Source: Alphaproteobacteria bacterium
GTDB lineage: Bacteria > Pseudomonadota > Alphaproteobacteria > Rhodobacterales > Rhodobacteraceae
DNA length: 47,101 bases
Assembly: GCA_024277955.1 (NCBI GenBank)
Contig: JAJRUE010000054.1
Location: 1 to 47,101, forward strand
Reading direction: 5' to 3'
Shown: piece after piece, positions 1-47,101 of the stretch
How positions within the stretch are numbered: the first letter of the stretch is position 1
Layout: the number at the start of each line of letters is the position of its first letter
Notes under the pieces: model-generated
Seen by the model: the letters and a program-made list of their open reading frames with translations, nothing else
Told to the model about the DNA's origin: nothing
Database searches by the model: none
Position numbers and translations under genes: made by a program

Positions 1-1
1 C

Positions 2-121
2 GGCATGGGCGCGGAAATCGGCATCGCCACCGGCAAGATGCACGCCCGTGGCCCGGTGGGGGCGGAACAGCTGACCAGTTTCAAATACCTGGTGGAAGGC
101 GAGGGCGCCACGCGGGCCTAG
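2..121 (+). CDS. proA: Glutamate-5-semialdehyde dehydrogenase (gamma-glutamyl phosphate reductase), 3' end only
   Basis: The first 40 codons in frame 2 read [20 protein letters not shown]..., ending in GATRA and a TAG. This matches the conserved C-terminus of ProA, where the G-F/M-G-A-E ... K-x-H-A-R-G-P block is followed by a short tail ending in -IRA or -TRA. ProA reduces gamma-glutamyl phosphate to glutamate 5-semialdehyde in proline synthesis. Only the tail is inside the window, so catalytic residues cannot be checked. A dispersed inverted-repeat element begins directly at its stop codon, and three hairpins lie between it and the convergent dcd gene. Confidence 0.85.
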
Positions 122-276
122 AGCATGTCGCGTCTGACTGAATTCACTTCGCCCGGGTCGCGCAGCGGCCCGGGCATGCGCCCGCCCGCCCCAAGGCGGG
201 CGCATTCGCGCCCACCCGGGCGGCCGCCTGCCCTCCGTCCGGAAACGAGGTGAATCCGATCAGGTGCGACAGGCAC
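121..276. repeat. MITE-like intergenic element, copy A
   Basis: A roughly 156 bp element with imperfect terminal inverted repeats. The left end contains TGTCGCGTCTGACTGAATTC and the right end, reverse complemented, TGTCGCACCTGATCGGATTC. The core is GC-rich and self-complementary (CGCCCGGG, GCGCCCGCCCGCC, GGCGGGCGCA, GCGCCCACCCGGGCGG). Near-identical copies lie at 6928-7113 (opposite orientation) and 23379-23534. No coding capacity is visible. Confidence 0.75.
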
Positions 277-301
277 TAGATTCGGGCGCCTGAGCCCCTC
301 C

Positions 302-365
302 GCCCCGCAAGTGCAACGGGGCAAGGTTTTTGCAAAAACCTTGCAAGGCGCTTGCAAGCGCCTTG
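302..365. terminator. Three consecutive stem-loops between convergent proA and dcd
   Basis: Stem 1 pairs GCCCCG (302-307) with CGGGGC (317-322). Stem 2 is a perfect 24-base palindrome at 321-344 with a TTTTTGCAAAAA centre. Stem 3 is a perfect 22-base palindrome at 344-365. They sit between the 3' ends of two convergent genes, where a bidirectional terminator is expected. The termination role is inferred; the palindromes are read directly. Confidence 0.6.
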
Positions 366-387
366 GCCCAGGCCCGGCCGGGGGCGC

Positions 388-1473
388 TCAGGCCCGGAAG
401 TGTTTGGACAGTTTCAGCCCCTGGCCCTGGTAGTTCGACTTGATCCCGGCGCCATACAGGGTTTCGGGCAGGCTTTGCATCTGCTCATAGACCAGCCGGC
501 CCACCACCTGGGCGTGTTCCAGCACAAACGGCGCTTCGTGGCAGCGCACTTCCAGCACCCCGCGCGATCCCGCGCCCCCGGCGGCGGCGTGGCCAAAACC
601 GGGGTCGAAGAACCCGGCGTAATGCACCCGGAATTCGCCCACCATGGCCAGATAGGGCGCCATTTCGGCGGCGCAGTCGGGCGGGATATGCACCGCTTCC
701 CGGCTGACCAGGATGTAGAAGGCGCCGGGGTCCAGGATGATCCGGCCCCGCCTGGTGCGGATCTCCTCCCAGAACTCCGCCGGGTCATAGGCGCCGATCC
801 GGTCCAGGTCGATCACCCCGGAATGCGGCTTGGCGCGGTAGCCCACAAGGTCGCCGTCCCGGCCATCGCCGCCGGGCTGCAGGTCGACCGAAAACCCCAG
901 CCCGTCCGAGATAACCGCCTCTCCCGACACCAGCGCCACCTTGGCGTGGCGCGCGCGCAGGGCGTCGTCGTCCAGCACCGCCTGGCCCCGGCGGAACCGG
1001 ATCTGGTTCAGCCGCATCCCCGGCCGCACCAGGACCGAAAACGACCGCGGGCAGATCTCGGCGTAAAGCGGGCCGCTGTAGCCCGACGCCACCCGGTCGA
1101 ATTCCACGCCGCCATCGGTGATCATCCGGGTCAAGAGATCCAGCCGCCCGGTCGAGCTTTTGGCGTCGGCCACCGCCTGTACGCCCGCGGGCAGGGCCAG
1201 GCTTTCCATCAGCGGCACCACATAGACGCAGCCCTTTTCCAGCACCGCGCCATCGCTGAGGTCCACCCGGTGCATTTCGAATTCGCGCAGCCGGTCGCGC
1301 ACGGTCCCGCCCTGGCCCGCCAGGAAGGAGGCGCGCACCCGGTAGGCCATATCGCCCAGCCGCAGGTCCAGCGACGCCGGCTGCACCTGTTCGCGCGCCA
1401 CCGGCGCCGTGGCCCGGATCGCGCCGCTGTCGACAAGCCGGCGTATCGCGTGGTCTGGAAGAACGCCCGTCAT
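388..1473 (-). CDS. dcd: 2'-deoxycytidine 5'-triphosphate deaminase, two-domain type
   Basis: The 361-residue product starts MTGVLPDHAIRRLVDSGAI and belongs to the long dCTP deaminase family of Alphaproteobacteria, in which two dUTPase-like domains are fused (classical bacterial Dcd is about 190 residues). Visible family signatures include QPASLDLRLGD near residue 31, the VADAKSSTGRLD segment, and SGYSGPLYAEICPRSFSVLVRPGMRLNQIRF. The enzyme deaminates dCTP to dUTP in the cytoplasm for thymidylate supply. An in-frame ATG at 1531-1533 would add 20 residues rich in Cys and Pro with no family support, so the start at 1471-1473 is preferred. It lies 100 bases downstream of tRNA-Pro on the same strand. 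Confidence 0.9.
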   Translation of the reverse strand: MTGVLPDHAIRRLVDSGAIRATAPVAREQVQPASLDLRLGDMAYRVRASFLAGQGGTVRDRLREFEMHRVDLSDGAVLEKGCVYVVPLMESLALPAGVQAVADAKSSTGRLDLLTRMITDGGVEFDRVASGYSGPLYAEICPRSFSVLVRPGMRLNQIRFRRGQAVLDDDALRARHAKVALVSGEAVISDGLGFSVDLQPGGDGRDGDLVGYRAKPHSGVIDLDRIGAYDPAEFWEEIRTRRGRIILDPGAFYILVSREAVHIPPDCAAEMAPYLAMVGEFRVHYAGFFDPGFGHAAAGGAGSRGVLEVRCHEAPFVLEHAQVVGRLVYEQMQSLPETLYGAGIKSNYQGQGLKLSKHFRA

Positions 1474-1573
1474 CGGTATCCGCCCCCCTGGACAGCCTGC
1501 CCGGCACACCGCGCATGGCGGCTGGTCAGACAAAACGCCCGCCGCCCTGGGGGCGGGGGCGTTGTCGTTGTGT

Positions 1574-1650
1574 TGGTCGGGCTAGCAGGACTCGAACCTG
1601 CGACCTTCCGTCCCCCAGACGGACGCGCTACCAGACTGCGCCATAGCCCG
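1574..1650 (-). tRNA. tRNA-Pro, anticodon GGG
   Basis: Read on the minus strand, the gene folds into a complete cloverleaf: acceptor stem CGGGCTA/TAGCCCG, D arm with GGTAGCGC, anticodon stem TCCGT/ACGGA enclosing loop CTGGGGG, T arm GCAGGTTCGAGTCCTGC, discriminator A and an encoded CCA. The anticodon at loop positions 34-36 is GGG with G37, as expected for tRNA-Pro reading CCC/CCU. It lies between merR (64 bases upstream) and dcd, all on the same strand. Confidence 0.96.
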
Positions 1651-1714
1651 ACTTGGGCCCCTAAATAATGCTTTTGCGCGCGGGGGCAAGCAGGAAAGAT
1701 CATCGCCGGTGGCT

Positions 1715-2842
1715 TCAGGTGTCGCTGCCGGATCCGGCGGGCTGCGCGTCCATGCGTTCGCGCAGCGCAACCAGCTTGTCATGCAGCGGGCGGAGCGCCG
1801 CCGGGTCGGGCCGGGCGCCGGCGGGGGCGCGGGCGGCGCGGCGCAACGCGCCGGTGATCAGCGGTGCCGCCGGCGGGGCCGATTCGTCCGTATCGTCGCT
1901 GGGCGGGTCTTCCGGGATCAAGGCCCCCATGCGCGGCGGCTGTTCCCCGGCAAGCGTTCTGGCGGCGCGGTAGCCGGTGACCGGCGGCTCGTCCGCGGGG
2001 GCTTGCGCTGCCGCGTCGTCCAGCAGATCGCCGCGCGGGCCGTAGCGGGGCGCGTCGCCGCCCTCGGGCGGCTGGGCCTGGGGAGGATGCGCGGCGGCGG
2101 GGGCCTGATCCGGGGCCGGATCGGCGGGCGGCGCGGTGGTTGTCTCGCCAGCCGGCTCGGCGGGTTTCAGGGGCACGACGTTTTCCGGCGCTTCGGGTTC
2201 CACGTCCACGGCCATCGGCGCGTCGTCGTCGGGCGTCTCCGCGGGCGTCTCTGCGGGCGCTGCGGGATCGGCGGGCGCGGCATCAGCGGAAGCGGCATTG
2301 GCGGGCGACGCCTCGGCCGGTGGCGGTGCCTCCGTCGCCGCGGCGGGCTGGGCGGGTTGCGAGGGCGGCGCGGGCGACAGGGCCGGGGCATCGGGCGCTG
2401 TTTCGGGCGGGGTTTCCGGCGGGGCCTCCGGGGCGGCTTCGGGCGGGGTTTCGCGGGCGGCTTCGGGGGCGGAGGCCCGGGGCGGGGCCTCGGTCGCGGT
2501 TGCCTCGATCACCTCGCCACCGGGCGGGGCCTGCAGGGTGCCATCGGCCCGGGCGCTGTCTTCGCCCGGCAGCGGCGGCGACATCTCGGACACGTGGCGC
2601 AGCCCTTCTTCGCGCAGCAGTTTCTGCACCCCGCGGATGGTCATGCCGTCATCGTGCAGCAGCTTGCGGATGCCGCCCAGCAGTTCCATGTCGCGGGGCC
2701 GGTAGTAGCGCCGCCCGCCGGCCCGCTTGACCGGCTTCACCTGGGCAAAGCGGCTTTCCCAGAAGCGCAGCACATGCGTCGGGATGCCAAGCCAGTCGGC
2801 CACTTCCGAGATGGTGCGAAAGGCGTCGGGCGACTTGTCCAT
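1715..2842 (-). CDS. MerR family transcriptional regulator with a long Pro/Ala/Glu-rich C-terminal extension
   Basis: Residues 10-80 form a MerR-type winged helix: [25 protein letters not shown], then the wing [35 protein letters not shown]. After about residue 95 the protein becomes a roughly 200-residue low-complexity stretch of Pro, Ala, Glu and Thr, followed by a more ordinary C-terminal segment ([15 protein letters not shown], then [17 protein letters not shown]). No Cys-rich metal site is visible, so the inducer is unknown. The start lies 18 bases after the ihfA stop, suggesting cotranscription, which is common for alphaproteobacterial ihfA loci. The DNA-binding call is firm; the regulon is unknown. 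Confidence 0.85.
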
Positions 2843-2860
2843 CCGGCTGACCCTTACCTT

Positions 2861-3163
2861 TTATTTGCGGTTGCCGGCAGCGACCCGTTCTTTCATCAGT
2901 TGCGAAGGGCGGAAGGTCAGTACCCGGCGCGGAGAGATCGGCACTTCTTCCCCGGTCTTCGGGTTGCGGCCGACGCGGGCCGCCTTGTCGCGGACCTTGA
3001 AGGTGCCAAAGGACGAAATCTTGACCGTCTCGCCGGCCACCAGGGCGTCGGAAATGTGGTCGAGGACGGATTCGACCAACTGGGCCGATTCGTTGCGCGA
3101 CAGACCGACTTCGCGGAACACCGCTTCCGACAGATCCATCCTTGTCAAAGTGCCTTCGCTCAT
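2861..3163 (-). CDS. ihfA: Integration host factor subunit alpha
   Basis: The 100-residue product has the HU/IHF fold: N-terminal dimerisation helices ([36 protein letters not shown]), then [51 protein letters not shown]. The [22 protein letters not shown] block holds the DNA-intercalating proline of the beta-arm and the family signature. IHF bends DNA and shapes promoters, replication and recombination sites. The start at 3161-3163 is preceded by AGGGGG and gives the normal family length; an ATG ten codons upstream would add an atypical tail. It follows fabH on the same strand and precedes merR. Confidence 0.95.
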
Positions 3164-3262
3164 TCTATCCCCCTGTCTGGTTTTCAGAACCATAGGTCGC
3201 GGGCAATTTACGAGTCAATATCAAGACCTTGCCCAGCGCTGTTAATAGGCCATTTCCGGCCC

Positions 3263-4237
3263 CTACCAGCGCAAAACCACCGATCCCCAGGCCAAACCGC
3301 CGCCGATCGCCTCGAGCAGCAGCACATCGCCGGGCTGAAACTTGCCCGCCTGCTTGCCATGCGCCAGCGCCAGGGGAATCGATGCGGCCGAGGTATTGCC
3401 GTGATCCTGGAGCGTCACGATCACCCGCTCCATCGGCAGGCCCAGCTTTTTGGCGGTGCCGGCGATGATGCGGATATTGGCCTGGTGGGGCACGATCCAG
3501 TCCAGGTCGCCGTCGCCGAGACCGGCGCGTTCCAGCGATGCGCGCGCGGTTTCGGCCAGCTTGTTCACCGCCTGCTTGAACAGCTCGGGGCCCTGCATCT
3601 TGAGCACCCCGACCGTGCCGGTGGACGACACCCCGCCATCCACATAGAGCAGTTCGCGCTGGCTGCCGTCGGAATTCAGATCCACCGACAGGATGCCCCG
3701 GTCGGCCGGCGTTCCGTCGCCCTCGGCGGCTTCCAGCACCAGCGCCCCGGCGCCGTCGCCGAACAGCACGCAGGTGGCCCGGTCGGTGAAATCGAGGATC
3801 CGCGAAAAGGTTTCGGCGCCGATGATCAGCACCCGGCGCGCCTGGCCCGAGATGATCAGCGCATTGGCATTGGCCAGCGCAAAGATGAACCCGGCGCAGA
3901 CCGCCTGCACGTCAAAGGCGTAGCTGGCGCGCGCGCCGATCTTTTCCTGCACGATGGTGGCGGTCGAGGGAAAGGTCAGATCCGGGGTCGAGGTGGCGAG
4001 AATGATCGCGTCGATGTCCGAGGCCTCAAGCCCGGCGTCGTCCAGCGCCCGGCGCGCCGCGATCGCCGCCATGTCGGACGTGGTTTCGCCCTGGGCCGCG
4101 AAATGCCGGCGTTCGATACCGCTGCGGGTGCGGATCCATTCGTCGGATGTGTCCAGGGTCCTGGTGAATTCGTCGTTTTCCACCACCCGCTCGGGCAGGT
4201 AATGCCCCAGGCCCCGCACCACTGCCCGCACCGTCAT
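3263..4237 (-). CDS. fabH: Beta-ketoacyl-ACP synthase III
   Basis: The 324-residue protein matches FabH end to end. The catalytic triad is visible as Cys114 (AVCAGF), His251 (PHQANIR) and Asn281 (HGNTSAAS). The N-terminal SDEWIRTRSGIERRHFA block is also typical. FabH condenses acetyl-CoA with malonyl-ACP to start fatty acid synthesis. The gene starts 3 bases after the plsX stop, in the conserved order rpmF-plsX-fabH, which links phospholipid and fatty-acid initiation. Confidence 0.97.
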   Translation of the reverse strand: MTVRAVVRGLGHYLPERVVENDEFTRTLDTSDEWIRTRSGIERRHFAAQGETTSDMAAIAARRALDDAGLEASDIDAIILATSTPDLTFPSTATIVQEKIGARASYAFDVQAVCAGFIFALANANALIISGQARRVLIIGAETFSRILDFTDRATCVLFGDGAGALVLEAAEGDGTPADRGILSVDLNSDGSQRELLYVDGGVSSTGTVGVLKMQGPELFKQAVNKLAETARASLERAGLGDGDLDWIVPHQANIRIIAGTAKKLGLPMERVIVTLQDHGNTSAASIPLALAHGKQAGKFQPGDVLLLEAIGGGLAWGSVVLRW

Positions 4238-4240
4238 TGC

Positions 4241-5365
4241 CTATGCACCACTGTTATTGTTGTTTTCGTCTTCGTTCCCGGCGTCATTGTGGCCCGGCAC
4301 CCCGGCCGATGCAACCCGCGCCGCCAGCCGTTCCTGAAAGCCGCCCTGGGCCAGTTGCGCCGCCAGTCCGACCGCCGCCGCCACCCCGGTTTCGTCGGCC
4401 GAGCCGTGCGACTTGATCACCGTGCCGTTCAGCCCCAGGAACACCCCGCCGTTGACCCGGCGCGGGTCGATCCGCCGGTTCAGCCGCTTGAGCGAGCTCA
4501 GCGCCAGCAGCGCCGCGATCCGGGCAAAGGGCGTGGCCTTGAAGGCCTGGCGCAGCAGTTCTCCGATCAGGCTGGCGGTGCCTTCGCCGGTCTTCAGCGC
4601 CACATTGCCGGTAAAGCCGTCGGTCACGATCACGTCCACCCGGTCCGACGGAATATCGCCGCCCTCGACAAAGCCCAGATAGTCGAAAGCGCCAAGGTCG
4701 GCCTTTTCGGCGATCAGCTCGTTTGCGCTTTTCAGTTCCGGGCGGCCCTTGTGTTCTTCGGTGCCGACGTTCAGCAGCCCGACCCGCGGGCGCGCCAGCC
4801 CCAGCCCGTTGCGCGCATAGGACGCGCCCATCAGCGCATATTGCAGCAGGTCGCATTCGTCGGCGCGGATATCGGCGCCCACGTCCAGCATGATGTTGAA
4901 ACCGCCCGGATTGCGCGACGGCCACAGGCAGGCGATCGCCGGGCGGTTGACGCCGGGCAGCTTGCGCAGCCGGATCATGGAAATCGCCATCAGCGCGCCG
5001 GTGTTGCCGCACGACACCGCGACCGAAGCCTGGCCGTCGCGCACGCATTCGATCGCCGACCACATCGAAGTGTCCTTGCCGTTGCGCAACACGTGGCTGG
5101 GCTTGTCTTCCATCGACACCACGGCGCGCGCGTCGCGGATCTCGCAGCGCCCGGCCAGCACCCGGCGCTTGTCCACCAGCGGGCGCAGCACCTCTTCCGG
5201 GCCATGCAGCACGAAACCGGTGCCGGCCATTTTCGCGGCCGACAGCGCAACGCCGGCAACCACGGCTGCCGGCCCGCGATCGCCACCCATCGCGTCTACG
5301 GAAATGATCGTGCGTGGCGCAGCACCGGTGCCGGGCGAAACGAGGTTATTGTCGTTGGCCGTCAT
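4241..5365 (-). CDS. plsX: Phosphate acyltransferase PlsX
   Basis: The 374-residue product has the PlsX signatures ISVDAMGGDRGP near residue 20, GKDTSMWSAIECVRDGQASVAVSCGNTGALMAIS, and VDVIVTDGFTGNVALKTGEGTA. PlsX makes acyl-phosphate from acyl-ACP, the first step of bacterial phosphatidic acid synthesis with PlsY. The start at 5363-5365 (MTANDNN) lies 25 bases after the rpmF stop. An in-frame ATG further upstream would overlap rpmF and add a Lys/Arg-rich segment outside the family, so it was not used. Confidence 0.95.
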   Translation of the reverse strand: MTANDNNLVSPGTGAAPRTIISVDAMGGDRGPAAVVAGVALSAAKMAGTGFVLHGPEEVLRPLVDKRRVLAGRCEIRDARAVVSMEDKPSHVLRNGKDTSMWSAIECVRDGQASVAVSCGNTGALMAISMIRLRKLPGVNRPAIACLWPSRNPGGFNIMLDVGADIRADECDLLQYALMGASYARNGLGLARPRVGLLNVGTEEHKGRPELKSANELIAEKADLGAFDYLGFVEGGDIPSDRVDVIVTDGFTGNVALKTGEGTASLIGELLRQAFKATPFARIAALLALSSLKRLNRRIDPRRVNGGVFLGLNGTVIKSHGSADETGVAAAVGLAAQLAQGGFQERLAARVASAGVPGHNDAGNEDENNNNSGA

Positions 5366-5390
5366 GCCGGGGCTGCCGCCGGACCGGCGC

Positions 5391-5600
5391 TTAGGCCGCG
5401 TCTTCGTCGTCGAAGTCGATTTCGTCAGCAATCGCCACGACTTCGCGTTCGGCGTAGTGGCCGCAGGACGGGCACACGTGATGCGGACGCTTCAGTTCGC
5501 CGCATTCCGGGCACTCGGCCGGGTTGCCGGCAACCAGCGCATCATGGGCACGGCGCATGTTGCGCTTGGAGCGGGTAATCTTGTTCTGAGGGACAGCCAT
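5391..5600 (-). CDS. rpmF: 50S ribosomal protein L32
   Basis: The 69-residue protein begins [22 protein letters not shown], the standard L32 N-terminus, and carries a zinc-ribbon set of four cysteines at 30, 33, 43 and 46 (CPECG and CPSCG). The C-terminus is acidic ([11 protein letters not shown]). It is the first gene of the rpmF-plsX-fabH group and follows the DUF177 gene by 167 bases, the usual bacterial arrangement. Confidence 0.97.
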
Positions 5601-5767
5601 GTCACAAACCTCGGGCTATTCGGGGCATGGCCCCAGGTGAATTCAGGTCTTTCAAGGGTCTTACGCGTTCGTTTCGCCCCTGTCCAACCTATCTTGTAAA
5701 CGAGGCCGGGAACATACTGCGATTTTCCCCACGCGCAAGGCTTTTCTTGGCGGCTTGCGCGGCGGCT

Positions 5768-6331
5768 TCAGCCCTTGTCGCCAGACAGCTTGTCGCGCAG
5801 TTCCTGCAGGGCCGCAAAGGGCTTTACGTCGTCGTCGCTCAGCGGCTGCTTTCCCGGCTCGGTAAAGCTGGCGCGCTCCAGCTCGGCCCCCGGCGCGCGG
5901 GGAAACAGCGGCAGCGCCAGCGCCAGCGCTTCCACCATGACGCGGCCCGGATCGATGCTGTCGCCCAGTTCTTCGAGTGTGTCGTCGGCGGGCATTTCCA
6001 CTTCGCTGCCGGCTTCGAACTGCGGCAGATCGCGGCGAAACTCGCGGCGCACATCTTCGTCGATGCGGGTGGTGACCGGCGCCAGCGTGACGACGCAGGG
6101 CTGCACGACCGTGGCCCCAAGCCGGCCCGCCAGTTCCCAGTAGTCCGGGCCCAGCGGGCGGATTTCGCCGCTGAAGCTGAGCTTTGACAGCGATGTCAGG
6201 TCCAGCGCGGCGGCGATTTCGCGCAGCATTGCCGGCGCCGGGCGGATCGAGAACCGGGTCGGTTTGCGGGTTGGCAGGCTGGCCACGCGCAAAGCCTGGC
6301 TCCAGGGTTCGGAAGCGGTCGCGGCGGTCAT
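5768..6331 (-). CDS. DUF177 (YceD) family protein
   Basis: The 187-residue protein has the DUF177/YceD layout: an N-terminal beta-rich region (SKLSFSGEIRPLGPDYWELAGRLGATVVQPCVVTLAPVTTRIDEDVRREF) with the single Cys of the QPCVVTL motif, an acidic middle (EMPADDTLEELGDSIDPGRVMVEALALALPLFPRAPG) and a C-terminal PFAALQELRDKLSGDKG. Members are encoded next to rpmF across bacteria and are linked to 23S rRNA accumulation. ATG 6329-6331 with an upstream AGAAGG is preferred over an upstream in-frame start that would run into the divergent bamE leader. It is divergent from bamE with 77 bases between the starts. Confidence 0.88.
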   Translation of the reverse strand: MTAATASEPWSQALRVASLPTRKPTRFSIRPAPAMLREIAAALDLTSLSKLSFSGEIRPLGPDYWELAGRLGATVVQPCVVTLAPVTTRIDEDVRREFRRDLPQFEAGSEVEMPADDTLEELGDSIDPGRVMVEALALALPLFPRAPGAELERASFTEPGKQPLSDDDVKPFAALQELRDKLSGDKG

Positions 6332-6408
6332 GGCAAGCCTTCTTGAACAGGATCGAAACCTTCTGTAAGCCGGATAAAAGGCATGCGGCCACATGGCAAG
6401 GGGGCAAA

Positions 6409-6855
6409 ATGGCGGGATTGGGCAGGTGGATCGGCAAGTGGGGCGCGATCGCAGCCGTGCTTCTGCTGGCCGGATGCAGCGCGCAGTTCAGGAACCACGG
6501 CTATGTGCCCGACGAAGCGGCGCTGGCCAATATTGCCGTGGGCCGCGACACGCGCGACAGCGTCGCCCGGCTGATCGGCGCCCCGAGCGTGTCGGCGCTG
6601 GTGGGGGACGGTGCTTGGTACTATGTGGAAAGCCGCTTCAAGACCGTCGCCTGGATGGCGCCCAGGGAAGTCGACCGGGTGGTGGTGGCGATCAGCTTCG
6701 ACCGCGCCGGGCGGGTGGCGAATATCGAGAAGTTCGGGCTTGAGGACGGGGCGATCGTGACGCTTTCGCGCCGGGTGACCAAGACCACCTCGGACCGCAT
6801 CCCGTTCCTGCGCAAGGTCTTTGGCAATCTCGCCCAGGGCGGGCTGTTCAAGTAG
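6409..6855 (+). CDS. bamE: Outer membrane assembly lipoprotein BamE (SmpA/OmlA family)
   Basis: The 148-residue precursor has a lipoprotein signal peptide (WGAIAAVLLLAGC) with lipobox LAGC and acylated Cys23. The SmpA/OmlA domain follows: HGYVPDEAALANIAVGRDTRDSVARLIGAPSVSALVGDGAWYYVESRFKTVAWMAPREVDRVVVAISFD. BamE is a periplasm-facing lipoprotein of the BAM complex that inserts beta-barrel proteins into the outer membrane. The start at 6409 follows a strong AAGGGGG site. Upstream in-frame codons lie inside the divergent DUF177 gene and are not used. Confidence 0.92.
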   Translation: MAGLGRWIGKWGAIAAVLLLAGCSAQFRNHGYVPDEAALANIAVGRDTRDSVARLIGAPSVSALVGDGAWYYVESRFKTVAWMAPREVDRVVVAISFDRAGRVANIEKFGLEDGAIVTLSRRVTKTTSDRIPFLRKVFGNLAQGGLFK

Positions 6856-6927
6856 CGCAATCCGGGCGGTGGCATTCGCCTGGGGCGACGCTCTTGGTGC
6901 GCCATTTCTAACGCGATTCCCTAGTGT

Positions 6928-7113
6928 TGGAGTCTGTCGTACCTGATCGGGTCCGCCTCTTCTCCAGACGGAGGGCAGGCGGCCGCCCGGGTGGGCGCGA
7001 ATGCGCCCGCCGTTGCGCTGGAAGCGCACCAAAGGTGCGACGGGGCGGGCGGGCGCATGCCCGGGCCGTTGCGCGACCCGGGCTCAGTGAATTCAGTCAG
7101 ACGCGACGCGCTC
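6928..7113. repeat. MITE-like intergenic element, copy C (inverted, with about 30 extra bases)
   Basis: This is the reverse-complement relative of the element at 121-276, with the same terminal inverted repeats (GTCTGTCGTACCTGATCGG at the left; GAATTCAGTCAGACGCGACG at the right) and the same GC-rich core. Compared with the other copies it has about 30 extra bases in the central loop (around 7010-7042: CGTTGCGCTGGAAGCGCACC followed by AAAGGTGCGAC), which can pair with themselves. It fills most of the 290-base gap between bamE and msrB. Confidence 0.75.
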
Positions 7114-7145
7114 GAGCCGTGCCAACCGTTTCAGGCAGGGGGGGC

Positions 7146-7595
7146 TTACCCGTCCTGTTCCCCGTGCGGCACGAAGCGCAGCGCCACGCCGTTCATGCAG
7201 TAGCGCAGCCCCGTCGGTTGCGGCCCGTCGTCAAAGACATGGCCCAGATGGGCCTCGCAGCGGGCGCAATGCACTTCGGTCCGGCGCATGAACAGCTTGC
7301 GGTCCTGCGACGTGGCGATGCTGTCCGCGCCCAGCGGTTGCCAGAACGACGGCCAGCCGGTGCCGCTGTCGTATTTCGCCGCCGCGTCAAACAGCGGCTG
7401 GCCGCAGCAGACGCAGACGAACTGCCCGGGCCGGTCGGGAAAATCATCATGGCTGAAGGCGCGTTCGGTGGCGTGGCGGCGCGTCACCTGGTAGACCAGC
7501 GGCGACAGCTGCGCGCGCCATTGCTCGTCGGTTTTGGTGATCCGGTCCGGGGCGGTCTCGGGCTGGGGCGCGCGGGGCTTGGATTTGTCGGGCAT
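7146..7595 (-). CDS. msrB: Peptide-methionine (R)-S-oxide reductase
   Basis: The 149-residue MsrB has the zinc site Cys61/Cys64 (CVCCGQPLF) and Cys110/Cys113 (HCARCEAHLGHVF), the substrate loop KYDSGTGWPSFWQP, and the catalytic Cys133 in RYCMNGVALRF. It repairs methionine-R-sulfoxide in oxidised proteins. The chosen start (MPDKSKPRAP) gives a short charged N-terminus; an in-frame ATG 20 codons upstream is possible but lacks family support. It is divergent from the acyltransferase gene that follows. Confidence 0.95.
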   Translation of the reverse strand: MPDKSKPRAPQPETAPDRITKTDEQWRAQLSPLVYQVTRRHATERAFSHDDFPDRPGQFVCVCCGQPLFDAAAKYDSGTGWPSFWQPLGADSIATSQDRKLFMRRTEVHCARCEAHLGHVFDDGPQPTGLRYCMNGVALRFVPHGEQDG

Positions 7596-7694
7596 CGTGG
7601 CCGGGGTCCTCGGGTCTGTTGGCTTGCGCTTGTGCAGGGCGCGGCGAAGGCTCATAACTGGGGCGCAACTGGCCCCGGATCAAGAGATACTGCG

Positions 7695-8558
7695 TTGTTC
7701 ACCGCTGCAAATCAACGTGCGAATGGACGCTATCGCTTGCGGCTGGCGCGCTCGGAGGGCGACATGCGCGCCATCGGGCACCTGCGCTACCGCTGTTTTC
7801 GCGCGCGCGCCGGCGCGGTTCTGCCGGGCGGGCTGGACCTGGACCGGTTCGACCGCACCAGCCTGCAGATCGTCGTCGAGGACCGCGTTTCGGGCGGCAT
7901 CGCGGGCTGTTTCCGGCTGGCGGTCCACCGGCCCGGCGGCGCGGTCCGCCGGGGCTACAGCGGCCAGTTCTACGACCTGGGCGGGCTGGCGCGCTATCCC
8001 GGCGTCATTGGCGAGGTGGGGCGGTTCTGCACAGCGCCGGGCAGGTATGACCCGGACATCTGGCGCCTGGCGCTGGCCGGGCTGGGGCGGCTGGTGGAAG
8101 ACCACGGCATCGGACTGCTGATGGGCTGCACCTCGTTTCCCGGCGCCGACGGGGAGGGGCTGGACCGGCGGTTCGCGCGGCTGATGCGCGACCATGGCGC
8201 GCCCGAGCCGTGGCGTCCGCGCATCGGCGCGCCGGAAATCCTGCGCTTTGCAGCTGGCGGGGACACAGCCGCCGCGCGCCAAAGCAAGACTCCTCAGGTG
8301 GCGCTGCCGCCGCTGCTGCGCTTCTACCTCGGGCTTGGCGGCTGGGTCAGCGATCACGCGGTGATCGACCGGGATCTGGACACGCTGCACGTCTTCACCG
8401 GGGTCGAGATCGCCCGCATCCCCGCCGCCTGGCGGCGCTTCCTGACCGGCAGCGCCAATGGGGCGGCCCCCAACAGCCCAACACCCGGCACCCCGCCACC
8501 TGACGCACTCGGACAGCCGCGCGGCTTGCACGTTGACGCCGCAGGCCCGGCGGTATAG
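7695..8558 (+). CDS. GNAT family N-acyltransferase, OlsB-like (ornithine-acyl-ACP acyltransferase type)
   Basis: The product carries the Acetyltransf_5/OlsB fold: YRLRLARSEGDMRAIGHLRYRCFRA at the N-terminus, VEDRVSGGIAGCFRLAV, the EVGRFCTAPGRYDPDIWRLALAGL block, LLMGCTSFPGAD, and a C-terminal PPLLRFYLGLGGWVSDHAVIDRDLDTLHVFTGVEI typical of OlsB. OlsB makes lyso-ornithine lipid from ornithine and an acyl-ACP. The start is uncertain. No ATG lies upstream of the essential first beta-strand except by extending into the msrB side, so a TTG at 7695 is used; ATG 7764 would remove that strand. No olsA follows, so the physiological product is not certain. The ABC-F gene begins 9 bases downstream. Confidence 0.75.
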   Translation: MFTAANQRANGRYRLRLARSEGDMRAIGHLRYRCFRARAGAVLPGGLDLDRFDRTSLQIVVEDRVSGGIAGCFRLAVHRPGGAVRRGYSGQFYDLGGLARYPGVIGEVGRFCTAPGRYDPDIWRLALAGLGRLVEDHGIGLLMGCTSFPGADGEGLDRRFARLMRDHGAPEPWRPRIGAPEILRFAAGGDTAAARQSKTPQVALPPLLRFYLGLGGWVSDHAVIDRDLDTLHVFTGVEIARIPAAWRRFLTGSANGAAPNSPTPGTPPPDALGQPRGLHVDAAGPAV

Positions 8559-8567
8559 CCCGCAGCC

Positions 8568-10397
8568 ATGGCGCGCGCCCCCTTGCTACAACTGTCCGGC
8601 ATCACCCTCGGTTTCGGGGGAGATGCGCTGTTTGACGACCTGTCGCTGGTGGTGCAGCCCGGCGACCGGCTGGCGCTGGTGGGGCGCAACGGGTCGGGCA
8701 AGTCGACGCTGCTCAAGGTGATGGCCGGGCTGGTCGAACCCGACGCCGGCAGCCGCATCGTGCCCCCCGGAACCAGCATCGCCTACATGGAACAACACCC
8801 TGACATGACAGGGTTTTCCACGCTGGGCGACTTTGCCCTGCGCGGCCTTGGCCCGGCCGACAGCTACCGCGTCGAGATCGCCGCCGAGGGGCTGAAATTC
8901 GACCCCTCAACCGCGGTGGAAACCGCATCCGGCGGCGAACGGCGGCGCGCGGCGCTGGCCGGTGTGCTGGCGCGCGAGGCGGAACTGATGCTGCTGGACG
9001 AGCCCACCAACCACCTCGACATCCAGGCGATCGGCTGGCTGGAAGAGCAGCTGCGCGCCACCCGGTCGGCCTTTGTACTGATCAGCCACGACCGGGCGTT
9101 CCTGCGCGAGCTCAGCCGGGCGACGCTGTGGATCGACCGCGGCCGGGTGCGCCGCCAGGACAAGGGGTTCGCGCATTTCGAGGCCTGGCGCGACAAGGTC
9201 TGGGCCGAAGAAGACCTTGCCCGCCACAAGCTGAACCGCAAGATCAAGGCCGAGGCGCGCTGGGCGGTGGAAGGCATTTCCGCCCGGCGCAAGCGCAACC
9301 AGGGCCGGGTGCGCGCGCTGGCCGAGCTGCGCGCCGAACGCGCCGCGATGATCGCGCGCCAGGGGGCGGCGCAGATGGGGTTCGGGGCGGCGGAAAAGTC
9401 CGGCAAGCGGGTGATCGAAGCGCGCCACATCTCAAAAGCCTTCGGCAACCATCAGATCATAAAGGATTTTTCCATCCGCATCGCGCGCGGCGACCGGGTG
9501 GCGCTGGTAGGGCCAAACGGGGTGGGCAAGACCACCTTGCTGAAGATGCTTACGGGTCGGCTGGCGCCCGACAGCGGCTCGGTCAAGCTGGGGACCAACC
9601 TGCTGATCGCGGTTTTCGACCAGGACCGCAGCGGACTGATGGAAGACGCGAGCCTGTGGGAAAACCTGGTCGGCTCGCCCGAAATGCGGGTGTCGGGGCG
9701 GGCCGATCAGGTGATGGTGCGCGGCCAGCCCCGCCATGTGGTCGGCTATCTCAAGGACTTTCTGTTCGACGAAACCCAGGCCCGCGCGCCGGCGCGGTCG
9801 TTATCGGGGGGCGAAAAGTCGCGCCTGTTGCTGGCCCGGCTGATGGCGCAGCCGTCGAACCTGCTGGTGCTGGACGAGCCGACCAACGATCTGGACGTGG
9901 AAACGCTGGATCTCTTGCAGGATCTGCTGGGCGATTATGACGGCACCGCGCTGATCGTCAGCCACGACCGGGACTTCATCGACCGGGTGGCGACGATGAC
10001 GGTAGCGATGGAGGGCGACGGGCGCGCGACGCTCTATGCCGGCGGCTGGAGCGACTACCAGGCGCAGCGCGGCGCAGGGGGCGAAAAACCAGCGAAAACG
10101 GCATTAAAAAAGATGTCCAAGGCACTGGAACCGCGGGGTAAATCGGAAACAAAACGTCCAGGGAAATCGGGTCTGTCTTTCACCCAAAAGCACCGTCTGG
10201 CCGTGCTTCCCGGCGAGATTGAGCGGCTGGAAGCCGAGATCGCCAAGCTGGCCGAGGCGCTCGCCGACGGCGATCTCTACAGCCGCGACCCGGCGAAATT
10301 CGCGCGCTTCTCCAAGGCGCTTGCCGCCCGGCAACAGGCGCTCGAGGCCGCCGAAGAAGAATGGCTGGCGCTGGAAGAACGCGCCGAGGGCGGCTGA
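8568..10397 (+). CDS. ABC-F family ATP-binding protein, Uup-like
   Basis: The 609-residue protein contains two ABC ATPase domains with no membrane domain. The first has Walker A GRNGSGKST, signature SGGERRRAAL and Walker B LMLLDEPTNHLD. The second has GPNGVGKTT, LSGGEKSRLLL and LLVLDEPTNDLD. Between them is the Arg/Lys-rich linker helix region (RHKLNRKIKAEARWAVEGISARRKRNQGRVRALAELRAERAAM). A basic region and a C-terminal coiled coil (LPGEIERLEAEIAKLAEAL...) close the protein, which is the Uup arrangement. ABC-F proteins act on the ribosome or on nucleic acids rather than in transport. It lies 9 bases after the acyltransferase gene and probably shares its transcript. Confidence 0.92.
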   Translation: MARAPLLQLSGITLGFGGDALFDDLSLVVQPGDRLALVGRNGSGKSTLLKVMAGLVEPDAGSRIVPPGTSIAYMEQHPDMTGFSTLGDFALRGLGPADSYRVEIAAEGLKFDPSTAVETASGGERRRAALAGVLAREAELMLLDEPTNHLDIQAIGWLEEQLRATRSAFVLISHDRAFLRELSRATLWIDRGRVRRQDKGFAHFEAWRDKVWAEEDLARHKLNRKIKAEARWAVEGISARRKRNQGRVRALAELRAERAAMIARQGAAQMGFGAAEKSGKRVIEARHISKAFGNHQIIKDFSIRIARGDRVALVGPNGVGKTTLLKMLTGRLAPDSGSVKLGTNLLIAVFDQDRSGLMEDASLWENLVGSPEMRVSGRADQVMVRGQPRHVVGYLKDFLFDETQARAPARSLSGGEKSRLLLARLMAQPSNLLVLDEPTNDLDVETLDLLQDLLGDYDGTALIVSHDRDFIDRVATMTVAMEGDGRATLYAGGWSDYQAQRGAGGEKPAKTALKKMSKALEPRGKSETKRPGKSGLSFTQKHRLAVLPGEIERLEAEIAKLAEALADGDLYSRDPAKFARFSKALAARQQALEAAEEEWLALEERAEGG

Positions 10398-10420
10398 TCG
10401 GCGGGGTCTGGCCCTATGCG

Positions 10421-10504
10421 AGGGCGGCGCGCGGACCTCGGGGTGGGCGTGTAGCGCTCTCCCCGTGGGGGAGGTCCGGGCGCTGCCCGGCGTGCCGCCG
10501 GGCG
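10421..10504. repeat. GC-rich palindromic repeat, family D, copy 1
   Basis: It begins AGGGCGGCGCGCG and ends CGGGCGCTGCCCGGCG/TGCCGCCGGGC, which aligns along about 80 bases with 19561-19640. Internal segments are self-complementary. It lies in the 137-base gap between the convergent ABC-F and MttB-family genes. Confidence 0.65.
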
Positions 10505-10534
10505 CATTCTCAGCCGGGCGCGGCCCGACCCGCC

Positions 10535-12073
10535 TCAGCGCGGCAGATGAATGTTGAACGCGGCGCGGATGCGCGCGTCCAGCGCCGGGTCCAGGGCGGC
10601 GGCCGAGGGGGCCGACAGGATGTCCTGCTTCTTCCGCCTTGCCTGTTCGATCAGATCCGGGCGGCCCTGTTCTTCCCACTCCTTTGGCGAGCTGCGGTCG
10701 CCCAGCGCCGGGTAGACGTATTCGCTTTGCATCAGCGCCAGGGTCTGGGGTTGGCCCAGGTAGTGCCCCGGCCCGCCCAGGCAGACCGCGCGCATGGTGT
10801 CCAGGCTCAGGTTATCGTCGCTCACCTCGATGCCGCGCACGCAGCGCAGCGCCTGGCCGATCAGATCGTCGCCCAGGATCAGGCTTTCGTGGCAATACCC
10901 CAAAAGCGACGCATGCATCCCGGCGGCCTCGTAGACCAGGTTCAACCCGGAAAGCCCCGCCATCACCGCCGACATCGCCTGTTCCCAGCCGGCCTGCATG
11001 TCGGGCAGTTTCGCATCCGAAAACCCCGCCGGCGCGCCGCCCGGCAGCCCGTAAAAGCGGTGCATCTGGGCGCAGGCGGCGGTCATCAGGGCCTGCTCGC
11101 CCGATCCGCCCGACATCGCCCCGGTGCGCAGGTCGGAAACGAAGGGCCAGGTGCCAAAGATCACCGGCGCGCCGGGCGTGATGGCTTCGGCATAGAACAA
11201 CCCGGCAAGGCATTCGGCCACCGCCTGCATGATGGCGCCGGCCAGCGGCGCAGGCGCGGTGGCCCCGGCCTGGCCCGCCGACAGCAGCAGCAGCGGCATG
11301 CCCGCGCGCAGGCAGAATTCCATGGTCTGACAGCTTTCGGTGGCGAATTTCATCGGCGGCACCACAAAACAGTTCGACGCCGACACAAAGGGCCGGGCGC
11401 GCCAGCGTTCTTCGCCCCCCGCCAGCAGGTGCAGAAAGTCAAAAACCCCCGGCGCAAAGGCTGGATCGCTGATCGAAATGCCCACGTGTTTGGTGGTGCC
11501 GGCGCAGCAGGCGTAAAGCGTGTTGATGTCCATTTCAAAGTTGTCGGCAATGTCGCGCGCGACCATCGGACGTTGAAAAAAGTGAATGTTGTCAAGCCGG
11601 TCGGCGATTCGTGCGGCGTCGAAAATATCGCGCGCGGTGCTGTCGCGGTAGCTGCGTCCGTCGCTTTCGACCAAGTGGACGGCGGCGCCGGCGGTGCCGA
11701 AATGGACGCGTGTGCCGCGCAGCTCCAGGTCATGCGCCGGGTCGCGCGCGTGCAGCACCAGATCGGGGCGCGGGCGGGCCAGCAGGTCTTCGATCAGCGC
11801 CCGCGAAAACCGCAACCGGCCGTCGTCGCCCAGGGTGGCCCCGGCGGCGCACATCGCCTCGACCCCCGAAGGCGGGGCGTCGGCCAGGCCGATCTCGGCC
11901 AGCGCGTCGAGCGCGGCGCGGTGGATGCGGGCGATGTCGGCCTCAGACAGCGGGTTGTAGCGCCCGCCGGTCAGGCCGGGGCGCACCGGGCGGTCGGCGG
12001 CGGGCAGGGGGCGGGCGCGCTGCGCCTTGCGGGCGGCGCGGCCACCGGAACGGCGGGAAGATGGTGCGGGCAT
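10535..12073 (-). CDS. Trimethylamine methyltransferase (MttB) family protein, non-pyrrolysine type
   Basis: The 512-residue protein matches the MttB superfamily through RYNPLSEADIARIHRAALDALAEIGL at the N-terminus, VHFGTAGAAVHLVESDGRSYRDSTARDIFDAARIADRLDNIHFFQRPMVARD, and GLPGGAPAGFSDAKLPDMQAGWEQAMSAVMAGLSGLNLVYEAAGM. Archaeal MttB reads through an amber codon as pyrrolysine in the SDAK...D region; here the frame is continuous there, placing it with non-Pyl members such as glycine-betaine corrinoid methyltransferases. Such enzymes normally pass methyl groups to a corrinoid protein, but none is encoded next to it. The start MPAPSSRR is preceded by GGAGA. The substrate is unknown. Confidence 0.85.
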   Translation of the reverse strand: MPAPSSRRSGGRAARKAQRARPLPAADRPVRPGLTGGRYNPLSEADIARIHRAALDALAEIGLADAPPSGVEAMCAAGATLGDDGRLRFSRALIEDLLARPRPDLVLHARDPAHDLELRGTRVHFGTAGAAVHLVESDGRSYRDSTARDIFDAARIADRLDNIHFFQRPMVARDIADNFEMDINTLYACCAGTTKHVGISISDPAFAPGVFDFLHLLAGGEERWRARPFVSASNCFVVPPMKFATESCQTMEFCLRAGMPLLLLSAGQAGATAPAPLAGAIMQAVAECLAGLFYAEAITPGAPVIFGTWPFVSDLRTGAMSGGSGEQALMTAACAQMHRFYGLPGGAPAGFSDAKLPDMQAGWEQAMSAVMAGLSGLNLVYEAAGMHASLLGYCHESLILGDDLIGQALRCVRGIEVSDDNLSLDTMRAVCLGGPGHYLGQPQTLALMQSEYVYPALGDRSSPKEWEEQGRPDLIEQARRKKQDILSAPSAAALDPALDARIRAAFNIHLPR

Positions 12074-12361
12074 GGCGTGGTCTCCGATAAGCGCATGTGA
12101 ACACATGGGAAATGTCTATCGGGGCAGCGGCGCTCCGCGTGCGGCACGGCCACGGGCGGCGCCGATGGTGCGCGAAACCAGTTCGATGAGCCAAGTCAAA
12201 GCGTCCATGTCAGGCCGATCCTGGGCGGTGTCCTGCCGCCAAGAGTGGCAAGGCGATTCGCCGCGGTCTTGCCTGTCAGCGGCATGATGTCGTTTTTCGC
12301 CCCCAAGGCCGCCCTGGGACCACCCCGAGACCGCCCCGGCGCCGCGTCCCAAAGCCCCGTC

Positions 12362-13210
12362 TTACCAGCTGCCCGACGCGCCCCCACCCGAGGAACTGCC
12401 GCCGCCAAATGACCCGCCGCCGGAGGACGAGCTGCTCGAGATCATGCCAATCGTGTAGGGCAGGGCCGAGCGGTAGCCGCAGCTTTCGCATTCGAGGATC
12501 TTTACGCCGTGTCCCTTGGTCTTGCGGGTGGGTTGTTTCAGCACCTTTCGCGACGTGTGCACCCCGCGCTGGCCGCAAGAAGGGCAGCGGCGCAGCCGGT
12601 CGAACAGGCGCTGGCCGAACAGCATCAACCCGATCACCGCGGCGATGAACACGCCCACGATGCCAAGGGCGATGCTGATGATCGCGCCGCCCGGCGGTGG
12701 CGCGGCCTCGGGTTCCTGGCCCGCCGCCTTGCGCAGGGCGATTTTCCGGATCACCGCGTCGGTGCCGGTTTCGATGCCGCGCGCATAGTCGCCATCGCGA
12801 AACGCGGGCAGGAAATCGTTGTCGATGATGCGTTTGGCGGTGTTGTCATAGCCGGTGGAATAGCCGGCCCCCAGTTCGATGCGCATGTCGCGGTCGCCCG
12901 ACAGCACCAGCACCAGGATGCCGTCGTTGCGTTCGCTGTCGCCGATGCCCCAGGCGTTGAACAGCCCGGTTGCGAACTGTTCGAGCGACGCGCCGGGCCA
13001 GTAATCCTGGCGGCTGGTCAGGGTCAGCACCGTCAGTTCGATGCCGGTGTCGGCGCGCAGGCTTTTGATGGCCTCGCGCAGCCGGGCTTCGGTGGCGTCA
13101 TCGATGATCGCTGCAAAGTCGTTCACCGCCAGTTCGCGGTATTCCGGCCAGGCTTGCGCCCCGGCGGTGAATGGAAAAAGAAATAGTAAAAACAATAATA
13201 TGCGTGGCAT
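12362..13210 (-). CDS. TPM-domain (YgcG-like) membrane protein with zinc ribbon
   Basis: The 282-residue precursor has a signal peptide (MPRILLFLLFLFPFTAGAQA), a TPM domain at about 25-160 (FAAIIDDATEARLREAIKSLRADTGIELTVLTL ... FNAWGIGDSERNDGILVLVLSGDRDMRIELGAGY), one transmembrane helix near 180-200 (IISIALGIVGVFIAAVIGLMLF), a cytoplasmic zinc ribbon (CPSCGQRG ... CESCGYRS) and a Ser/Gly-rich tail (SSSSSSGGGSFGGGSSSGGG). The Gly/Ser tail is common in TPM-domain proteins. The domain is predicted to be periplasmic; the function of the family is only loosely defined. It stands 15 bases beyond the decarboxylase stop on the same strand. Confidence 0.85.
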   Translation of the reverse strand: MPRILLFLLFLFPFTAGAQAWPEYRELAVNDFAAIIDDATEARLREAIKSLRADTGIELTVLTLTSRQDYWPGASLEQFATGLFNAWGIGDSERNDGILVLVLSGDRDMRIELGAGYSTGYDNTAKRIIDNDFLPAFRDGDYARGIETGTDAVIRKIALRKAAGQEPEAAPPPGGAIISIALGIVGVFIAAVIGLMLFGQRLFDRLRRCPSCGQRGVHTSRKVLKQPTRKTKGHGVKILECESCGYRSALPYTIGMISSSSSSGGGSFGGGSSSGGGASGSW

Positions 13211-13225
13211 TCTTCAGGTTCCTGT

Positions 13226-14620
13226 TCAATCCCTTGTCAAATCCTTCAAGACCTCGAGCACGCAGCGCACATCGTCGCGGGTGCAGTCGAACTGGCCGAC
13301 CTGCAGCCGGATGACAAAGCGCCCGGCATGGCTGGTCTGGGTCAGGTAGATGCGCCCGTCGTCATTGATGCGCGCCAGCAGATCGCGGGTGCGCGCGTCA
13401 TCGTGCCAGCGAAATGTAAACAGCGACAGAACCGGGGCGGTGGTGATCTCGAAGCCCGGCAGGGCTGCGATGTCGTCGGCCAATTCGCGCGACCAGGCCA
13501 CATGGTTGCGGATGCGCGCGCGCAGGCCTTCAAGCCCGTAGGCGCGCAGCAGGAACCACAGTTTCAGCGCCCGAAAGCGGCGGCCCAGCGGCACCGTCCA
13601 TTCGTTGAAATTGGTCACCTCGTCCTGGTCGAGGGTCTGCAGGTAGTCCGGGCGCAGTCCGAGCGTGCGCACCTGTTCGGCGGGATTGGCCAGGAACTGC
13701 ACGGCGCAGTCGAACTGGGCGCCCAGCCACTTGTGCGGGTTGAAGACGATGCTGTCGGCGCCGTCCACCCCGTCCCAGAGGGCGCGAAACTCGGGGCAGA
13801 TCATCGCCGAGCCGGCCCAGGCGGCATCCACATGGGTGTAAAGATCGTGGGCGCGGGCGATTGCGATGCAGTCGCGGATCCGGTCGATCGCGCCCACCGA
13901 GGTGCCGCCGACGCACAGGATCACACCGGCCGGCGTCAGGCCCGCGGCCTTGTCGGCGCGGATCGCGGCGTCCAGCGCCTGCGGGTCCATCGACAGCTGC
14001 GCGTCGTCGGGATCGGTGGCGACCTTGACCAGGTTGTCCTGGCCGATGCCCGACAGCCGCGCCGCCTTGTCCACCGAGGAATGGGTTTCGCGCGACGCAT
14101 AGAGCCGCAGCCGCGCCTGGCCCGAAAGCCCCGCTTCGAGCCCGCGCCAGCCCAACGCGCGTTCGCGCATGGTCAGCACCGCGCAAAGCGTGGCGGTGGT
14201 GGCGCTGTCGTGGATCGTGCCGGTGAAATGGCCGGCAAGACCCAGGGCGTCGCGCAGCCAGCGCATCATCACCTGTTCGATCTCGGTGGCCGCGGGCGAG
14301 GTCTGCCACAGCATCGCCTGCGCCGCCATCGCCGCGGTCAGCTGTTCGGCCAGGATCGAGGCGGGCGCCGCGTTGGCCGGGAAATAGGCAAAGAAACGCG
14401 GGTGTTGCCAGTGAGTCATGGCGTCGGGGACCAGGGTTTCGAAGTCGGCGAAGATGGTCTCGATCGGCTCGGGCGCTTCGGGGGCGGTGGCCGGCAGGCG
14501 GGCGGCGGTGTCGCCGGGGCGGGTGCGGGCGCGCACGGGGCGGTCGCGCAAACCGGCGTGGTAGTCGCGGGTCCAGTCGGCGGCGCGGCGCGACCAGAAA
14601 TGCAGGTCATCGTGGTTCAT
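13226..14620 (-). CDS. Pyridoxal-dependent group II decarboxylase (aromatic amino acid decarboxylase-like)
   Basis: The 464-residue protein resembles aromatic-L-amino-acid/glutamate decarboxylases. Visible elements are HWQHPRFFAYFPANAAPASILAEQL near the N-terminus, ETHSSVDKAARLSGIG, the HVDAAWAGSAMICPEFR segment with the PLP-binding Asp, and the Schiff-base lysine in SIVFNPHKWLGAQFDCA. NPHKW is the PLP lysine signature of the group. The C-terminal RLQVGQFDCTRDDVRCVLEVLKDL is normal and the length matches the family. The substrate (tyrosine, DOPA, tryptophan or other) cannot be told from the sequence. The TPM-domain gene follows closely on the same strand. Confidence 0.9.
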   Translation of the reverse strand: MNHDDLHFWSRRAADWTRDYHAGLRDRPVRARTRPGDTAARLPATAPEAPEPIETIFADFETLVPDAMTHWQHPRFFAYFPANAAPASILAEQLTAAMAAQAMLWQTSPAATEIEQVMMRWLRDALGLAGHFTGTIHDSATTATLCAVLTMRERALGWRGLEAGLSGQARLRLYASRETHSSVDKAARLSGIGQDNLVKVATDPDDAQLSMDPQALDAAIRADKAAGLTPAGVILCVGGTSVGAIDRIRDCIAIARAHDLYTHVDAAWAGSAMICPEFRALWDGVDGADSIVFNPHKWLGAQFDCAVQFLANPAEQVRTLGLRPDYLQTLDQDEVTNFNEWTVPLGRRFRALKLWFLLRAYGLEGLRARIRNHVAWSRELADDIAALPGFEITTAPVLSLFTFRWHDDARTRDLLARINDDGRIYLTQTSHAGRFVIRLQVGQFDCTRDDVRCVLEVLKDLTRD

Positions 14621-14663
14621 GGGCGCGAGTTAGTCATGGGCTTGCGCGGCTGGCAAGGGCGGA

Positions 14664-14699
14664 TGCCTCCGGCGGGGATATTTTCGGACAGACGAAGAT
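14664..14699. repeat. Short 3'-flanking repeat, family E, copy 1
   Basis: The stretch GCCTCCGGCGGGGATATTTT is followed by CGGACAGACGAAG. Very similar stretches occur at 17895-17930, 31493-31522 and, inverted, 31536-31567, always just beyond the 3' end of a gene. Confidence 0.65.
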
Positions 14700-14723
14700 A
14701 CGGAAGAAGATCAGGCCAGAAGA

Positions 14724-15212
14724 TCAGGCCAGAAGATCGTCGATCCTGGCGCCGGAAATGCCCTGGCCGAGCGGCGAAAAGTCTCCGTTGTCGAACATCG
14801 CCCGGGCGGCGGCGCGGATGCGTTCGACGGCCAGCTCGCGCGGGTAGGCGTCGGGGCCGGGCAGGGCCATGTCCTCGATGGAAATCCCGGCCAGGCCGGC
14901 TTCGGCGGCCAGGCGCACGATCTGGGCGCAGGTTTCGGGATCGTCGCCAAAGCCGTTTTCGAAATCGCCCGACACCGGGACATTGACCGCCGCGACGAGG
15001 TCGGCGGCATGGGCGAGCGCTTCGTCCCGGCTGACGTGGCCCAGGTCGGCCCGGCCAAGGGTGAAGGCATGCGCCGCCGACGAGGTGGCGATGGCGCGCG
15101 CCCCCAGGGCGGCGAGCATTCTGGCCGACCCGGCGTCCCAGGCGTCGGCCAGGATGAACGGATCGCCCGGGCGGTGCAGTGTGCGAAAGGCGGCGCCGGG
15201 GTCATGCGGCAT
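14724..15212 (-). pseudogene. Isocitrate lyase/PEP mutase family protein with a large internal deletion
   Basis: The 162-residue frame starts as a normal ICL/PEP-mutase family barrel: FRTLHRPGDPFILADAWDAGSARMLAALGARAIATSSAAHAFTLGRAD, then the metal-binding DFENGFGDDPETC and GLAGISIEDM. At about residue 134 it jumps from AVERIRAA directly to ARAMFDNGDFSPLGQGISGARIDDLLA, which is the family C-terminus. Full-length relatives have roughly 100 or more residues between these points, including the later barrel strands and substrate loop. The frame stays open, so this looks like a clean in-frame deletion. A 13-base tandem duplication (14709-14734) overlaps the stop codon. It starts inside the end of the aminotransferase gene (11-base overlap). 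Probably non-functional, or a truncated protein. Confidence 0.75.
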
Positions 15213-16380
15213 GGGCGTTGTCCTGGGCAAAGCGCACCAGCCGCGACAGGGCGTCGGCAAAGGTGTCATCGTCGATGGTCATGGCGACGCGGACATGCCC
15301 GGCAGCGGCCCGGCCAAAGCTTTCGCCCGGCATCACCGCGATATGTTCGCGCTCAAGCAGCGCGTCGGCAAAGGCTTCGCCGGTCATGCCGGTGGGGCGC
15401 ACGTCGAGCATCAGATACATCGCCCCGCCCGCGGGCACGAGCCCCAGCGTATTCTGCCGCGCAAGGATCGCGCGCGCCAGGTCGCGGCGGCGGCGGAACG
15501 GTTCGCCGACCCGGCGTTCAAGCTCTTCGCCCTGTTCCAGCGCAAAGGCGGCGGCGTCCTGGATGTAGCCGGGTACCCCATAGGTGGTGTGGGTCGCCAG
15601 CGTGATCAGGTGGTCGATCACCTCGGGCGGGCCGGCGATCCAGCCGATGCGGCTGCCGGTCATCGCGTGGCTTTTCGACATCGAGCCGATCACCAGCGTG
15701 CGCTCGGCCATCCCCGGCAGGGCGCGCGGGCTGAGGTGGCGGCCTTCCCAGACCTGGGTATCGTAGACTTCGTCCGAGATCAGCCACAGGTCGGCGTCGC
15801 GGCAGGTGTCGGCGATGGCGTCCAGGGTTTCGCGCGAATAGACCACGCCGGTGGGGTTGTTGGGGGTGTTGATCAGCAGCGATCGTGCGCCCTCGGCCCG
15901 CGCGCCCAGCGCCTGGCGGGTCGGCTGGAACGCATCGCGCGGCCGGGTGGGGATGGCGACCGGCACCGCGCCGACGCCGCGGATCGTGCCGGGGTAGGTG
16001 GCATAGTAGGGGTCGCAGTAGAGCGCCCGGTCGCCGGCATCGCAGACCGCCGCATGGGCCGCGAAAAGCGCCGCCTGGCCGCCGGGGGTGATCAGGATGT
16101 TCCGCGGACCCGTGGGCACGCCGGTGCGCGCCTGGATCCGCGCGGCGACGGTTTTTCTGAGCCGGGCGTTGCCGGGCACTTCGGCATAGCCGGTGTTGCC
16201 GGCGCGCGCCGAGGCGTCCATCGCCGCGAGAATAACCGGGTCGGTGCGGATGTCATGTTCGCCGATGGTCAGCTCGACCACCGGCTCGCCCGCTTCGATC
16301 ATCGCGCGCGCCTTGTAAAACAAGCCCCAGCCGTCGCCGCCGCCGCCGGTCAGCCCGGTAATTCTGTGCGAAAGTTCCAT
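15202..16380 (-). CDS. Pyridoxal phosphate-dependent aminotransferase, class I/II
   Basis: The 392-residue protein has the fold-type I aminotransferase motifs: GYAEVPGNARLRKTVAARI, TPGGQAALFAA, NTPNNPTGVV (170-180, with the PLP-contact Asn), SDEVYD (202-207) and the Schiff-base Lys236 in SMSKSHAMTGSRIGW. Asp/Tyr placement and length agree with the AspC/AlaA-like group. The substrate is not predictable. The start at 16378-16380 has a strong GGAGG site, but that site lies in the 3' arm of an 8-bp hairpin (see the separate entry). It is cotranscribed with the deleted ICL-family gene. Confidence 0.9.
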   Translation of the reverse strand: MELSHRITGLTGGGGDGWGLFYKARAMIEAGEPVVELTIGEHDIRTDPVILAAMDASARAGNTGYAEVPGNARLRKTVAARIQARTGVPTGPRNILITPGGQAALFAAHAAVCDAGDRALYCDPYYATYPGTIRGVGAVPVAIPTRPRDAFQPTRQALGARAEGARSLLINTPNNPTGVVYSRETLDAIADTCRDADLWLISDEVYDTQVWEGRHLSPRALPGMAERTLVIGSMSKSHAMTGSRIGWIAGPPEVIDHLITLATHTTYGVPGYIQDAAAFALEQGEELERRVGEPFRRRRDLARAILARQNTLGLVPAGGAMYLMLDVRPTGMTGEAFADALLEREHIAVMPGESFGRAAAGHVRVAMTIDDDTFADALSRLVRFAQDNAHAA

Positions 16381-16382
16381 GC

Positions 16383-16407
16383 GCCACCTCCAACGTCGCG
16401 AGGTGGC
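16383..16407 (-). promoter_or_regulatory. Hairpin that encloses the aminotransferase ribosome-binding site
   Basis: On the minus-strand RNA, GCCACCTC pairs perfectly with GAGGTGGC around a 9-base loop. The 3' arm contains the Shine-Dalgarno sequence and ends two bases from the start codon. The geometry would mask the ribosome-binding site; a regulatory role is inference. Confidence 0.5.
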
Positions 16408-16634
16408 CACGGGTTGTCCCGGCTGTCAATTCCGGGTTTGCGGTTTTTCGCCCGAGACGGTTTTTCCCGTCCCCCGGCGTCGCCTGCCACTGGCGGTCTT
16501 GCGGCTTTCGGCTGGCCCGTGCCATTTGCACCGCTGGCCAGCCGTTCTTTTCTTTCGCCGGGCGTTTTTCACGGGGAGCGCCCTCCGCGCCCGGTCAGCG
16601 GCCAGTCAGCGCTCGGCCCGTGGTCAGTTGGTGC

Positions 16635-16796
16635 TCAGTTCGAGCTTTCCATCATCGAATCGCCATCGCTCATCGCGTTTTCCATGCTTGCGCCCGTCAT
16701 GCTGTCGCCGGCGTTGGCGGCGGCATGCGGCGGCCGTTCGCAGGCCATCAGGGCCAGAAAGGCGGCGATTGCGGTGACGGATTTCAAGGCTGTCAT
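16635..16796 (-). CDS. Small methionine-rich lipoprotein
   Basis: A 53-residue frame reads MTALKSVTAIAAFLALMACE..., a clear lipoprotein signal peptide with lipobox LMAC and acylated Cys19. The mature part is short, acidic and unusually rich in methionine and serine (DSMTGASMENAMSDGDSMMESSN). AGGGA lies 8 bases before the start. It sits 74 bases downstream of soxR on the same strand and may be cotranscribed. The family is not recognised. The signal peptide and ribosome-binding site are the evidence that it is real; the role is unknown. Confidence 0.7.
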   Translation of the reverse strand: MTALKSVTAIAAFLALMACERPPHAAANAGDSMTGASMENAMSDGDSMMESSN

Positions 16797-16870
16797 GTGA
16801 ATGTCCCTTTTTCGAATGTTGTTGACGCGCAGACGCGCAAGGCGCGTGATTGATGATCACCCGATCACGA

Positions 16871-17356
16871 TCAACTAAAACTTCTGTGTGGTCTACTGAT
16901 TTTTTCGGCCGGCGCGGCGTCGCCCATAAGGTAGCGCGGCCCGGTTCCGCGCGCCCCCGCCCGGTCCGCCGGGTTGTAGAGCGCGCAGGTCTTCAGCGAA
17001 AGGCAACCGCAGCCGATGCAGCCGTCAAGCCGGTCGCGCAGCGCGCTCAGCGCGTCGATGCGGGCATCGATGTCGGCGCGGAAACGGCGGCTGATCCGGG
17101 CCCAGTCGGCCTTTGTCGGGGGGCGGTCGTCGGGCAGCGACCGCAGCAGGGCTGCGATATCGGCCAGCGCAAAGCCAAGCTGCTGCGAGATCATCACGAA
17201 AGACAGCCGCCGGATGTCGGCCCGCTGGTAGCGGCGCTGGCCGGCGGCGTTTCGGCCGGGGCGGATCAGGCCCTTTTCCTCGTAAAACCGGATTGCCGAG
17301 ACTGCGAGCCCGGTGCGTTTGGCGATCTGGCCGATCGAAAGCGCGTGTTTCGGCAT
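16871..17356 (-). CDS. soxR: Redox-sensitive transcriptional activator SoxR
   Basis: The 161-residue MerR-family protein has the helix-turn-helix LSIGQIAKRTGLAVSAIRFYEEKGLIRPGRN and wing GQRRYQRADIRRLSFV, a dimerisation helix, and the [2Fe-2S] cluster motif with Cys113, Cys116, Cys118 and Cys124 (CIGCGCLSLKTC), the spacing seen in E. coli SoxR. The oxidised cluster activates target promoters in response to redox-cycling compounds. The start MPKHALS is 21 bases from a perfect SoxR operator at 17378-17395, so soxR and the divergent VOC gene probably share this control region. Confidence 0.95.
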   Translation of the reverse strand: MPKHALSIGQIAKRTGLAVSAIRFYEEKGLIRPGRNAAGQRRYQRADIRRLSFVMISQQLGFALADIAALLRSLPDDRPPTKADWARISRRFRADIDARIDALSALRDRLDGCIGCGCLSLKTCALYNPADRAGARGTGPRYLMGDAAPAEKISRPHRSFS

Positions 17357-17373
17357 CTGGGGGCTTCTGGCTA

Positions 17374-17404
17374 TTGACCTCAAGTTAACTTGAGGAATTA
17401 CAAG
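17374..17404 (+). promoter_or_regulatory. SoxR-dependent promoter with perfect 18-bp operator
   Basis: A -35 element TTGACC (17374-17379) and a -10-like TACAAG (17399-17404) are 19 bases apart, the overlong spacing typical of MerR/SoxR-activated promoters. The spacer holds the perfect palindrome CCTCAAGTTAACTTGAGG at 17378-17395, the same as the well-known enterobacterial soxS operator. It points toward the VOC gene at 17441 and lies just upstream of soxR. Confidence 0.88.
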
Positions 17405-17440
17405 TGATTCGTCGGTATTTCAATGAGGAAAGGATATGAA

Positions 17441-17827
17441 ATGGCTGCAGGACGGATTGAGCATGTGAACGTCACGGTGAGTGATCCGCAGGCGACGGCG
17501 GCGATGCTGGGCGACGTGTTCGGCTGGAAGCTGCGCTGGCAGGGTGATGCGATTTCGGGCGGGTTCACGGTGCATGTGGGCACGGATGAAGACTACATTG
17601 CCGTCTATTCCGGCCCGTCGGGCCGGCAGACGCCGGCGCAGGACAGCTATGCGCAGCTGGGCGGGTTGAACCATGTGGGGGTGGTTGTGGACGACCTGGA
17701 GGCTTGCGAGGCGCGGGTGCGTGCGGCGGGGTTTTCGCCGCGCAACCATGCGGACTACGAGCCGGGGCGGCGGTTCTATTTTCACGACGGCGACGGGATC
17801 GAATACGAGGTGGTGAGCTACGGCTGA
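17441..17827 (+). CDS. VOC (glyoxalase/bleomycin resistance) superfamily protein
   Basis: The 128-residue protein shows the paired beta-alpha-beta-beta-beta repeats of the VOC fold: RIEHVNVTVSDPQATAAMLGDVFGWKLRWQGD in the first half and LNHVGVVVDDLEACEARVRAAGFSP ... RRFYFHDGDGIEYEVVSY in the second. Metal-ligand candidates are His8, the second-half His (LNHVG) and Glu in IEYEVV. The substrate is unknown. The start at 17441 has an AGGAAAGGA site; an ATG six codons upstream overlaps that site. It is directly behind the SoxR-type promoter, so redox-responsive expression is inferred. Confidence 0.88.
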   Translation: MAAGRIEHVNVTVSDPQATAAMLGDVFGWKLRWQGDAISGGFTVHVGTDEDYIAVYSGPSGRQTPAQDSYAQLGGLNHVGVVVDDLEACEARVRAAGFSPRNHADYEPGRRFYFHDGDGIEYEVVSYG

Positions 17828-17841
17828 GGTTTGAAAAAGGC

Positions 17842-17894
17842 GACGCCTTGCGGCGTCACGAGATTGATTAGCGCCCGCCTTTTCAGGCGGGCGC
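17842..17894. terminator. Two hairpins after the VOC gene
   Basis: GACGCC/GGCGTC (17842-17857) is a small stem with a TTGC loop, and GCGCCCGCC/GGCGGGCGC (17871-17894) a strong 9-bp stem. Neither has a long T tract, so intrinsic termination is likely but not certain. Confidence 0.45.
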
Positions 17895-17930
17895 GATGCC
17901 TCCGGCGGGAGTATTTGGGCAAAGAAGAAT
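17895..17930. repeat. Short 3'-flanking repeat, family E, copy 2
   Basis: GATGCCTCCGGCGGGAGTAT followed by TTGGGCAAAGAAGAAT matches the copies at 14664 and 31493. It lies downstream of the VOC gene, in the 263-base gap before cysS. Confidence 0.65.
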
Positions 17931-18090
17931 GGGGGGTTGGCAGCGGGCACCGAGGTGGTTAGTTTGTGGCGCATGACCCGTGCCGTGATCATCATTTGCT
18001 GCATTACCCGCTGAACATTTCGCGGGCCGGTCATCTTTTATCCTGGATGTCAGTTTGTTAAGGCCCGCGGGGACACCCGAAGGACGCCGC

Positions 18091-19542
18091 ATGAAAGACA
18101 TTCGCCTTTATGACACCAGGACCCGCTCGAAGCGGGTATTCAGGCCGCTCGACCCCGCAAACGTGCGGATGTATGTCTGCGGGCCGACGGTTTACGACCG
18201 CGCCCATCTGGGCAATGCCCGCCCGGTGGTGGTGTTTGACGTGCTCTACCGGCTGTTGCGGCATGTTTATGGGCCGGATCATGTGACCTACGTGCGCAAT
18301 TTCACCGATGTGGATGACAAGATCATCGCGCGCGCCGAAGAGACCGGGCGCGAGATCGGGCAGATCACGTCGGAGACCACCGAGTGGTTCCTGGAGGACA
18401 TGGGGGCGCTCGGGGCGTTGGAGCCGGACGCGATGCCGCGGGCGACGGAATACATCCCGCAGATGGTGGCGATGATCGCGGATCTGGTGGCGCGCGGCCA
18501 TGCCTATGCGGCCGAGGGGCATGTGCTGTTCGCGGTGGAGAGCTACAAGGATTATGGCGCGCTGTCCGGGCGCACGGTCGAGGACATGATCGCCGGGGCG
18601 CGGGTCGAGGTGGCGCCCTACAAGCGTAATCCGATGGATTTCGTGTTGTGGAAGCCTTCGGACGACGATCAGCCGGGTTGGGACAGCCCCTGGGGGCGGG
18701 GGCGGCCGGGCTGGCATATCGAGTGTTCGGCGATGTCTTACGCGTTGCTGGGGCCGCGGTTCGACATTCACGGCGGCGGCAACGACCTGATGTTCCCGCA
18801 TCATGAAAACGAGATCGCGCAGAGCTGCTGCGCGCATCCGGGGGCGGGGTGTTTCGCGCAATACTGGCTGCATAACGAGATGTTGCAGGTGGAGGGCAAG
18901 AAGATGTCCAAGTCGCTGGGCAATTTTTTCACCGTGCGCGATCTGCTGCAACAGGGGGTGCCCGGCGAGGTGATCCGGTTCGTGATGCTGAGCACGCATT
19001 ACCGCAAGCCGATGGACTGGACGGAAAACATGCGGCGGACGGCGCATCGGGCCTTGTCCGTCATTTACGAGAAGTTCGAGAGCGCTTTGCACAACATTCA
19101 TTCGGACGTGGTGCGCGAGAAACTGCCGGAGTGGCGGCGCGAAAACCTGCCGCCGCCCGATACGGCGATCGTGCAGGCGCTGGCGAACGATCTCAACACG
19201 GTCGAGGCGTTGCGGCTCTTTCGCGAACATGCGCGCGAAGCGGACGCGACGGCACTTGTCGACCAGCAGAAGGTGCTGGCCAACGGGCTGTTTCTCGGGT
19301 TCTTCGCCAGCAGCACGCTCGCGTCTGCGGTTGTCGCCCGGCGGGCGGTCGATCTGGCCCCGCTGGCGCGCCGGCTGGAAGAGCTGCGGTCGCGGGCCAG
19401 GGAAAAAGGCGATTTCTCGGAGGCGGATGCCTTGAGATCCGCTCTGGTGGCGTCCGGGGTAGAGGTTCTGATTTCGAAGTCGGGCGTGAAGCTGCTGCAG
19501 GGGCCGGACTTCGACCCCTCCAAGCTGGAGGGTCTGGAATGA
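18091..19542 (+). CDS. cysS: Cysteinyl-tRNA synthetase
   Basis: The 483-residue class I synthetase has Cys30 in [18 protein letters not shown], with HLGN (39-42) as the HIGH signature, the zinc ligand Cys of [18 protein letters not shown], and KMSKS at 271-275 ([10 protein letters not shown]). It charges tRNA-Cys. The start at 18091 is preceded by AAGGA. An upstream in-frame ATG would add 12 residues without family support. The length is normal and cimA follows after a repeat-filled gap. Confidence 0.97.
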
Positions 19543-19560
19543 CCTCGTATCTTCTTGCAG

Positions 19561-19640
19561 AGGGCGGCGCGCGACCGCGGGGGGGTGCGAAGCGCCCGCC
19601 CGGGGGGGCGGTCGGGCGCTGCCCGGCGGTGCCGCCGGGC
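19561..19640. repeat. GC-rich palindromic repeat, family D, copy 2
   Basis: It starts AGGGCGGCGCGCGACCGC and ends GCGGTCGGGCGCTGCCCGGC then GGTGCCGCCGGGC. The outer arms GCGCGACCGC and GCGGTCGGGCGC are complementary. It aligns with 10421-10504, and its right half aligns with the inverted copy at 34201-34257. It occupies most of the gap between cysS and cimA. Confidence 0.7.
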
Positions 19641-19714
19641 AAGAATTTTCCGGGAAACGCCCCATTGGCCGCTGAAAGGTTTGCGCATTCAGGCAGTTTG
19701 CCGGAGCCACGCCC

Positions 19715-21349
19715 ATGACCCGCGAACCCCTCTCGATCTTCGACACCACCCTGCGCGACGGACAGCAGACGCAGGGGGTGCAGTTCTCGACCCCCGAAAA
19801 GCACCAGATTGCCCGGATGCTCGACGAACTCGGCGTCGATTATATCGAAGGCGGCTGGCCCGGCGCCAACCCCACCGACAGCGAGTTTTTCGACCATCCC
19901 CCACGCACCCGCGCGCGCTTTACCGCCTTCGGGATGACCAAGCGGTCCGGGCGCTCGGCGGAGAACGACGAGGTGCTGGCGGGCGTGCTCAATGCCGGGA
20001 CGGATAGCGTCTGTCTGGTCGGCAAGACCCATGATTTCCATGTGGAAACCGCGCTGGGGATCGCTCTGGCGGACAATGTCGCCAATATCCGCGACAGCTT
20101 TGCCCACCTGGTGGCGCAGGGGCGCGAAGCGCTGTTCGATGCCGAGCATTTCTTTGACGGCTACAAGGCGAACCCGGAGTACGCGCTGGAATGCCTGCAT
20201 GCGGCCCATGACGCCGGCGCGCGCTGGATCGTGCTGTGCGACACCAACGGCGGCACGCTGCCCCATGAAATTGCCGAGATCACCACCGCCGTGATCGCCA
20301 GCGGCATCCCCGGCAGCCATCTGGGCATCCACACCCATGACGACACCGGCAACGCCATCGCCAACACGCTGGCGGCGGTGGATGCGGGCGCGCGGCAGGT
20401 GCAGGGCACGCTGAACGGGCTGGGCGAGCGCTGCGGCAACGCCAATCTGACCACCCTGATCCCGACGCTGCTGCTGAAAGAGCCCTATGCCAGCCGTTAC
20501 GCCACCGGCATCACGCGCGAGGCGCTGGCCGGGCTGACGCAGGTGTCGCGCATGCTCGACGACATCCTGAACCGGGTGCCGCTGCGCAGCGCGCCCTATG
20601 TCGGCGCCAGCGCCTTTGCCCACAAGGCGGGGCTGCATGCCAGCGCCATCGTCAAGAACCCCACAACTTACGAACATGTCCCGCCCGAAACCGTCGGCAA
20701 CGCCCGCATCGTGCCCATGTCCAACCAGGCGGGGCAGTCCAACCTGCGCGCGCGGCTGGCCGACATGGGGCTGAGCGTCGAAAAGGGCGACCCGGCGCTT
20801 GGCCGCATCCTCGAAGTGATCAAGGAGCGTGAGGCGCTGGGCTATTCCTATGACACGGCGCAGGCCAGCTTTGAGCTGCTGGCGCGGCGCGAACTGGGGC
20901 AGTTGCCGAGCTTCTTCGAGGTCAAGCGCTACAAGGTCACCGTCGAGCGGCGCAAGAACAAGTATGACCGCATGGTCAGCCTGTCCGAAGCGGTGGTGGT
21001 GGTGAAGATCGGCGACGAAAAGAAACTGTCGGTTTCGGAAAGCATGGACGAAACCGGCCAGGACCGCGGCCCGGTGAACGCGCTCGCCCGCGCGCTGGCC
21101 AAGGATCTGGGGCCGTATCAGGCGCTGATCGATGATGTGCGGCTGGTGGATTTCAAGGTGCGCATCACCGATGGCGGCACCGAAGCGGTGACCCGCGTGG
21201 TGATCGACAGCGAAGACAGCCAGGGGCGGCGATGGGCCACAGTTGGCGTTTCGCCCAATATCGTCGATGCTTCCTTCGAGGCGCTGCTGGACGCCATCAA
21301 CTGGAAACTGATCCGCGACGCGAACAGGAACGGAGAGTCGAACACATGA
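19715..21349 (+). CDS. cimA: (R)-citramalate synthase
   Basis: The 544-residue protein has the DRE-TIM metallolyase N-terminus FDTTLRDGQQTQGVQFSTPEKHQIARMLDELGVDYIEGGWPGANPTD, the metal-binding GIHTHDDTGNAIANTLAAVDAGARQVQGTLNGLGERCGNANL, and a C-terminal LeuA-type allosteric domain ending in SFEALLDAINWKLIRD. This long form is the CimA/LeuA2 group, which condenses pyruvate and acetyl-CoA to citramalate for threonine-independent isoleucine synthesis. It could also be annotated as a 2-isopropylmalate synthase-like protein. GGAG precedes the start. Confidence 0.92.
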   Translation: MTREPLSIFDTTLRDGQQTQGVQFSTPEKHQIARMLDELGVDYIEGGWPGANPTDSEFFDHPPRTRARFTAFGMTKRSGRSAENDEVLAGVLNAGTDSVCLVGKTHDFHVETALGIALADNVANIRDSFAHLVAQGREALFDAEHFFDGYKANPEYALECLHAAHDAGARWIVLCDTNGGTLPHEIAEITTAVIASGIPGSHLGIHTHDDTGNAIANTLAAVDAGARQVQGTLNGLGERCGNANLTTLIPTLLLKEPYASRYATGITREALAGLTQVSRMLDDILNRVPLRSAPYVGASAFAHKAGLHASAIVKNPTTYEHVPPETVGNARIVPMSNQAGQSNLRARLADMGLSVEKGDPALGRILEVIKEREALGYSYDTAQASFELLARRELGQLPSFFEVKRYKVTVERRKNKYDRMVSLSEAVVVVKIGDEKKLSVSESMDETGQDRGPVNALARALAKDLGPYQALIDDVRLVDFKVRITDGGTEAVTRVVIDSEDSQGRRWATVGVSPNIVDASFEALLDAINWKLIRDANRNGESNT

Positions 21350-21407
21350 AAACCGCTGCCAAAATGAGCGCCTGCGGCGCAAGACATTGCATGATCGGGC
21401 TGCAATC

Positions 21408-22121
21408 ATGAGCGCCGAGGCCTTTCTCACCCTGCATCGCAACTTGCCGCGCGAAGGGCCCGGCGAACCTGCCGATGTGGCATGGGTCGGCCAGCATGTC
21501 GAGCTGCCCGAGGACGCGCTGATCTGCGATGTGGCCTGTGGGCCGGGGGCCGACATCGGCCCGCTGCTTGACCTTGCGCCCGAGGCGAGTGTGGTCGCCA
21601 TCGACCATCACCCGCAATTCGTCGGCGAAGCGGCGGAAACCTGGACCGGCGATCCGCGCGTTGATCTGCGCCTTGCCGACATGCGCGAGCTTGGCGGGCG
21701 CTACGATCTGATCTGGTGCGCCGGTGCGGCCTGGTTCATCGGCACCAGCGAAGCGCTGAAAACCTGGCGGTCGAACCTGACCCAGGGCGGGGTGATCGCC
21801 TTTTCGGAACCCTGTTTCTGGCGCGATCCGCCGATGCCCAGGGTGGCCGCGCTCTGGGCCGAATACCCCGAGATGAGCGGCGAAGCCGGCATTGCCGCGC
21901 GCGTCGCAGAGGCCGGGTTTGAAACCATCGCCACCCGGCGTCTGTCCGACGACGCCTGGGCCGCCTATTACAACCCGCTGCTCGAACGCATGGCGGCGCT
22001 TTACGAAGACGCCGACGACGAGCTGCGTCAGGTTCTGGCCGCTCAGGCCGCCGAGATCGCCGCCTGGAACGAATACGGCGACGAGTTCGGCTATCTGCTG
22101 AGCGTCGTGCGCCCGGTCTGA
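21408..22121 (+). CDS. Class I SAM-dependent methyltransferase
   Basis: The 237-residue protein has methyltransferase motif I LICDVACGPGADIGPL, motif II-like VVAIDHHPQFVGEA, and YDLIWCAGAAWFIGTSEALKTWRSNLTQGGVIAFSEP as motifs post-I/III. The start at 21408 (MSAEAF) is chosen over an upstream in-frame ATG. The substrate is unknown. It follows cimA by 58 bases and precedes the squalene/phytoene-synthase-like gene by 14 bases, so these three may form one transcript. Confidence 0.85.
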   Translation: MSAEAFLTLHRNLPREGPGEPADVAWVGQHVELPEDALICDVACGPGADIGPLLDLAPEASVVAIDHHPQFVGEAAETWTGDPRVDLRLADMRELGGRYDLIWCAGAAWFIGTSEALKTWRSNLTQGGVIAFSEPCFWRDPPMPRVAALWAEYPEMSGEAGIAARVAEAGFETIATRRLSDDAWAAYYNPLLERMAALYEDADDELRQVLAAQAAEIAAWNEYGDEFGYLLSVVRPV

Positions 22122-22135
22122 GCCGGAGCGCGCCG

Positions 22136-22873
22136 ATGAGCCTGGAAACCTGCGCCGAGATCGTCCGCCAGGGCGATCCCGACCGGTTCCTGGCGACCAT
22201 GGCGGCGCCGGTGGCGCTGCGGCCCCGGCTGTTTGCGCTGTTTGCGCTCAACCTCGAAGTGGCGCGCGCGCCCTGGGTGTCGCCCGAACCGCTGGTGTGC
22301 GAAATGCGCCTGCAATGGTGGCACGACGGGGTCGAGGCGATCGGCCAGGGCCGCCGCGCGCCGCGCCACGATGTGTTCGAGGCGCTGGAGGGCGCGCTGA
22401 GCGCGCGCGATGCGCAAACCCTGCTGGCGCTGATCGCGGCGCGGCGGGGCGATATCGGCCGGACCGGATTTTCCGACGAGGCGGCGCTGGCGCGCTATCT
22501 GCAGGCGACCTCGGGCGGGCTGATGTGGGTGGCGGCGCGGCTGTGCGGCACGCGCGAGGACGACGCCCGGGGCGAAGCCGCGGTGCGCGAGATCGGCCAG
22601 GCGTCGGGGCTTGCGGCCTGGTTCATGGCGGTGCCGGCGCTGTCGGCGCGCGGGCTTTCGCCGCTGCCCGATCCCGCGCCCGAGGCGATCCGGGCGCTGG
22701 CGCGCGACGCCCTGGCGCGGCTGGCGGCGGCGCGCCGGCGGGTTCCGGCGCCCGCCCGCCCGGCAACACGGACGGGTTGGCGGGCACAAAAGACCTTGTC
22801 TCTTGCGGCCGCCAACCCAGCTGCCGTAATCGGCGGCTCGCTGCATATCTCGGAATTTTCGCGGAAACTGTAG
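22136..22873 (+). CDS. Squalene/phytoene synthase family protein
   Basis: The 245-residue protein matches the short trans-isoprenyl-diphosphate synthase-like group, similar to mitochondrial NDUFAF6: DRFLATMAAPVALRPRLFALFALNLEVARAPWVSPEPLVCEMRLQWWHDGVEAI, YLQATSGGLMWVAARLCG and a C-terminal GSLHISEFSRKL. The Asp-rich DxxxD motifs needed for diphosphate binding in true phytoene synthases are not evident, so carotenoid synthesis is not implied. NDUFAF6-type proteins help complex I assembly. The C-terminus ends a little early compared with relatives as I remember them. Confidence 0.8.
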   Translation: MSLETCAEIVRQGDPDRFLATMAAPVALRPRLFALFALNLEVARAPWVSPEPLVCEMRLQWWHDGVEAIGQGRRAPRHDVFEALEGALSARDAQTLLALIAARRGDIGRTGFSDEAALARYLQATSGGLMWVAARLCGTREDDARGEAAVREIGQASGLAAWFMAVPALSARGLSPLPDPAPEAIRALARDALARLAAARRRVPAPARPATRTGWRAQKTLSLAAANPAAVIGGSLHISEFSRKL

Positions 22874-22890
22874 CTGTTGGTTCGGGTTCT

Positions 22891-22907
22891 GTCAGGGTCT
22901 CCCTGAC
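22891..22907. terminator. Short perfect hairpin after the squalene/phytoene-synthase-like gene
   Basis: GTCAGGG and CCCTGAC are separated by TCT, 17 bases past the stop codon. There is no T tract, so the terminator role is tentative. Confidence 0.4.
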
Positions 22908-23131
22908 CTGTGGCCGTGACGGGCCTGGTATTGGCGCGACGCAAGGCTGTGCGCCGAAAACGGCACTTGCGCGGCGCGTTGGTCCACCGGGCGAATGCCA
23001 CACGCCAATTGCGGGGTGTGGCAATACGCTTGTGCCGGCACCGGGACATGAACCGGCGCCGGGTTCGGCGGGGACAAACGGGTAAGAATTCGGGTCGCAA
23101 GACGGGCGACATGGGACATCAGGATACTCAT
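22892..23131 (-). CDS. Possible small hypothetical protein (79 residues)
   Basis: A 79-codon frame starts MSILMSHVARLATRILTRLSPPNPAPV and has moderately GC-biased third positions. An AT-rich stretch with promoter-like hexamers (TTTAGAAAAC ... TTATCAG on the minus strand, around 23160-23200) lies upstream, but I see no good ribosome-binding site, and the C-terminal codons (Arg, Ser, Gly) run into a hairpin. It is the only plausible gene in the 694-base gap between 22874 and 23567. No family is recognised. Confidence 0.25.
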   Translation of the reverse strand: MSILMSHVARLATRILTRLSPPNPAPVHVPVPAQAYCHTPQLACGIRPVDQRAAQVPFSAHSLASRQYQARHGHRSGRP

Positions 23132-23378
23132 TACACTACCGATCAGAATCGCTGTTCGTTGAGACTGATAATGCGGAGTTTTCTAAAAAACGAAAGAAAT
23201 TCCGGGGAAACGGCCTGTTTCCGCACCGGCGACGGAACAAAGAGGCCGATTGCGCGGGGCTGTTTCCGGGATCGGCGCAATCGCCGCTTTTCGGCGCGTT
23301 GCCGGGGCGCGGTTGGGGGGCGCAGTGCCGCGCCGGGAGGAACCGGCGCCGAGGGACGGAGAACTGGCGGGCGGGCGA

Positions 23379-23534
23379 GAGCACGTCGCATTTGATCGAA
23401 TTCGCTTCGCCCGGGGCCGCAGCGGCCCGGGCATGCGCCCGCCCGCCCCAAGGCGGGCGCATCCGCGCCCACCCGGGCAGCCGCATGCCCTCGGTTTCGA
23501 ACTGCAGCGAATCTGATCAGCTGCGACCTGCTCG
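23379..23534. repeat. MITE-like intergenic element, copy B
   Basis: This copy has the same orientation as 121-276 and similar terminal inverted repeats (GCACGTCGCATTTGATCGAA left; GCAGGTCGCAGCTGATCAGA right, reverse complemented). The GC-rich core is nearly identical to copy A. It lies just downstream of the leftward MFS gene. Confidence 0.75.
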
Positions 23535-23567
23535 AGCGGACGGGCGGAAACCGGCGCGCCGTGCGGT

Positions 23568-24863
23568 TCAGGCGGTTTCGCGCGGACGCAGCGCCAGCCA
23601 GATCAGCGCCGCCCCGGCCAGCGCCAGGAACGGCACCATCGCCAGGTTGACCGCCTGCCAGCCTTCGACCGGGTTGCCGCCGGAACAGTTCATCAGCCCG
23701 CCCGAGGCCAGCGACGCGACGGTCACGCCTCCGAAAACGAACATGTCGTTCATGCCTTGCACGCGGCCGCGCTCTTCGGGGCGGTGCGAATTGGCCAGCA
23801 TCGTGGTGGCCCCGATAAAGCCGAAGTTCCAGCCCACCCCCAGCAGGATCAGCGCGATATAGAACTGCGAAAGCTCGACCCCCGACAACCCCACCGCGCC
23901 GGCGGCGGCCAGGATTGCCAGCCCCGTACCCATGATCTTTTCCACCCCGAAGCGGTTGATCAGCGGCCCGGTAAAGAACGACGGCGCATACATCGCCAGC
24001 ACATGGCCCATCACCACGTCGGCGGCGTTGCTTTGCTTGTAGCCGCAGCCGACCACCGCCAGCGGCGTCGAGGTCATCACCAGGTTCATCAGCGCATAGG
24101 ACACCATCGCCACGATGATCGAAACCGCGATGCGCGGGCTGCGCAGCAGTTGCAGGCGGGTGCGTCCGGCGGGCGCGCCTTCGCTGGCGGGGACCGGGGT
24201 CGGGATGTCCAGCAGCAAGAACAGGAGCGAGCCGAACAGGTTGATCGCGATCACCGCCATGTAGGTGCCCATGAACGGCACCACCATCGCCTGGCTCGTC
24301 ACCTTGACCATCTGCGGGCCGATCACCGCCGACAGCAACCCCGCCGCCAGCACCAGCGAGATGGCGCGGGGGCGAAACGCTTCGCTGGCGGTGTCGGCGG
24401 CGGCAAAGCGGAAGAACCCCTGGCTGGACATGTAGATGCCGGTCAGGAACGAGCCCAGCAGGAACAGCGGAAAACTGGTGTAGAGCAGTCCCAGCGTCGC
24501 CACCGCCGCCCCCGCCGCGCCGCCAAGCGTGCCGGCAAAGAACCCGGCGCGCCGGCCATAGCGCTGCATCAGCGCCGACAGCGGCGTGGCCGCCACCATC
24601 GAGCCAACCACGATCAGCGAGATCGGCAAGGTCGCCAGGCAGGCGTTGCTGGCCAGCGATTGCCCGGCCAGGCCGCCCAGGATGAACAGCATCGGCATTT
24701 GAGAGCCAAGCACCGCCTGCGCCAGCATCAGCACGGTAACGTTGCGCCGGGCGCGGGCGGAGGATGCCGGGGTGTCGGCAGTGCTTTCGGCAGTGCTTTC
24801 GGGGGCGCTTTCGGGGGCGCTTTCGGGGTCCAGGGCAGAGTCGGAGGCGGAATGGTTGCTCAT
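23568..24863 (-). CDS. MFS transporter
   Basis: The 431-residue membrane protein starts with about 40 acidic Ser/Pro/Glu-rich residues (PESAPESAPESTAESTADTP), then about 12 transmembrane helices. MFS-like features are PLSALMQRYGRRAGFFAGTLGG (motif A-like loop), RPRAISLVLAAGLLSAVIGPQM, and RPEERGRVQGMNDMFVFGGV in the second half. The N-terminal repeats are coded by tandem 12-base units. It starts 41 bases after the cobB stop on the same strand, so it is probably the third gene of a cobA-cobB-MFS transcript. The substrate is unknown. Confidence 0.88.
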   Translation of the reverse strand: MSNHSASDSALDPESAPESAPESTAESTADTPASSARARRNVTVLMLAQAVLGSQMPMLFILGGLAGQSLASNACLATLPISLIVVGSMVAATPLSALMQRYGRRAGFFAGTLGGAAGAAVATLGLLYTSFPLFLLGSFLTGIYMSSQGFFRFAAADTASEAFRPRAISLVLAAGLLSAVIGPQMVKVTSQAMVVPFMGTYMAVIAINLFGSLLFLLLDIPTPVPASEGAPAGRTRLQLLRSPRIAVSIIVAMVSYALMNLVMTSTPLAVVGCGYKQSNAADVVMGHVLAMYAPSFFTGPLINRFGVEKIMGTGLAILAAAGAVGLSGVELSQFYIALILLGVGWNFGFIGATTMLANSHRPEERGRVQGMNDMFVFGGVTVASLASGGLMNCSGGNPVEGWQAVNLAMVPFLALAGAALIWLALRPRETA

Positions 24864-24904
24864 GCAACAACTGCTACGGTCTTGGCGGGGAAATGAAAAG
24901 GGGG

Positions 24905-26248
24905 TCAGGGCGCCGCATCTGCCGCATCTGCCGCAGGTTGCCCCGGTTGCGCGTCCGGCGCGGCGGCGTCGATCACATGGGCGAAGGATCCGCTGACCGA
25001 TCCCGCGCGCAGCCCCATGTCGGGCAGGGGGGCGCCCTGGGCGTCGGCGGCGCGAAACAGCGGTGCGCCCTCGGCCCTGAGCGTGGTGGCGTAATGGAAC
25101 TCGTGCCCGTTCAGCGCGCCGGAAAACGGCCCGCCCAGCGCGTTCAGCCGGCGGTAGCCCAGGTGCAGCCGGCGCTGCGCGAAACTGGTTTCCAGCGCCA
25201 GCAGCCCCAGCATCTCGTGCGTCTTGCCAGCCGCATCGGTCAGGGCGCGGCCCAGCACCATGTAGCCGCCGCATTCTGCGTAGATGCGCGCGCGGCCGGC
25301 GGCGCGCTGCATGCCGTCGCGAAACCGTCGGGCGGCGGCCAGGCGTTCGGCGTGCAGCTCGGGGTAGCCGCCGGGCAGAAAGACCAGATCGCAGGGCGGC
25401 GGCGGCTGGTCGGCCAGCGGCGAGAAGAATGCGATTTCGGCCCCCGCGGCGCGCCAGTCGGCCAGAAGATGCGGGTAGGCAAAGGCAAATGCCTGGTCGC
25501 GGGCGATGGCGATGCGCTGCGCGGGGGGGGCGATGGACGGCGACGATTCCGGCGCGGGGCCGGGCAGCGGGCCGGGCAGTGGGCTGGCCAGATCGGCCAG
25601 CGCGGCGATGTCGGTGGCCGCCTCGACCGCATCGGCGGCGCGATCAAGATAGGCCTGCAGATCCGCATGTTCGCCCGCCTGCACCAGGCCGAGGTGGCGC
25701 GACGGATGGGTCAGCCCGTCCTGCCGGTGCAGCGCGCCCAGAACCGGCAGGCCCAGCGGTTCCAGCGCCCGGCGCAGCATCTCTTCGTGGCGGGGCGAGC
25801 CGATCTTGTTCAGCACCAGTCCGGTGATGCGCACCTGCGCGTCGTGGCGCGCGAAGCCTGCCACCAGCGCCGCCACCGATTGCGCCATGTGGGTGCAGTC
25901 CACCACCAGCACCACCGGCAGGCCCAGAAGGCGCGCCAGATCGGCGGTGGCGCCCTTGCCCGCGGGCGGCGCGCCGTCGAACAGCCCCATCGCGCCCTCG
26001 ATCATCAGCAGCCCGTCGCCGCCCGCCGCCAGCGCGCGCAGCCGGGCGGGCGCCATCGCCCAGGCGTCGAGGTTGGGGCAGGGCTGGCCGCAGGCGGCCT
26101 CGTGGAAGCGCGGGTCGATGTAGTCGGGGCCGGACTTGGCGCCGCTGACCGCGATCCCCTTGCGCGCCATCGCCCGCAGCAGCCCCAGCGTCAGCGTGGT
26201 CTTGCCGCTGCCGGATCCGGGCGCGGCCAGGATCAGAGCGCGTCTCAT
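24905..26248 (-). CDS. cobB: Cobyrinate/hydrogenobyrinate a,c-diamide synthase
   Basis: The 447-residue protein has an N-terminal P-loop AAPGSGSGKTTLTLGLLRAMARKG, the GAKSGPDYIDPRFHEAACGQPCPNLDAWAM block, LLMIEGAMGLFDG, and a C-terminal class I glutamine amidotransferase region with the nucleophile Cys in IYAECGGYMVLG. It amidates the a and c side chains of the corrin ring using glutamine and ATP. CobB (hydrogenobyrinate) and CbiA (cobyrinate) belong to the same family; the name depends on the route. Its start overlaps the cobA stop by four bases (ATGA). Confidence 0.94.
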   Translation of the reverse strand: MRRALILAAPGSGSGKTTLTLGLLRAMARKGIAVSGAKSGPDYIDPRFHEAACGQPCPNLDAWAMAPARLRALAAGGDGLLMIEGAMGLFDGAPPAGKGATADLARLLGLPVVLVVDCTHMAQSVAALVAGFARHDAQVRITGLVLNKIGSPRHEEMLRRALEPLGLPVLGALHRQDGLTHPSRHLGLVQAGEHADLQAYLDRAADAVEAATDIAALADLASPLPGPLPGPAPESSPSIAPPAQRIAIARDQAFAFAYPHLLADWRAAGAEIAFFSPLADQPPPPCDLVFLPGGYPELHAERLAAARRFRDGMQRAAGRARIYAECGGYMVLGRALTDAAGKTHEMLGLLALETSFAQRRLHLGYRRLNALGGPFSGALNGHEFHYATTLRAEGAPLFRAADAQGAPLPDMGLRAGSVSGSFAHVIDAAAPDAQPGQPAADAADAAP

Positions 26249-27096
26249 CCCTGTTCCGCCGGCCGGCCGCGTCCCAGCGGGTCCGGGTCGCGCAGCGGCG
26301 CGCCCGCCGCCAGCGCCTGCCAGTCGAGCGCTTGTCGCAGCAGCGCCCCGCGCCCGATGCAGATGATCGCGGGTGCGCCAAGATCGGCCTTGGCCGCATC
26401 CCCGGCGGCGCGCGCCAGCGTGGTTTCCAGCACTTGCTGGTCGGGCAGCGAAGCGTTGCGCACCACCGCGACCGGTTCGTCGGGCGCGCGGCCCGCCGCC
26501 AGCAGGGCGCGCGCGATCCGCTCGAGGTGGCGCATCCCCATGTAGATCACGATCATCGCCGATCCGCGCCCGATCGCGCCCCAGTCCAGCGGCGGCGTGT
26601 CGCCCGAGGGGTCGTGGCCGGTGACAAAGGTCACCGCCTGGTTCACGTCGCGGTGGGTGACCGGGATGCCGGCCTGCGCCAGCCCGCCGATGCCCGCCGT
26701 TATGCCCGGGATCACCCGGATCGGCACGCCGTGCTGCACCAGCGTCTGCGCCTCTTCGCCGCCGCGCCCGAACATGTAGGGATCGCCGCCCTTGAGGCGC
26801 AGCACCCGCCTGCCGGCGCGCGCCAGTTCCACCAGTTGCAACGATATGTCGCGCTGTTTTGGCGAAGCCCGCCCGGCGCGCTTGCCCGCGTCGATCCGTT
26901 CGGCCGCCGGATTGGCCCAGTCCAGGATCGCCGGGTTGACCAGCGCGTCATGCACGATGGTGTCGGCCCGGCGCAGCGCGTTGAGCCCGTGCAGGGTCAG
27001 CAGGCCCGGATCGCCGGGGCCCGCGCCACACAGCCAGACCCAGCCCGGCAGAAGATCGGGCCAGTCCAGCGGCGGCAGAGCGTTCGAGTCATCCAT
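26245..27096 (-). CDS. cobA: Uroporphyrinogen-III C-methyltransferase
   Basis: The 283-residue protein has the SUMT signatures VWLCGAGPGDPGLLTLHGLNALRRADTIVHDALV, RVLRLKGGDPYMFGRGGEEAQTL, PGITAGIGGLAQAGIPVTHR and FVTGHDPSGD. SUMT adds methyl groups at C2 and C7 of uroporphyrinogen III to give precorrin-2, the branch point to cobalamin and siroheme. The long upstream frame is non-coding; MDDSNALPP at 27094-27096 gives the family length. It is divergent from cbiD with 175 bases between them. Confidence 0.95.
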   Translation of the reverse strand: MDDSNALPPLDWPDLLPGWVWLCGAGPGDPGLLTLHGLNALRRADTIVHDALVNPAILDWANPAAERIDAGKRAGRASPKQRDISLQLVELARAGRRVLRLKGGDPYMFGRGGEEAQTLVQHGVPIRVIPGITAGIGGLAQAGIPVTHRDVNQAVTFVTGHDPSGDTPPLDWGAIGRGSAMIVIYMGMRHLERIARALLAAGRAPDEPVAVVRNASLPDQQVLETTLARAAGDAAKADLGAPAIICIGRGALLRQALDWQALAAGAPLRDPDPLGRGRPAEQG

Positions 27097-27271
27097 GCCC
27101 CGGTTATGGCGCGGATCGTCGCCGGGAAAAAGCGCCAAACGCGCGGGCCGGCGGCGCCGGGTCGGCTGGGGCCGGCTTCGGTCGCCGCCGGTCCGCCGCC
27201 GCCGGCCGCCTGCCCGCCGCACCCCGTGGGGCGCGATTGCCTTTGCCGGGCGGCGGCCTATAGTCCGGCCA

Positions 27272-28333
27272 ATGACGCGAACGCCTGCGAAACCCCTCCG
27301 CCGCGGCTGGACCACCGGCGCCTGCGCCACCGCCGCCACCAGGGCCGCGCTGATCCGGCTGTGGGGCGGCGCGTTCCCGGCGCAGGTGCAGATCACGCTG
27401 CCGCGCGGCGAAACCCCGTCATTCGCGCTCGCCCACAGCGCCGCCGGCGATGGCTGGGCCGAAGCGGGCATCACCAAGGACGCCGGCGACGACCCGGACG
27501 TGACCCACGGCGCGCTGGTGATCGCGCGGCTCGAGGCCTCGGGCGGGGGCGTGGCGTTTCGCGCGGGCCAGGGTGTCGGCACCGTCACCATGCCGGGCCT
27601 GCCGGTGGCGGTGGGCGAGGCGGCGATCAACCCGGTGCCGCGCCAGATGATGCGCGCCGTGGTTCAGGACCTGGCGGCGCAATACGGGCGCGCCCCCGAT
27701 GTCGCCATCACCCTGTCCATTCCCGGCGGCGAGGCGCTGGCCGCGAAAACCTGGAACCCGCGCCTTGGCATCGTCGGCGGGCTGTCGGTGCTGGGCACCA
27801 CCGGCGTGGTGCGGCCATTTTCGTGCTCGGCCTGGATCGCCTCGATCCACCGCGGCGTGGACGTGGCGCGCGCCAGCGGGCTGACCCATGTGGCGGGCTG
27901 CACCGGGGCGACCTCGGAACGCGCGGTGCAGGCGCTTTACGGCCTGCCGGATCACGCAATGCTGGACATGGGCGATTTCGCCGGCGGCTTGCTGAAATAC
28001 ATCGCGCGCCACCCGGTCGCGCGGCTGACCATCGGCGGAGGTCTCGGCAAGCTGGCCAAGCTGGGGCAGGGGGCGGCGGATCTGCACTCGGCCCGCAGCC
28101 AGGTGGATTTTCAGGCGCTGGCGGCGCTTGCGGGCGATGCGCGGGTGGCCGAGGCGCAGACCGTGCTCCATGCCTACGAGATGGTCGGCGCGCCGCTGGC
28201 CCGGACCATCGCCGATGCGGCGTTGGAGGCGGCGCGGGCGCGGCTGAAGCGGGCGGATGTGGCGCTGGACGTGGTGGCGGTGTCGCGCAACGGGCAGGTT
28301 TTGGCGCGGGCGGGACGAAACGATGGATTCTGA
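27272..28333 (+). CDS. cbiD: Cobalt-precorrin-5B (C1)-methyltransferase
   Basis: The 353-residue protein begins with the CbiD block LRRGWTTGACATAATRAAL and has TKDAGDDPDVTHGA, AINPVPRQMM, GIVGGLSVLGTTGVVRPFSCSAWIASIH, AGCTGATSE and HPVARLTIGGGLGKLAKLGQGAADLHS. CbiD methylates C1 of the corrin ring in the cobalt-early pathway and replaces CobF where that gene is absent. The start ATG 27272 matches the family N-terminus. It heads a rightward run with cobK, after a 247-base gap that includes inverted repeats. Confidence 0.93.
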   Translation: MTRTPAKPLRRGWTTGACATAATRAALIRLWGGAFPAQVQITLPRGETPSFALAHSAAGDGWAEAGITKDAGDDPDVTHGALVIARLEASGGGVAFRAGQGVGTVTMPGLPVAVGEAAINPVPRQMMRAVVQDLAAQYGRAPDVAITLSIPGGEALAAKTWNPRLGIVGGLSVLGTTGVVRPFSCSAWIASIHRGVDVARASGLTHVAGCTGATSERAVQALYGLPDHAMLDMGDFAGGLLKYIARHPVARLTIGGGLGKLAKLGQGAADLHSARSQVDFQALAALAGDARVAEAQTVLHAYEMVGAPLARTIADAALEAARARLKRADVALDVVAVSRNGQVLARAGRNDGF

Positions 28334-28380
28334 CATGCTGACAAGGCTATCGGCGACGTTGGAGGGCTTGGTGCAACAGA

Positions 28381-28512
28381 GGGGCGCGCCCGACCCCGAG
28401 GGTGGGCGTGGTGCCGTCGTTCCTGCGGCAGGACACCCGCGCAGAGGCTGCAATTGCCTGAAACGCCGGGACAATTCGCGCCCGCCCTGGGGGGCGGGGT
28501 CGGGCGCGACCC
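28381..28512. repeat. Long inverted repeat between cbiD and cobK
   Basis: GGGCGCGCCCGACCCCG (28381-28397) pairs with CGGGGTCGGGCGCG (28496-28509) across about 100 bases. A second, local pairing (CGCGCCCGCCC with GGGGGGCGGGG) is nested on the right. The arms resemble the D-family repeats at 10421 and 19561. No gene fits this gap; a frame of about 80 codons beginning at 28335 lacks a ribosome-binding site. Confidence 0.55.
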
Positions 28513-28580
28513 GGATCGCAGGCGATCCGGTGAATCGGGCGCTGCTGTCGACCGAGCCTGTTCCGGAAGGAGGCTGACGG

Positions 28581-29351
28581 ATGCTGCTCTTGCTTGCAGG
28601 CACCACCGAAGCGCGCCAGATCGCGCGCGCGCTCGCCGACCGGGGCCACCGGGCGATCGCCACGCTGGCCGGGGCCACCCGCGCGCCGCAAACCCTGCCG
28701 CTGCCCACCCAGCGCGGCGGTTTTGGCGGCGAAGCGGGGTTTCGCGCCTTTCTGCAGCAGCACCCGATCAGCGCGATCCTCGATGCCACCCACCCCTTTG
28801 CCACCCGCATCACCGAACGCAGCGCGCGCATCGCCCGCGATCTGGGCCTGCCCTATCTGCAGCTTTTGCGCCCCGAATGGCGTCCCGGCCCCGGCGACCG
28901 CTGGATGATGATCGCGCGCGAAGACCAGGCCGCGCGCCACATCGCACCGGGCGCCACGGTCTTTCTGGCGACGGGCCGGCAAAGCCTGCCGGGGTTCGCC
29001 AATCTCGCGACCGACGGGCGGCGGCTGATTTGCCGGCGGATCGACGCGCCGCGCGCGCCCTTTCCCTACCCGAACGGCGAATACCTGCTGGGGCGCGGTC
29101 CCTTCACGGTCGCCCAGGAACGCGACCTGTTCGCGCGCCTGGGCGTCGATGCGCTGGTGGTCAAGAACGCCGGCGGCACCGGCAGCGCCCCCAAGCTGGA
29201 AGCGGCGCGCGCGCTTGGCCTGCCGGTGGTGATGCTGGCGCGCCCCGATCCGCTCGACATCGCGCGGGTCGAAACCGTGGCCGAGGCGCTGGCCTGGGTG
29301 CGCGGCCTCGGCCGGACGCAGGCGGGCCGCGCCGCCGGGGGGACGCCATGA
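28581..29351 (+). CDS. cobK: Precorrin-6A reductase
   Basis: The 256-residue protein starts MLLLLAGTTEARQIARALADRG and has the CobK/CbiJ motifs LDATHPFATRITERSARIARDLGLPYLQLLRPEW, VFLATGRQSLPGFANL, and DALVVKNAGGTGSAPKLEAARALGLPVVMLARP. It reduces the precorrin-6A macrocycle with NADPH. A very good AAGGAGG site precedes the start. The stop overlaps the start of the following glycosylase gene by four bases. Confidence 0.94.
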   Translation: MLLLLAGTTEARQIARALADRGHRAIATLAGATRAPQTLPLPTQRGGFGGEAGFRAFLQQHPISAILDATHPFATRITERSARIARDLGLPYLQLLRPEWRPGPGDRWMMIAREDQAARHIAPGATVFLATGRQSLPGFANLATDGRRLICRRIDAPRAPFPYPNGEYLLGRGPFTVAQERDLFARLGVDALVVKNAGGTGSAPKLEAARALGLPVVMLARPDPLDIARVETVAEALAWVRGLGRTQAGRAAGGTP

Positions 29352-29977
29352 CCGGGCGGATCATCGCGGGCCCCGAAGACCTGCACGAAGGCGCCACATG
29401 GCTGGCGGCGCGCGAGGCGCGCTTTGCCCGGGCCTATGCGCTGACCGGCCCGCTGCCGCTGCGCTGGCGGCGCGACGGGTTCGGCGCGCTGATCGATGCG
29501 ATCGTGTCGCAGCAGATCTCGGTCGCGGCGGCGGAGTCGATCCTGAACCGGATGAAGGCCGCGGGGCTGACGGGGCCGCGCAAGATCGCGCGCGCCAGCG
29601 ACGAAGAGCTGCGCGCCTGCGGCCTGTCGGGGCAGAAGGTGCGCTACCTGCGCGCGCTCGCCGCCGCCCGGCTGCCCTACGCCCGGCTGCGCGAAATGCC
29701 GCTGGACGAGGTGATCGCGACCCTGACCGAGGTGCCCGGCATCGGCCCCTGGACGGCGCAGATCTACGCGATGTTTTCGCTGGGGCGCGCCGATGTGTTC
29801 GCGCCGGGCGATCTGGCCCTGCAGGAAGCCGCGCGCCTGCTGTTCGAACTGCCCGAGCGCCCGTCGCCGCGCGCCTTTGCCGACATGGCCCTGGCCTGGT
29901 CGCCGTGGCGGGCCGTTGCGGCGCGGCTCTTGTGGGCCTACTACCGCATCGAAAAGGACAGGGAAGGGATCCGATGA
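29348..29977 (+). CDS. DNA-3-methyladenine glycosylase II (AlkA-like HhH-GPD protein)
   Basis: The 209-residue protein has the HhH-GPD fold: DAIVSQQISVAAAESILNRMKAAG, LSGQKVRYLRALA, the helix-hairpin-helix EVPGIGPWTAQIYAMF (128-143) and the catalytic Asp155 in VFAPGDLALQEAARLL. It removes alkylated bases in base-excision repair. There is no N-terminal AlkA domain, so it is the short bacterial form. It overlaps cobK at its start and the esterase gene at its end (ATGA on both sides), so it sits in the middle of a translationally coupled trio. Confidence 0.9.
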   Translation: MTGRIIAGPEDLHEGATWLAAREARFARAYALTGPLPLRWRRDGFGALIDAIVSQQISVAAAESILNRMKAAGLTGPRKIARASDEELRACGLSGQKVRYLRALAAARLPYARLREMPLDEVIATLTEVPGIGPWTAQIYAMFSLGRADVFAPGDLALQEAARLLFELPERPSPRAFADMALAWSPWRAVAARLLWAYYRIEKDREGIR

Positions 29978-30639
29978 CACGCAAGCTCGAATTTGGCCGC
30001 AAGGGCCCGCCGCTGGGCGAGGCAAAACAGGTGGTGGTGTTTCTGCACGGCTACGGGGCCAATGGCGCCGATCTGCTGGGGCTGGCTGATCCGCTGACGC
30101 CGCACATGCCGGGGACCGCCTTTGTCGCGCCCGACGCGCCCGAACCCTGCGCCGCCAACCCGATGGGGTTCCAGTGGTTCCCGATCCCCTGGCTTGACGG
30201 CTCGTCCGAAGACGCCGCCGCCGCGGCGATGAAGCGCGCGGTCGAAGACGTGAACGCCTTTCTCGACCAGGTGCTGGCGGACGAAGGCCTTGGCGCCGAC
30301 CGGATGATCCTGTTCGGCTTTTCCCAGGGCACGATGATGAGCCTGCACATCGCCCCGCGCCGCGCCGAGCCGGTGGCCGGCGTGGTCGGCTTTTCCGGTC
30401 GCCTGCTGAACCCCGAACGCCTGGCCGGCGAAGCGGTGTCGCGCCCGCCGGTGCTGCTCTTGCACGGCGACCAGGACGACATGGTGCCGCCGGCCAGCCT
30501 GGCGGATGCGCATGAGGCGCTCAAGGCCGCGGGGGTCGAGGTCTACGGCCACGTGATGAAGGGCACCGGCCACGGGATCGACAACGAAGGGCTTTCGGTG
30601 GCGCTGGGCTTCATGCGCGAAAAACTGTCGCTGGACTAG
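29974..30639 (+). CDS. Alpha/beta-hydrolase, carboxylesterase/phospholipase family
   Basis: The 221-residue protein has VVVFLHGYGANGADLLGLA, the nucleophile elbow GFSQG with Ser117, the acid in LLLHGDQDDMVPP (Asp168) and His200 in GTGHGID. This triad and length are those of the YpfH/EstB-type carboxylesterase family. The substrate is unknown. It begins within the stop of the glycosylase gene. Confidence 0.9.
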   Translation: MTRKLEFGRKGPPLGEAKQVVVFLHGYGANGADLLGLADPLTPHMPGTAFVAPDAPEPCAANPMGFQWFPIPWLDGSSEDAAAAAMKRAVEDVNAFLDQVLADEGLGADRMILFGFSQGTMMSLHIAPRRAEPVAGVVGFSGRLLNPERLAGEAVSRPPVLLLHGDQDDMVPPASLADAHEALKAAGVEVYGHVMKGTGHGIDNEGLSVALGFMREKLSLD

Positions 30640-30741
30640 GGTCAAAACCCGATCAACCTGCGCCGCCAGCGCGATAGGGGCCTGGGCCGCCGGTCCGGGG
30701 CCATGTTGCGCGCCCTATCCGCCTGCCACAAATATTGGGGG

Positions 30742-30769
30742 TTGCGGCCTTTTCGTCGCCATATATAGT
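30742..30769 (+). promoter_or_regulatory. Probable promoter of the HNH gene
   Basis: TTGCGG (30742-30747) and TATAGT (30764-30769) are 16 bases apart, 87 bases upstream of the HNH start, in a stretch more AT-rich than the surrounding DNA. Confidence 0.5.
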
Positions 30770-30856
30770 TCAGTCAACCGGCAACGGTGGTGGCGCGCTG
30801 GTCTGGCCGGTCCGACAAGAACAGGTCTTGCGACAAGTCCGGGGGCAAAGTCTGGC

Positions 30857-31441
30857 ATGGACGGAGATTTCAGAACGGCATTTCACCACGACGCGGGCGG
30901 GTTGCGCCAATACCCTGCGCTGGTGCTGAACGCGGATTACCGGCCGCTGTCCTACTACCCTCTGTCGCTCTGGCCCTGGCAGGAGGCGATCAAGGCCGCC
31001 TACCTCGAGCGGGTCGATATCGTCGCCGAATACGACGAATATGTGCACAGCCCGTCGGTCGAGATCCGCATTCCGTCGGTGGTGGTGCTCAAGGACTATG
31101 TGAAGCCGCGCCGCCGGGTGGCCTTTACCCGCTTCAACCTGTTCCTGCGCGATGAATTTTCCTGCCAGTATTGCGGGGTGCGAAGCGATTTGACCTTTGA
31201 CCACGTGGTGCCCAAGTCGCGTGGCGGCAGGACCAGCTGGGAAAACGTGGTGGCGGCCTGTTCGCGCTGCAACCTGAAAAAGGGCGCGCGCAGCCTGCGC
31301 CAGGCGGGGATGACCCTGCGCAAGCCGCCGCGCCGCCCCGGCGCCGAGGAACTGCGCAACATGGGGCGCAAGTTCCCGCCCAACCACCTGCACGAGACCT
31401 GGATGGATTTTCTCTACTGGGATGCCGAGCTCGAAGCCTGA
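30857..31441 (+). CDS. HNH endonuclease family protein
   Basis: The 194-residue protein has the zinc-bound HNH nuclease motif: FSCQYCGVRSDLTFDHVVPKSRGGRTSWENVVAACSRCNLKKGARS at 101-146, with zinc Cys103, Cys106, Cys135 and Cys138 and catalytic His116. The N-terminal ALVLNADYRPLSYYPLSLWPWQEAIKAAYLERVDIVAEYDE is typical of the conserved, single-copy alphaproteobacterial family. The function is unproven. There are no neighbouring defence genes; it ends opposite the ornithine cyclodeaminase gene. Confidence 0.9.
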   Translation: MDGDFRTAFHHDAGGLRQYPALVLNADYRPLSYYPLSLWPWQEAIKAAYLERVDIVAEYDEYVHSPSVEIRIPSVVVLKDYVKPRRRVAFTRFNLFLRDEFSCQYCGVRSDLTFDHVVPKSRGGRTSWENVVAACSRCNLKKGARSLRQAGMTLRKPPRRPGAEELRNMGRKFPPNHLHETWMDFLYWDAELEA

Positions 31442-31492
31442 GCCGGTTTCAGGGGGCTGTCTGCCCCCTCTTGGCCCGTCCCGGGCCAATTC

Positions 31493-31567
31493 ACCCCCGA
31501 GGATATTTGCCGACAGAAGAAGTAACGCCCGCCGATTTCTTCTGTCCAAAAATATCCCCGCCGGAGG
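31493..31567. repeat. Inverted pair of family E repeats forming a long hairpin
   Basis: GGATATTTGCCGACAGAAGA (from 31501) is mirrored by TTCTTCTGTCCAAAAATATCC (near 31537-31557), flanked by CCCCGAG and CGCCGGAGG. It is placed between the convergent 3' ends of the HNH and ornithine cyclodeaminase genes, where it could act as a bidirectional terminator. Confidence 0.65.
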
Positions 31568-31600
31568 CCCGCGCCCGCCAGGGCGCGGAACCTGCGCGGA

Positions 31601-32653
31601 TCAGCTGGCGGCGGCGCGCATCACCATGCCGAACAGGTCGCGCGGATCGTCCGGATCGGCGAGCATGTCGAGCGGTTCAAAAAAGCCTGTGCCGTTGATG
31701 CGCTCGCGCACGAAGCGCAGGGCCGAAAAGTCCTCGATCGCGAATCCGACGCTGTCGAACAGCGTGATCTGGCGGGCGTCGGTGCGTCCCGGGCTTTCGC
31801 CGCGGATCACCTGCCACAGCTCGTGCACCGGGTGGTCGTCGGCCAGTTGCTGGATTTCGCCCTCGATCCGGGTTTGCGGCGGGTATTCCACGAAGATGTC
31901 GGACCGCAGCAGGATGTCGCGGTGCAGTTCGGTCTTGCCGGGGCAGTCGCCGCCGATGGCGTTGATGTGCACGCCGGCGCCCACCATGTTGTCGGTCAGT
32001 ATGGTCGCGTATTGCTTGTCGGCGGTGCAGGTGGTGATGATCTGGGCGCCTTCGATCGCCTCTTCGGGCGTGGTGCATTTCACGACGTTCAAGCCGCTGC
32101 CGGCCAGGTTGCGGGCGCATTTTTCGGTTGCCGCGTGGTCGATATCGTAGAGCCGCACCGTGTCGATGCCCACGACGGTTTTCATCGCCAGGGTCTGAAA
32201 CTCGCTTTGCGCGCCGTTGCCGATCATCGCCATGGTGGTCGCGCCCCGGGGCGCCAGGTGGCGCGCCGCCATCGCCGAGGTGGCGGCCGTGCGCAGCGCC
32301 GTCAGGATGGTCATCTCCGACAGCAGCACCGGGTAGCCGTTGTCCACATCCGCCAGCAGGCCAAAGGCGGTGACCGTCTGGCGGCCCTCGCGCATGTTCT
32401 TGGGGTGGCCGTTGACGTATTTGAAGCCGTAGACCTCGCCGTCCGAGGTGGGCATCAGCTCGATCACCCCCTGGGCCGAATGGCTGGCGACGCGCGGGGT
32501 CTTGTCGAACACCTCCCAGCGGGCGAAATCGGCCTGGACGTAGTCGGTCAGCTCGGCCAGCATCCTTTCCAGGCCGATGTGATGCACCAGGCGCATCATG
32601 TTCTCGACGCTGACAAAGGGGACGAGGGCGAGGGGCGAGGGTTGGTTGGTCAT
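31601..32653 (-). CDS. Ornithine cyclodeaminase
   Basis: The 350-residue protein matches ornithine cyclodeaminase/mu-crystallin: FKYVNGHPKNMREGRQTVTAFGLLADVDNGYPVLLSEMTILTALRTAATSAMAARHLAPR, the NAD-binding MAMIGNGAQSEFQ, VGAGVHINAIGGDCPGKTELH. It converts ornithine to proline with release of ammonia. The start at 32651-32653 has GGAG and is 13 bases after the arginase stop. Together they turn arginine into proline and urea. Confidence 0.93.
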   Translation of the reverse strand: MTNQPSPLALVPFVSVENMMRLVHHIGLERMLAELTDYVQADFARWEVFDKTPRVASHSAQGVIELMPTSDGEVYGFKYVNGHPKNMREGRQTVTAFGLLADVDNGYPVLLSEMTILTALRTAATSAMAARHLAPRGATTMAMIGNGAQSEFQTLAMKTVVGIDTVRLYDIDHAATEKCARNLAGSGLNVVKCTTPEEAIEGAQIITTCTADKQYATILTDNMVGAGVHINAIGGDCPGKTELHRDILLRSDIFVEYPPQTRIEGEIQQLADDHPVHELWQVIRGESPGRTDARQITLFDSVGFAIEDFSALRFVRERINGTGFFEPLDMLADPDDPRDLFGMVMRAAAS

Positions 32654-32666
32654 CTGGGTCTCCGGG

Positions 32667-33599
32667 TCAGTCGTAGGCGCGGGTCGGGCGGTCGAACACG
32701 CGCCGGCCAAGGGCCGAAGCGGCAAGATCCACCATCACCCGCGCGGTGCGGCCGCGTTCATCAAGAAAGGGGTTGAGTTCGACGAGGTCGAGCGAGGTCA
32801 TCAGCGCGCTGTCGTGCAGCATCTCCATCACCAGGTGGGCTTCGCGCAAGGTTGCGCCGCCGGGCACCGTGGTGCCCACCGCCGGCGCGACGCCGGGATC
32901 CAGGAAATCCACGTCCAGCGACACGTGCAGCGCGCCGCCGGCCGCCGCGACGGTTTCGAGAAAGGCGGCCAGCGGGTCGGCGATGCCGTGTTCGTCGATC
33001 TGGCGCATGTCGTGGTAGCGGATGCGGCTGGCTTCCAGCGCGGCGCGTTCCGGCGCATCGACCGAGCGCAGCCCGAGGATGCAGACGTTGGGTTCCGGGA
33101 TCGGCGCGGCCAGCGGCGGAAAGCCGTCGAACCCCGGCTGGCCGGTCGCATAGGCCAGCGGTGTGCCGTGCAGGTTGCCGCTGGCGCTGGTGACGGGCGT
33201 GTGAAAATCGCTGTGCGCATCGAGCCACAGCACGAATTGTTCGCGCCCCGCAGCGGCGGCATGGGCGGCGACGCCGGACAGCGAGCCGAGCGACAGCGAA
33301 TGGTCGCCGCCCAGAAAGATCGGCAGGCCTTCGGCCATGGTGCGCTGGGCAATTTCGGCCAGCGTTCGGGTCCAGGCGATGGTCTGCGCCAGCGCGTGCA
33401 CCTGGCCTGTGGGCGCCGGGCCGTCCGGGGCGGGGATGTCGATTGCAAGGTTGCCGTGGTCGCGCAGGCTGTGGCCCAGGTCGCCCAGCGCGCGGGCCAG
33501 GCCTGCGGTGCGATAGGCGTCGGGGCCCATCAGGCAGCCCGCGCGCCGCTTGCCGCTGTCCACGGGCGCGCCGATCAGGTGGCAGGTTTCAAGGGTCAT
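32667..33599 (-). CDS. rocF: Arginase
   Basis: The 310-residue protein shows the ureohydrolase manganese ligands: GGDHS with His100, DAHSDFH (Asp127, His129, Asp131) and the late SLDVDFLDP block. EVNP-type LVELNPFLDERGRTA closes the fold. It hydrolyses arginine to ornithine and urea. The start at 33597-33599 follows GGAG. It is divergent from the Lrp/AsnC regulator and precedes ornithine cyclodeaminase, a standard arginine-catabolic pair. Confidence 0.94.
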   Translation of the reverse strand: MTLETCHLIGAPVDSGKRRAGCLMGPDAYRTAGLARALGDLGHSLRDHGNLAIDIPAPDGPAPTGQVHALAQTIAWTRTLAEIAQRTMAEGLPIFLGGDHSLSLGSLSGVAAHAAAAGREQFVLWLDAHSDFHTPVTSASGNLHGTPLAYATGQPGFDGFPPLAAPIPEPNVCILGLRSVDAPERAALEASRIRYHDMRQIDEHGIADPLAAFLETVAAAGGALHVSLDVDFLDPGVAPAVGTTVPGGATLREAHLVMEMLHDSALMTSLDLVELNPFLDERGRTARVMVDLAASALGRRVFDRPTRAYD

Positions 33600-33699
33600 G
33601 GTGTTTCTCCGGTTTGTGCTATTTTCATTCGAAACGGTGGGATTGTCAGCGGTTGTTTTGTGCAATATGGTGGCTGACAGATCAAAACGGATAAGCAAA

Positions 33700-34134
33700 A
33701 TGACCACTATGGACGATCTGGACCGGCGGCTGATCGCGCTGTTGCGGCGCGACGGGCGGGCGTCGCTTTCCGACATGGCGCTGGAACTCGGGGTGTCGCG
33801 CGCCACGGTGCGCGCGCGCCTCGAGCGGCTTCAGCACAGCGGCGAAATCGTCGGCTTTACGGTGGTCACCAAAAGCGACCACGCCACCTCGCCGGTGCGC
33901 GGGCTGATGCTGATCGGCATCGAAGGGCGCGGCGCCGACCGGATCATCCGCCAGCTGCGCGGCATCCCCGAGGTGACCGCGGTGCACACCACCAACGGGC
34001 GCTGGGATCTGGTGGTGGAAATCGGCACCGGTACGCTTGAGGCGCTGGACCGGGTGCTGGCGGAAATCCGGCGCATCGAGGGCGTGCTGGTCAGCGAAAC
34101 CAACCTGCTGCTGGCGACGCGCAAGTCGGCCTGA
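33700..34134 (+). CDS. Lrp/AsnC family transcriptional regulator
   Basis: The 144-residue protein has the N-terminal helix-turn-helix LDRRLIALLRRDGRASLSDMALELGVSRATVRARLERLQHSGEIVGFTV and the C-terminal RAM effector domain (RGLMLIGIEGRGADRIIRQLRGIPEVTAVHTTNGRWDLVVEIGT). It starts 100 bases from the arginase start on the opposite strand. By position it is probably the arginine or ornithine sensor of the rocF-ocd pair; the ligand is inference. Confidence 0.9.
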   Translation: MTTMDDLDRRLIALLRRDGRASLSDMALELGVSRATVRARLERLQHSGEIVGFTVVTKSDHATSPVRGLMLIGIEGRGADRIIRQLRGIPEVTAVHTTNGRWDLVVEIGTGTLEALDRVLAEIRRIEGVLVSETNLLLATRKSA

Positions 34135-34200
34135 GCGGGGCGGGGTGGCGCCGGCCTGTGCGCCCGACGGAAATCCTGGATCGCCTTTGCCTGCAATCCC

Positions 34201-34257
34201 GCCCGGCGGCACCGCCGGGCAGCGCCCGACCCGCCCCCGGGCCGGCCGCTGCCCTCC
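34201..34257. repeat. GC-rich palindromic repeat, family D, copy 3 (inverted)
   Basis: GCCCGGCGGCACCGCCGGGC followed by AGCGCCCGACCCGCCCC is the reverse complement of the right half of the repeat at 19561-19640. It lies between the Lrp/AsnC gene and ctaA. Confidence 0.65.
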
Positions 34258-34399
34258 ATATTTCTGCGACAACGATGCAGATACACGACCCTGGTGCGGG
34301 GACAAATGGCTGCGCCGGGGCCTGCGGGCCTTGTTCATCTCGCGGTGCGCGATTAGGGTCGCGCGAAACCCCGGATGACCCGCAAGCCATGAGATTGAG

Positions 34400-35542
34400 A
34401 TGAGCCAGAAACGTTCCATCTTCGAAGAGGTCCAGACCACCGAAAAGGCCGCCGCCCCCACCCCCGGCCTGATCGACCGCGAACGCGGCGGGCGCGGGGC
34501 GATCCGGTTTTGGCTGATGCTGCTGTTCGTGATGGTCATGGCGATCGTCGCGGTGGGCGGCGCGACCCGGCTGACCGACAGCGGCTTGTCGATCACCTCG
34601 TGGAAGCCGCTGGCCGGCGCGATCCCGCCGCTCAGCGACGCCGACTGGCAGGCGGAGTTCCAGGCCTACCAGGCGATCCCCGAATACCAGTTGCAAAACA
34701 AGGGGATGAGCCTATCAGAATTCAAGTCGATCTTCTGGTGGGAATGGGGCCACCGGCAGCTGGCGCGCTCGATCGGGCTGGTCTGGGCGGTCGGATTTTT
34801 CTGGTTTCTGGCGCGCAGGCAGATCCCCACCGGCTGGGCCGGGCGGCTGTTCGGGGTCGGCGTGCTGATCGGCCTGCAGGGGGCCGTGGGCTGGTGGATG
34901 GTGTCTTCGGGGCTGGGGGGCAAGATGCTGGACGTGGCCAGCTACCGGCTGGCGACGCATCTGGGGCTGGCGTTCTTCATCCTCGGGCTGATCGCCTGGT
35001 TCACCTTCCAGCTTGGCCGCAAGGAAGCCGACCTGATCCAGGCGCGCCGGATGCGCGAGGGCGCGCTGGTGCGCCTTGCCGGCGTCCTGCTGGGGCTGGC
35101 GTTCGCGCAGATCCTGCTGGGCGCGCTGGTCGCCGGGATCGACGCCGGGCGCGGCTATACCGACTGGCCCCTGATGGCCGGGCAGTTCTTTCCGCCGGAC
35201 GCATTCGACCTGACCCCGCTGTGGCGCAATTTCTTCGAAGACGACGGGCTGGTGCAGTTCGTGCACCGGATGTGGGGCTATCTGGTTTTCGCCTTCGGGC
35301 TGTTTGTCTGGTGGCGCTCGCGCGCGTCGGGCAACTTGGTGACCCGGCGCGCCTTTGACTGGATGGCGGTGATGCTGTTCGGCCAGATCGTGCTGGGGAT
35401 CATCACGGTGATGAACTCGGCGCCCGTCGATCTGGCGCTGACCCACCAGTTCGGGGCGGTGATCCTGTGGGTGCTGATCCTGCGGGCGCGTTTTCTGGCC
35501 GCCTACCCGGTGGCGCAATCCATCAAGGGGGCCCGCGCATGA
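34400..35542 (+). CDS. ctaA: Heme A synthase
   Basis: The 380-residue membrane protein has about eight transmembrane helices with the COX15/CtaA signatures VGGATRLTDSGLSITSWKPLAGAIPPL near residue 50, FKSIFWWEWGHRQLARSIGL (histidine ligand), LATHLGLAFFILG, GLVQFVHRMWGYLVF and LALTHQFGAVILWV. It oxidises heme O to heme A for aa3-type oxidase. The M32 gene overlaps its stop by four bases. Confidence 0.96.
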   Translation: MSQKRSIFEEVQTTEKAAAPTPGLIDRERGGRGAIRFWLMLLFVMVMAIVAVGGATRLTDSGLSITSWKPLAGAIPPLSDADWQAEFQAYQAIPEYQLQNKGMSLSEFKSIFWWEWGHRQLARSIGLVWAVGFFWFLARRQIPTGWAGRLFGVGVLIGLQGAVGWWMVSSGLGGKMLDVASYRLATHLGLAFFILGLIAWFTFQLGRKEADLIQARRMREGALVRLAGVLLGLAFAQILLGALVAGIDAGRGYTDWPLMAGQFFPPDAFDLTPLWRNFFEDDGLVQFVHRMWGYLVFAFGLFVWWRSRASGNLVTRRAFDWMAVMLFGQIVLGIITVMNSAPVDLALTHQFGAVILWVLILRARFLAAYPVAQSIKGARA

Positions 35543-37014
35543 GCGCCTATCAAGACCTGATCGCCTACCAGCGCGAAACCGAAGCCCTGGCCCAGGTCGC
35601 GGGCCGGCTGGGCTGGGACCAGGAAACCGTGATGCCCCGTGGCGCCGCGCCGCAGCGGGCCGAAGAAATGGGCGCGATCGAAGCGGTGCTGCACGCGCGC
35701 CGCACCGACGCGCGCATCGGCGACTGGCTGGCGGCGGTGGACGAGGCGGCGCTGGACGACGCGGGGCGCGCCAATCTGCGGCTGATCCGCCGCTCTTACG
35801 AGCGCAACGTCAAGGTGCCCGCCGATCTGGCGAGCGAGATCGCGCGGGTCACCAGCCGGGCCCAGGGCATCTGGGCGGTGGCGCGCGAAGACGAAGATTT
35901 CGCCGCCTTCGCCCCGACGCTGGAAAAGGTGGTATCCCTGCGCCGGCAAGAGGCGCAGGCGCTGGCGGCGGGGGGCGATCTCTATGATGCGCTGCTGGAC
36001 GACTACGAACCCGGCGCGACGGGGGCCGCACTGGAAGCGATGTTCGCCGCCCTGCGCCCGCGCCTGGTGGAACTGCGCGCGGGCGTGCTGGCCGCCGAAG
36101 CGCCGCCGCCGCTGGACCACGGCTTTGACGAGGCGGGGCAACTGGCGCTGTCGCGCGAACTGGCGGCGGTGTTCGGCTATGACTTTGACCACGGGCGGAT
36201 CGACAAGGCGGTGCATCCGTTTTCCTCGGGCTCGGGGCTGGACGTGCGCATCACCACCCGCACCAGCGCGCGCGACCCGTTCAACTGTTTCTATTCCACC
36301 ATCCACGAGGTCGGGCACGCGACCTATGAACAGGGGGTGGACCGCCACCATCTGCTGACCCCGGTGGGCGGCGGCGTGTCGATGGGCGTGCACGAAAGCC
36401 AGAGCCGGATCTACGAAAACCAGCTTGGCCGCTCGCGCGCCTTTACCGGCTTTCTCTACCGGCGGATGCGCGATGTTTTCGGCGATTTCGGGGTGGCGAC
36501 GGAAGAGGATTTCTACAAGCTCGTGAACCGGGTGCAGCCGGGCTACATCCGCACAGAAGCCGACGAGGTGCACTACAACCTGCACATCCTGATGCGTTTC
36601 GACCTGGAACGCGCGGTGATCTCGGGCGATCTGAAGGTTGCCGACCTGCCGGCGGCCTGGAACGAACGCTTTGAGGCCGATTTCGGCGTGGCGGTGGACA
36701 AGCCCTCGAACGGGGTGCTGCAGGATGTGCACTGGTCGGTGGGGCTGTTCGGCTACTTTCCGACCTACACGCTGGGCAACGTCTATGCCGGCTGCCTGCA
36801 CCGGGCGCTGCGCGCGGCGGTGCCGGACCTGGACGACCAGCTGGCGCGCGGCGACGCCACGGCCGCGACCGGCTGGCTACGCGAGAACCTGCAGCGCTAC
36901 GGCGGGCTGCGAGAGCCGCGCGCGACGGTGGAAAAGGCCTGTGGCTTTGCCGCCTCGGAAGCGCCGCTGCTGGAATATCTGGAAGAAAAATTCGCCGCGC
37001 TCTACGCGGTATGA
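35539..37014 (+). CDS. Carboxypeptidase M32
   Basis: The 491-residue metallopeptidase has the HEXXH zinc site HEVGH at 256-260, with HPF (226-228), GVHESQSRIYENQLGRS downstream carrying the third ligand, and GYIRTEADEVHYNLHILMRFDLE. It begins MSAYQDLIAYQRETEALAQVAGRLGWDQETVMP, the usual family N-terminus. It removes C-terminal residues from peptides in the cytoplasm. It is coupled to ctaA and to the broken MFS frame by start/stop overlaps. Confidence 0.93.
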   Translation: MSAYQDLIAYQRETEALAQVAGRLGWDQETVMPRGAAPQRAEEMGAIEAVLHARRTDARIGDWLAAVDEAALDDAGRANLRLIRRSYERNVKVPADLASEIARVTSRAQGIWAVAREDEDFAAFAPTLEKVVSLRRQEAQALAAGGDLYDALLDDYEPGATGAALEAMFAALRPRLVELRAGVLAAEAPPPLDHGFDEAGQLALSRELAAVFGYDFDHGRIDKAVHPFSSGSGLDVRITTRTSARDPFNCFYSTIHEVGHATYEQGVDRHHLLTPVGGGVSMGVHESQSRIYENQLGRSRAFTGFLYRRMRDVFGDFGVATEEDFYKLVNRVQPGYIRTEADEVHYNLHILMRFDLERAVISGDLKVADLPAAWNERFEADFGVAVDKPSNGVLQDVHWSVGLFGYFPTYTLGNVYAGCLHRALRAAVPDLDDQLARGDATAATGWLRENLQRYGGLREPRATVEKACGFAASEAPLLEYLEEKFAALYAV

Positions 37015-37804
37015 GCGCGCCCGCCGGCGAGGCGCCGCGCGGCGATGCGCTGGCGGTCTGGATGCTGGCGGTGGGGCCGACGCTGGCGCTGCTGGTGTCG
37101 GCTGGCGCGGGGCGGTGCTGGTTTTTGTCGCGAATCAGATCGGGATATCGACGCCGCTGAACCTCATCGCCGGGCGGCGGCTGCGGCGCGGCGCGCGCGC
37201 CGGGGGCGACACCGGATCGGCCGACAAGGGCAAACTGCGCCTTGCGCTGCGTCATTCGGCGTTCTGGATGCTCGCCGCCGTGTTCGGCCTGTCGACGATG
37301 GTGCACACCATGCTGGTGACCTACTTCATCCCGATTTTCACCGGGCTTGGCATGGTCAAGGCCGACGCGGTTGCAGCCGCCAGCATGGTCGGGCCGTTCC
37401 AGGTTCTGGGCCGTATCGTGCTGATGGTGCAGGGCGTGCGCATCGGCGCGCGCGGGGCGACCCGCGCGGCGCTGGCGGGGCTGGTGCTGGCCTGCGCGAT
37501 TTTGCTGGGGGCGGGCCTCGAACCGCGGCTGGTTTTCCTGTTCGCGGCGATCCAGGGCGCTTCGGTCGGCATGCTCAGCATCCTGCGCCCGGTGCTGATC
37601 GCCGAGACGCTGGGCCGCGCGGGGTTCGGGGCGATCTCGGGCACCATCGCCGCGGTGCCGCTGGTCGCCAGCGCGCTGGCCCCGGTGGTCGGGGCGCTGG
37701 TGCTGACCGCCCTTGGCGTCGGCGGGTTCGTGGCGGTGACACTGACGCTTGCGCTGGTGACCCTGGGTCTGGCGGCGGCGCTGCGCCGGCCCGGTCCCGG
37801 CTGA
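37011..37804 (+). pseudogene. MFS transporter remnant with internal deletion and frameshift
   Basis: An ATG overlapping the carboxypeptidase stop opens MSAPAGEAPRGDALAVWMLAVGPTLALLVSA, a first transmembrane helix. Near 37100 the homology moves to another frame: GWRGAVLVFVANQIGISTPLNLI, which corresponds to about helix 6 of MFS proteins, and then the whole second half continues to 37804 (FWMLAAVFGLSTMVHTMLVTYFIPIF ... AALRRPGPG). Helices between 1 and 6 are missing and the frame changes, so frame 1 ends at about 37160. The second half keeps normal codon use, so the loss looks recent, or is an assembly error. Confidence 0.8.
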
Positions 37805-37829
37805 GGCAACCGGGGAACAAACCCGGCCT

Positions 37830-38264
37830 TCAGCCCGGCTGCACCGGCCATTTCGCGTTCAGGTCGGCCAGCCCGCGCGCGATCAGCTCGCCCAGCACCT
37901 CAAGATCGATGTCGTCGAGCTTGTTCACATACCAGCAGCTTTTCCCGCGCTTGTGCTTGCCCAGCCGGGTAGCGATGTCGCTGTAGGGCGCATAGCCCGG
38001 CATGATGTAGATCGAGTGGCGCGCCTTGGCCGGGCGAAAGCCGGTGGCCAGCGTGTCGCCTTCGCGGCCGCTTTCGTAGGTATAGTGATATTGCCCGTAG
38101 CCGATCATCGACCCGGCCCAGAGCCGCGGCTGAAAGCCGGTCGTCTTGCGAAACAGCGCGTCCAGCGCTTCGGCTTCGCGGCGGCGGCGCGCGGGCAGGG
38201 CGGCGATGAAGGCTTCGACCTCGGTGATGCCGCCCTCGGGGAGGGTCTTGTTGGCCCGGCTCAT
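37830..38264 (-). CDS. DUF1801 domain protein
   Basis: The 144-residue protein matches the DUF1801/YdhG-like domain: EVEAFIAALPARRRREAEALDALFRKTTGFQPRLWAGSMIGYGQYHYTYESGREGDTLATGFRPAKARHSIYIMPGY, with a C-terminal KRGKSCWYVNKLDDIDLEVLGELI. No catalytic activity is established for the family. The start overlaps the stop of the enoyl-CoA hydratase-like gene (ATGA), so they are cotranscribed. It ends opposite the broken MFS gene. Confidence 0.85.
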   Translation of the reverse strand: MSRANKTLPEGGITEVEAFIAALPARRRREAEALDALFRKTTGFQPRLWAGSMIGYGQYHYTYESGREGDTLATGFRPAKARHSIYIMPGYAPYSDIATRLGKHKRGKSCWYVNKLDDIDLEVLGELIARGLADLNAKWPVQPG

Positions 38265-39046
38265 TGGCTCCACGCGGGGGGGCGTTTTTCCAGGAACGCG
38301 GCGATGCCTTCTTCGGTGTCGCGGTCCAGCATGTTTTCCACCATCGCCTCGCCGGCAAAGGCATAGGCCTGTTCGGTGGTCATCTCGAGCTGATCATAGA
38401 ACGCCCGCTTGCCGATGCGCACCGCCGAGCCAAGCTTGCCGGCGACGGTTTCGGCCAGCGCGCGGGTTTCTTCGGCCAGTGTCTCGGGCGGGGCCAGGCG
38501 GTTGATCAGCCCGAGTTCGCGGGCGCGCCCGGCCTCGATGAAAGCCCCGGTGGTGAGCATCTCGAAGGCCTGCTTGCGCGCGATGTTGCGGCTGAGCGCC
38601 ACCATCGGGGTGGAACAGAACAGGCCGATATTCACCCCGTTCACCCCAAAGCGCGTGCCCTCGGCCGCCACCGCCATGTCGCAGCTGGCCACCAGCTGGC
38701 AGCCGGCGGCGGTGGCGATGCCGTGCACCTGCGCGATCACCGGCTGCGGCAGGCGCGGGATCGCCAGCATCACCTCCGAGCAGCGCCGGAACAGGTCGGC
38801 GAAATAGGCGGCCCCGCCATCCTCGGCCTGCCGCCCGCGGGTCATTTCCTTGAGGTCGTGGCCGGCGCAAAACGCCTTGCCCTCGCCCGACAGGATCACC
38901 ACCCGCACCGAGCGGTCGTCGGCGAGGCGCGCGAATTCCTGTTTCAGCGCCGCCAGCATCGCATCCGACAGCGCGTTCAGATTGGCGGGAGAATTCATCG
39001 TCAGATGGGCGATGCCATCCTTGTCGTCACGTCGTAGCAAAGTCAT
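38261..39046 (-). CDS. Enoyl-CoA hydratase/isomerase family protein
   Basis: The 261-residue crotonase-fold protein has FCAGHDLKEMTRGR (oxyanion-hole loop), PQPVIAQVHGIATAAGCQLVASCDMAVAAEGTRFGVNGVNIGLFCSTPMVALSRNIARKQAFEML and a C-terminal EEGIAAFLEKRPPAW. This is close to the ECHDC3-like group, whose reaction is not settled. GAGGA precedes the chosen start (MTLLRRDDKDG); an upstream in-frame start lies in the intergenic region with the divergent thioesterase gene. Confidence 0.9.
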   Translation of the reverse strand: MTLLRRDDKDGIAHLTMNSPANLNALSDAMLAALKQEFARLADDRSVRVVILSGEGKAFCAGHDLKEMTRGRQAEDGGAAYFADLFRRCSEVMLAIPRLPQPVIAQVHGIATAAGCQLVASCDMAVAAEGTRFGVNGVNIGLFCSTPMVALSRNIARKQAFEMLTTGAFIEAGRARELGLINRLAPPETLAEETRALAETVAGKLGSAVRIGKRAFYDQLEMTTEQAYAFAGEAMVENMLDRDTEEGIAAFLEKRPPAWSQ

Positions 39047-39116
39047 CTTGCGTCCTCTGGTCTGTCGGGCCAAGTCTAGGGCAGTGCCGCCACCGGGGAA
39101 AGAGCAGGGGGAAGAG

Positions 39117-39539
39117 ATGGAACTGAAAATGTCCCGCGACGAGCTGGACGCGTTCATGCACCGGGCGTTCCCGCAGGCGGCCCACGACTATTGCATCGAC
39201 CGGGTGGACGCGGGCGAACTGACGGCGCGCCTGAAGGTGGACGACCGTCACCTGCGCCCCGGCGACACGGTGTCGGGCCCGGCGATGTTCGCGCTGGCGG
39301 ATGTGTCGGTCTATCTGGCGATCCTGGCGGTGATCGGCCCCGAGGCGCTGGCCGTCACCACCAACTGTTCCATCGACTTCATACGCAAGCCCGCCGCCGG
39401 GGTGGACCTGATCGCCGAGGCCAAGCTGCTCAAGCTGGGGCGCGCCCTGGCGGTGGGCGATGTGCTGATCCGCTCGCAGGGGCGCAGCGAACCGGTGGCG
39501 CGCGCGACGCTGACTTATTCGATCCCGCCAAAGCGTTAG
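39117..39539 (+). CDS. Hotdog-fold thioesterase, PaaI family
   Basis: The 140-residue protein contains LKVDDRHLRPGDTVSGPAMFALADVSVYLAILAVIGPEALAVTTNCSIDFIRKPAAGVDLIAEAKLLKLGRALAVGDVLIRS, the hotdog fold with the acidic residue (ADVSVY) used by PaaI-type acyl-CoA thioesterases. AGGGGGAAG precedes the start. It is divergent from the enoyl-CoA hydratase-like gene, 70 bases away, and both act on acyl-CoAs; the substrate is unknown. Confidence 0.87.
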   Translation: MELKMSRDELDAFMHRAFPQAAHDYCIDRVDAGELTARLKVDDRHLRPGDTVSGPAMFALADVSVYLAILAVIGPEALAVTTNCSIDFIRKPAAGVDLIAEAKLLKLGRALAVGDVLIRSQGRSEPVARATLTYSIPPKR

Positions 39540-39850
39540 CGGAATGGTCCTTGTGAACAAGATCACGTGATCCTTCAGCCAGAATCGCTACTTGCATTGA
39601 CTGGGTGTTTTCCGGCGCGCTGATGGCCGTTTCGGTCTTGAAGAGTTGCGCCGCGATCTTGGGGACGACCGGGGTTGGTATCCGGTCGGAATTCACAGTC
39701 GCCAGCTTTCCAGGGCAGCCGATGACGCGGCGAATGCGGCTTTCCGCCCGGTGGCTGGCGGAGTCGTGAAAAACGAGCCCTTGAGTGGGGTAAAATAATA
39801 CCGTAATTGCAACCCATTGAAAACACGCCAGTTATTTGTTGCTATCGCTC

Positions 39851-39878
39851 TTGACCCGCTGCGCGATTGCTTTAGAAC
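39851..39878 (+). promoter_or_regulatory. Probable rplM-rpsI promoter, in a 372-base gap
   Basis: TTGACC (39851-39856) and TAGAAC (39873-39878) are 16 bases apart, 34 bases before the rplM start. The rest of the gap (39540-39911) contains a perfect 12-base palindrome GATCACGTGATC near 39560 and an AT-rich stretch near 39785-39845 but no gene I can support. Confidence 0.65.
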
Positions 39879-39911
39879 ACCCCAATCCAATCCCACTATC
39901 AGGGTAGCAAC

Positions 39912-40379
39912 ATGAAAACCTTTTCTGCAACTCCGGCAGATATCGACAAGAAGTGGATCCTGATCGACGCCGAGGGCGTTGTTCTGGGCCGTCTTGCCTC
40001 GATCATCGCCATGCGTCTGCGTGGCAAGCATAAACCGACCTTCACCCCGTCGATGGACATGGGTGACAATGTCATCGTGATCAATGCCGACAAGGTGCAG
40101 CTGACCGGCAACAAGCGCGCCGACAAGGTGCACTACTGGCACACCGGCTATCCCGGCGGCATCAAGAGCCGCACCGCCGGCCAGATCCTCGAGGGCGACC
40201 ACCCCGAGCGCGTCGTCATCAAGGCGGTGCAGCGCATGCTGCCCGGCGGCAAGCTGAGCCGCAAGCAGATGACCAACCTGCGCGTCTATGCCGGCGCCGA
40301 GCACCCGCACGCGGCGCAAAACCCGGAAGTGCTGGACGTGAAAGCCATGAACCCGAAAAACACGAGGGTTGCCAAATGA
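39912..40379 (+). CDS. rplM: 50S ribosomal protein L13
   Basis: The 155-residue protein begins [46 protein letters not shown] and continues [33 protein letters not shown] ... [40 protein letters not shown], the complete L13 fold. It is overlapped by rpsI at its stop (ATGA), the universal L13-S9 pair. Confidence 0.98.
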
Positions 40380-40867
40380 CCGATGAAATCAAGACCCTCG
40401 AAGAGCTGAACACCGTCGCCGAAGGCACTCCGGCCCCCGAAGCCGAACCCGCCGTCACCCGCGAGCCGGTTCGCGACGAGCTGGGCCGCGCCTATGCCAC
40501 CGGCAAGCGCAAGGACGCGGTTGCGCGCGTCTGGATCAAGCCGGGCTCCGGCAAGGTCACCGTGAACGGGCGCGAAATGAACACCTATTTCGCCCGTCCG
40601 GTGCTGCAGATGATCCTGCGCCAGCCCTTTACCGTGGCCGGCGTCGCCGACCAGTTCGACGTGGTCGCCACCGTCAAGGGCGGCGGGCTGTCGGGCCAGG
40701 CCGGTGCGGTCAAGCACGGCATCTCGAAAGCGCTGCAGCTCTATGATCCGAGCCTGCGCGCGCCGCTCAAGGCGGCGGGTTTCCTGACCCGCGACAGCCG
40801 CGTGGTGGAACGCAAGAAATACGGCAAGCGCAAGGCGCGCCGGAGCTTCCAGTTCTCCAAGCGCTGA
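40376..40867 (+). CDS. rpsI: 30S ribosomal protein S9
   Basis: The 163-residue protein has a roughly 30-residue acidic N-terminal extension, then [108 protein letters not shown]. The C-terminal KR that reaches the P site is present. The N-terminal extension is common in Alphaproteobacteria. It is followed by a clear terminator at 40923. Confidence 0.98.
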
Positions 40868-40922
40868 TCCGGTCACGGATCGATCTGCCGGGGCCTGTCC
40901 CCGGCCACCGCCACAAGAACAG

Positions 40923-40954
40923 GGCGCCGCGACCTCCGCGGCGCCTTTCTTTTT
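40923..40954 (+). terminator. Intrinsic terminator after rpsI
   Basis: GGCGCCGC (40923-40930) pairs with GCGGCGCC (40938-40945) around a 7-base loop and is followed by TTTCTTTTT. Confidence 0.9.
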
Positions 40955-41156
40955 GCCGCCCCTCCAAATCCGCGCCACCCGGCCGCGCCACGCCGCATAT
41001 GGCAACAATCCTGAGGGCGCCACAGGCATTGTTTCCATAACCCGGAACAAGGGCCGAATTGTCCCCGAGATTTTCTCATTCTGCCGCGACCCCGGCCCAA
41101 ATTTGGCCCAATTCACACCTAGTTAATGGGCGTTAACCACTTAGCCGGGACCGTGA

Positions 41157-42248
41157 ATGTCTGCTGCCGCCGAACATCCCCTGGAAGAACCGCTGGACGA
41201 CGCCCGCCGCCGGGTCCGCCCGCAGGCCGGCCCGGCCGGGCAGGCGCGTGATCCCTTCACCGGTTATTTCGTGTCGGTCGCGATCGCGCTTTTGATCAGC
41301 GGCTGGCTGGGCGGGCTCATGCGCGACCAGCTGTCGGCGCTTCTGGCCAGCCCGATGGCCCCGGCCTGGCGGGTCAATTTCGGCGCCGGCATTTTCCTCG
41401 GAATTTCCTTTGCCAACCCGGTCGGCGTCGCTGCGGTCGGGCTTTCGGCGCGCCGCGCGGCGCTGCGCTTCTCGATCGGTTTCGTGGTCGGGCTGCTGAC
41501 CCAGGTCGCGCTGTTCACCCCGATCGCCGGGGCCCAGATGTCGACCTACCTGTTCCTGCTGCTGGCGGCGATGGTGGTGCCGCTGGTGGTGACCACCGAC
41601 TGGGTGCGCCGCCACATGGCGCGCCGCGGGGCCGAACCGGGCAAGGCTGCGCGCAATTGGGTGTCGCGCCTGCTGGGGCTGCCGGACCAGGTGCTGTTCA
41701 TCGTGCTGATGGGCCTGTCCTTTGCGGCCTTCATGGGGCTGGCGCAGGGGCTGGCGCAGGTGTCGCTTGGGCTTGGAGCGATCCTGGTGGCGGTCAGCGC
41801 CACGGTCGCCGCCACCGGAACCGGCCAGCCGGATCGCCGCCCGGTGATGGCGCAGGAACTGCAGGTCTGGTTCGAGCTGGACGCCCAGGACGATCCCGAG
41901 CCCCAGCCGGTGCCGCTGGGCGAACGGGCGCGCGACTTCGCCGCCCGGCTGCTGCCCGGCGCGGTGCTGTTTGGCGGCGTGGTGCGCCTGTCGGTCGAAG
42001 CGCTCCGGCTGGCCTATCCGGCGCTTGCCTCGGAACTGGCGGTGCAGGCCTCGCCGGTCAAGGCGGCGGCGGTGATCGGCGCCAGCGGCCTGGGTTTCGT
42101 GTTTTTCGGGATGCTGGCGGCGCTGGGGTTTGCGCTGATGATCCTGCGTCTTCTGGCGCGGTATTGCCGCTGGTCACCGGCGCGGCTGCACGAGGCCAAC
42201 CAGGCGCTGGTGCGGCTGATGTATCTGCGCCCGATGAACCGCGGCTGA
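41157..42248 (+). CDS. Unrecognised multi-pass membrane protein
   Basis: The 363-residue protein has a polar N-terminus of about 33 residues and then six to eight hydrophobic segments (for example YFVSVAIALLISGWLGGLM, FGAGIFLGISFANPVGVAAVGL, FSIGFVVGLLTQVALFTPIAG, TYLFLLLAAMVVPLVV, VLFIVLMGLSFAAFMGLA, and GFVFFGMLAALGFALMILRLLA). A hydrophilic loop of about 60 residues (QPDRRPVMAQELQVWFELDAQDDPEPQPVPLGERARDF) separates the two halves. I do not recognise the family. The upstream DNA carries GTTAA...TTAAC at 41122-41137. It ends opposite the TetR gene across a perfect palindrome. Confidence 0.7.
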   Translation: MSAAAEHPLEEPLDDARRRVRPQAGPAGQARDPFTGYFVSVAIALLISGWLGGLMRDQLSALLASPMAPAWRVNFGAGIFLGISFANPVGVAAVGLSARRAALRFSIGFVVGLLTQVALFTPIAGAQMSTYLFLLLAAMVVPLVVTTDWVRRHMARRGAEPGKAARNWVSRLLGLPDQVLFIVLMGLSFAAFMGLAQGLAQVSLGLGAILVAVSATVAATGTGQPDRRPVMAQELQVWFELDAQDDPEPQPVPLGERARDFAARLLPGAVLFGGVVRLSVEALRLAYPALASELAVQASPVKAAAVIGASGLGFVFFGMLAALGFALMILRLLARYCRWSPARLHEANQALVRLMYLRPMNRG

Positions 42249-42276
42249 GACCGCGCCGCCGGGCCGCAAGGCCCGG

Positions 42277-42299
42277 CAAATGATTTTCAAAATCATTTG
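42277..42299. terminator. Perfect 23-base palindrome between convergent genes
   Basis: CAAATGATTTT, a central C, then AAAATCATTTG. Each strand ends with a T-rich arm, as expected for a bidirectional terminator between the membrane-protein gene and tetR. A GGCC/GGCC-type stem (GGGCCGCAAGGCCC) lies next to it. Confidence 0.6.
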
Positions 42300-42910
42300 T
42301 CCGGCGGCACCAGCCCCAATCCGCGCAGATAGATGCCGATACCGGTTTCCAGCAGGTCTTCGGGCGGAAACGGCGATTTGGTGCCGGGGGAGGCGCGCGC
42401 GAACAGCTCGACCACCCCGTGACACATCGCCCAGATATGGGCCGAAACCATCTGCGCGGGGGGGCGTTTTTCCGGCGCGATATGCTTGGACAGATCGACC
42501 GAGGCGCGTTCCAGCACCCCCAGCGCCCGGGTCGCCACCAGCGCCAGTTCCGGCTTTGCGTTGATCGAAATGCCGCTTTCGAACATCGCCACATAATGCC
42601 CCGGATACTTGCGCGCAAAGGCCAGATAGGCGCGGCCCGTGGCCTCGAACGACGCCAACGCCGAGGGCTGGCCCTTGGCAAAGGCGTATTCCATCAGGTC
42701 GGCGAAGATCTCGTAGCCCTGCAGCGCCGCTTCGCTGATCAGGTCTTCGCGGCCCTGGAAATGCCGGTAGACCGCCGCCGGGGTGACGCCCGCGGCCTTG
42801 GCGGCCTCGGACAGGGTAAAGCCTGTGGGGCCCTTGGTCTCGATCAGCTCGAGCGCCGCATCCACCAGCGCCTGGCGCAGGTTGCCGTGATGATAGCCGC
42901 GCTTAGCCAT
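42293..42910 (-). CDS. TetR family transcriptional regulator
   Basis: The 205-residue protein has the TetR N-terminal helix-turn-helix [68 protein letters not shown]. The C-terminal effector region contains the [11 protein letters not shown] segment of the WHG-type ligand domain. Its start overlaps the ppk2 stop by eight bases, so the two are translated from one transcript. The ligand is unknown. Confidence 0.9.
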
Positions 42911-43844
42911 TCCACAGATCCGGTCCGGCGCAGATGCTGGCGTCCGGCGGCGCGGCGGCATTGCCGTTCTTGCCGGCGTAGTTGATCCCGTGCAGCACCG
43001 TCTGGATGGCGGCGATCCGGGCGCGATACTTGTCGTCGGCGCGCACCACCCACCAGGGCGCATGCGGGCTGTGGCTGCGCGCGAAGGTTTCGCGGATCGC
43101 CTGGGTGTAGGCATCCCATTTTTTCAGCCCCTCGACATCGATCCAGCTGAGCTTCCACTGTTTCAGCGGGTCGCGTTCGCGGGCCAGGAACCGGCGCAGC
43201 TGTTCGGCCCGGCCGACGTTCAGCCAGATCTTCACAAAGTGAAAGCCCTCGTCGATCAGCATTTTCTCGAAGGCCGGCAACTGGTCGAAAAACCGGGCAC
43301 GCTGGTCGTCGGTGCAAAATCCGAAGACCTTTTCCACCACGCCGCGATTGTACCACGACCGGTCGAACAGCACGATTTCGCCCGCCGTGGGCAGATGGTC
43401 GATGTAGCGCTGGAAATACCACTGCCCCTGTTCGCGTTCGCTGGGTTTCGAGAGCGCCACCACGCGGGCCACCCGCGGGTTCAGGTTTTCGCGAAACCGC
43501 TTGATGGTGCCGCCCTTGCCGGCGGCGTCGCGCCCCTCGAAGACCACCACCACCCGCTTGCCGGTCGCCTTCACATCCGCCTGCAGGCGCACAAGTTCGC
43601 GCTGCAGCGCGGCCATGGTCGTCTCGTAGGCCGATTTGGACATGCGTTTCGCATAAGCGTAGTCGGGCGACAGGATGTCCTTCTTGCCGGCCCCGGCAAT
43701 CGCGGCGCGGATCTCTTCCGGTGCCTGGTCGCGGTAGAATGCGCTGATCGCGCCGTCAAAGGGCAGGGGCTGCGGTTCCGGTTGCGGTTCGGTCTGCGGT
43801 TCTGTCTGCGGCGCGGGTTGCGGCTCGGTCGTGGGCGGGGTCAT
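42903..43844 (-). CDS. Polyphosphate kinase 2 family protein
   Basis: The 313-residue protein has the PPK2 domain with Walker [17 protein letters not shown] (103-117), the lid-type [39 protein letters not shown], and Walker [14 protein letters not shown] (159-171). PPK2 enzymes phosphorylate nucleotides using polyphosphate. The N-terminus is a 28-residue Pro/Glu/Gln tandem-like stretch ([20 protein letters not shown]). AAGGAG precedes the start. The tetR gene overlaps its end. Confidence 0.92.
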
Positions 43845-44001
43845 GGGGGCTCCTTCGACAAGTCCCTGTTCAGTATGGCGATTTTGCCGATGCGCGCAAT
43901 CGGGCAGCTTGCCCCGGCGCGGCGCGCGCGATCCGGGCGGGATCACGGCCCGATCAGCGGGGCCGTCAGCAGGGTCGCCCACGGTGGCGCTGCCGGCAAG
44001 G

Positions 44002-44928
44002 TCAGCCGGGCGTTTCCCCGATCCGGCTGCGCTCGAACGGGGTGGTCTGGTAGATCTCGTTGATCCAGTTGCCATAAAGCAGATGCGCATGGCTGCGCCA
44101 GCGGTTCAGAGGCGGCTTCGACGGGTCGTCATCGGGGTAGTAGTTGCGCGGCACGTTGATGGCGTTGCCGGCGGCGACGTCGCGGTCGTATTCCTCTTTC
44201 AGCGTGTGGTTGTCGTATTCGAAATGGTTGAAGATATAGAGCGACCGATGCGCCGGATCTTCGACCAGACAGGGGCCGACCTCGTCCGAGCCCAGAAGCG
44301 TCTGCAGCCCCGGCGCGGCGTCGATCTCGTCCTGGCGCATTTCGGTCCAGCGGCTGACGGGAATCACGAAGTCGTCGGAAAAGCCCCGCAGGAACGGCGA
44401 GCTGGGCGCAAGGTTGTCGTGCCGGAAACAGCCAAAGGCCTTGTGGTCCAGCATGTGCTTGTCGATGCCGTGGAAGTGGTTGATCATCGCCATGCCGCCC
44501 CAGCACACGCCAAAGGTGGAATGCACGTTGGTCTGGGTCCAGTCCATCACCTCGCGCAGCTCGTCCCAATAGGTGACCTCTTCGAAGGGCAGGTGTTCGA
44601 TCGGCGCGCCGGTGATGATCAGCCCGTCGAATTTCTCCTGCTTGACCGCCTGGAAGGGGCGGTAGAATTCGGCCATGTGTTCGGCGGCGGTGTTCCTGGT
44701 CTTGTGTTCGCTCATCCGGATCAGGTGCAGGTTGATCTGCAGCGGGGTCGCGCCGATCAGCCGGGCAAACTGGTTTTCGGTCTGGATCTTTTTCGGCATC
44801 AGGTTCAGCAGCCCGATATGCAGCGGGCGGATGTCCTGACGCGCGGCCTGGGCCTCGGACATCACCATCACGCCTTCGCTTTTCAGCACGTCGAAGGCGG
44901 GCAGATCCTTGGGAAGGGTGATGGGCAT
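44002..44928 (-). CDS. metA: Homoserine O-acetyltransferase, MetA type
   Basis: The 308-residue protein matches Met[70 protein letters not shown], catalytic Cys142 in [17 protein letters not shown], and FRHDN ... [20 protein letters not shown] with the His/Glu partners. Residue 111 is Glu (GAPIE), the residue tied to acetyl-CoA use in this family, where succinyltransferases such as E. coli MetA have Gly. It starts methionine synthesis by activating homoserine. The 92-base leader contains GGCTGTG repeats but no SAM-II-like structure I can find. Confidence 0.93.
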
Positions 44929-45020
44929 GATGAACTCTTGGGCTGTGGCTGTTGTTGCGGCTGTGGCGGGCTGTGGCAGGGCTGTGTGAGGTTCGCAGAT
45001 AGGCGCGGATCAGGCGGTTC

Positions 45021-45980
45021 TCAAGGGTCCGCCGGGTCGTGGGCAGCCTGGTCCGGGGCGGCGGGTTCCGGGGTGGCCGGGTCCACCTGCCGCCCGGCGG
45101 GTCGCCCGGTGTGGCGTGCGTCGAGCGCGCGCGCGACCATTTCGGTAAAGTCCTGCGGGTCGCGCAGCTTGCCGATATCTTCGGCGCTGACCGTCACGCC
45201 CCAGTTGCGCGCCATCGCCGCATAGATCGGCTGGCGATGCGCCAGCGCGCGCGCATAGGCGTAACGCACGAAGGTATCAGGATCAACGTCGTCGGCTTGC
45301 AGGTTGTTTTCGCTCAGATATTCGCTCCAGACCCGGTCGAGGAACTCGGCCTGATAGCACATCGGCTTGGGGGCTTCGTCAAACCGGCGCACCAGGTGCT
45401 GGGCATGGGCTTCGTCGCCCTTGATCCAGACCATCAGCAGGTTTTGCGACAGCGACCGCAGCACCGGATCGTCGGGGTCGTCGGGGTTCACCACCTCGCA
45501 GATCGACCCGCCGCTGTCGCAGACGAAATGGTCGTAGCCGTAAAGGTCGTGGGCGCGGTCGATGAAATGCACGGTGTCCAGCAGGGCCGAAACCTCGGCC
45601 CGGTGGTGCAACTCCTGGCGGCGGCGGTATTCCTCGATCGGCAGCCCGCCGCGCGCCGCGTCCCCGGGCTTGCCCAGAAAGGTGGACAGCGGTGCCAGGT
45701 TTTCAAAGCTGAGGTTCGAGGCGATGCGCACCGAATCCGACTTGATCAGGTCGCGCAGGAACGGGTTTTTCATCGCCTCGCGCTTGAGGTTGTCATCGAT
45801 GTGTTCGCCCAGATAGCGGGTGCCGATCCGGTAATCGATCGAGTAGTGAAACCAGTCGCCCGAGCGCCGCAGCATGTTGGAAACATGGGTTTTTCCAAGG
45901 CCGGACATGCCGAACAGCAACACCCGCCGGTGCGCGTCCTCGCGCCATTGTCGTGCCGAATTGTAGATCATCGCCGTCAT
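45021..45980 (-). CDS. P-loop NTPase of unknown function
   Basis: The 319-residue protein has an N-terminal Walker A HRRVLLFGMSGLGKTHVSNML, a following WFHYSIDYRIGTRYL segment, and a later VDSG-like region HFVCDSGGSICEVVNPDDPDDPVLRSLSQNLLMVWIKGDEAHAQHLV. The C-terminal 30 residues are Pro/Ala/Asp rich. This resembles a small kinase/ATPase family conserved in Rhodobacterales, upstream of metA here. Function is not assigned. A promoter-like pair (TTGGCA, 17 bases, TAAACC; 46042-46014) precedes it. Confidence 0.75.
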   Translation of the reverse strand: MTAMIYNSARQWREDAHRRVLLFGMSGLGKTHVSNMLRRSGDWFHYSIDYRIGTRYLGEHIDDNLKREAMKNPFLRDLIKSDSVRIASNLSFENLAPLSTFLGKPGDAARGGLPIEEYRRRQELHHRAEVSALLDTVHFIDRAHDLYGYDHFVCDSGGSICEVVNPDDPDDPVLRSLSQNLLMVWIKGDEAHAQHLVRRFDEAPKPMCYQAEFLDRVWSEYLSENNLQADDVDPDTFVRYAYARALAHRQPIYAAMARNWGVTVSAEDIGKLRDPQDFTEMVARALDARHTGRPAGRQVDPATPEPAAPDQAAHDPADP

Positions 45981-46013
45981 GGTAGCCGCTTTTTTCGCGC
46001 GTGTTCGGCCACA

Positions 46014-46042
46014 GGTTTACAGCTTGGTGCGCAAATGCCAAG
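46014..46042 (-). promoter_or_regulatory. Probable promoter of the P-loop gene and metA
   Basis: On the minus strand TTGGCA (46042-46037) and TAAACC (46019-46014) are 17 bases apart, 33 bases upstream of the P-loop gene start. Confidence 0.45.
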
Positions 46043-46108
46043 TTCGACCGTCGTGCAAATCGTCACGGCCCGGGGGTTTGCGCGCGCGGGCCCGTCCCCG
46101 GCGCCGGC

Positions 46109-46969
46109 TCAGCGGCGGCGCGATTCGACCAGGATGTTCATGTAATTCGCCGCGAAAATGATCGCCGCCCCGGCAAACACCAGCCCGTCCAGCTTTTCGC
46201 CGAACAGGATCATGCCGGTCACCGCGATGATCGGCAGGCGCAGGAAATCCACCGGCACCACCACCGCCGCCGGGGCCAGCGCCAGCGCCTTGGTCAGGCA
46301 GAAATGCGCCACCAGCCCGCCGACGGCGATCAGCACGAGCCAGGGAAAGCTTTGCGCGGCGGGCCAGGCGATATCCAGGTCATAGCCCGCCCCGATCAGC
46401 GCGAAGACGCTTTGCATCGCGGTCAGCCAGAACAGGATGTTGGTAATGCTGACCGAGCGCGTCAGCAGCCGCGTGAACACCGCCGAGCCGGCAAAGCCGA
46501 TCGCCGCGAGGCCGGCGGAAATCACCCCGATGCCAAGCTCGCCCGTCCAGGGGCGGGTGATCAGCAGGATGCCGGAAAACCCCAGCGCCGCGGCCAGTAT
46601 CCGCACCCCGGTCAGCCGTTCGCCCAGCACCAGCACCGCCATGAACAACGCCCAGATCGGCGATGAGAATTCGAGCGCGAAAACCTGCGCCAGCGGGATC
46701 ACGGCGATGGCGAAATACCAGAAGTTCTGGCCGGCGAAATGGAACAGGTTGCGCGCCAGATGCACCGACAGAGACCGGGTGTCGATCTGCCCCAGGGTGC
46801 CGGCGGCGCGTCCCGCGGCCAGCACGATCGCAACCCCCATCACCGACCGGTAGAGCATGATCTCGAAGGTATCGAGATCGCTTGCCAGGTAGCGCCCGGC
46901 CACCGCCAGCGAGGTAAAGGACACGATCGCGCCAATCATCCAGATCGCGGCCCGCACCATCGGCGTCAT
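46109..46969 (-). CDS. DMT superfamily (EamA) transporter
   Basis: The 286-residue membrane protein has ten hydrophobic segments in two EamA repeats (AAIWMIGAIVSFTSLAVAGRYL ... ALEFSSPIWALFMAVLVLGERLTGVRILAAALGFSGILLI and, second, TNILFWLTAMQSVFALIGAG ... VVPVDFLRLPIIAVTGMILFGEKLDGLVFAGAAIIFAANYMNI). The two APxxxxxxExxxxxE-like ends (SPIWALFMAVLVLGERL; LRLPIIAVTGMILFGEKL) are typical. Substrate unknown. Its start overlaps the stop of a possible 38-codon frame (ATGA). Confidence 0.92.
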   Translation of the reverse strand: MTPMVRAAIWMIGAIVSFTSLAVAGRYLASDLDTFEIMLYRSVMGVAIVLAAGRAAGTLGQIDTRSLSVHLARNLFHFAGQNFWYFAIAVIPLAQVFALEFSSPIWALFMAVLVLGERLTGVRILAAALGFSGILLITRPWTGELGIGVISAGLAAIGFAGSAVFTRLLTRSVSITNILFWLTAMQSVFALIGAGYDLDIAWPAAQSFPWLVLIAVGGLVAHFCLTKALALAPAAVVVPVDFLRLPIIAVTGMILFGEKLDGLVFAGAAIIFAANYMNILVESRRR

Positions 46970-47082
46970 CGGCTGATTTCCTCGATCCGGTAGTTGCGCA
47001 CCAGCCCTGCCGGGCGCCGAAATCCTTCAAGGATTTCGGGCCGTTTTCCTTGAAAGAAAACGGTGCCTGCGCCCCCGGTCAT
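46966..47082 (-). CDS. Possible 38-residue small protein between guaA and the EamA gene
   Basis: An uninterrupted frame reads MTGGAGTVFFQGKRPEILEG... ending RNYRIEEISR. Its ATG overlaps the guaA stop and its TGA overlaps the EamA start, both as ATGA, so all three would be coupled. Against it, the DNA of its middle holds two hairpins (47017-47063) that look like a terminator after guaA, and the frame is short. Reality is uncertain. Confidence 0.3.
   Translation of the reverse strand: MTGGAGTVFFQGKRPEILEGFRRPAGLVRNYRIEEISR
47017..47063 (-). terminator. Two tandem stem-loops after guaA
   Basis: CCGAAATCC/GGATTTCGG (47017-47039) and CCGTTTTC/GAAAACGG (47041-47063), with short loops, are placed just downstream of the guaA stop on the minus strand. 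They lack a full T tract but resemble the palindromes at other gene ends in this window. Confidence 0.5.
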
Positions 47083-47101
47083 TCCCACTCGATCGTCCCC
47101 G
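47079..47101 (-). CDS. guaA: GMP synthase, 3' end only
   Basis: The last codons read GTIEWE followed by TGA, the characteristic C-terminus of GMP synthase (...PP-x-TIEWE). Only six residues are inside the window, so the call rests on this tail. Confidence 0.65.

Follow-up and report, generated by a model that had tools for sequence, protein, structure and literature searches.

The gene that faces soxR in the 47,101-nucleotide stretch of Rhodobacteraceae DNA analyzed here (the window, taken at its full length) encodes a protein of the VOC superfamily, and its promoter sequence, together with comparison among relatives, predicts with high confidence that it is under SoxR control. The region 16871-17827 is a soxR/target divergon in which the VOC gene replaces soxS: the locus is ordered soxR, operator, VOC gene, and the VOC gene occupies the soxS position. 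The sequence-only reading had proposed that a SoxR operator drives the VOC gene, and that proposal is strongly supported by the co-occurrence of soxR and the VOC gene among relatives, by their conserved divergence, by the retention of the SoxR box where the two genes are unlinked, and by its loss where soxR is absent. The same reading had named a VOC gene, not soxS, as the first gene behind the operator, and this also holds (128 amino acids, 17441-17827, plus strand, PF00903). The divergent neighbor soxR was missing from that account; because it is the immediate divergent neighbor of the operator, soxR very likely also answers to this site, as a second target that regulates itself.

Operator and promoter between soxR and the VOC gene

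The features of the locus are as follows.

16871..17356, minus strand: soxR, 161 amino acids, divergent from the VOC gene (TIGR01950, 1e-55, above the cut-off; PDB 2zhg, 4e-40)
16985..17020, minus strand: [2Fe-2S] ligand motif CIGCGCLSLKTC (C-X2-C-X-C-X5-C) of SoxR, residues 113-124, read from the sequence
17374..17379, plus strand: -35 element TTGACC of the VOC promoter (TTG at that offset in 61/62 relatives, TTGA in 57/62)
17378..17395, no strand assigned: SoxR operator, the perfect 18-bp palindrome CCTCAAGTTAACTTGAGG (exact match)
17399..17404, plus strand: -10 element TACAAG, 19 bp past the -35 element (TA at the first two positions in 50/62 relatives)
17426..17433, plus strand: AGGAAAGG, likely the ribosome-binding site of the VOC gene (read from the sequence; 7 bp ahead of the ATG at 17441)
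17441..17827, plus strand: VOC-superfamily protein, 128 amino acids, with the candidate metal triad H8, H78, and E123 (PF00903, 3.6e-11; PF13669, 4.5e-9)

The palindrome CCTCAAGTTAACTTGAGG is the same 18-mer as the published Escherichia coli SoxR box (PMC4411124), and it overlaps the -35 element. The spacer of the VOC promoter is 19 bp long (17380-17398), giving the arrangement TTGACC-19-TACAAG around an exact SoxR box; the box is thus placed between the -35 and -10 elements, at the 19- to 20-bp spacing that characterizes a SoxR-controlled promoter. The second position of the -10 element is A in all 62 relatives. In an alignment with the E. coli K-12 soxS promoter, the 24 consecutive bases ACCTCAAGTTAACTTGAGGAATTA were identical, bearing out the earlier remark that an exact palindrome with a 19-base spacer is arranged here as in that promoter.

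A site between -35 and -10 elements is a layout common to the MerR family, and the operator could in principle belong to another regulator of that family or be a palindrome that arose by chance. Such an origin has a negligible probability, given that the match to the SoxR consensus is exact, that 100 shuffles of the window gave no match to the palindrome at up to 3 mismatches, that a bona fide soxR is adjacent, and that box and soxR occur together across genomes. From base composition, ~6e-6 exact copies would be expected per genome. A search of the whole genome for further operators, also proposed in the sequence-only reading, returned 17378-17395 as the sole site in 3.29 Mb at up to 3 mismatches, and the chance palindrome was ruled out on the shuffles together with this search. 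The degenerate asymmetric pattern TTGANCTMAANNNNNNTTKAG, allowed up to 1 mismatch, again found a single site in the 3.29-Mb genome. The assembly is a draft in 349 contigs, with contamination estimated at 7%, and SoxR boxes too divergent for the search patterns could have escaped detection. Since the operator is the only recognizable SoxR site in the genome, soxR and the VOC gene appear, from sequence searches, to make up the whole direct regulon.

For soxR, the SoxR equivalog model TIGR01950 gave 187.4 bits against a curated cut-off of 116.9, and the solved E. coli SoxR (PDB 2zhg) matched the product at 4e-40. All four cysteines of the cluster were kept in 153/153 aligned relatives, and the genome carries no second soxR besides 16871-17356. 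At the positions equivalent to Lys89 and Lys92 of E. coli SoxR, the window's SoxR has Ala83 and Ala86, the position being variable among relatives. In Pseudomonas aeruginosa SoxR, alanines there go with low superoxide sensitivity and direct sensing of redox-active compounds; Ala83 and Ala86 are only a hint that the window's SoxR may likewise sense such compounds directly.

soxR, the VOC gene, and the SoxR box among relatives

Rhodobacteraceae were sampled with 150 genomes, at essentially one per genus; 64 carried the VOC gene and 67 carried soxR. Of the 150, 62 had both genes, 2 the VOC gene only, 5 soxR only, and 81 neither (Fisher's test, 2e-33, a statistic that ignores phylogeny). Only one further species of the window's own genus was in the sample, and it had neither soxR nor the VOC gene (G060). 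The two genes lay on one contig in 52 of the 62 genomes, in every case divergent and with the matched regions 86-327 bp apart; they were on different contigs in the remaining 10. An adjacent divergent soxR was found at 71 of 80 named VOC loci, including those of Ruegeria, Sulfitobacter, Loktanella, Aliiroseovarius, Roseibium, Pseudovibrio, and others. The pairing reaches other Alphaproteobacteria beyond the Rhodobacteraceae: in a class-wide sample of 289 genomes, all 11 VOC-bearing genomes had soxR, and a further 16 had soxR without the VOC gene. The soxR-VOC divergon was also present in one genome outside the class (G448). The soxR matches of four genomes, G058, G370, G284, and G245, were reported with one stop codon each (L073, L237, L238, and L239).

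The box TTGACCT(C/A)AAGTTA(A/G)(C/G)TT(G/T)AG(G/A)AATTA was found upstream of the VOC gene in 62/62 soxR-bearing Rhodobacteraceae, at no more than 100 bp from the VOC start in 54 of them; each of the 62 boxes outscored all 100 shuffles, and the geometry was the same. The weight matrix used for scoring was trained on these 62 sites, after a first pass with the E. coli consensus alone. Applied to 27 further loci, including a few from genomes that had served before, the matrix recovered a box in all but one (26/27); the locus without a box holds a remote homologue (33% identity) with no adjacent soxR.

The genomes in which the two genes have separated bear directly on whether the operator serves soxR autoregulation only, with the VOC gene as an unregulated bystander. 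The operator begins just 21 bp upstream of the soxR start codon, as such a role would have it. However, the -35/-10 pair faces the VOC gene, and the VOC gene has its own SoxR box in 10/10 genomes in which soxR lies elsewhere, with the distant soxR carrying its own copy in most of these. No such box was found upstream of the VOC gene in either soxR-less genome, G110 or G124; the count is thus 62/62 VOC genes where the genome has soxR and 0/2 where it does not. The bystander explanation is accordingly very improbable, and soxR-only autoregulation was ruled out by the box at unlinked VOC genes. The neighboring cysS is kept next to the VOC gene in G110 and G124 and in the unlinked genomes G067, G089, and G098, which indicates that the same gene, not a paralogue, is being compared. 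In G110 (L127), the sequence ~23 bp ahead of the VOC gene reads TTGATTTGCATTTAAGTTTAG / TTGATTTGCATTTAAGTTTAGGGAAG, at most a degenerate trace, its score being equalled by 1 of 100 shuffles; TTGATTTGCATTTAAGTTTAGGGAAG resembles a decayed SoxR box in this soxR-less genome but is suggestive only. Where soxR is kept, the box persists whatever the location of the genes, and where soxR is lost, the box decays, a pattern close to a natural experiment on control of the VOC gene by SoxR. A different rearrangement was seen in G386 (L218/L249), where the two genes lie side by side in convergent orientation, each with its own SoxR box, and both sites have survived.

cysS was found near the VOC gene at 45 loci, in the same orientation as the VOC gene in all 45. 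A VOC-cysS operon was considered, and cysS was taken as a neighbor instead, in view of the 263-bp gap between the two genes in the window and of the other genes that follow the VOC gene elsewhere; Ruegeria sp. TM1040, for example, which has the same divergon (TM1040_RS04190, soxR; RS04195, VOC gene), has a hypothetical gene and greA there. Because no terminator was found on the plus strand between the VOC gene and cysS, the VOC transcript might read through into cysS. A hairpin lies between the two genes at 17840-17859, followed by a T run on the minus strand only.

Genomes of the class that have soxR without the VOC gene usually have a box beside soxR that points to another gene, the alternative targets including MFS pumps, DoxX, and a metallo-beta-lactamase-fold protein. 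Among some Rhodobacteraceae, a RidA-family protein or DUF1330 faces soxR; in one that has no VOC gene (G095, L132), the gene divergent from soxR and behind the SoxR box encodes a RidA-family (endoribonuclease L-PSP) protein. In another genome (G415), the VOC gene lies elsewhere and soxR faces an FMN reductase. Within another alphaproteobacterial family, a different VOC protein stands behind a SoxR box, divergent from soxR (L242, G334), which suggests repeated recruitment of VOC proteins as SoxR effectors. In Agrobacterium, atu5152 is reportedly a SoxR target. A 20-kb stretch of the Agrobacterium At plasmid pAtC58 had one strong SoxR-box match (L254:10392, minus strand), and the gene behind this box, within the stretch examined, was not a VOC gene. 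Downstream of it lies a hydrophobic 135-amino-acid open reading frame (L254, 9903-10310) that is absent from the PLSDB gene table and that may, as a guess, be atu5152.

Fold, candidate metal site, and predicted role of the VOC protein

The VOC protein scored 43.9 bits with the glyoxalase-clan Pfam model PF00903 against a gathering threshold of 20.6, and its AlphaFold monomer model (pLDDT, 91) has the VOC fold. Foldseek matched the model to many VOC structures, among them TnmS3, FosX, GloA2, and L-DOPA dioxygenase, at ~20% identity. His8, His78, and Glu123 are invariant in 64/64 relatives, as are the aromatic residues W29, W33, Y52, Y106, F112, Y113, and F114. A three-ligand His, His, Glu pattern is known for FosA/FosX and for extradiol dioxygenases. 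The VOC protein shares with FosA/FosX its fold and may share these three ligands, which can be aligned to equivalent strand positions; it differs in its ~20% identity and in the absence of any fosfomycin-resistance (Fos) family among its NCBIfam matches. The sequence alignment with FosA is weak, and H8/H78/E123 are a candidate triad drawn from sequence alignment together with the monomer model.

Given that SoxR would be its trigger, the likeliest role of the VOC protein, judged from sequence and model and slightly favored overall, is that of a metal-dependent enzyme inactivating the redox-active or electrophilic compound that induces it. The suggestion in the sequence-only reading that the protein modifies a redox-active small molecule is a reasonable one on the same footing, because the candidate metal triad is invariant and the fold resembles those of FosX and TnmS3.

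The fold class also holds non-enzymatic antibiotic-binding proteins, TnmS3 and TioX. The main rival, under the same regulation, is that the VOC protein could instead be a sequestration protein for redox-active compounds, like TnmS3, BLMA, and the mitomycin-binding protein. The best Foldseek match is indeed the tiancimycin-binding protein TnmS3 (E value, 1.6e-8; TM score, 0.72; 19% identity), a small single-chain VOC protein whose structure is also available with riboflavin, and many aromatic residues are invariant in the window's protein. TnmS3 is not known to be under SoxR, and it sequesters its ligand and does not convert it. To our knowledge, sequestering VOC proteins usually lack the metal positions, and the invariance of the H, H, and E positions in 64/64 relatives argues against this role, which we regard as unlikely.

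A glyoxalase-type enzyme, acting under the same regulation on methylglyoxal or another endogenous carbonyl that arises from redox stress, is less probable still. It would agree with the VOC fold, with the presence of GloA2 among the close fold matches, and with a weak match to the GloA profile, but that match scored only 22 bits, and the model's cut-off is 165. The position that aligns with the second metal ligand of glyoxalase I is Ala54 in 64/64 relatives, leaving the four-ligand H, E, H, E pattern incomplete. Glyoxalase I itself was excluded by the model score and the ligand pattern.

For the favored reading, a metal-dependent inactivating enzyme under SoxR, the following sequence of events is proposed. 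One SoxR dimer would occupy the operator that separates soxR from the VOC gene, and in its reduced form it would keep the over-long 19-bp VOC promoter inactive, while occupancy of the operator just upstream of soxR would restrict the synthesis of SoxR itself. A redox-active compound would oxidize the [2Fe-2S] cluster, upon which SoxR would untwist the promoter and switch on the VOC gene directly, with no SoxS relay; the VOC protein, through His8, His78, and Glu123, would then inactivate the inducing small molecule. Activation and autorepression are carried over by analogy from the SoxR literature, including work on Stenotrophomonas maltophilia soxR-mfsA, and the enzyme activity and its substrate are the weakest part of what we infer.

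Comparison with known SoxR systems and implications

The architecture of the SoxR divergon is already known, and it is the VOC protein as effector that was not found in the literature searched. The E. coli soxR-soxS divergon has the identical operator, the 19-bp spacer, a shared intergenic region, and soxR on the opposite side; its target, however, is the AraC-family activator SoxS, whereas the target here is a VOC gene, with no relay and one genomic site. S. maltophilia soxR-mfsA is a direct analogue and provides an experimental precedent, with a single box, a 19-bp spacer, activation of the target, and repression of soxR (PMC4411124). There, too, soxR stands head-to-head with a single effector; the effector is an MFS efflux pump in that species and a VOC protein here. 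The SoxR regulon of Streptomyces coelicolor comprises six targets (a transporter, oxidoreductases, a monooxygenase, and an epimerase), with no VOC protein listed, and resembles the present case in the direct control of small-molecule-handling enzymes without SoxS (PMC4146615). No published link between SoxR and a VOC protein was found in the papers covered by the literature search, and an earlier report may exist. The main text of a paraquat proteome study of Dinoroseobacter shibae makes no mention of a glyoxalase (PMC8007024).

Because the soxR-VOC wiring recurs across the family, the VOC gene is very probably the main defense of this marine-type bacterium against redox-active chemicals. Tentatively, and as a possibility that we consider somewhat short of probable, the Rhodobacteraceae and related Alphaproteobacteria may possess a one-effector SoxR circuit, the sole direct output of which would be a new metal-dependent VOC family that destroys the natural product or quinone being sensed. 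If true, this would be a self-contained sense-and-destroy module. The early understanding of SoxR came from soxS, and the cataloguing of SoxR targets in non-enteric bacteria is still under way; the divergon described here would give a large and ecologically important marine family a single, sharply defined SoxR effector, making the role of SoxR testable through one gene. A VOC family that otherwise has no annotation would also gain a physiological trigger, and the range of substrates to consider would narrow to redox-active small molecules.
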